Positions 1 through 64,000 of a stretch of DNA of 64,000 bases are shown one piece after another. Origin of the DNA: Asterias amurensis (taxonomy: Eukaryota > Echinodermata > Asteroidea > Forcipulatida > Asteriidae); the NCBI RefSeq assembly GCF_032118995.1, contig NC_092669.1, forward strand, positions 620,001 to 684,000. Direction: 5' to 3'. Each line of letters opens with the position of its first letter. The first letter of the stretch is position 1. Both the position numbers and the translations under genes were made by a program. The notes under the pieces are model-generated. The model saw only the letters and a list, made by a program, of their open reading frames with translations. It searched no databases and was not told the origin of the DNA.

Positions 1-1018
1 TCTTTAGTATGATTGTGCCTACTGCCTACATGTATTTTCGGGACTTGAAATAACCTTTTTTTTTATATAACACTCCAAACCTTTTTATTGTAGAAACAAT
101 ACAAATTAGGCATATGTGTTTCAGTGAGTTTTGTGTAAGCGCAATTTGTTTATTAGTGATAAATGGTAACATTTGTAACAAAATGATTAATTGATGCGTG
201 TTTTTTAAATACTTTTACCACTCAAGGTTGGTGAAAAGTGCAGGTGCGACGTTAAAAAGGAACGGTCTATTATTTCGTGTAATCAGTACATCAAATCTTA
301 ATCTGCATTTTACATTAGTACGGAGTAAACAAATCAACCCCCCCCCCCCTTAGCTCTCTTCAAGTATATTCTTCGGTCATTGCCCTTTCAACCGTCAATG
401 ATTTATATATTTTTCGGCACAGGCGCAGTTGTTCCACAGGGACGTTAATTCCCATCAAACCCACGTCAAAGAATTTAAGCGAGAAAAAAACCTCAGCGTT
501 GAGTCGACATAATCGAGGTTATTTCCTCGGTTTGGCACACCGTCTGTGCTTGCCACTTCTACCCACGATCGTTCCCAGGGGAGTTTTTATCTCGATGCCG
601 CCGTTGCTTTTTATTGTCATGAAATGACATTCAAACAAATTTGAGCTGTCCGGGGGTCGATGTTTTCCCACAACTCTTATCTGAATTAGTTTTGGACGTA
701 AAGCTGAATTTGCTAAACCACGGATCCGATGTAAGTTTGACTTTTGCTTGAATTGAAACGAAATCTAGCTACGAATAGACACTCTTTAACATCTACACCA
801 CAGATCTACACCACAGATTTTCAATAACTGGCCAGCATCTGATAAACCTTCTCCCTCTTTTTGTCATTTTTGATTGCCAAGCAATCTTTAGGTTTAAAAT
901 GACAGTTTAAACATTAAGGTGCGGTCATTTCAGTGGTTGGCGAGAAACAAAATTCCAGATGAGAAATACCAAATAATGAGTATAATTATCGGACAAAAAA
1001 ACCTCATAATGATCGGCT

Positions 1019-1210
1019 ACAATAATAGAACCATGGCAGTACCATCACAGAACAGTGAAAGAACCATCATAGACCTTAAATAGAACCCAATAAAACCAGC
1101 AAAGAACCGCATTATAATCAACATAGAACCGTAATATAGAACAACGATAGAACCATAATCACCGTGATAACCCCCAAAAACCACGATAAATACAATAGAA
1201 CCAACATTCA
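1019..1210. repeat. Degenerate ATAGAACCATAATCA-type tandem repeat
   Basis: The words atagaaccat, agaaccatca and tagaaccgta recur about every 15-20 bp. The units are diverged, so this is an old array. Confidence 0.5.
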
Positions 1211-2457
1211 ATTCCCTGTAAAAAAAAAACACCCAAAAAAACACGACTCTTCATTTCTTGAGGTATCAAACATTCAGTTTTAAAAACAGACTTCAAAACT
1301 ACGAACATAAAAATAATCAGCATTCCAGCTTTGATGAAAGCACGCACCGATACTTGCGACTGACCCTAGCGAATAGTCCCTGAAGTCACCCGGGCTTCGC
1401 ATCGAATTGCCCCGGTAGCAAATCAAACGGCACCCGCCAACAACGTCGTAACAAATTCGCAAAAAAGGAAAGAAAACAACAACAGTCCTATTAGTAACAC
1501 GTCACTTCTAATAAAAGCTAGCAACCAGGTGACATGGCATTAGAGATTAAGACTCACAAGACAGAAGGAAAACAGGTCTTTTAAAATAACTTCATTTTGT
1601 TATCAATGATGGGGTCAAATGTTTAATTGAAGCTCTAGCCAGTGGTGTATTTTTAAAGAAATTGTGGCCTTTTGGGCAAGTGCCACCCTCAAGGGACACT
1701 TGTCGAGTTAATCTCAGGATTTTAAAGGGAATCTACATCAATGGTACAACAACTTTAAAAATCTTAAATCTATTTTTCATACAAGCCTGAAACAACTTTT
1801 AGTTCAAAACAATTTTTGAAAAAAATATATATATATATTGCCTGTGACAAGTTCCATTTTAACTACACACAAAATCATTTGTTTTCCCATTTATTTCCCC
1901 ACATCCAAACCACAGCATAACATCCGATCAGTAGTTTATTATTAATTTACTTTCATGATGAGAGATTTCTGACCGCGCGGTCTTAAGTCGTTTTGACCAA
2001 GTCGAGCTTTTTTTGGCGCTGTGTTTTGTCATCCATTTTCACCTTGAATCGTCGAGCCTCATAAATTTTCAGCCCAGGCGTTTACGAGCGTGCATAAAAC
2101 GCAGGTGTCGCCCGTAAATTTTGCCCAAAGTCCCCACGGAGATGTGCCGAGAGTAGGGGGATAATCCTGGTGTCCGTGAATGAACGTCGCTTCATTCTGA
2201 TATTTGAGACGGTAAAATCAGCGAGAGTTGCTGATATTACGGACCTATGATATCCTAAAACTGACTTTTAGTATCTACTTATAATTGATTGCGGAATAAG
2301 AACATGTGAGCGATTCAATGCTGCCCATCAGTAAACTGTTCGAGCGCCCTCAATCGTTATAAAAAATGTGGTTCAGCTGGATGTGTCTGGCTTGCGGTAT
2401 GATAAGCCAAAGCCGTCCTTGAATTAAAGAGTGCAACTGAAACCAAGTTAGTATACT

Positions 2458-2664
2458 GGGCCCAATTTCATAGAGCTGCTTAAGCACAAAATTTTGCTTA
2501 AGCAAAAAACTCCAAGACTGTTATGCTAAAGTAAACAACAGCTAAATACCAGTCACAAGCAATGGATATGGCATGAATGTTTTGCCAGTAACACGTGAAA
2601 AAAAGCGAGCTATTTTCGTGCTTAAGCAAATTTGTTGCTTAAAGCAGCTCTATGAAATTGGCCC
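2458..2664. mobile_element. MITE-like palindrome, GGGCCCAATTTCATAGAGC termini
   Basis: The left end reads gggcccaatttcatagagct and the right end is its near-perfect inverse (agctctatgaaattggccc). The arms also share gcttaagca words. Partial relatives are at 22205-22275, 32935-33000 and 55460-55620. No transposase is encoded, so it is non-autonomous. Confidence 0.7.
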
Positions 2665-2706
2665 TTGGTCTTTGACAATAATTACCAAAGGTGTCAAGTG
2701 CCTTTA
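2665..2706. mobile_element. Terminal fragment of the GGACACTATTGG-type MITE
   Basis: The words tctttgacaa, ttaccaaaggtgtc and gcctttaa match the terminal region of the full elements at 5781 and 19539. Similar terminal fragments are at 21630-21672, 24800-24925, 46070-46120 and 57400-57456. Confidence 0.6.
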
Positions 2707-5700
2707 AGGCCGCATTAATTGTGAACCTTGCACAACAATTTTTTTACGCTTTTTACGTTTTTATGTTTTTACGTTTTCACAACAACGTCACAACCGAAGT
2801 TTTAACATGATGTGCATTATAGTGTACTTGTTTGAGTCTTTGATGAGTAGGCAATAATGTTTCTTGAAAACTAAGAGGTTTGAAATTAAATTTTGTTGTC
2901 TTCTATTTAATTTTTTTATTATTATTTTATATTATGTACATCCGCTTTAGCAAAACGGTATGTTTATTTTTAATTGTACGGACTCTTCTTTCCTTTATTT
3001 ATTACTATTATTATTATGTTTTTAGTGTAAATTTGACATGCTACAAATACTACCCTTTCGGCATCGAACTTCCCATGGGATTTAAAGCTTTTTACGGTCG
3101 CCATTTTAAAATTCACAAATACCGCTGAACGGTTTTAAATCCCGTGAGTTCAAAAGCAACTTCAAAACAGTCTGGAGAATATTGGCTGTCAGTGGCGGCG
3201 GCAACCAGACATCAAGGGACTGATAAATCAGTTAGGCCAAAGAAACGCGTGCAGTATTTTTGGCGGGAAAACAAGCCCGGAATCAAGGGATCAAATATCG
3301 TCTGCTCCACCAGTTTAATTATAATCCGCAACAAAAACCTTGGGTTTCACATTTCGATTTGTATCTGCCAAGAATTTGTTTACGACATGTTTGTTCTGAC
3401 GTCTGCCGATTGAGGACAAAACAGAAAGTATTTTGGCTTCTGGAATTATTTTTATCAAAGTGAAACAATGAGTTGGTTTTGTATTAGGTGTAAACCAAAC
3501 AATCTATTTTTCAATTATATATTTATTCACACATGACAACACTTGTAATAATAAAAATTTAAAATGTCATGTTCGTTAAAAAACCTACTTCTTACACCAC
3601 AATATACTTATGCGTCAAAGGCAAGCGCTGCCACACAATACAGTTTTAATTGTTTATTAAAAACACTGCGATACAGCGGCTAAAAGTTTAAATGTACCGC
3701 TTACAAAAACAACCATCAAATATTACAAATCCTTCGTATGTAACAAATTACACACAAAATTAAAACGGTTATTTAGAAATATATATTTAGAAACTTGAGG
3801 CCCTTTTGTGACATCACAATATTAAAAATCGTTGACTAAATAAGAGGACGGTTAACAATGTACATTCCACATAACTAAAAACTTGGCGGATAATCAATTC
3901 ACGCAATCGTGGGTCTGAAAATCATTTTTGACTATTCTCAAAACATCACCACTGGATTGTATATCAATAACAACCATCACAAATGTCAATCAATTAAAAC
4001 AATTCTCACGAAAGAACAATTGGACTTGAGTTGAGCGCTAATCAGGTCCTCAGTAAACACGCTGAGTAGTTTGAGTGACGTGTGTAACGGACGAGTTGAT
4101 TGGCGTGACCGACGCCATTTTGTTTTACCAGGCCGTACTTCCGGTGTTCCGTGCTCTAGGATCAAATTGTTTATTGAAGGTTGGCGGTTTTGGGGTCAAG
4201 AAAAAAAAGGTTTTTACTGGCACGTCAATTAGCAATAAAACGTAATTGACAACTCACAGGTATTTTTATTATGTCGAACCATGGAGGTAGAGTTAGAGCA
4301 AACCTTGGTCGAACTCTTGTTTCGGACGCGGGAACAATGTTCACCTCCACCGGGCACGTTGTTTCAGACAACTTGGAGGCAACCAACTGCATCGCATGCA
4401 AAAGGCTAATTCCTTAAACCCACCATCTCCAAGTCCAAGAATATGAACGACAACTGAGATGTCACATGAACGAATTAGCAACATACCCAAAATGAAGAGC
4501 ACACCGAACAGACCCTAGAGCAAGCCCTTCAACCATAGTGTTGGCCAGAGCATGGCCAGAGGGATGTATGAGTGTCTTCTGGGCACCCTGTTTCAAATTT
4601 TTGATATTTTGCTGTAACTGAACATGAATTGTAGGCGAACAAATTGGGTGAACAATACTTGAATCCCATTTTGTTTTATTTCCAGCAAAATTTGGACACC
4701 CTTTTACAAAATCTGTGCTCAAACCATAGAAGTATCTTTCTCTTTGCTATATAATAGACCTTGCTTTAGTAAACAATTCTGGACTCCCAGTTTTTTTAAT
4801 TTCCAGCAAAATTTAAACACCTTTTTACAAATCTTTGCTAATACTAATAGTAATACCTTGCATGTTCGATTCTAAAACCATGCATAGAGCCATGGAGGAA
4901 TTATTCCTCCATGATAGAGATAAGAACAATTTAGTAATTAACCAACTGTAGCCCTAGGGTACTAGACAAGCCCTCCCCTCGCCGGTCCCTGCGAATCGGA
5001 CACCCCACGGTGGGTGTTGTTTTCGTTTCGCCGAGTATTAATGAAAATGTCTCAGTCCGTTCAGCGAGGCGTGGGTTAAGACGTTCCGGAAAAGAGAACA
5101 TGTCACAAGAAGACTGTTTTATATAAGCCCTGGAGGTATAGAGTTGAGTGGTGATGCTGGGAAGAAGAGGGGAGGGGTGCTCGCAAGGAACTTATCACAA
5201 AGTCTGTTCCCTTTAAAGGGACTGTGCATTTTTCTTTGCCCCGATTTTATTTTATTAACTCCCTTCCTTCAGTCTTCAGTGCACACAGTGCCACTTTAAG
5301 ACGCAGAGCTTTCAGATTGCAACTGACTAATTGAAGCTGACAATTACTGATTTGTGTTTTGTTATTAAATGTCTATGTGTTTTTGTCTTTGAATAAGGAA
5401 CTGTTCCTTATTCATATTGTTAAAGGTTCTTGCGTTATGGGTTGGCCAACACGTCTCTGCCCTTGTAAATGTAAGGGAATTTATGGTCACCCTGCCTAGC
5501 AAGACTTTGGGGATATCGCAGCTGGGAGGTACCATTTTTAAGATGTGGGGTGTTTCTTTAGGAGTTGCTGAAAAGGTTTTGTGCTCACAGCGAGGTCGAA
5601 TAATTAAATGATAACAGTTATTAAGTCCCACTTACGGTCAATTTTGTTAAGAGGCTTTGAATTTAAAAGGGGTGTAATAAAAACACGGCTGGGATGTGTC

Positions 5701-5780
5701 TGCTGTGTCGCAGTCACAGAAAGAACGGACACTAGGTTAGAATACAAACTACAAAACGAAGTACACAATCAACGAACACT

Positions 5781-6167
5781 TTAAAGGCAGTGGACACTAT
5801 TTGGTAATTGTCAAAGACTAGCCTCCACAGTTGGTGTATCTCAACATATGCATAAAATAATGAACCTGTGGAAATTTGAGCTCAATCGGTCATCGAACTT
5901 GCGAGATATGAATGAAAGAAAAAACACCCTTGTCACACGAAGGTGTGTGCGTTTAGATGGTTGATTTCGAGACCTCAAGTTCTAAATCTGAGGTCTCGAA
6001 ATCAAATTCGTGGAAAATTACTTCTTTCTCGAAAACTATGGCACTTCAGATGGTGCCGTTTCTCACAATGTTTTATACCATCAACCTCTCCCTATTACTC
6101 GTCACCAAGAAAGGTTTTATGCTAATAATTATTTTGAGTAATTACCAATAGTGTCCACTGCCTTTAA
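5781..6167. mobile_element. Full-length palindromic MITE (about 387 bp)
   Basis: The termini are ttaaaggcagtggacactat and its inverse. The centre is a perfect hairpin (gatttcgagacctca against tgaggtctcgaaatc). It is nearly identical to the copy at 19539-19926, which suggests recent activity. There is no open reading frame of note, so it would depend on a transposase in trans. Confidence 0.85.
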
Positions 6168-6520
6168 AGACACTGGACACTATTGGTAATTGTCAAAGAC
6201 CAGTCTTCTCACTTGGCGTATCTCAACATATGCATCAGACATAGAGCTAGGACCGATAACAAACCTGTGAATATTTTGACTCAATTGGTCGCCGAAGTTG
6301 CGAGAGAGAATAATGAAAAAACATTGTCGCACAAGTCGTGTGCTGTCAGCAGATACTCGACTTCGAGACCTCAGCCGAGGTTTCGAATTCAAATCAAATA
6401 TTTTACTGAGAAAATTACTTTTAGAGGTAGTCGTTTCTCATAATGTTTTGTACATTATCAACAACTCTCCATTGCTCGTTACCAAGTAAGTTTTTATGCC
6501 AACAATTATTTTGAGCAATT
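6164..6520. mobile_element. Second, diverged MITE of the same family abutting the first
   Basis: It starts ttaaagacactggacactat directly at the end of the previous copy, sharing the terminal TTTAA. The right end is lost where a different dispersed repeat begins near 6516. It is more diverged than its neighbour, so the two copies differ in age. Confidence 0.7.
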
Positions 6521-6612
6521 GCCTCCATGCCTACTGGTCATTGCCTTGGTGCCCTTGAAAAATGCTTCTGCCCTTGCCCCTTTCAAAAACGAAGCATACA
6601 TGCCTGGTTTTC
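6516..6612. repeat. Dispersed repeat, GCAATTGCCTCCATGCC family
   Basis: Shared words gcaattgcctccatgcc, ggtcattgccttggtgc and aacgaagcata recur at 43038-43190 inside an RNF141 intron. A looser relative is at 42135-42260. This is an interspersed repeat of unknown class. Confidence 0.55.
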
Positions 6613-8084
6613 TATATTGTTGTAAAACGAACAGAGGTCAACTACTAATGGAATGGCCAATGCAAGAAGTGGTTTCTAACGACTTGTCATTTATCACAAC
6701 TTCTGAAGATTTCAAATTGATTAGTGGGCGATGTGCCTGTCCATTTTTTGATTCTTTAAACTACTTCCAATAGCAGCCCTGGGAATTCCTTCTGTAACTA
6801 CCCTAACAGAGTTGTCGCATGCGGTTGGTCACAACACTAATCCATCAAAGCAAAACAAAATATGAAATAAACATCTGTTCTTTAGATCCATTGGGGTAAA
6901 TAAAAAGCATTAAAGGGGTAGACACGGTGCCCTGTCTGCAAGAGCAATAACCAATGGTGATTATGTAGTATAAATAAGTAGAACCAGACTATTTAAATTT
7001 TGTGCCTCGGTTTGGTTCCATAGAAAAGACGTGGGAAAAACAAAATGGTTGCACTACTGTGGTCTAAGACACCGGAACATATACGGGTTGATTATTTGAA
7101 GAGCATCTAGGTTCCTAAGAATGAAATGATTAATGTAAATGCTGAAAAGATCTAGCTTTTTAATATCAGTTTTTATTTTTCAAATTTGACAGGAGGCAAG
7201 TAACTTCTCGACAGCATTTGGTATACATTTTTCTACTAAATTCGTGAATTTTATATTTCTGATTCTCTGAAATACAAAAATACTTTCTCTCATTTGAAAT
7301 TAGGTTTTGGTGACAATTCATTCAAACAGTGAAACAATAAGTTAAATCTGTCTAAAGATAAGTTGTTTTGTGTCAACATTGTTAGTTTGCGGATAACAAT
7401 TTGTTCTGCTAATTCCAGGTTCTCTTGCAAAATCTTGTCAAACATCGCTACATTTTACAACCATACTAAAATGAGGCATGAGACCCCAGTTAACTTGCTG
7501 TCGTGTCAGTCGTTATTTTGAATCCCTTTAAGGTTGGTAATACGCCCCACGAGTACCAGTATTGAAGCAGGGTGCACTAGGGGGACCATATAGGGGACTA
7601 GAGGAGGGCGGTTTGGGAGGAGCCGACACCACGGTGTCTGAAAGGGGGTTCGGTAGGGTCAAACGATATCCATTAATACTTGTTGGTGGAAAGGAGGGGT
7701 TTGGGTAGTTTGTATCAAGTGCTATGGGAGTCTATATCAAAACCATAATTTTGGAGGGTTTTTGTAATAAAAACGAACCCAGAGGGCTCAAGAAATGTGT
7801 TTGACTCAATATTTGTTAAGGGGGAACTGTTTATTGATGACTTAGTCATCATAAGGGAGTCTTCAGTCATTCTGGAATCAGTCTCAAGGCTGGCTCGACA
7901 TAAAAATCTGTATCCAGTTTATTATTATTATTTTTTCAGCTCACTTCACAAGAAGCCGGCTGCTAATTTATTTCCCATGTGGATTTGTGGAGAGTTTTAA
8001 AAATATCTTCTTGATAATATTTGTATTATGCCAATTGGGTCTGTGGATCAAAAATTTGGGTCGGCATGAAATGATGACTTGTTA

Positions 8085-8475
8085 TAAAGTAACCTATCTC
8101 TACTATAGCTCTGTCCTTAACACGCTTGCGCAGACTTTGTTATAACAATTATTCCTTTGGTAACCTATTTCTACTATAAAGTGTTGTGGTTCTGTGCTAA
8201 GCAAGATTGTGCAGTTGTTCTGATCGTCAGACAGGCAATTTCAACTGTTAGTATTGTAGCTATGTGCTTAGCACAACTAAGTATGTAGGTCTGTGCTAAG
8301 CAAGCTTGTGAAGTTATCCCATCCTTATGGTAACCTATATCTACTAAGTATGATAGCTATGTGCTAAGCAGGCTTGTAAAGTTATTCCATCTCTATTCTA
8401 GTAACCTATATCATTTAAGTATTAGTTGTAAGCTCTGTGCTTAGCAAGGTTGTGTACAGTTATTCCATTCCTTTA
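8085..8475. repeat. Degenerate tandem repeat, unit about 80 bp
   Basis: Roughly five units carry the ordered words gtaacctat, ctactat, ctgtgctaagcaag and gttattcc. The units differ by indels, so the array is old. Confidence 0.6.
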
Positions 8476-8722
8476 AATAATTCCAATTGCACCCAAAGTT
8501 CATCTTGACTCAACATGAAATGAATACCTTCCCATGATGGAAAGGACTGCAGTTCAGAATGCTTGACATTTCGATTGAAGATTCTTTGCTCTTTTTTACG
8601 CGGGTAGCAGAAAATCTGAATTAAAAAAATGTCGTCTGCTGAAGCCCGGCAAATACTTTACCAGTTTCTGTTACCTGTTCCGCTTATTGCAGATTTTCAA
8701 TTATTTTAAACTTGAGTTATCA

Positions 8723-8874
8723 GGGGTCGATTTCACAAAGAGTTAGGACTAGTCCTAACTTAGGACTAGTCCTAGGTGATATAATACAAATTGCATGGAT
8801 AGTCCTAAATTAGGACGAGTAACTGGTCCTAACTCGAGATAAGACTAGTCCTAACTCTTTGTGAAATCCACCCC
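8723..8874. mobile_element. Short palindromic MITE-like element with TTAGGACTAGTCCTAA core
   Basis: The left end ggggtcgatttcacaaagag is mirrored by ctctttgtgaaatccacccc at the right. The interior repeats the self-complementary word aggactagtccta several times. Confidence 0.7.
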
Positions 8875-9236
8875 AGTAGTGTGAACTCAAGGGAGGGTCC
8901 TTTTTTTTAATGAAGATTAAACAATATTCAGACACTTCGACTATAGAACACCAAAGCTCAAATCAACACAATCTTTGAATTATCAAAGTTTTTTACTCAT
9001 CCGGATTGGGTAAAATAGTTGTTTAATTTCAGTCTGAAAGCTTATTGATTATGAAGCTCTGCTAGAACCATTTTTCAGTGAAATATTTCAACTGTATTAA
9101 ACTGAACACCTAAAAAAAAAAATAAAGAGCTCATTTCGGTTGCGCGAAAGTATTCCCTGCTGCACAATACCAGGGCAAACTCGAAATGATAAAAATAAAA
9201 GTTGTTTACGAAGCATCCAAACATTTATTTCCTTCA

Positions 9237-23776
<14,540 letters not shown>

Positions 23777-26459
23777 CTTTAGAGAGTTCTTGTAAATGTC
23801 TTCAGTTTGTGTCCTGTTTAGAAGCTCACTCTGGAGTGTGGATGGTCAACAGTCGCACTAAAAATGACGAAGGTTTCGGCTGTCAGTTGTCAGTTGTAAT
23901 AGAAAATGCAAGTCTGCAACAAGCTAAACAGAACACAAAACCAGATGTTGCAGCGCAACCACACTGCAAGGTGAATAAAGGAACCAGCCAGACATGCGAA
24001 GGCTGAGCTTTGAAACTCAAATTATTCCTTCCTCACTCCAAGTCAAGTTTATCAAACGTGTGAACTACAACTCAGTTTGCAGAGCTCTACCAAAAACCTC
24101 CTAAAACTAAGGTTTGCTCTGATCCTCTTGGTAACACACGCCTATTATGAAAAAAATAATAACACGCTGGATTGAAAAACAGCTGTTTATGTCCTTAGTC
24201 ACTTTTATATGAAAGAGACCGACTACATATAAACAGGATACTTTCAATCGGCTGTGAACCAATGAATGAAGTACGGGTCAAACAATACGACCTCGGATTA
24301 GATTACAATCCCTGGGTACCAGCGTAGGATCAACCAATCAGGGCTCGCAATACAGCGCGTCTTGAGGCGGCATGCGCGGTGCGACCAAAGGAGCGGGCAG
24401 ACCCTTGGGCCTTTCATGTGGACCGAGCAAGCAGCACAAATTATTTTTCCATGGACGTCTCAAGAAAATCTTGGGGTTTCTTTTGCTCTTGCTTTGCCTT
24501 CTCTCCTTCAATCACCCAGTCTTAAAGGTGTCCTGCAGAGTCGTGGGTAGAGACCAGACTTGTTGGCTAGGTAGTCTAGTGGATTGCGTCTTCCAGTGAA
24601 GTTTGTAATCTCGTTATGCCCAAGGGAAGACCGCGGTCCCTGGAAGGTCGCTCGGTAGAAAACTTTGTCATGTTTTAAAGGAGCAATTTGACGTGTTCTT
24701 AACCCTTTAAAGGGACTCAACAAGAGCTTTTCCATGGCAACCATAACGCTGGTGTGGTAGACTTTTAGCGGAATAAAAAGTTTTTTTCTTTCATTATTCT
24801 CTTAGAACTTCAATGACCAATTGAGTCCAAATTTTCACAGGTTTGTTATTTTATTGATATGATGGAATACACCAATTGAGAATAATGGTGTTTGACAAAT
24901 ATCAAAGATGTCCAATGCCTTTAAAGTGACACACATACGGGACATTAATGTATCTTGCAATTGAATGTATTTTGATTAAAAGTCCCAGAGTGGATAGCTG
25001 TGGATAAATTTGCAGAAGAAAAACAGCAAGGGTAGAAACTCTCTCAGTTTCACCATGGTTTCAACTTCTTACAAGATCTTAGACATTTACATACAGGAAG
25101 AAGACAAAATCACTCACAAGACACAACGATGGTAAAAAAGACATCTCACCGATCAGCGTAACCAAGGAAACATAAACCTCTGAAGGAAACGGGAGATGTA
25201 CACAAGTTATCCTACATTATCTGATTAATTATGCCAGACAAAAAATAAAAATATATTAAAAATGGTTTTCGATTTTTCGGTCAAAATACGAAGGATACGA
25301 GCCACTCTTGAAATGAAGGGCTAAAAGCAAAATATTTATTGATTTGTTTAATCTTATTTTATTTATTTTTTTATTTATATTGCCTATTTATTTCTAATTT
25401 ATTTATTAAACGGTTTTTGGGGGGGAAGTGAGATTGGTCGCAGATCACGTGTTTAGTTGGTTTTTCACTGTAGTGAACTGTAGTAGCACCATGGTTACAA
25501 GGTTGAATTTAACAACGGGCACCCAAATTCTCCCGGGAATATTTGGCGCCATTTTTAAGGACCCTCTTTAGAATAACAAATTGTACGCCGGACGTGATTG
25601 GCCACGCCTGGGGATATTGTAAAAGACCAACCAATCAAAGGACAAAGGTGTTGCCGATTGACATTAATTGCAATAGGGAATAAATCTCGCATAAAGTCCC
25701 AGTCCGATGCTTGGAATTAACTTACTCTTCACTCAACAGCCGTCAGCTGTGTAGTGTCGAGGTGGTGTCCGACTGCTATTTTATCCATGGTCTTGAGGTC
25801 AAACCATAGAGGTGAAATCTACCGATATCGTACTTAGGCTTAATTTACAATGAACTCTTAAAGTTCACAGCAAAACAAAAACGTTTAATTTGGTTTAAAA
25901 AACAGTTTAATGTTGCAAAGGTTGCTCAAATGTTGCACCATACATCGCAAAGAGAAAGTGGTCATTTTCTTTAAGCAAGGAGGTCCAATGGAATTATAAA
26001 AGTTCACGGCAAAAAGGGTTTAATTCGGTTTAAAAACTGTTTAATGTTGTTAGGTACATGGCTTTACCCTTGCTTAACATACCATAAAAGGCATATTGAA
26101 AGTTGTCCTTTCTTTATACAATGAGGTATAAATATGGTATGAGCTTTGAGGTACAAAGGAGAACGGTTGCGAACATAAACTGTTGAGTCGTGAAGTAAAG
26201 TTTGCCATGGTTTGCAGGAGTACACCCTTATTCCTTGCTCTATAATGCCCTTATACCTTTCAAACATCAACGTGTTGATATAAAACAAGACGATGTTTAT
26301 TTACATCCTTGTCAGACCGTAACGATCCTTAGCGACGTGGTATCTTATTGCTTCGGTCCACGCGTCACTCAAAAACTGAGACGCGTCTTTGACCAGTCCA
26401 AGTTAGGCTTCGACTCTGGGCCTCTAAATAGGGCATTGGTACATCCATAAAGCATGGGG

Positions 26460-26740
26460 GGGGGGAGAGATGGAGGAAGGAAAGATCTCAACCAATATGA
26501 AAAGGTTGTCTAAAAAATGGTTGTTGGCATCGAGGCTCCGACTCTGGCTATAGGGCATTGGTTTGTCCATGGAGGAAGGAAATATCTCAACTAATATGAA
26601 AAGGTTGTCTAAAAAATGGTTGTTGGCATCGAGGCACCGACTCTGACTATAGGGCATTGGTTTTTCCATGGAGAAAGGAAATATCTCAACTAATATGAAA
26701 AGGTTGTCTCAAAAAAATTGTTGTTGGCATCGATGGGATC
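26460..26740. repeat. 99-bp tandem repeat, three copies
   Basis: The word atctcaac(c/t)aatatgaaa starts at 26485, 26584 and 26683, exactly 99 bp apart. Each copy includes ggttgttggcatcgaggc (diverged in the third) and agggcattggtttgtccat. Confidence 0.85.
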
Positions 26741-27420
26741 ATGTTTTTATAGAGGAAAGTTTGACGAGAAAGAGCTTATAGTTTAGTATTCAGAAGAACG
26801 TCTTTGAAACTTGGCATCTCTTGAAGAGGTTGTCTCAGGAATCGTTTAGCGTTGAGAATATGTTATAGGGGAGGGAAGTTTGAGATTAAGAGAGTCTACA
26901 ATCTAGTAAAGGGAAAGGTTGAGGAAGCTGGTCTTTCCAGACAATGTAGCCTGGTGGCATCTCTCCAGAAATGTGAAAAGGTTTTCTCAAGACATTATTA
27001 CCGATGAGAAAATCAAAATGGGAGTGAAGTTTGTGAGGACAGTGGGTCGAGAGTAAAAGAAAAAGAGTGAGGGTGCAGGTCTTTCAAGACGAGACTGGTA
27101 TCTTTCCAGAAATATGAGATGGCTTTGTTTACTGATGAGAATGGGGACGTTTTTAGTCTAGTAAAGGTTGGAAAGAGAAAGGTTGATGGTGCAGAAGTCT
27201 TCCAGAAATGAATCCTGGTGGTCATGGTAGCTCCCCATGAATAGGTCATGTCTCCATACAGGTTTTAGTAGATGAAAACATCTCATCACGATCTCATAAA
27301 TGGAGGGATTTTTGAGGGGAAAAGGGACCGATAGTAAAATGAGAAAGGTTGCAATGTCCTCCAGACACTGTCACCTGGTGTCTCTCCACCGTCATGAGAG
27401 AGAGAGAGAGAGAATGTCTC
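26740..27420. repeat. Degenerate continuation of a tandem repeat region
   Basis: Words such as gagaaaggttga, gtctttccagac, tctttccagaaatatgag and ttttagtctagtaaagg recur at irregular spacing of roughly 100-200 bp, as in an old decayed satellite. Confidence 0.45.
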
Positions 27421-28577
27421 CACAAAAAGCTTGGGGTATTTTTTATTTTCTCCACGTCGTGTAAATGAAGAGCGTAAGCTGAGTGTTACCACGCGTCTAT
27501 TTCAAGCCGCCGGGGGTACACCAAACTTGATTAACTTCTCACACTCGATACGAGGGTGCTCAACGGGGTGCCGTGACAGAAAACACGGCGACTTGGCCAT
27601 GTCAAACCATGGAGGATTACCATAGAGGAGAAAGTAGATACAGGTTTGAACCCCCCCCCCCCCCCCCCCCCCTTGGTACCATAGAGAAAGGTTAAACCAT
27701 GCAGGTAGAATAAATCATGGAGGGGAAAAACACCACGTGACTCTGAGAAAAATAAAAAGTTCTTCGTCCGGACTAAATTACACCCCTCTCTCCCCTGCTT
27801 GCTGAAGAAACCAAACTGTAGTATCAAACCAGTCCGTTTCTCCATAACCCCCCCCCCCCCCTCCACCCCATTCGACCCTTAGAAATATCCATGTTTATTT
27901 ACTTAACAGATAACAAAAGTGATTATCTTTTTACAGATAATAACTGGTAAACAATCTGATGTGCTTGAAGGGTCACTAAAATAAGAAGCATTTTCCAAAA
28001 TGTCAATACACCTTTCTTGTGCTATTTCTTCTGTCCATTTTTCTTTTATTCGAAGTTGGCTCCAGAAGACGCCCCTCCACCCCAACCCAACCCAACCCTC
28101 CCGAAACTCAGTCCAAGACAACCCCAAACCGTGCCACAGACAGACGGGACGGAAGACGAAAGGAAGTATTTCATCTTGGAGATTATTTCAAGACGACTTC
28201 CGTATCGCCTTGAGGGTGTTTGCTCAATGGTTTCCACATGGAGCAACATTGTCGTCGTTTCGATGCTTTTATGGTCTACGCTAAATCAAGAATAGTGTGA
28301 CTCTTTCAGCTCTTCGGAAGTTTACTTTGGAATTTGAGAAACTTGATTCCAACAAATCGGTAGTCATTTTAGAATTATAAATAATAATAATAATAAATAA
28401 ATAATAATAAGGCTTGTAATGCGCACATATCCACCCTGCTGGGTGTTATGGCTCCAATATTTTACAATACCAACTCGACCGATCCAAGGCAACGTGTCCC
28501 TTTAACCTAACTATAAACAAACAGTTTACTGTTAATTCTTATATTTCACACCATGCAAAGCTTCAAACATCATTATT

Positions 28578-28660
28578 TCAGAACTAAGAAGTCTCCCGAA
28601 TTCCGAAAATCTACTCCTCGGTGGCAGAATATAATATATCAAGACAAGTTCCCAATCTAC
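28578..28660. repeat. Dispersed repeat shared with 49938-50030
   Basis: Both loci contain gaactaagaagtctcccgaa followed by ttccgaaaatctactcct. The class is unknown; it is probably a short non-autonomous element. Confidence 0.6.
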
Positions 28661-29867
28661 CTGGTAAGTAGACACACACACACGTGATGTTCATGTGTTT
28701 AATTATACGCCTCCATGGGTCAAACCAAATTATGCAATAAATCATTAACACACGACATGAAACAGTCAACGGGCGACGCAAGAAATTGGTGATTGCGTAA
28801 CAAGGTGCCATGCATCCAGTCAGACACCTTGCTGTATTGAGTTACCAAAAAGGCTTTAAGTTATGATAAGCTGTTAACAGCTGGTTTATATTTCATCATC
28901 TGTTATTCCATGGTTACTCAGTTGCGAAACTTCGAGAGGGGGATTTATGTCCGTGCCCCCCCCCCCCCGCCCCCACCTCAACACCCCACCCCTGTAGAGG
29001 ATTCCAAAGAAACTTGTAAAGATGGAAACATCTTACACCTTGGAATCAGGAAGATGTTGTACAATAATAAGGAGGATATTCAGGAATACCATGGAGGAAG
29101 AAATAATACCTGTACAATTATTTAATCATATTATTAGAAACAAAGTTTCCATAATCATGGAGTTTTTAAAAAACTTATTAGCACATGACCACAAACTTTG
29201 GATGGCAACTTTTTGCAGAATCAGGGATAGCTGATAGCTTACGTAGTGAAGGGTTTGATGACCCTCCTGGATTTTTCCATTGAGAAAGAAAATCAGTTAT
29301 TTCCCACTAACGTCAGTGCCCCACACCCTATTTGAAATCAAAATTGTTGATTATAAAAGATAACAGAGTGTAATGTTACAATTTTATAAGCCGCAAATCG
29401 AATACAAATCGATACCTTACTACGTGATGCAATATTATTTCAAAAAGGCCTAACCATGTCTTGTTGACTTTAAGGGCAACAAATCGGAAATCAGATTTTT
29501 AGTTAGGAACATCCTAGCTGGATGATCACAAAACTTCCCCTGGTAGCTCCTCTAGCTACCTCACCTAGCTTTGCTGCTGCTTCTTTTTTCTTCCTCCATG
29601 TTCTAAGTAACTATTTTCTCAATGCTCATCGTTGAGAAGGCTAGATTGTCACTGTGGTGTGACGTCAAACATTCATGATACAAAGTAAAACTGCCCAACT
29701 TTGAACAGTGAGGGCGCTAGCACAACTCAGCGGTCAAAAATCACCATCACAGTAAAAAAGACAACATTTGTTTACAACTTCGGTAAATTTTTGATCACAA
29801 CTCTGAACATTGTTTTTATACCTGAAATGTTTGACAAAATTTGTTTGTTTATTTGGGTGTCCATTTG

Positions 29868-29906
29868 TGTGTGTGTTTGTTTGTTTGTTTGTTTGTTTGT
29901 TTGTTA
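29868..29906. repeat. GTTT microsatellite
   Basis: A run of gtgtgtgt followed by about seven tandem gttt units. Confidence 0.8.
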
Positions 29907-30492
29907 ACAAGTATACAAAGAAGGGTATCACCTTCTACAGAATATGACTTTAAACAATAACTTTGTAAAATCGTTTCAGACACTATTGTAATCCAATCCT
30001 CCAATGGAGAAATAAAATCAACAGAATACTTTAGGGTTTTAAGTTAAATATTTATTCTCACATATATATTTACACCCCTGAATATAGATCAATACATCTC
30101 AGACTATAGCAAGAAATACAAACCATACAGTAACAAAAACACGTCCACTAAATGTAATGAAAAACACAATCATTTCTATAAAGGTTATTTTTAAATTAAG
30201 AAGAAACATATCCCAGTCAAGCTTGATCCTAGTTAATGATTGCGTCATTTAACTGATATAGTAACTTTGATTTCAAAGGATTGCTGACGCACCTTTTAAA
30301 CCATATTGCAGATTTTTTTTAAACTCACTCTATAAATCACAGTTATAATCGTTTTCTTTCCATAATATTTGAGGACTTAAACCTGGTTCATGCAAAAGCG
30401 AATTCGCATGGCTCAAGCAATATGGCTCAAACAATCAGTATGGGGCGTTTTCCAATTTAGATGTACGAAAACCAAGCCTTGAATTTCGTTCT

Positions 30493-30678
30493 TGAAGGGG
30501 CATAGCAATTCAATCTTCCTTTGGTAAGGGCACTTCTAGGAGGAGAATTTAAATTAAGTATCTTGGACAGGCCGAAACCAGACAACTTGAAGGGTGCATC
30601 TTCTGAATTATTGGCATACAACAAGTTCTCTGCCTTCAAATCTCTGTGGACTTTTCCATTCTCAAGTAGGTACTCCGT
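30493..30678 (-). pseudogene. Decayed CaMK-type protein kinase fragment
   Basis: The minus frame reads EYLLENGKVHRDLKAENLLY, then APFKLSGFGLSKI. This aligns with the catalytic loop and activation segment of CaMK4-like kinases, where HRDLKPEN, APLKIADFGLSKI and a following GTPGYCAPE are expected. Here Pro is Ala in the catalytic loop, the metal-binding DFG Asp is Gly, and the GTPGYCAPE region is unrecognisable (LNCYAPSR). No neighbouring kinase exon was found. It lies about 220 bp past the stop codon of the RING-H2 gene on the same strand, so it may be carried in that gene's 3' UTR. Loss of the DFG Asp and isolation argue for a dead fragment. Confidence 0.6.
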
Positions 30679-30901
30679 GGGAACTTTGCAAAGGGCACCA
30701 CAACAAAAGCACAGGGCACCACGGCATTTGCTGTGTGTGCTGTGAAATATTTCGAGGCCTGGAAAACTCACTGCTCGATTCCCATGAAGTATGAACCTGG
30801 CTATAACAAACATGAAATCGATAAGAAATGTTCTCCTTACATGCTTTATAATGCAGGGTCAAAGATCACTCATTTGTTGATGTCTGAATGCTCCGAGGTC
30901 A

Positions 30902-33900
30902 TCAATGAAAGTTTACTGGGTTAAAGTTCACCTCTTCTCGACACACTGGACAGATGCGATTTTCCTACAAGAAAAAAATTGCAAAAAAAGTTAATGGCCT
31001 GACGTTTCAACTCTTCGGAATCTTTTACATAAAGTATGAACCGGGCTAAATGCTGTATAGTCTTGATTCAACTCACTTTCAGCCATTTATCAATACAGAC
31101 CGCATGAATGCTGTATAGACTTGATTCAACTCACTTTCAGCCATTTATCAATACAGACCGCATGAACGCTGTATAGTCTTGATTCAACTCACTTTCAGCC
31201 ATTTATCAATACAGACCGCATGAACGCTGTATAGTCTTGATTCAACTCACTTTCAGCCATTTATCAATACAGACCGCATGAATGCTGTATAGTCTTGATT
31301 CAACTCACTTTCAGCCATTTATCAATACAGACCGAATGAATGCAGTCTAGTCTTGATTCAACTCACTTTCAGCCATTTATCAATACAGACAGCATGATAG
31401 AAATGGAAGCATGGTAACCGCCTCATGTTCTCTCCCGTCTCGTAGTCTCCCATACAAATAGAGCATTCCTTCTCTTCAGATGACTGGCCAGGAGTGTAGA
31501 GAAACGTCGGTAGGTAGTTAATGGAAGATTCAGGAAGACCTTTGCTGATGGCTGGGCCGACTGACTCGGCAAGATTCCATAAAGTCTAAAAAATAATAAT
31601 AACATTAATATGAATAAAAAGTTCTTGATTTGACCTCTTCCACCCACGTCACACGTTACTAAAGTTTCCCTTGCTCATTGACTCCCAAAATGGCGCAACA
31701 AAAATTATTTGACGTTAGGTGAATCGGGTCAATAAGGCATTTAAGTATAAAATCCTGTAACTATTTATAGAGGTAACTATCCGAGTCTTAAGTTAGTTTG
31801 AAACTTACAATGGCTTCAGAATGTTAGTTTAACTTCCTATGATAAATCTACAACCCTACAAAGCACCACAAAAAGTTATAGCATTAGCAAATCAATTTGT
31901 ATACATAAAAGACGTTAATTGAAATTAAACATTAAACATTACAAAAAGAGGTTCCACTGGCAACCAAATTGACCTGTGGTCTAACATCTCTTAACATCTA
32001 TCAAATGTTAGCAGTATGAACTGAACTTCTAGGCCTAGCTACCGAGTAATCTCGGTGGTCTAGTGGTAAGACATCTACTCTAGAATGGCAAAGGTCGTGG
32101 GTTCGAATCCCACCATGCTTGTGGGATTTTTCATAGACCTAGGGAAAATACTGAGTAGGCCTATACAAAGATAACACACATCAGTGAGTAAAACAAAGGA
32201 ATATCAGGGTAAAAAAAGCAATCAATAAAAGGAAATCAATAAATAAAAACATCATCAAATAAATACAGTATTATTGCCAATATTGCAATAAAGTTAAATA
32301 ACACAAAGTAAAATGCAGTTGAATATATTTCAATCATAAAAAACACACTGGATTGAAATGTTAAAATTCACAATAAATGGTATGCAATCACAAAGACACA
32401 TATTAAATGGCAACAATGCAGTCAAATATTGAACAATTACACATCAAAGAAAAAATACATTGACACATTAATTGGCAACAAGGCAACCATAAAGTACAAA
32501 TGGACACAAAAAACATACACTGGTAAAATATACAATGGAGAAAATACAACAACAATATCATATCAATTTGATTGTCAATGTCAAAAATACAACTTTGTAA
32601 TTGTTTCAAGTAAAAGTGGGTTATATTTACAGAAGAAAATACAACACATCAAATTTCACAGAAAGTAGCTAAGCATAAAACAATTATGCTTATCAGAATA
32701 GGGTTACCACCCAAAATATAATGTCACATAATGGAGGTTCCATCTGTGGCTGGTATCCTTCATAAGCCCGGTTCATACAAATGTACTTCCTGTGAATGCG
32801 GATGTTGGCGTCACAAATTTGCAATGAATAATTCGCAGCAGTTGAGATGTGCTCAACTCTTGAGTTGTGACGTCAAAATCACATCAAATTTGCATCGCAT
32901 TGGCAAACACAGGAAGTATGAACTGGGCTTTACTTGTGTTAAGCAGAAATTTGTGAAGCAATATTTCCTGCTTAAGCAACTCTATGAAATTGGGCCCTGG
33001 TCCCAGAGATGAAGGGCAACTCTTTCCCTACCTCATAATCAGCGCCATTAGCCATCGGTGATTGCATATTGTGAGGATTCCGCCGGCCTCTTCCCCTTCC
33101 TCGACGCTGACCTCGGTTTCTTTGTCTTGGAGGAGGCTACAAAAGAAGATAAATTTCAAGAAATAAACCATTTGAGAAACTGACTGGATATGATTTTTTT
33201 AACAGTTTTGGGTTTGAATAAAAAAAAAATTACTCAAGCATTTACCAAGTGATTATATACTGTCCTATATGCCCCTCTCTGTAGAGACCATTAGCCAAGT
33301 GAATATGCTGTCCTATATGAACTCTTACCAAGTGAATATGCTGTCCTATATGAACTCTTACCAAGTGAATATGCTGTCCTATATGAACTCTTACCAAGTG
33401 AATATGCTGTCCTATATGAACTCTTACCAAGTGAATATGCTGTCCTATATGAACTCTTACCAAGTGAATATGCTGTCCTATATGAACTCTTACCAAGTGA
33501 ATATGCTGTCCTATATGAACTCTTACCAAGTGAATATGCTGTCCTATATGAACTCTTACCAAGTGAACATGCTGTCCTATATGAACTCTTACCAAGTGAA
33601 CATGCTGTCCTATATGAACTCTTACCAAGTGAATATGCTGTCCTATATGAACTCTTACCAAGTGAATATGCTGTCCTATATGAACTCTTACCAAGTGAAT
33701 ATGCTGTCCTATATGAACTCTTACCAAGTGAATATGCTGTCCTATATGAACTCTTACCAAGTGAATATGCTGTCCTATATGAACTCTTACCAAGTGAATA
33801 TGCTGTCCTATATGAACTCTTACCAAGTGAATATGCTGTCCTATATGAACTCTTACCAAGTGAATATGCTGTCCTATATGAACTCTTACCAAGTGAACAT

Positions 33901-36900
33901 GCTGTCCTATATGAACTCTTACCAAGTGAACATGCTGTCCTATATGAACTCTTACCAAGTGAATATGCTGTCCTATATGAACTCTTACCAAGTGAATATG
34001 CTGTCCTATATGAACTCTTACCAAGTGAATATGCTGTCCTATATGAACTCTTACCAAGTGAATATGCTGTCCTATATGAACTCTTACCAAGTGAATATGC
34101 TGTTCTATATGAACTCTTACCAAGTGAACATGCTGTCCTATATGAACTCTTACCAAGTGAATATGCTGTCCTATATGAACTCTTACCAAGTGAATATGCT
34201 GTTCTATATGAACTCTTACCAAGTGAACATGCTGTCCTATATGAACTCTTACCAAGTGAATATGCTGTCCTATATGAACTCTTACCAAGTGAATATGCTG
34301 TCCTATATGAACTCTTACCAAGTGAATATGCTGTCCTATATGAACTCTTACCAAGTGAATATGCTGTCCTATATGCCCCTCCATGTTATCCACAAGAAAT
34401 CGATCCATCTCCAGCATCATGGCAGCGTTGACGGGATTATTGTCGACCAAGTCATCTCTCCATCTCATCTCCCACTGGTTGGTACCTCGTTGATTGGGGA
34501 AGGCAGTGTTATGGGCACCGGGGAAGAGAGGTAACACAGGCATGGAGGGAACATGGCCCGGACCATCGATGTTATGGATCAAGATCGGCTGAAAAATAAA
34601 AAGAAATAACATTTGTAAGCAGAAGTGTGAACAGTGAACCATTGAAGAAACTCATACCTGCTAAGCATATGACAAAAGCTGGATAAAACTTGCTTACCTG
34701 ATCGTTTGAAGACGCCTCTGCCAGTCTGTTCGCCTCTGCATCAAATTCCTCCTAAAAATACAAGAGAAAGAGAGATTAGATTTTAAAATTTCAAAAAGTT
34801 TTGCAGGGAACTGTTTAAAAATAGCATACAAATTTCAAAATGGTTTGCAAGAAACCGTTTAACAAAAAATAAACGCACACGTGTACTTTTCTGTTGTGTT
34901 TTTCTATTTATTTTTTTAAGGGTTGGGGTTAGAATGGCAGAATTTAAATCAAATCAAAATAATCTTTTGCTGCAAAAGCCATCTATTTTTTATGCTCTAT
35001 TCATTTTGAGACATCGTCATCGCTACCCAATAAAACTTGATCAACCAGTTCAATACTTGGGACCTAATTCAGAAACGCCATTTATAGGGCATTTTTGTTA
35101 AACAAGCCACAATATTTGCTTTTTTTGCCACCATGATTGGATTCAAACAGGCTGACCGAGCCTTAGCCAGCTTAAGCCAGAGCCATTACTGAAGCCATTG
35201 TAAGAGACTTACCTGGAGTTGTTTTGCCATAGCCTCATCATTCTCCATCTGTCTTACCAGCTCAATCACATCTGGTGACTCAGGACGCCCCGAAGACCTC
35301 TTCTCTCGACTTTTCCGCTTATGTTTAGATGACTTGTGTTCTTTTCTGTGTTTTGACCTATGACCCTCAGAATTCATTGCACCGACATCCGTTGTAGGTG
35401 GTTTTGCAATGTCTTTGTCCTTCTTTGATTCTTTTCTAGTCCTTTTTGACTTGTGCCTTGAGACTCTACTTCCATCATCTGGACCAACACTGGGAAGCTC
35501 AAGGTGCCTTTCATCAATGGAGTTGGAACATATCCCAGGACTGGTCTGATGGTCACCCAGTTCGCCAACTTCCAGTTCCAAGTTCCTAGTCGCTATACCG
35601 GAACCAGGTATGTTGACAACTTGGTTTGAACTTGTGCCGTAACTCCCAATGTTCAAGGAGCTAGCTCTTGGTGTAGTAAGAGTGATATCTTGGATCTCAA
35701 GTCTTGGATTAAATCCAATCGGATAAGAAGAACTGCTAACAACAGTAACAGTATCAGTCCTTCCTTGGGAAGGCCTTCTTCTGACTTCTTCGCCATCTGA
35801 TTTAGAACCTCTTGCTGAATTTCCCAACGCTGAGTTTGATACTTGTCCAGCAAGCACCAAACTGGGATTGGAGTCAGTCCATTTTTGTTTATGCGTTCTT
35901 GAAGTGTGTCCAGAAATGTTAGGGTGGTCTGTGTCGGTCAGGTTCACAATCATGTGGTTGTCATCAGGAGACATGGATAGATTTCTGCGGGTATTGTTTT
36001 GCTTCCTGTCGTGATTCCTAAGACGATGTTGAGGTGAGGAGTCATCGCTTCCTCGCGTGGTAGTTTCCCTTGAAAAGCGTTGCATGAATCCTGGAGACTG
36101 AGAAGGACTTCCAAAACCTGTAAGATTCTGGGGAACTTGGTTGTTGCTCAATGTGATGTCACTCTTTTTAGGGGTGATCTCCTTTTGAGAACATCGAAAG
36201 AACACTGGAGAACGAGAAGGGCTAGAACTAATTCCACTTGCCAAAATGGGGATAGAAATTGTAGGACTCTCTGGTTCAGAACTGTCATCTCTTTCTGTGC
36301 TTTGAATTGTGTTTATATGCACCACATCGTCATCCCACGCAACGTTGGATCTGATTTTGATCGATGGGACATGATCCTCTCTGTTCAGTGGAGCTTTCTG
36401 TTTGAAGCTCATCAAAGAGGTCTTGGAGTTTCTTTGGCAAGGCGAGAAGTTGGACTGGAACTCGGGACTGGTTTGTCCTGACATAGCTCCTCTGTCTGCA
36501 CTCTGCGTTATGTCGATTAGTATGACTCCTTCGTCCCTACCAGGAGGGTGAGCCACTCTCTTCTGGCTGATATTATCACTTGGACCTTGGCTACATGATG
36601 CTCTCAAACTCATGGACATGTGTCTGCTGTCGGGGTTATATGGACGCTGAGTGGTGTTCTTAGCTTGATGAGTTTCTTCGCCAACACCCTGGCCAGAGTC
36701 AATCAAGATGACTTGATCATCTTGTCTGTCTTGGATTCTATCATCATCTTCCTCTGTTTCATCCCCATCAGTACTTGATGTCGATCCAAACAACTTCAAG
36801 TCCATTTGTTTTTGGTCTGAGTGGTTATCGTTTCGATGAACCTTATCAGAAGTGTCGTGTGTTTGTTTCGCACTTCCAGCAGAGCCTTGTTCAAACTTGG

Positions 36901-38645
36901 TATGTCTTCTTTCCAATGCATTTGATGAGGAATTTAGAATACTAGACATCGACCAGGAAACTGGCAATATTCTGGCTTTCTTGGTTCTTGGAGGATTGTC
37001 AACTTTCAAGGACCGTTTATTCTGTCCGAATTGTTGTCGTATGTTACTGTCTTTTGGAACTGTTGACATTCTTTGCAACACTTTCATGAATCCATTATGT
37101 TTTGGTGACGTTACTTTTTCTTCTTCTCTTGCCAGGTTATTATTCACCGAAGCGACCACATCAGGCAGTTGGGAGATGCTTCTCAGAGCATCATTTTGCC
37201 GACTTCCCAACTTATTTTGAAGTCTCCTTGCAAGTGGCTGTCTGTTATCAGAGGATGATCTATTTGGAAAGGTTGACGAGAAAATTGAATCAGAATCTGA
37301 GCTACTGCCACTCGAGTCATTCTCAACTTTATCAAGACCTTCTAATCTTCTAAACTTCTGGGTGAGTTGCGGCCGACTGCTTGGATAACTTGTTGCCTGC
37401 CGGCCAATATCAGATCTTGACTCTGAATTACTGAATACTTCCGAGGTGGGTCTTGACCACACATCACGATGTTTATTGTGTGAACTGTTATTGCTGATAA
37501 CGGACTTAACTTTTTGGCTCCTTTCGATTTCATTAATACTGTGAGGTATTGCTGGATCATTTTGTTCCCTGAAAAATGTGTCCCTTCTGATGCCAGAGTT
37601 TATCCTTCCTTCTCCAAGGAACGGATTCTGCCCATGTATTGATGCACTATTGTGGGTCTTTTCTACAGTAATTACACCCCCTGCCTGTGAAGAGTCTACA
37701 TTCTTTGTAAAAATTTTTCTTCCACTGTTCTTAGAGCAGTCTCTTTCACTATTCCTTGCGGTTTGATCGACCTTAAACACAAAACTCTTCACAGAAGTTT
37801 GTTCTTTATCCTTGGGTGGTTTGACACGACTCAATCTTATTGGAGGTACATGTAGCTTGCTCGGCTTCCTGGTTGTTTGAAACAGCGTCGACTCTTCAGT
37901 CTCTTGAGGTAGTCTCAACTCCTTTGTTGAGTCTTGGCTGGATCTTTTTCTCGGCCTCTTCAATTGATGGAGGATACTCTCCCCAATATCAAAAGGACTT
38001 TCCCGTCCTGATCGAGGTAGCTGATGCTCAACAATGGGGTGTAGTTTCCGTTCTGGGCTGTAGAAAGTAAACACAAAAAAATCCAAGCATTTTTACTTTG
38101 TGCTTCACTAGTACTGCAGTCAACTCTCGTTATAAAAAGGTCGCTGGAACTGGCCAAATTACCCCTTTATAACAGAATGTTGTTTAAGGGCATCCTTATC
38201 TTTTACTATTTTTATTTTACTTTTTTTTTTTTGGAGACAAAGTTTATGTGTTTATAATGTATCATTAAACTTACTAATCTTAAGAACTTGTAATATACAT
38301 AAAGTGGTTGGCAACTCTAAACTGAACAATTGGGGGCCAGTTTGAATTATAATGTTTGACAGCCACCTTTAATTAAAAGAAATAAAGAATAAAAAAATAA
38401 AAAGGACCTCATCCCCCTCTTTTTGAAAGAACCTGGATGATAAACTGATTTTGTTTACTTGGCCTTAAACAATCCCTACATGTCAGCTGCACAAACCTTG
38501 GTGTATCGGGCACTAAGATGCAACCATCGTTAGACCTGGCCGTTTCATCCTCATCACTGCTACTCCAAAGGTCAAGAAGAACCGCTGCATGTTTGAACTT
38601 TGACCTTTTAGAAGCCTCACTCTTCTGAAGATGCTCCATGGGCAT
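30902..38645 (-). CDS. Large RING-H2 E3 ubiquitin ligase with multiple SUMO-interaction-like motifs
   Basis: Exons on the minus strand: 38645-38497, 38057-35213, 34751-34698, 34588-34352, 33136-33032, 31585-31367 and 30964-30902. The first join is phase 2 and all later joins are phase 0, giving 1,223 residues if the proximal donor at 34352 is used. The RING-H2 ligands are C1171, C1174, C1189, H1191, H1194, C1197, C1208 and C1211, split by an intron after WLK (next exon ENRICPVC). The rest is mostly disordered, Ser-rich and basic. SIM-like hydrophobic patches next to acidic or Ser residues include AVLLDLWSSSDEDE (20-33), QVILIDSG (about 498), GVILIDIT (about 560), VVHINT (about 627), MIVNLTDTD (about 750) and DVIELV (about 977). 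This suggests a SUMO-targeted ligase; that is inference. The start sits in a strong context (GCCCATGG for the second Met). It resembles the Arkadia/RNF111 style of E3 but I cannot assign an orthologue. Confidence 0.85.
31049..31392 (-). repeat. 58-bp tandem array duplicating an exon end and its 5' splice site (six copies)
   Basis: On the plus strand the word agccatttat starts at 31081, 31139, 31197, 31255, 31313 and 31371, exactly 58 bp apart. Read on the minus strand, each unit carries tgtattgataaatggctgaa (RING residues CIDKWLK) followed by the donor AAA|GTGAGT. The copy at 31371 is the true exon end; five more lie in the intron. The unit length is not a multiple of three and the donor is followed by TGA, so use of a distal donor would truncate the protein inside the RING. 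Confidence 0.9.
32043..32125 (+). mobile_element. tRNA-derived SINE fragment
   Basis: It contains an A-box-like tggtctagtggtaaga and a perfect B box (gtgggttcgaatcccac, with a 5-bp T stem). The acceptor and anticodon stems do not pair, so it is not a tRNA gene. An A-rich tail with repeated aatcaataaa follows. It lies in the intron between exons 33136-33032 and 31585-31367 of the RING-H2 gene. Confidence 0.55.
33283..34375 (-). repeat. 33-bp minisatellite carrying 32 tandem in-frame 5' splice sites
   Basis: The minus-strand unit encodes HIGQHIHLVRV and contains CACTTG|GTAAGAG, a strong donor. Thirty-two donors run from 34352 to 33329 at exact 33-bp spacing, with only a few substitutions between units (HVHL, EQHIH). 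The flanking coding frame enters the array without a break and all donors are phase 0, matching the phase-0 acceptor at 33136. Each further donor therefore adds exactly 11 residues. Past the array the frame continues ANGLYREGHIGQYIITW to a stop at 33242. A last diverged ggcatataggacag copy near 33265 carries a donor in another phase. Confidence 0.92.
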
Positions 38646-38738
38646 CTTTGTCTTTACTAGGGAGGACAAATAGAGAGACATTTACTTTCTTGTAAGCATA
38701 CAAATTCTGAAAGAAGTTTAAGAAAAAGGGGCGGGGGA

Positions 38739-38804
38739 GAGAACAAAGTCTATGAAGCAAGAGAACAAAGTCTATGAAGCAAGAGAACAAAGTCTATGAA
38801 GCAA
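38739..38804. repeat. 22-bp tandem repeat, three copies
   Basis: The unit gagaacaaagtctatgaagc plus aa is repeated three times, just upstream (in the minus direction) of the first coding exon of the RING-H2 gene. Confidence 0.85.
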
Positions 38805-39847
38805 GATCTAACTGATGACTGAGGCTTGTTGACATACGTCTATATTTGTGGTTCTCAAGTTTCTTGAGTTTCTGTATGTCAGACAGAAGCAAAAACCACG
38901 TCCAAACGAAGTTGTGGTAAAAAAAAAAAAAATTAGTTCATTCATGTGTTTTACTGTAACCACCGGCGCGCGGTGGCATGCAGTCACTGCCTGTCAACAG
39001 AAATTAAAATATATTGGAAAGGACATGGTGGAATGGAAGGTCCACAATGAAGGGATGGGGGGGTAGCTCCAACCCATCATGGGATTCATGATCATCATCA
39101 TGATGGAGATGGACGACGGGAAGGACACATGTTATTTGTTTTACCAGGATTTGGTTAAAAAAAAAAAAGTTTGCTGAATTTGCTGAAAATTTAAAGCTTG
39201 GTTCAAAAATCAATGGATGGCAAGTTAGTTAGTCGGTGTGTCCAAATTGTTTAATTCACTTTCTATATTCAATATATTATTTACATGTATAACATGTAAT
39301 AGTTTTTGTTAATAAATGACAGATCATGCAGATAATAAGTATTTAAAAAATAAAAAACAGGGTAGGGTGTCCAACTCCAAATTTAAAACAGCAGGGGAAG
39401 AGGGTGTCAAATTAAAAAGACACACACACAGTCACAGGGGACAGCACAACAGCCCACAGCACAGACACCCCGACACCCCTCCCTTTGCCCCTCTGCTCTT
39501 CTGCCTAAACAACACGTAGTAAATAAGGTCCATGTTGTATGGGAAAGGACATGATTTTTCACCGACCCAAACCATAATGGAGGTCCATGCACTAACTAAC
39601 TAAGTTAGTATTTTACTAACTCAATCAATTAAAAATAAAACTGCCAATCCGCGCCATCACGCTACGCCTGACCGACTCCCGATTTTTGTTCCTTCCTCCC
39701 CGGACTGACTGACTGGGTCTCTACTCTCTTCTTGTCATGCTTGTGTAATTACTTAAATAAAAATAACAAAAATCTATCATTTAACATTACCCTAATTTTA
39801 AATCATTCCGAAAAGAAAATACGGCTGAATTTACAGTAAATACAAAC

Positions 39848-40613
39848 CTGTTTTTCCATTTGCGCGTAAAATCTCCACCGCTGCCAGATTTTTTTCAAAA
39901 TCTCATTAAATTATTGACCTTAGGTCATGCTGAAGGCTCTACCCACCAAACGAATAACTTGCTTTAGTCGTTTAAAAATGTAAGTGTGTATTAAATTATT
40001 TTTTAATTACATAAAATAAAATTTTGGCCGAGAGTTTTTTTTTATAAGTATTATATAAAAAATCAATTACTGCAAACGAAATAATTTTTCAATTCTAGAA
40101 TGAAGGAAGAGGGTGAAGTCCTCAAAACAAGATGGCCGCGCCTGATCGTCTGCCAAATTTTCAACGTTTTTAATAGAAAGGACTAGATCTCCATCGATTA
40201 TGAGGCAAATATTTTAACAATTTATATTTAAACTAAACTACAACAATTTGCATATATTAAGTAGTGTATCGTTTAATTTGTGGACATTTTTATGATGTTT
40301 TAAAGGGTTTTAACGTCATTTATGTCGCTGAGTGACTTACTTTTACCGCTGCCGTCTCCTAAATGCTGTTTGACATTAAAAGCGCTGACGTGATTGAGGG
40401 CGCTGTTTATGTAATTCATTCAAACAAACAAAAGAGCGTGAACTGAATGGAGGGGGATTTCCCAAGAGTGGCCCTGTTACAAACTGTGCACGACGGAGCT
40501 CAATCATGCATGGAGGAAGGAGAGTAGACATACTTTGTTGTGTGGATCATGAAAAGAACTGATGAAAAGTCCTATATTACCGTCTGTGGTTTTGTTCTAA
40601 CTCAATGCCTCAA
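39848..40613. promoter_or_regulatory. Candidate bidirectional promoter region of two RING E3 genes
   Basis: The minus-strand RING-H2 gene and the plus-strand RNF141-like gene diverge from here. A possible minus-strand 5' UTR exon ends at 39848 (AAACAG|GTTTGT). A possible plus-strand 5' UTR exon ends at 40613 (CTCAA|GTAAGG). The acceptors before the first coding exons are cctccctag for the minus gene and atttcatag for the plus gene. No TATA box is obvious. The exact start sites are not visible from sequence. Confidence 0.4.
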
Positions 40614-40842
40614 GTAAGGAAGGCTAGAGTTAGTAATTTATATTTTGATATTTTTAAAGAAAGTTCAAATTCAGATTCATAATATTAATAATGACATGTA
40701 TGAACAAATTTACATTACATTAGTGATGATGGGGTAATGGTTGGTTAAACGGCTATCATGACTATATAAATTGCATCAATTTCTAGAAATTGTGATTCGG
40801 TCACTAGACAACAAAACTTATTCTAGTCATTGTTAAAATAAA

Positions 40843-40930
40843 TCAGCGGTTAGCTTGGTAAGATTTGAACCCACAACCTTCCCTTGTAATTGCAAGTCCA
40901 ACAGTCTAACCACCAGACCGAGGTGCACTA
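40843..40930 (-). mobile_element. tRNA-derived SINE fragment
   Basis: On the minus strand it reads ggtctggtggttagactg (A-box-like), then gggttcaaatc (B-box-like). A related copy on the same strand is at 60028-60115, sharing tggttagactg and a (t/g)tgatttca-type flank. The stems do not form a good cloverleaf, so it is called a SINE piece. It lies upstream of the RNF141 start codon. Confidence 0.5.
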
Positions 40931-41029
40931 CATAGGCCTGCTGCTCGGCAGTCCAAACAAGACAACTGGGGGTATTTCATGTTAACAAATTGATCAAGAT
41001 GTTTTCTTTTCCTTTCTCCTATTTCATAG

Positions 41030-43674
41030 ATGGGCCATAATCAAAGCAATGTTTGCGGCAAGCAAAACAGTCTGAGTGAATGGAGGGATTTCTTCTTCTC
41101 ACAAGGTCATCTACTTAAGCAGATAGCTACACTCAAATATGCAGACTTTGTTAAGGCTGTCGAGGGACTCAATACCATGTAAGACATAGCCAAGTGATTG
41201 CTGTTGGTGATATTCATCCATGATGATAACAGAATGTTGAGGTGCCTCCCCTCCCCTTTCGCCCGTCTTTCACAAAAATCCTTTGTTTCTGTGTGGTACT
41301 CACTACGCCTAGCCAAGTAATTATCGTCCATACGTCTTCAACAGCAATGCAAATATTGAAAGATAAATCAACCAACATCACTTTTGCTCAGAAAAACAGG
41401 CTAAAACCACCCCATTCTTCTTGTCCATCGAAAATAGTCATTTCAATTTTTATTTGCAGATCCAACACATTGAGTAGTTCAAGAGGCAGGTACTTAGTTT
41501 TTAGTATCATTCCTGGAACAGACAGCACATCCATGCTCTGGAGGTCAAAGGTCAGGGTAAAGTGTTGTAAGGTAAGAAATGTTAATGTATATCAAAGTAA
41601 CCAGTGTGCCACGTGTCATTGATACTCTTCTTGTATCTAAGTTGTCCATGCACTTTGTTTAATGTAAAACTCAAAAAAAGGGCAAGACTTTTGTAGAATG
41701 AAATTCCTTAAATCACTTCAGTAATAAAACCCTCCAACTAAACCAATTCTTCAATATTCCTTAATTTAAAGATGACATCCGCCTTGTCTCCAGAATGTGA
41801 GTCTACTCGAACGATGACCCTAAAACAATTCGTCCAAGTCTACGCCAGCATCATGCAGCAGTGCGAAAGCATCGAAGACCGACAAAGATCAACAGACGTA
41901 ACTAGTGCTTCAGGAGAATCCAGGATGAATATCAATTCAGACATAGAGGAGGCGGATGATGTTGGAGCTACGGAGATTGATGATGAAAGTGAATATCGTC
42001 AAACCATCGACTCAAGCGAGACTCACTGGCTGGAAGTCTCTTCAATATTTGCAACGTATGTTTGAAAGTCTGGTAAAATTGTTCTCAATAGTTACACAAG
42101 TTTTGAATAGATGGTACAATGTAAAGGCCTCAAAATAACCCCTGGCACCCACAGCACTTACCTTGGTGCCCTGTGGTGCCCTTGGCAACTTCCAATACAA
42201 AGTTAAGTTTGTTCTAAATGAAGTGCCCCTTACTAGAGAAAAATTGCTGTGCCCTTCAAGAACGCTGCTCTTCTTCAAGAACGCAGCTCTTCTTCAAGAA
42301 CGCAGCTCTTCTTCAAGAACGCAGCTCTTCTTCAAGAACGCAGCTCTTCTTCAAGAACGCAGCTCTTCTTCAAGAACGCAGCTCTTCAAGGCCTGAAGAT
42401 TGCTTTCAGCTTTTGCAAATTTAATCCCAGAAAAACTGTTCTCTTAGGAAACCTTCTTTCTGCAAGGTTAGGAAGGAGTGTTAGTTTCTATGGTTTTTAT
42501 TTTGCATAATTAGCTTAAATTTATCATCTAATATCTTAAGGATTTTTATTTCAAATTTTGTCATTTTCTCAGCGTCATCTACTGTGTTCCTTTGTTTCTA
42601 GTTCCTTCAAAGTTTACACATCCTAGTTTTAAGTTGTTTGAACTTTAGTTTCTTTTATCGACCGATAATTTTGAGTTTGATTTTTCTTTTGACGCAGTGT
42701 AGAGCAGGTTTCCCTGGAGTCGACAGACGAGGGCGATTGCTGTATCTGTATGGAGAAAAAATCTGACATAGTCCTGAATTGTGCTCATACTTACTGCCAG
42801 GCCTGCATAGACGATTGGTAAGGCAAAGTGAGGTGTATAGTACCTCATACTCATTTAGTACCCCATTCTCATTTAGTACCTCATCTCACATAGTACCTCA
42901 TTCTCATGCATATAGGTTTTTGTTGGCACAGAGTACCTCATTCTTGAATAAAACCTCATTCTCATATAGAACTTCATTTGCTTAGAGTACCTAACTCTTG
43001 TGTAGAACCTCAGGCCCGATACTTCATGGAGGCAATAGAAGCAATTGCCTCCATGCCCCTTGGTCATTGCCTTGGTGCTCATAAAATGCACCAGTAGAAA
43101 TGTACAATTTCCTCTTAGCATGCCGTTTACCAAGGAGAAAATGTCTTAGTGCCCTTGCCCTTACAAAAAAACGAAGCATACAGGCCTGAAACCTCATCCT
43201 CATATACCTCATGGGCATAGAGTATCTCATTCTCCAGTACTTCATTTGTATAGTACCTCTTTCTATATTTTACTCTTGAGTAAAATTCCATCCCAACCAA
43301 GTCATCAACTCTCTAAAGTTGTTTTAACCTTTGGTTGCGTATTCTCGGACTGCTTGAATATAGATAGTTTCCATGAGCTGATAAACGGAATTGAAAACAG
43401 GAAAGAATTTAGAAGTTTGTTCTGATTCTTGAGTATTTCTGTAACAAAATCAATTGTTTCTATGTATAGGAGAAAACAGCACAACACATGTCCACTGTGT
43501 ATGGGAGACATAGGCTCAAGTAAAGACGTTTGGACCCTCCCGGATAAACCCAACGCTGAAGAAATGACAACTTATCTCATGAGTATCGCCGACGGTCACG
43601 CTCAGACACAACCTCCCCGGCCAACAACGAGGAGGTCAGATGTGGAAGAATGGGAGACAGTTTCAGTCGACTGA
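41030..43674 (+). CDS. rnf141: RNF141 (ZNF230)-like RING finger E3 ligase
   Basis: Exons: 41030-41178, 41460-41571, 41772-42055, 42698-42817 and 43470-43674, giving 289 residues. The N-terminus MGHNQS fits an N-myristoylation site (Gly2, Ser6), as in vertebrate RNF141 (MGQQIS). The middle region (YADFVKAVEGLN, then RYLVFSIIPGTDS) follows the vertebrate order LTYEEFLGRVAELN, HLLFEVQPGSDS. A C3HC4 RING near the C-terminus has C196, C199, C210, H212, C215, C218, C229 and C232. The tail PDKPNAEEMTTYLMSIAD matches the family tail. The protein is longer than the 230-aa human one because of an acidic linker in exon 3. An AATAAA is at 43746. Vertebrate RNF141 is linked to spermatogenesis; the role here is unknown. 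The RING is split by the last intron after IDDW. Confidence 0.93.
42246..42390. repeat. 19-bp tandem repeat in RNF141 intron 3
   Basis: The unit ttcttcaagaacgcagctc is repeated about seven times. Because 19 is not a multiple of three, all three plus frames show the same cycling peptide, so the open frames here are artefacts of the repeat. Confidence 0.9.
42838..43270. repeat. Degenerate AGTACCTCATTCTCAT tandem repeat starting 20 bp after a donor
   Basis: Units of about 16-18 bp (tagtacctcattctcat and variants) start about 20 bp beyond the donor at 42817 in RNF141 intron 4. The array is interrupted at 43021-43190 by the dispersed repeat also seen at 6516, and it resumes after it. Confidence 0.75.
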
Positions 43675-45830
43675 AATATATTTTGGACTTTGAATATCCA
43701 AAACAGGTGTTTCTATGTTGTACATACTGTTGATTAATTAAATGAAATAAACAACTCATTAATTGTACATTAGAATAGAAGATACTACAGCCGTGATATT
43801 CTTTCTACTTAAGTCTGTTTTCAGATTTTGTTGCCCTCAGTAAAATCACAAAATTTTGTATTTATGAGGCTGATTGTTCAAGAGTCTACTGAAACCTGTA
43901 TATGTGGATCAGCCCATGCACTCAGATAAACAAATCTTACTTTTTTCCAAAGAACAAATCGTTGACTCAGTACTAGGTCATGAATTAAAACTTCATATTT
44001 CTAATGATCAAAAGGTCATTTGTTTAAAAAATTTGTATAAAGTTGAAAAAAAAGAATCAAAATCGACAAATAAATGTTTAACTTAGAAAATGAATGTTAC
44101 TTTTTGCAAATACTCTGAAAACCACAATTGATCAATAAACTCCATTTACAGAAGCTCCAAAATAAAAGTATTGAAACCAATTGCACTATGGCCTTATAAT
44201 CTTGAGCAGACTCACTATCTCTTCTGATGTTGACAATATCTAGTTATGTTTCCCATTATTCCATAATGTAAAAATATCGGTGTATCTACTTAATCTGTAG
44301 TTCCAGAAGAAAACAAATTTGTAATTTTTTTATTTTTTAAGTTGAGGGTGTTAAAATTGCAAAACATATTGGTGTATATGAACCACGACTTTTAATCATT
44401 AAAACAATTGCCATTATGTTTCTAAGATAGCTAGCAGGATAAAAATCGTGTTTTTGGTGCATCCCCTTTATTCATGACTTAGCCTACCCATGAATTATGT
44501 CCACAAGTATAGCTTTTCTTTTGTGGTCACTGCAATCATAAAAAAAATGTTATTTTTCTACAAGTTTGCGTTTTTTAGAGTGTGTCTATTTCTTTTTATT
44601 TACACAAGTTTAATTCACAAGTAAGTTCACAATAATAATGTGTAATTTGTGTTTCCTGAAATATTTGTATTATAATATTCACACAGAACCATATCTTTTT
44701 CTGTATTACAATTACTTGATTTTCACATCTATTCACTCCAGGATTCCTCTGTGCAAGTTCAGAATAACACATTTTCAAAAATGAACAAATCTTCCATCAT
44801 TTCTTCAATGATTGTGCAGATGTTGAAATAAATGCAACTGGTCAAATCTCGCGTGTATTGGAATGATAGGACACGTTCAATGACGCTTATGTGTTTCATC
44901 CACACTGGACGTTGGCAACTGAGGTTGCAAAATTGTTCAAATACAAATGGAACTTTCACATTATATTGTAGGGTCTTTTCGGAACAACCGGATTTAGGGT
45001 TGGGGCTTCCTTCAGTGCAAATTCAATCAACAGGCGGACGCGCCTCGAAGCCCAGCAGAAAGCCGTGGTTTCGAAAACGGACGTAGAACCCTTGCATCAC
45101 CGAGGTCAAACAATAGCAATGCGCACTCTCGTAATTAAACGCAACACGCGCAACTCTCAGCCAATGATACGTCTTCCTTTGACGCCAATATGAGACTGTG
45201 TTGCAAAGAGTCTGGATTTCTCCGTGTTTTATAATTTATCAACTGTAACAACTCAATAAAATCATTTTTCATCCAATATTTGTACATAACATAAATTGTC
45301 CAGGATATATTTATAGCAACAATAAAATGCATTGTAATGTATGTCGTTTTAAACCCAGAACCAAAGTGCGACTGCTGTTTTATTTGAGCCTCTAGCATTC
45401 GAGTTACCTTTTTTAACTCCATGAGAGTACACAGAACCAGCAAGGAAATACACGAAGACTTAAAGGCCCCAATTAATGTTTAGTTCTTGCTAATTGTCTA
45501 AAGTAGGTTTTAAAATGTTATGTTGCAAAATCAGTTTCAGGGCTTACAAATTTAAGTCAGACACATTGCAAATTATTTGGCAGAAATGAAAAAAAAAATA
45601 CAAAGCGGTGTTAAAAACATTTCAAAAGCAACTTTGAGATGGGAAATAATTACAACAAATAGGCCTACTTATGACTTCTTACGTGAAGAAAATTCTAAAA
45701 GCATTACTCTCTATGAATCAATATAATGTACAATTATTTCAGTAAAACTGTCACTAAGTTTGATATTAGTAAAATCAAAAGTTATATACAATATTCATTA
45801 AATATTAGTCTGTTGTTATTGGCCAATACA
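43675..45830. other. Intergenic, AT-rich
   Basis: This stretch lies between the 3' ends of the convergent RNF141-like and first tetraspanin genes and should hold both 3' UTRs. No coding exon, RNA gene or clear repeat was recognised apart from T-rich stretches. Confidence 0.5.
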
Positions 45831-48800
45831 CTAGACCGTTTCGTAACCACTGTTGTCAATACCACTGATCAGACAACAAGCCATGACCATCGCAAGAATC
45901 TGAAAGGTAAAAAAAAAAATATTAAAAAAAAATTAGATTTGGGAAATTTATAAAAGTGGTAGTACAAGTTATGACAAAAGAATAACAATATTTTCTTCCA
46001 ATACAAAAATCTAAAATTGTTTTAAAAATTCTATTCAAAAGGTTTTCCCTGTACTAGGAGTCAAGTTTCAACGAAAAAATCTGGTCTTTGACAACTACCA
46101 AAGGTGTCCAGGGCCTTTAATCACTGGCCAATGACCGAAACAGTTACTGGTTACGACCGCCGAAGACGCACCCCAAGATTATCAAAACTCTTAAAACACA
46201 AATCGCAAGATTCTTACCTGCACAATTACCAGACCTAAGGCAGCACCTCCAATGTAGAGAAAGTTACTCTCAAAGAAATCAATGAGTTTATCCACACACC
46301 CCTGCAAAATAAAGAGACAAAAAAAAAACAAGCAGGAAGTTACGCATGACGTCACATTGCTGTTAAAAGCACAGTGCCCAAATATAAGAACAAGTTCTAT
46401 ATAATGATAACTTTATAACAAATAATTTGCATCAATTACGAGTATTTCAGCTTATTTATTATAGTGTGTGTCTTTGTTTTCTTCTTTTATATGTTTTGGG
46501 GTTGTCGTTTTGTCCGGGGGGTTGGGGTTGGGGGTTACTTTCTTATTTTATTTTACAGGTTTGATTTACTGACGAATTGAAAATCCGTAAATGGACATCT
46601 GTGACATTACTATGACGTCATGCCGACGTCAATTAGCTAACCCCTAATGAACCAATACGACTGGTATCGTCGTAAAATGCTAGCTCGAAACGAAAAGTCA
46701 CCAACAAAAGTCAAAACTTCCAGCCTAAACATAGCCGGAGCCATCCCTCAGATTCCTACGTCATTAACTTACATCAGTATTGATTTTACTTGGGTCTGCG
46801 ATAGTGCCATCAGCCTTAGCGTCGTTGCAACTCGAGTCCGTCTCGTCAATGCAGCAGGTCACTGGTACAGCTTGGTTACCAGGGAGCTTTGAAAACTCAC
46901 TATCGTAGTAATTAGTGAAGTTTTCAGCACCGCAGCAGTGGCTCTGGAAGAATAGAACAAACATGAACTTTGCATCAATTGCAGTTTGATCGGGGGTACC
47001 ACAGTTTAAACAAAGTAGGCCATCAATTCAATTTTTAAAAAAATGTCATTATTTTTATTTCATAGAAATCATAGATAGTTCACAATTAAAGATTAAATAG
47101 TCTACTTTGGGGTAAAGGTTAAATGGTATCTTTTTTAACCACGCTCATCATAATTCTAATTGTGTGTCATCAAAGATGGCGGTCATGACGTCATGCAATC
47201 CACCATTGGTCAATATTTTATTGAGATTTATACAATCTACCTATTCTCTTCCATTGGAGAAACCCAAAGGAATAGGTAGATCGCATTGTATATAACAATA
47301 CAGGTCAATGGTTGATTGAATGTGACGTCATTGACCACCATATTGGATTACACACAATGGAAACAATGATAGACTTTCACGCATGCACGTTTAATCAAAG
47401 ATGGCGATTAATACAAGGGGTCTATTAATCAAAATGACCCTTACATCTCTCTGCAGTGCGTCGATAGAGTCTGTGATAACTGTCTGATCCGGGAGGCCGT
47501 ATAACTGCTGGACCTGCTTCAAAAGCTCGTCGTTAAATGTCTCTTTAATCTGGAAAACAAATAAAAAATATTTACAAAAAATAGTCCGGCTGCAGAGCCC
47601 CTACTACCTAAAACACGGTCAAGTCAACCCAGTTTTTGTAAGAGTGCATTTGAAAACTCGTGCCCGGTACGCCAGTTTGTTCCAATACTCGTAAATAAAG
47701 AACAAGAAAATGTACGATAAAACAGCTGTAAGTTAATTACTTTGGTAAACTATAGGTGACCTTTGCTTTGACCCGTACATCACAGAAACTTACCTCATCC
47801 TTGAAGACGAGAGCAAGGATACCTCCGACAATCTCCACAAGAGTCAAGATGAGAAGGAAGGTGAAGTACTGGAGAATAAGAAAGAAATAAAGTTATTCTT
47901 CCCAAAACCATCAAAATTACTTTCAGACAAAAAACACTGACTCCTTGTTTTTGTTTGTCTGTTTTGTTCCATTCATACAACAAATAATAACAATTCATAA
48001 TATACAAGGCCCACACTGTCAATAAAACAAACTTCTAATACCATTTCTACCCTACTTATATATAGCCCACCCGGTTACTCTTTGGTTATTGTATTGCAAC
48101 CTTCAACTGGCAACCTTCTTAATTGCTCTCAAACAATTTATCAACAGAAGTAACAAAAAAAAACACCGTACAGTTTTATCCATTTTGTTCTAAAGTTGTG
48201 AGTATGCTCCTGTAATAAAACAACTCCCGGGCCTCCCGGGCTGAATTCCACGGGGATCAAATACAGCGTGAAAATGGCTTTAGATAGATTCGGAAAAAGT
48301 TAGACTGAAAGAGAGGAAATTACCCACCAGTTTGAGGAAGCATGAGTTCTCTGTGGAGGCACCGCAGCACCCGAGGAATCCCACCAGGAATATGAAGCAA
48401 CCGATGCCGATGAGTGTGCCACAAACTACGGCCAAAGTATTGGTGTCTTCCCCGAACAGATCGGAGTACTTCGCACTATTATTCAAGACATAGCCACCAA
48501 TTGCGATCAGAACAATGCTGGCAACCTGGGCAGAGAATCATAGTGAGATGGTCAGTATCAAATAAAGCAGCTTAGCATCAAATGGAAAAAGCTATAGCAG
48601 GAATCGAACACCTGCTGAAACAACATAACTCGCTATTTTCTTCGTTTACACTTGGCCCTTTTTTGTTTAGTAATAACTAAAACTCGAATCTCCCGAAACT
48701 AAGGTGAGAATAATGTGAGAACACAGCTGGATTTCGATTGTCAGGAAATCGTGAATAAAAAAAAGCAAAATTTAAATTCGGATTGTCAATCTTTGGGGTA

Positions 48801-48918
48801 AAACTCCACAAATTTCTTGGTTATATTCTATTCAAGACAATGTGTCACTTACCCAGACCAAAAAGTTGAAGACAAAGAGCGTAAATTTGGCGACTGTTGC
48901 GCCACACCCATGTACCAT
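45831..48918 (-). CDS. Tetraspanin with CD63-like C-terminal GYETV
   Basis: Exons: 48918-48853, 48525-48328, 47868-47794, 47549-47445, 46943-46773, 46301-46218 and 45899-45831, all phase 0, giving 255 residues. TM1 is near residues 12-34 (FTLFVFNFLVW then VASIVLIAIGG). TM2 is in exon 2 (VVCGTLIGIGCFIFLVGFLG), followed by the CCGAS turn. TM3 is in exon 3 (FLLILTLVEIVGGILAL). The large extracellular loop has the diagnostic CCG (151-153), TCC (177-179) and further cysteines at 186 and in GC of exon 6. TM4 follows. The last residues GYETV match the G-Y-x-x-hydrophobic lysosomal/endosomal sorting signal of CD63 (GYEVM). Tetraspanins organise membrane microdomains with integrins and other partners. 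It is a neighbour and paralogue of the plus-strand tetraspanin. Confidence 0.93.
47157..47360. mobile_element. Palindromic MITE-like element in a tetraspanin intron
   Basis: The left arm (tgtgtgtcatcaaagatggc, gacgtcat, accattggtcaat, ctacctattc) is mirrored by the right arm (gaataggtag, ggtcaatggttga, gacgtcattg, ggattacacaca). The arms are diverged. No protein is encoded. Confidence 0.65.
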
Positions 48919-51310
48919 CTTGACTGCTGTTGAGGTTTTTATTACAACTTGACGAGGAAGAGGGCGATCGCTTAATTTGAGCTCTTCTCTACAAACTTCA
49001 GGATTTGGCAATGGGGTCTGCTCACAGCGAGAAGTGGACTATAGCCTCATTGAAACCATGAGATATCAGTGTAACTTCAGCGTGATCTAACGGACTTTGG
49101 TCAATGGATTTACAAATCTGATAACATCATCAATTTTGAGTTTCGTTCCGCTTTCGCACTAGACTTGTCAGTAGTCTCTTCCCGAAGATCGATAACGCTA
49201 TAAAATGAAAACTTTACTTCTGTGTAGTAGACGGGCCAAACAATCAACATTTCGGAAGAAAATTTACAATAAGATTCGACTTATGAGTCAATTCTGAAAT
49301 GAAATAGAAGAGTTTGTTTTATTGCAAAGCATTAGCGACTTTGTTAATTAAAAAATAAAACGTCCGGTCGACACTTGGCTTGTCTATTACAGAGCTCCTG
49401 ACTAATACACCCGTGTTGCAACATAATGACGTCAGAGTTCCGGATAATGTTTCATTAATTACACACAAACTATGAGGTTTGTTGTTCACTTTTCAATTTA
49501 CACTTTGCATTACAAGCACGTAATGGAATGGGACAAAGGTTCAAAGTCGTCACCTACTTTTCTTCCTATTTGAGATAGAAAATTCTCAAACAAAGGTCAA
49601 GGAACAAGTAGCATTTAACTAATTTGTGTGGTCATTAACTATGGGTTTGATTTTTTTTAACCGATATCCTAACCCGCTGTGCGACAAGCACTTGGTGCAT
49701 GTAATACTGAAGTTGCACTTCCGCTTGGGGAAATATTTTTGTGTTGCTGACATTTTCACAATGACAGATTGTGTAAAGAACATTTATAAATCTATTTACA
49801 AAATTACATCACAATAAAACAGTCCAAACAATGGAAACGAAAGTAGCATACTACTCTTGTGTATTTTTCCATATCGTATGAAACGCGAAATTAAAAAAAC
49901 AGACAGACCAGGTGAAAATAAAAAATAGCAGATAACCGAACTAAGAAGTCTCCCGAATTCCGAAAATCTACTCCTATGTAGAATACTAAGCAAGACGGTT
50001 TAACACAATTTACCTGGCAAGACTACACATGGTGTTTAATACCACAAGCCACCTCACCATGCAATGCCTAAAAATCCACAGGGATTTAATAGGCCTTTTG
50101 CCAAAATGTTCAAAAAAATATGTAGTGACAAGTTTACAGTCAACATTATAAAAGATTGTACCAAGTCGTAATATCAATTATTTCTGCTTTGTGGTTTTTT
50201 GTTTTGCTGTCCTCTTATGACAACGTTCCTGTTATAAAGAGGTCATTGTTGGCCAGTCCCAGTGATTTTGTTATACGAATGTGTGACGGTACATTTATGT
50301 AGCAAAATCAAACAGCATCCCGTGTGGTTTACAACTTTATAAATTGTGGTATACCCATCCTGCGCAAACGGGCATCAGTATTTTTAACCAAAAAATCATT
50401 TGTTGTAGTAGTTGGCATCCAATTGGTGTATAATAATTAATAAATTGACAGGATCTTTGGACTTCGATCATTCGCTATCGAAGTTTCTGTGTTTTACTAT
50501 TTGAACGAGGGCCCCAACAGAAACCTCAAAGTCAATGTTCCTATTGAGTTTTAAAAGGTTATCAATTTTAAATCATAATAATCAAATAATGTCAAGCAAG
50601 GTTATGGAGTCCACTTCTTGTGTCTGGTTTTAGAGTCAAGCTTTACATCAAATTTCTGTAATTATTAAAACTGTGTTTTGAGAACGGAGGAGACAGGTAA
50701 GTCAAACTAAAGTAATGTGCCATTCCTTGAGCTTGAGCTCTGTAGAGTGTGTGCATTTTAAGACATCTTTTTAGAGACTAAGAAACTTCTAAACTGAATA
50801 TCTTCCTTGTATTCACTGAGTGTCACAGACTTTAGACCTCTTTACACTTGAGTTTTTGAATTTTATTGATGGCGTGATTTCATAAACATCTTTAGAGAAA
50901 TAAACTACTGTTCAACTCCTAAACGAACATTGAATATATATATACCTTTCTTTCACTGATTGGTTTAGAGTGTCGCAGATAGGCCATACCTGAGTCTGGG
51001 TTTTGTAGAAACATCTTTCTTGAAGGAAACTGCTAAACCAACTCCTAAACGGACATTGGATATATCAACTTTTCAATCCAATTTTGGTTTAGAGAATCGC
51101 AGGATATAGACCCAACTTGTGTCTGAGTTTTGTAGAATGCACGTAGGCCTATTTCAAAAAACATATTTTCTGGAAATAAACTGCTAAACTAAACTAAACC
51201 CAACGGCCATTGATATCTTCCTTGCGCCTTGAGCACCTCATTTTGGTGGATTTTGTCGCCTTATAAATATTCTTTAAGATGATGATTATTTTATTGACTT
51301 ATTGGTTTAG
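48919..51310. promoter_or_regulatory. Shared upstream region of two divergent tetraspanin genes, with a candidate 5' UTR exon
   Basis: The first tetraspanin starts at 48918 going left and the second at 51319 going right. A perfect donor, GGAGACAG|GTAAGT, ends at 50696, and the acceptor ttggtttag ends at 51310, nine bases before the plus-strand ATG. The second gene therefore probably has a 5' UTR exon ending at 50696. A dispersed repeat lies at 49938-50030. No other gene was recognised. Confidence 0.45.
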
Positions 51311-51318
51311 AGAGTTAC
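50725..51318 (+). repeat. Degenerate tandem duplication that includes a 3' splice site
   Basis: The word ttggtttagag recurs at 50960, 51084 and 51302, each followed by a similar stretch (tgtcgcag, aatcgcagg, agttacatgatgg). Between them, aactcctaaacg-acattg, gagtctgggttttgtagaa and related words recur. The last copy provides the actual acceptor of the tetraspanin 5' UTR intron. Confidence 0.5.
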
Positions 51319-54300
51319 ATGATGGCGGATAAACCAAGCTGTGTCGCAAAGAACTCTCGCGTCCTCTACTTCTTTGTGAATTTTGTGGTTTGGGTAAGTT
51401 TGTCCAGTTAGGTGAGGTTTATGGTGATATAGCAGCCCCGTTGATTGACCATGTGGGGGATCGGGACAAAATCTCCGGCTCCAGATTTCCTTGGAACACC
51501 GGCTCAATATTGAATATCCGAATGGCTTGCCTCGGAGACTTATTTTTAATCTATACTAAACTAATTTTCAGTTGGCTTCATGTTTTAAATGTTGTTCGAA
51601 GCTTTGCATGAAAGAAACTATAAATAAATAGTAAACCTGCGGGTACAACCATTTTGAGGGAGTGTTGGCTCTGGAAAGAGCCCGTTTGGTCTCGACGTTT
51701 CCAACAGTATACTCTGCTGGTCTTCAGTAGATTGTGTACCCGCAACTTTACTATTTGTTTATCATTTCTTCCTACGTTTTTATATGTTTGGGCTTTTTGT
51801 TTTTTTGTTATGTGGTCAGTTTGTTTCTTGTGTTAGATATTTCGGTTTGTTTCTTGTCTAAATGCTGCATAGGCTTTGGCAAGTAGCTGGAATGACGTAG
51901 ACTCATTTACAATCTAACTAAAACTAATGTTCAGTTTGATTCTTGTTTTATATTGGTTTGTTTCTTGCTTTAGATATTCGGTTTGATCCTGATTGCGGTT
52001 GGTGGTTTTATCCTACAAAACCTGTCAGCATTTGCCTTCGTCTACGTTCAGAATGAGAGCGAACTTCTGATTGGCTGCTGGGTTCTGATTGGTTTAGGAT
52101 GTCTCGTCTTTTTAGCTGGCTTCAATGGAGTCTGGGCTTGCATGAAAGAAAGCCACATCGGAATGAAAATAGTAGGTGTTAATGTAGTGGTGTAAGACAT
52201 GCACAAGTCTATTGTGATTGTTAGGTGACGTCACGTAGTCTGTACTGGACGCCGCCATGTTTGGCTCAAGTTTTATAAGACAGTAACACGTATACGTTAC
52301 CGTTAATAGTTCAGCTCACAACAATACTTCTGGACTAATCTATAATTATAACAATTACAATGAATAGTCTGTTTCAGTGGGCCTTTAACAAAAACATCTC
52401 AAAGTGAAATTCTTTGCCAGCCAATTGCGAGACAAAAATGAGGTTTAGCTCTAACTCCCTAGTTTTCCTATTGACCAAGCTGTCCCTCTAATTCCCCCTA
52501 ATTATAGTTTGAATTGTTTTATGAGATTTCACCTAACATCACTGGGCCAGACGGCCACTTCAGTTGATTTAGGCTGCCAACCCAAATCAACTGTCACCAG
52601 GGGCACGTCTCCACCTACTCTTGGGGCTGAAAGAGGGTTACCCCCTTCACAGTCTGTCAGGATGTAGGCATGGGTAGCATCCACTAGGAGTCACCTACTT
52701 CTTGGGCTGAAACAGGGTTACCCCCTTCACAGTCTGTCAGGATGTAGGCATGGGTAGCATCCACTAGAAGCCACCTACTCCTTGGGCTGAAACAGGGTTA
52801 CCCCCTTCACAGTCTGTCAGGATGTAGGCATGGGTATCATCCACTAGAAGCCACCTACTCCTTGGGCTGAAACAGGGTTACCCCCTTCACAGTCTGTCAG
52901 GATGTAGGCATGGGTATCGTAGAAGCATGACTGATTGACTGTTTACGAAGCAATGTTGATGAAGTGCCTTGCTGAATGGCATAGGTGTCATGACCGGGGT
53001 TCGAACCCACACTCTGCTACGACACGCCAAACTATAGAGGGCAGTCTTTTTGGACTTAACACCCTTTGTTGTGAAGAAGAGAGTGTTATTGTTTCCTCTT
53101 AATGGTCGTTCATTAAAATTGGTTAATATTTCTTTCACCCATCAGTATTTTGCTGTTATGATCTGCATAGTGATTGCTGAACTGGCGACGGGTATTCTCG
53201 CATTTGTCGGCAGGGAACAGGTTGGTACAATTCTGGATAACCTTTGGTTAGAGTAGGGATTTTGGTTAAAAGAGTGGAATCTAAGTTAGTTGCCATGGCA
53301 ACATACTGATATATAGTCAATTGTTTATAAACTAGTTACATTACAAGGATGTCGTTTATCGGGAGCTATGGGGACACGGGAACCAATAAACGGGACAGAT
53401 TGAGGGATGCAGTCGATTGGAACCAAACAAAAAGGAGGGATTCCACAAAATCAACAATTGTGATTATTTTTTTTGTTTCAGGTTAAAGAGAATACTAGAA
53501 ATACCATGAAGAATCAGGTAAAAAACGAGTTCGGTAAAGGTGGCATTGTGGATGATGGCTACAATAACATCCAACAGAAGGTAATTAATGACATAGACAT
53601 TGACAATGACAAATCATTTTGATAATGATATAATTGACAATGACCCCTGGTCATTTTAGTTTAGGATCAAGTTGCAACATCTAAACTCATTTTATTTGCC
53701 CTATCTGTATTCTAAACTCATTTTATCAGCAACGATGTTGTGGGGTTGATGGACCAAGTGACTGGAATGATTCCTACTTTTCAAGGTTAGTTGAAAACTC
53801 AGGAGTTGCTGTTCCGCCATCTTGCTGCATTCCCAAGAATAAGACCGGATGTAACCTTGGGACCCCTGGACAACCAGACAAACCTCAGCTTGTTCATGAA
53901 AAGGCAAGTAGTCATACACCAATGTTCCGACAACCCTTTATTTCGACACCCCTATGTGCCGACAACCCTTTGTTCCGACAACCCTGTTTTCCGACACTCC
54001 TTTATTTCGACACCCCTATGTTCCGACAACCCTTTATTTCGACACCCCTATGTTCCGACATCCCTTTATTTCGACACCCCTTTGTTCCGACAACCCTGTG
54101 TTTCGACACCCCTTTATTTCGACACCCCTATGTTCCGACATCCCTTTATTTTGACACCCCTTTGTTCCGAAAACCCTGTGTTTCGACAACCCTGTGTTTC
54201 GACAACCCTTTGTTCCGACAACCCTGTGTTTCGACACCCCTTTGTTCCGACAACCCTATGTTTCGACACCCCTATGTTCCGACATCCCTTTATTTAGAAA

Positions 54301-55891
54301 ACCCTTTGTTCCGCAACCCCTATGTTTCAACACATTTTGAACGTCGACACAAGTTCCGACACCTCTTTATTCCGACACCCCCTTTTCAACACCTTTATAT
54401 TCAGACACCCATTTGATCCGACACCCCTGTTTTCCTACACACGTTTGCTCCGACACCCCCATTTTCTGACACATCTTAAGTTTCGACACATGTTCCGACA
54501 CATCTGTATTTCGACACTCCTTTGTTTCGACACCCCTATGTTCTAACACCCCAGGTAGTGTTTCGACACCATTATAAATATGTTCCGACACCCCTAAAAC
54601 AAAAACAACCACAAACACTAGCTACGACCTTGTTTGGCACCAAGTACAAATGACTTAATAATGTGTTTATTATACACGTTCAGCTCGCTAACTGTCCATT
54701 AAAGCATGTTGTTCGGCAATACGGAGAATCTGGCCGAAAACAGACCCGATAAAATGTCCGCCAAACAATGACAAATTTATGTGACAGTAATTCGCGCTCG
54801 TTACCAATAACTGTTTCGGCTGACGTTGACCATTGGTTGATCACTAGCCAATGACCGAAACAGTTACTGGTTTATACCAAAACGCACCCATGATCTACAC
54901 AGACGCAGTCCTTGACCAATCATCATCCACCTGAGAGGATACCGATATGAAAACACCCGCATGTCAAAGGTCAATCTGTCAATTTCTTCTCTTTTGCAGG
55001 GATGCTCTGAGGCAGTTGTTACATTTCAAATTGGAAATATCAACACCCTAGGAATGATTGCTCTGATCATGGTTGCTCTGGAGGTAAAGTGGAAAAGTCT
55101 ACTATAATTATTATTGAATTCAAGTCAATTCAATGTATTTGTTCATCATGAAAAAAACCGAAAACCCCTTGAAATTTTGCTTCCAATCTACAGCATTTAA
55201 AAAATTAAAAACTACACCGAAGTACATCATAATTTAGACAATTATATAAAGCAGGATTTGAAGCTTTGCATGGTGGAAATATGATATGGAAAAGTTTGCG
55301 GTAATGAGTTGGGGGGGGGGGGGTTCTGAAAAGAACCATTGGTTTTCAACTCGACGTTTCGATCAGTATGCTCTGGTCGTCTTCTGGAGAACAATTATAT
55401 TCAAAATAAAAGAGAGAGAGTCAGACAAACAGGCAAGAACATTCCAAGTAGTCCAATCCTGTGCCTAATTTCATCAAGCTGCTTAAAGCAACAAAGGTTG
55501 CTAAGCACAACAACATTATGCTCACAAGAATGAGGGCACCAGCCACACCATGTCACGGGTACATTCTGTGACTGGTAGGATGCTGCTTGTTTTTGCTTAG
55601 CAGGATTTTTAAGAATAATTCTCTGTTTTAGCAGATTAATCCTGCTGTCTATAATTACTGTTGGTGTCACTTTAATCTATTTTTTTTAATCATTATTTAA
55701 AAAGAAATGCACTTGTTGCCTTAAATTAAAGCAAGCTCATGATAACAAAGTGTCATGTCTTGTATCCATCTCCCTTTCAGAGTGTTTCTCTACTGTTGGT
55801 CTGTTGCGTCATCAGCACCAGACCAGAGCTAGATTTAGAAAAACCTGACCAATCAGAGAGCTCCGTCACCAGCGAGGATGAAAAGCTGTAA
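51319..55891 (+). CDS. Tetraspanin, paralogue of the adjacent minus-strand gene
   Basis: Exons: 51319-51393, 51974-52171, 53146-53220, 53482-53580, 53730-53903, 55000-55083 and 55781-55891, all phase 0, giving 271 residues. TM1 spans exons 1-2 (LYFFVNFVVW, IFGLILIAVGGFIL). TM2 is in exon 2 (LIGCWVLIGLGCLVFLAGF), TM3 in exon 3 (YFAVMICIVIAELATGILAF). The large loop has CCG at 152-154, PSCC, an NKT glycosylation sequon and GC in exon 6. TM4 ends in VCCVIS. The cytoplasmic tail is acidic (ESSVTSEDEKL). Exons 2, 3 and 6 are 66, 25 and 28 codons, exactly as in the minus-strand gene. Intron 5 uses a GC donor (AAG|GCAAGT), which alone keeps the frame. AATAAA signals lie near 56166-56177. The start is the first of two consecutive ATGs (ATGATGGCG). 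Confidence 0.93.
51668..51735. repeat. Dispersed repeat with GAAACGTCGA core (inverted)
   Basis: It contains tctcgacgtttccaacagta and tactctgctggtcttcagta, the reverse of the element at 10940. A further copy is at 55340-55395 in the last intron of the same gene. Confidence 0.6.
52608..52922. repeat. 80-bp tandem repeat, four copies
   Basis: The unit contains ggctgaaacagggttacccc, cttcacagtctgtcaggatg and taggcatgggtagcatccac. Copies are nearly identical. It lies in intron 2 of the plus-strand tetraspanin gene. Confidence 0.9.
52930..53045 (-). mobile_element. tRNA-derived SINE fragment
   Basis: On the minus strand it reads gcagagtgtgggttcgaacc, a B box with its T stem. A similar piece (gagtgtgggttcgggtcc) is at 63190-63225. 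No full cloverleaf was found. Confidence 0.45.
53922..54600. repeat. Degenerate 15-bp satellite starting 19 bp after a GC donor
   Basis: Units alternate ttccgacaaccct and tttcgacacccct, with a basic period near 15 bp over about 680 bp. The array begins right after the exon 5 donor of the plus-strand tetraspanin gene. The long open frames here on both strands follow from the period being a multiple of three and are not genes. Confidence 0.9.
54795..54872. repeat. Inverted repeat with CCGAAACAGTTACTGG arms
   Basis: The words ccaataactgtttcgg and ccgaaacagttactgg face each other. A related single arm, gccaatgaccgaaacagtta, lies at 46127-46155 downstream of the other tetraspanin's last introns, so this is an interspersed element. 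Confidence 0.6.
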
Positions 55892-57399
55892 ACACTGTTC
55901 AGTCAACCTCGTACCCACACGGGTTTACAAGATCGTCCTGCCATTTCCTCGAGGACGCCTTGCTCAAAAACAGAGTACAGTGATGCTGTAATAATAACGC
56001 CTATTAATCACCAGGTTAATTTTAGCGCCTCTTATTGTTATTTTTTCTAGTAACCGTTTTAGTGGTAGCGCCCTCTTGTGTCTCCATTAAGTATTAGTGT
56101 GTTTTTATCACTGAATATTGTCATTCAAACCATGCAGTGTTACGATCCAAAAATCCAAAAATCATAATAAAAATAAAAGGGATCATGAAGTTGTGTGATA
56201 AATATGAAACTAGAGAAAATGGGCCCCACAACTCTTGCTGAAAAAAAAATGTCGAAATATGCCATTGTTATCCATTAGAGATTTTTGTAGTCACTTTGGA
56301 GCGGGAGCGAGGAATCTAGCAAAAACACACGAAAATCCCAGAGCTGGGACATTATTTTATGCATCAACAGAATCTATATATTCTTTTGGATATTGTATTT
56401 GTAATATAGATTCATGGTCCATTGAATAAGTGAGTGGTTGTAGCGACAACAGACTTTTATCCTTTTGATCACCATCAGCCCATGGAGACGATATATTACT
56501 ATGGTTGCACTTTTTGTATTGTCACTGTTAAGCTCGGGCTCCATTGTGTGCTGTATGTTGACCTCCATACATACATTTCCTTGTGAATTATGATTCATGG
56601 TTCTTTGAATATTGTGGCGACAACAACTTTTTTTCATTTTGAACTGAATGCATGATTTATTACCTCAGTTCTTCTCGCGTAACTACAAAGCGTGAGGCCA
56701 GTAACAATATTCTTCATGTACACCATGTAGTTTTTAGTTGGAAGCAATTTGCTAACCGCCATTGCTATTACCCTTTGAAATAAAATCAGAAAAGTAATAA
56801 GTTTGCTTGTAACATAAAATTTAAATTGAAGATGATGCCTGAATTCATTTATGCAATCGGAGTTGAACTCTAAGACTAACGTCTTGAACTCCACACTGTA
56901 AATAGGTTCCAATACTTATGATGATGTTCTTATGACGTCAGCATCAACAGCAAGTTCCATTTATTAAAACGGTGTAGAAAAAAGTTGTCTTGATAGTTCA
57001 ATAAAATAAACTTGGGCAATGAGCATGTCCACCTAAATCAAAATGAATGTCTCTGTTTTTTTAAACAAAATAAACCAATGGTATCTATATCTAAGACATC
57101 ACCATCCTCACAATTCAACGATGGCATTTTGAGCGATCCCTTAATAAGAGAATTCAAGGAATCTCTCCAATGTCTTATTCACTATCACAGCGTTGATGTA
57201 AGAGAAACACACATCACATACCATATGTGACGTCATGGAATGTCTACAGATAGGATGACCGTTCAATTCGATCTCGAGTAATGTTCACAACGTCCCATGT
57301 GTATGTTCACAAAGTATCTTGTGTAAGACAAGTTATGTTCACAAGTGCAAAGACGAGTAATGTTCACAAAGTCACAGGTTTTGTTATTGTTATGCATAT

Positions 57400-57456
57400 G
57401 TTGAGGTACACCAAGTAAGAAGACTGGTCTTTGACAATTACCAATAGTGTCCATCT
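57400..57456. mobile_element. Terminal fragment of the GGACACTATTGG-type MITE
   Basis: It reads gactggtctttgacaattac then caatagtgtcca, the terminus of the family seen in full at 5781 and 19539. Confidence 0.65.
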
Positions 57457-58435
57457 GTCTTGACGCACGGATAAAAATATCAACCAATGAGAGATGGACG
57501 TATTGCTAGCCGCCAATCCTGCCCCCTCTCCTTTACAAGACCGAACTATCGTCATGTAATTTGACCTTTTTCACCACAATGTGACGATAGATTAATACAA
57601 AATACAAATAAAATACCAATCCCACACCCATGCACCCTAAACGTGTAACCTTGTCCCTGACCATGAAGAGTTTATCTCGACCCCGTAACCTCATCCAAAA
57701 TGAACTGAACTCTCACGTTACAAAAATAACAACCGGATTTGATATTTAAAACTCCATCCAACTGGATTTATTTGTACAACTTATTGCCTACCGACCTTGT
57801 TGATAGTGTCAGTACACAAAACGCGTTCACCTGGTGGTCATTGTTTACACGCTATTCGTGGCCGAGTTCAATTTCACGTATAGGTACAGTGTCGCCGGTT
57901 GGTTTTAATAGACTTGATACTAGTCCTTCTTTAGTTATTCCAATTGCAAATCCATTCAATTAAAGCATGGAGGTAGAATAATGATTTTAAGTTTTTAGAA
58001 ACAAATATCTTGTGTAAACTTTAATTGAACCAAGCAATTATTAATGTAACAACTCGAACAATAATAACTGTTTACAATAAATACAAACAGACCTATAACG
58101 ACTTTGAAGGCTACATAAATAGGGGAAATGCTAAAAAGAAGTCTGAAACTTCCGGAAAATATAACATTTCTGCAAGTGTGACTTTTTTCTTTTGTTTATG
58201 TTATGCACTGTTGTTTTATAGACTTCATCTTTGATTTGAATGAACAATGGTTTCCCAGTTTAAAAATGTATTTATGGGAATTCGTTTACAGCTATGACCT
58301 TTATCTTAATACTTTTATCTTTGTATTTTCCCCTTTATTGCAAAGCAGCCTCGAATATACTGCAGTAATCAAACAACAAATGACCAGACGAGAAGGCAGA
58401 AGGTAAAGGTGCTTGGATGATACGGCCGTTGTCAG

Positions 58436-58860
58436 ATGCAATTGTGTCCGCCATACAATGGCTGCGGACACTTTTGCACATGCAATCGTGTCCGGGGCTA
58501 TGCAAAAACCATCCGGTGGACACACATGACTGTACTGTACATTGTATGTGCGCGCGTAGGCGAGCTTGCATGCACTGAACCTATATACAGCATGAATATT
58601 CACGTATTTTATGATTGCAGCGAATACCCAACGGCCGAACATTTTCCATGACTTTCATTGTAAAAAAATGGCGAACGTGTTTCGTCGACCGAGGGCGTTT
58701 AATTTACTGCAAGGACGGTTTTGCACGGGGCGCACACAACTGCATATGCAAATGTGTCCGGGCGGACACAATAGCATTATGCAGCAGCGTCCGGGCGGAC
58801 ACGATTGCATATGCAAAACCGTCCAGCAGACATTATTGCATAGTATTGCATAGAGGACAT
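58436..58860. repeat. GTGTCCG...CGGACAC palindrome cluster with TTGCATATGCAAA units
   Basis: The words gtccgggcggacac, tgcatatgcaaa and caattgtgtccg recur between 58436 and 58520 and again between 58720 and 58850, in both orientations. The two blocks flank about 200 bp of unrelated sequence. The class is not recognised. Confidence 0.55.
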
Positions 58861-60027
58861 AATAAAGAAACATTTATTCCGAGGATTATGTCGTCCAAAA
58901 CTATACCTCCGTTGGAAGTCAACAATTTGGGCAACATTTATACACTGTTTTATTGGGCTTTTTAGTTTAATTTTTTAAAATTTTAAATCTTCGGACATAA
59001 TTGTTGGCAGGGGCCGTCCAGCCAGGGTAAGACAAAAGTTTTAAAAACTGTCATCAAAGCGATGTACCCTCCCAGACCCCTCAAACTCAAAAACATACAT
59101 GTTTATAAAAATACAGAAACTAAAAGCGTGAATTTAAAGAAAACAGAGATAATTAAATATAAAAGTACAAAACACTACATATTTGAATATTTGAATATTT
59201 TGAGGGCCTTCCCTTTTTAGTGGGATGGGTGCACCCTGGCACAAGCCCAACGATGAAAGAATTTGAACTAAAATCCGAATTCCGAAACACAGATGACAAA
59301 GGTTCGTTTGATTTGAATCATCGCGGTGTTTAGTCTATGCATTCCAGTTTGTACCAATTGATATTGACAAAGCAAACACGATCGTTATTGACTCAGACGC
59401 GTCACGAGGTCAAAAACAAACACTCTGATTGGCTAGCAGACCAACGACGTATTTCATTTTAGTCTTAAGTTCAAGTTTAATTAAGAAATATGTTTACTGG
59501 GTGAGCCTTTGTGTTTGTTTCTTTTCCTTTATAATTGTACATCAATAATTACCTTTTTCGTTCAAATATTAACAGCGATCTCGTAGGGATACTGTACTGT
59601 TTTGGATACGGTATCAACACTCGAACTTAAGTACATTGTGCGATTATCATAAAGAGAGACGAGTGAGGACACTGTCCACTACGACGCCCTAATCGACTGA
59701 AGATAACTGCGAAATAAATTTACTGCTGAAAGAAATCAAGATTACTGGTTTCAGGGAAAACTGATTTGATTTCATCCACAAGAAAAGAGCTTCCGATCAT
59801 CTCTCGTTTGTGCTAGGTAAGTTCATTCAAATGATTTATTTATTACAATGTTTTTGGAGTTTTTTAGATGATTTTCCCGTCATGGGAACTCAGCAAACTC
59901 CCACAATAGAAATAAACACCAAGCTGGCCAACTCACACAAACATTGGATTATCGTCTATGATTACGAATTGCACAAATCAAGAAATCGTGTTTCAGTAAG
60001 TAGATGACAATTCTTATTCTAGTCATT

Positions 60028-60115
60028 GTGAAATCAGTGGTTAGCTTGGGGGAGTCGGACCTACAGCCTTGTGATTGTAAGTCCTGCAGTCTAACCACTT
60101 GACCACGGTGACACA
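60028..60115 (-). mobile_element. tRNA-derived SINE fragment
   Basis: On the minus strand it reads ggtcaagtggttagactg (A-box-like), followed by a degraded B box (ggtccgactcc). It is a relative of the copy at 40843-40930. Confidence 0.5.
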
Positions 60116-61912
60116 GTGTGGATCTAGTTTCGCACATGTCGTTGCTTCACTTCAAAATGGTCGAGTTTTTTGTGATATCGCCGAAAAGCGGAGCGCAGGA
60201 CTCGACTGAAAACAATTCCTTTAGGCCTATACAGAATCTGATTGGGCAGAATAACTGAAATATTTTGTACATAACCACACTATTTCAAAGTGAAATGTTT
60301 CTCAAAATGCTTTATGCATGTCCTGTCAAACGCTGCTGTATATTAGCCTTCTAACCAAAGGTTTGTATCGCCATTTATTTTATGAGTGACTACCAAACGT
60401 ATAACCCTTTATTTATTAATAAACGGCTTTCAGGGTCTGATCTAGCGCAATACTCGACTGTCTTTTTCTTTTTCCTTTTCCTTTTTGTTTTGCAAAATAC
60501 TAGACATTGCCGGCCTTTGGACTTTTGTTGATACACCATTAATATCTTTTAGGAAGGGTGCAGTTTAGTTATGAGTTAGAGATGTTTTCCAAGTCCGCTC
60601 ATTCGTTTTGAAACAAAAAAGTACAAATTATCATGAAAAGAGGGACGCAATTGGAACAAGAATAGTTTTCCTGTGTTTGTAAGATCTTGACTTTGTATAC
60701 TAAAAGTAAAAAATGAAAAGACACGAAAACAAAATGTTTTTCCCTCGTGTTTTCTTGTTGCTTAATGTTGTTGTTGATCAGCAGTATGTCTACGAAATAA
60801 CTTAACATTGTTTAAGGATACTATGTCAGACTTTTGGCCCCAAACATTAAAAAATAGATTTTTTAAGTGAATGGTATTTCAAAGAGTATCATCCGCTCTA
60901 ACGAAAGAAAGTTGAACTTTTACTTTTAATGGTCAGGAACCATGACAAAAATTTAAAACGTTTCTTATAAAACACATAAGAATTGGTCACGTGGCATATT
61001 GTCGGGATCCCGACAAAAACTAATTTTGAGCACTTTATTTCACTGCTACTAATAACTTGCGGACTTTTTCGAACAATGGCTCAAATGAAAGCTTGTAACT
61101 TTCTCGACTCCCATCAAAATACCTATTGAATTTTAAATCAAAATTGTTGGGTCAAATCGGCCAAAAAACTGACATAGCATCTTTAAAGACTGGCTTCATT
61201 GACGCAAGGATTTTATTTTCTTATTATCCTCTTATTTTTCTTGTTATAATCTTAATATTTCTTTGGTGTTTTATATTTTATTTGAAATATGTTTGTTTGT
61301 TAATACATTTTTCTGATGTACATTTTTTAAATATAACGAACCCTTTAAAATTAATTTTACTTCCATGGGACATTTTATATGCTCATAAAACCATGATCTT
61401 TTATTGCTGGTATAATTCTGAGTGCTCATCAATTTACATAATAAGTATGCTTATGTACATGTTTGGTCTATTTCACATGGGGAATTTTACAGGCAACAGT
61501 TCTAGGCTATTTCAGATGCGAAAGTTCTTTCACATTTTTAGTTTTCCCATTAATTTCTTTGGGATGGTGAGTTACAGCTCGAGTAAAGTATAAAGTCATA
61601 CCGATGTGTTCGTGCATACAGTGCAATTGGCTACCTCTAACTTGCCTGAAATTATTTTTAAAATTCCCTTGCTCACATTTTTCGAACCACATAAAGATCG
61701 CAGCGGCTTACAAAACTTACAAATCAATATAGACACAACAGTACGTTGACACAGATTCAAAACTACACTTGGAAAATTGCCTTGTCACAATAATTGTATG
61801 CAGCCTTGTGTAAATAAAAACAACCATTGTTTATTTTCTTTAATAATTGATTAATGATTTATTGAATTAAGTGGTCGACCAACCACCCAAGAGACAAAAC
61901 CATATTATCATC

Positions 61913-61965
61913 AATCAATCAAACATTCAATCAATCAATCAATCAATCAATCAGTCAATCAACTA
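61913..61965. repeat. AATC microsatellite
   Basis: About ten tandem aatc units with a few substitutions. Confidence 0.85.
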
Positions 61966-62779
61966 GTCAATCAAAATGAATCCAACATTCACCAGTACTT
62001 TACACAATAACTTTACAAAAAAAATCAGTTAACACTTATATTTTGTCTCGCCCAATTGCCACATCTAAAAAAACATTCATATTTTTGTTACACACATTAT
62101 GCAAAATATCATCCCGACATTAGTTTATAAAACAAACCGAATCGATTCATCGGGTGATCCAAAACGCAGAGATGACTAGAGGCAAGTCTACGCCACACCC
62201 ATACACACACTGCATGGTCCAGAGACGAGTCCGTTTTAGCAATAACGCACATTCACTCAGCGCCTGTTATACGTGGAGTTGTTTTTTTATTCTACGGCAG
62301 TGTTGGGACGTTTGGAAGTATTTACATCGGGTATAAGGTAGGAATAAGCACACGTAGATAGGATGGACAAAATAATTATGATGACATATTTTAAGGTTCT
62401 CATCTGGTCCAAACAGAGAGAAAAAAAACGTGAAAATCTACATCTTTTAAAACATCACTAGGACGAATTTATTTTGATTTGTATTATACAAAAAATATGA
62501 GCAACGTTGAAGAGTGTAGTACACAGTTTTGCGCACAGCTTGCTTCGGTAAATTTGTTTGGTTTTATAGATGGTTGGCCGTAATATTTTTTTTATGGGTC
62601 ATAAATTATTCATTTTGTAAATGTTATTACCGTGATCAGAGAAAACTGCTCCTACTGTGAATAACTCCAAGGCGATTCGAGTGGAATATTTGATTATCGT
62701 GTTTGGTCCGTAAGAAATCAAATTTGGGACAGTAAATTTTAAGCCGTGCGGACTTCAGTTAGTGACATTATGGTTTTGA

Positions 62780-62895
62780 GTGTAAGCGATGGTGAAAGTA
62801 TGGTTGCTGCCGGAGTGCAAGCGATGGTGAAAGTATGACTGGGGAGTACGGGCGATTGTGAAAGTATGGTTGCCGGAGTGCGGGCGATTTGTGTA
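62780..62895. repeat. Short tandem repeat, GCGATGGTGAAAGTATG unit
   Basis: The words gcgatggtgaaagtatg and gccggagtgc recur about every 31-36 bp, in three to four diverged copies. Confidence 0.6.
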
Positions 62896-63159
62896 ATGGT
62901 TGACTGACCGTCAACGCATGATGAAGTCTGGCCTCTCTTAAAAAATTAGAATAATATACTGGTAATTAATCCACTAAAGCTTGCTCGCCCGAGGAACAGT
63001 CTACAAGTGAACAAGTGTGCAATTGCCACGTGAACCAGAAACACGGGGGTTAACCCCTGTAATTTGATATCTTCCACGGTACTAAGTTAGTGTTATGGGT
63101 TCTTTTACGAGCGCTACCAATTCCAGTACACGGGACCTACAGCGTTATGTCCCATCGTA

Positions 63160-63270
63160 CGGATGGTGTGCCTTGCCCAGGGACGCGAAAGCCACAACCA
63201 GGACCCGAACCCACACTCTGATAATCAGAAACACGCAGGCTAAGTCTGGTGTCCTAAGCCGCTCGGAAAG
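63160..63270 (-). mobile_element. tRNA-derived SINE fragment (Leu/Ser-like)
   Basis: On the minus strand it reads ccgagcggcttaggacacca (D-arm and A-box-like), then gagtgtgggttcgggtcc (T arm). It lacks a paired acceptor stem, so it is called a SINE relic rather than a gene. Confidence 0.45.
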
Positions 63271-64000
63271 TTTATACTTTATTGAAGTTATTTATTGATT
63301 CATGATTATGGTGATGAACTGTTTTCACTCCCAGAATTTTGCCTTTCAACGAATAATTTTATGGTAATAGCAGTTTACGAATTGTTATACAATAAGATTG
63401 GTATCCCCAGTTACGAATGGATTGCATATTTCTGGACTGTTTGTCATCCTCTAGTGATAGATGACAAACGAAGAATGAAAAATACAAAATATCTGAATGT
63501 TAAGAAGAATGAAAAACACAAAATGTTTGAATATTTAGAAGAAGATGAGCGATAGGCACAATGGATTCACACAGCAATTGGATACAATTCGTGACTATGT
63601 GATTTTAAAACATCTTTCTATTGGCTGACCTTTACACCAGACACCATTGAAAACCAATTTCAATGTCATATCCAGAATAATAATAAAATTCGTGAATGGC
63701 TTTCATACAGAATGGAGCATTGTATGACATCTGGTGACGTTTTATTAACATACAGACTGCATATTGTATATAAGCTGTAATTGGCTGCAATTAATGTTTA
63801 AAGGAGAAGTCCTCCGCAAAAAAACATGAACATAACCTGTGACTTTCATCACAATTGAAGGGCTAACTTTTAAAAGAAAATAATTAATAAAGTTTGAAGG
63901 CCAGGGCATCTTAAAATTTTGATATTGCTTTGTGATGTTTTATTTATATATAACAAATAATAATAAGTAAAGCTTTTATGATGATCACTGACTTTTGAAG

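Follow-up and report, generated by a model that had tools for sequence, protein, structure and literature searches.

The question raised by this locus of the echinoderm Asterias amurensis is how splicing chooses when an exon ends inside a tandem repeat that offers the same 5' splice site 32 times, and whether that choice changes the length of the encoded protein. The search covered the genome (491.5 Mb, 23 contigs) and, on contig 22, a window of 64,000 nucleotides, to which the coordinates below refer. The mitochondrial COX1 is carried by contig 23. Translated with table 9, it has AAA codons at positions, such as those in RMNN, IINMR and DRN, where animals have Asn, with AGA read as Ser and ATA as Ile; echinoderms and flatworms have this code in common, and with 22 chromosomes a sea star is the likelier of the two.

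On the minus strand of the window, seven modelled exons, joined through the first donor of the repeat, give 1,223 codons and a stop with consistent phases. According to the frame model, exon 1 (38497..38645) is the first coding exon, with an uncertain start codon, and is followed by the long serine-rich exon 2 (35213..38057, 2,845 nt) and by exon 3 (34698..34751). Exon 4 (34352..34588), when it ends at donor 1, has 237 nt, is phase 0 at both ends and is continuous in frame with its neighbours; its acceptor reads tttttcag/CCG and its donor CTTG/gtaagag (the slash marks the exon boundary). Exon 5 (33032..33136), also from the frame model, starts with PPPRQRNRGQRRGRG at a phase-0 acceptor, position 33136, which would serve every donor of the repeat. 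The first part of a RING-H2 domain is found in exon 6 (31367..31585), which ends in DKWLK/gtgagt according to Pfam and an alignment with RNF38, and the end of the RING, ENRICPVCREEVNFNPVNFH followed by the stop, is placed in exon 7 (30902..30964) by the frame model and the same alignment. The domain lies at the C-terminus of the product (Pfam zf-RING_2, 3.3e-14) and the best match among solved structures is RNF38 (4.1e-19), whereas a search of NCBIfam gave nothing above its cut-offs; the product is thus predicted to be a RING-H2 E3 ligase. It also contains several stretches that presumably resemble SUMO-interacting motifs. Exon 4 is predicted from the gene model. A protein search of the genome with this exon gave 20 matches (four to the gene's own exons, 16 to RING regions elsewhere) and no retrocopy or paralogue showing a spliced form.

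The repeat over the exon 4/intron 4 boundary (array 1, 33295..34375, minus strand) is a 33-bp minisatellite of 33 units, for which TRF gives a period of 33, 32.8 copies and a match of 98%. In a unit-by-unit table, the donor CACTTG/GTAAGAG is present in 32 units, with last exonic bases from 34352 down to 33329 in steps of 33 nt; the 32 equivalent donors and the spacing announced by the original prediction are therefore borne out by both approaches. Among these units, 24 are identical, six share one common change (I to V) and two another (G to E), and in unit 33 the GT is lost (GGCTAA). The array then degenerates (33246..33294, minus strand, from the unit and frame tables and U1 pairing) into a diverged terminal copy with a weaker donor, CACTTG/GTAAATG, the GT of which, at 33245, is out of phase and leads to a frameshifted end.

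The frame table agrees equally with what had been claimed about phase: all 32 donors are phase 0 and, as a potential of the sequence, open to the phase-0 acceptor at 33136, for proteins of 1,223 to 1,564 aa. The identical phase is explained by the period of 33, which is divisible by 3. Two of the three frames are without a stop on each strand of the array, and shuffling the unit leaves a given frame free of stops in 39% of cases, which makes the openness of the frame weak evidence. As a repeat, array 1 is far beyond chance; its coding openness is not. These figures weigh on the isoform ladder of the original prediction, in which any of the 32 donors could be used to give up to 32 protein lengths, the range (1,223-1,564 aa) changing with array polymorphism. 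The geometry it needs is there, since the donors are identical, in phase 0 and open to one acceptor, and any inserted residues would come after the N-terminal region and before the RING, clear of the one domain type that Pfam recognized; the ladder itself is possible on paper only and, given the weakness of the openness argument, we consider it very improbable. Array 1 could also be seen as a length dial, U1 engaging any of the 32 equal donors to give graded isoforms with 0 to 31 HIGQHIHLVRV repeats, and copy-number change, inherited or somatic, shifting their distribution. If this were true, one ligase gene would produce a graded isoform ladder tuned by the copy number of its array, but we give it the same very small likelihood. 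A long protein ladder from array 1 is unlikely. A further reading is that the terminal donor is used and that the entire array is coding exon. The frame remains open through unit 33 and beyond, to a stop at the array end; however, splicing at the last in-phase donor would mean an internal exon of 1,260 nt, and the copy that really ends the array (33246) has its donor out of phase, with a weaker predicted U1 pairing (-5.3 vs -8.0 kcal/mol), so that this reading seems extremely improbable.

The origin of array 1 appears to be local. When two units were used as a query against the whole genome, in a search that skips very common words and scores the best candidates only, 16 matches were obtained, all 16 inside array 1, and the lack of a match elsewhere in the genome indicates that the array arose in place. 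Pairs of variant units recur along it (V,E at units 5-6 and 8-9; V,V at units 14-15 and 24-25), which suggests growth by blocks of units. Near-identical 33-bp units are hard to assemble, and part of the length of array 1 could be an artefact of assembly; the ordered block-duplication pattern of the variant units and the fact that tandem arrays are otherwise common in this genome argue against it, and we regard it as highly improbable. Tandem repeats over exon-intron boundaries are described in the amphioxus globins and Adh3, where they were named mirages and are unstable in length (PMC3087553). Array 1 is, like these, a minisatellite-like tandem repeat, and in our exon model its unit would include the end of an exon together with its splice site.

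The same gene carries a second donor array, absent from the original prediction. Array 2 (31049..31397, minus strand; TRF and frame table) is a 58-bp minisatellite with six identical donors, GGCTGAAA/GTGAGT. Exon 6, the RING exon, ends inside it, and 58 is no multiple of 3. The donor-1 product, DKWLK/ENRICPVC, shows no gap at the join relative to RNF38 (DKWLKANRTCPIC), whereas each of the five distal donors leads to VS followed by a stop, with loss of the last RING cysteines. A working ligase would thus require the choice of donor 1 among six identical ones, and the homology across the join supports a unit that would span the exon end and its splice site. Two of the six donors of the gene lie in arrays, in a window of which 5.1% is array sequence; the corresponding binomial values, 0.034 when donors are counted and 0.12 when all 12 splice sites are, are post hoc and are not used as an argument.

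Donor arrays were then sought in the whole genome by two pattern searches, each with the reversed pattern as control and with counts that refer to overlapping matches rather than to arrays. For three copies of GGTAAG at gaps of 8-38 bp, 1,042 matches were counted and the control had 1,107; for three copies of AGGTAAG at the same gaps there were 83, in 16 arrays counted by eye, and the control had 253. A further short-period comparison of donor hexamers with the reversed pattern gave 10 against 25, and a longer-period search 72 against 46. Genome-wide, donor hexamers in short-period tandem arrays therefore show no excess over the reversed control, which speaks against a full ladder, the longer-period result being the exception. 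Apart from that exception, nothing points to selection for donor arrays, and no claim of selection is made.

Eight places were inspected from the first hundred or so of the 1,042 matches listed, and a clear exon was seen in one of them (L057). Another three of the eight are clusters, with 31, 35 and 36 copies. A clear exon is lacking in two of them; the 35-copy cluster (L059) has a weak match to DUF4635 (0.003, below cut-off). For the 16 arrays of the AGGTAAG search, the region preceding the first donor was inspected in every case, and an exon was taken as supported by Pfam when a hit at E below 0.001 was found at the first donor. Six arrays start at such an exon, five that were tested had no hit at the first-donor exon (L069, L073, L075, L076 and L083) and five were left out of Pfam (L068, L074, L077, L081 and L082, with a 65-codon open frame in L074). 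A further array, at C2:190320, is preceded by no more than 15 open codons. Among arrays with a Pfam match are a VWA_4 array (39 bp, 12 units, 11 with GT; 1e-14), a SARA_C array (38 bp, four donors; 3.5e-11), a Porphobil_deam (HMBS) array (32 bp, three donors; 2e-12), a Mito_carr cluster that is irregular and not a clean repeat (6.4e-11), and p53-inducible11 (TP53I11) arrays of mixed 42/43 bp at two loci (8.4e-5, below cut-off until joined). Both TP53I11 loci have the same exon peptide, and the matches extend over about 42 units at one locus and about 27 at the other. Including those of the ligase gene, the arrays span from 3 to about 42 units, with in-phase periods of 33 and 39 bp and out-of-phase periods of 32, 38, 58 and 42/43 bp.

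Where the next exon can be recognized, these arrays show which donor restores a conserved protein. It was found for three of them, HMBS, SARA and the TP53I11 locus of contig 12; for the VWA_4 array, visual inspection of the L057 open frames showed none. The join through donor 1 lengthened the Pfam match over the junction in all three: the SARA_C match passed from 35 to 85 residues and from 43.1 to 133 bits, the Porphobil_deam match from 47.6 to 67.4 bits and the p53-inducible11 match from 23.1 to 61.3 bits (cut-off 27). For HMBS, the joined sequence also aligned without a gap over 57 residues with a solved porphobilinogen deaminase (7ccx). The distal donors give a frameshift or a stop in HMBS (2/2) and in SARA (3/3), and from a reading of the frame the first 43-bp unit of TP53I11 closes with a TAA in frame, a stop that would be retained with any distal donor. 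Thus only donor 1 would yield the conserved protein in each of the four testable arrays (array 2, HMBS, SARA and TP53I11). One of these four spans about 42 units.

Array 1 is handled by the same splicing machinery as these other arrays, and donor 1 (34352) is on this ground the most likely main donor there. Our preferred explanation, which we consider quite probable, is that array 1 is a donor mirage, i.e., a locally grown minisatellite of which donor 1 is mainly used and the remainder is mostly intron. In this scheme, a 33-bp segment that covered the last bases of exon 4 and the adjoining 5' splice site would have been duplicated in tandem, and the array would then have been enlarged in blocks of units via unequal exchange or slippage. 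The 5'-most donor would mainly be spliced, giving the 237-nt exon 4 and a RING-H2 ubiquitin ligase of 1,223 aa, and the remaining 31 donors would sit within intron 4, mostly ignored by splicing, with perhaps a low level of use for the next few. It is the origin and growth of array 1, and the success of donor 1 within it, that we infer; judging from the four other arrays, array 1 would leave regular splicing undisturbed. The original prediction had itself allowed for the use of a single donor, the first or the last, with neutral intron making up the remainder. The first-donor half of this alternative fits better than the ladder, the four tested arrays all pointing to the first donor, and the last-donor half loses from the terminal copy being out of phase.

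Several observations limit the analogy on which this donor-mirage explanation draws. Distal use is harmful in the four tested arrays, so that only cases preferring donor 1 would survive to be seen, whereas the in-phase array 1 is free of this filter. Neither donor strength nor RNA structure singles out donor 1: the same 9-base core is present in all 32 donors, the predicted U1 pairing is -8.0 kcal/mol in each of the five donors computed, and in a fold of five units the unpaired value is 0.44 for donor 1, 0.46-0.49 for the others and 0.87 for the last. Folding of the five units thus does not favor donor 1, which is slightly the least exposed. Intron-proximal donors can moreover win when U1 occupies all sites well, which counts against a preference for donor 1.

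Partial use of the array overlaps with the donor mirage and has a human precedent. The donor minisatellite of IFI6 was, according to Turri et al. in 1995, reportedly made of a 12-bp unit in 26 copies. As in array 1, the IFI6 repeat lies at an exon end and its units are donors, while array 1 has a 33-bp unit and belongs to another gene in another phylum; with putatively equivalent in-phase donors leading to one acceptor, array 1 would be of the IFI6 type. In human IFI6 (G1P3, 6-16), the repeat units act as splice donors, and the use of two downstream units brings the number of mRNA species to three (PMC4526556). This use of more than one repeat donor counts against an exclusive use of donor 1, and it makes it plausible that donors 2 and 3 of array 1 serve to a minor extent. 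A stronger form, in which donors 1 to about 3 are notably used to produce a short ladder in steps of 11 residues and the far donors are silent, is conceivable, because the donors are identical and in phase and no stop penalizes distal use; we nevertheless find it doubtful, the distal donors being non-productive in the four other arrays of the genome, which indicates a preference for the first donor.

The original prediction knew of no described case with this many phase-matched donors in a row. This claim to novelty fails: as far as the cited passages describe them, the mirages of amphioxus and the donor minisatellite of human IFI6 are of the same kind. Mirages left splicing undisturbed by RT-PCR in amphioxus (PMC3087553), and a mirage in TnC and similar repeats in PGBD5 are also described there (PMC3902484). 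The globins with mirages are BflGb6 and BflGb9. Compared with them, array 1 is in an echinoderm, has 32 donors, a period divisible by 3 and an open frame, and it is known from sequence alone whereas the splicing of the amphioxus globins was tested by RT-PCR. A related process is intron gain via tandem duplication of AG/GT sites (Rogers; Zhuo et al.; Gao and Lynch, as cited in PMC3087553). There too a tandem duplication over a splice site is raw material for new exon-intron structure, but array 1 is without a new intron and its copied sites stay inside one existing intron. Among the open-licence titles listed, none was plainly on an echinoderm case, and no mention of donors was found in passages of a study of C. 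elegans minisatellites close to alternative exons (PMC4039745).

What is added to this known kind is an echinoderm set of donor arrays, including an array of 32 in-phase donors and two arrays in a single gene, and the set suggests that donor arrays are a known and recurring kind of repeat growth. The mirage-type structure is thereby extended from amphioxus to an echinoderm, with relevance for changes in introns. Where such donor arrays sit at the end of an exon, they amount to natural experiments on the choice of the spliceosome among many identical 5' splice sites, and a genome with several in-phase and out-of-phase arrays could show whether the first donor always wins. Length instability may be reflected here in the repeated blocks of array 1, within one haplotype, and in the two TP53I11 loci, whose matches cover about 42 units in one and about 27 in the other.

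The RING gene, the gene model of a RING-H2 ligase on the minus strand of the window, contains a second donor-spanning minisatellite, composed of six 58-bp units and located at the end of the RING exon (31049-31397, minus strand). Reading the frame of the gene model indicates that use of the distal donors of this array would truncate the RING. A short way downstream of the stop codon of the gene lies a protein-kinase-like fragment (window 30460-30858, minus strand; Pkinase, 7.6e-8), which looks like a decayed copy.

Donor arrays, in which minisatellite units at the 3' end of an exon carry 5' splice sites, were also found elsewhere in the genome (G000). At L057 (G000:C1:36700500-36710400, minus strand), an array of 39-bp units at approximately 36705370-36705850 lies 3' of a VWA_4 exon, whose frame stays open through it, and the GT is kept in 11 of its 12 units; inspection by eye of the open frames of this locus revealed no following exon. 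A TP53I11-like exon with a donor array is present at both L078 (G000:C12:20831902-20833692) and L084 (G000:C22:7924178-7925324). The exon peptides are identical, whereas the arrays span about 42 and about 27 units, respectively, and the pair may reflect a duplication or a misassembly, together with a change in array length.

Among the other minisatellites, at window 53685-54552 (plus strand), one with periods of 16/32/48/80 bp closely follows a tetraspanin-like exon identified by eye, and its consensus lacks a donor motif. Long AGGTAAGT arrays occur at G000:C16:11316561-11318488 (period ~64 bp), G000:C20:6195088-6195779 (~57 bp) and G000:C2:23690117-23692290 (~62 bp). Finally, two COX1-like copies on a chromosome (G000:C5:658874-660214 and 675294-676634), with scores nearly equal to that of mitochondrial COX1, are probably nuclear insertions of mitochondrial DNA.
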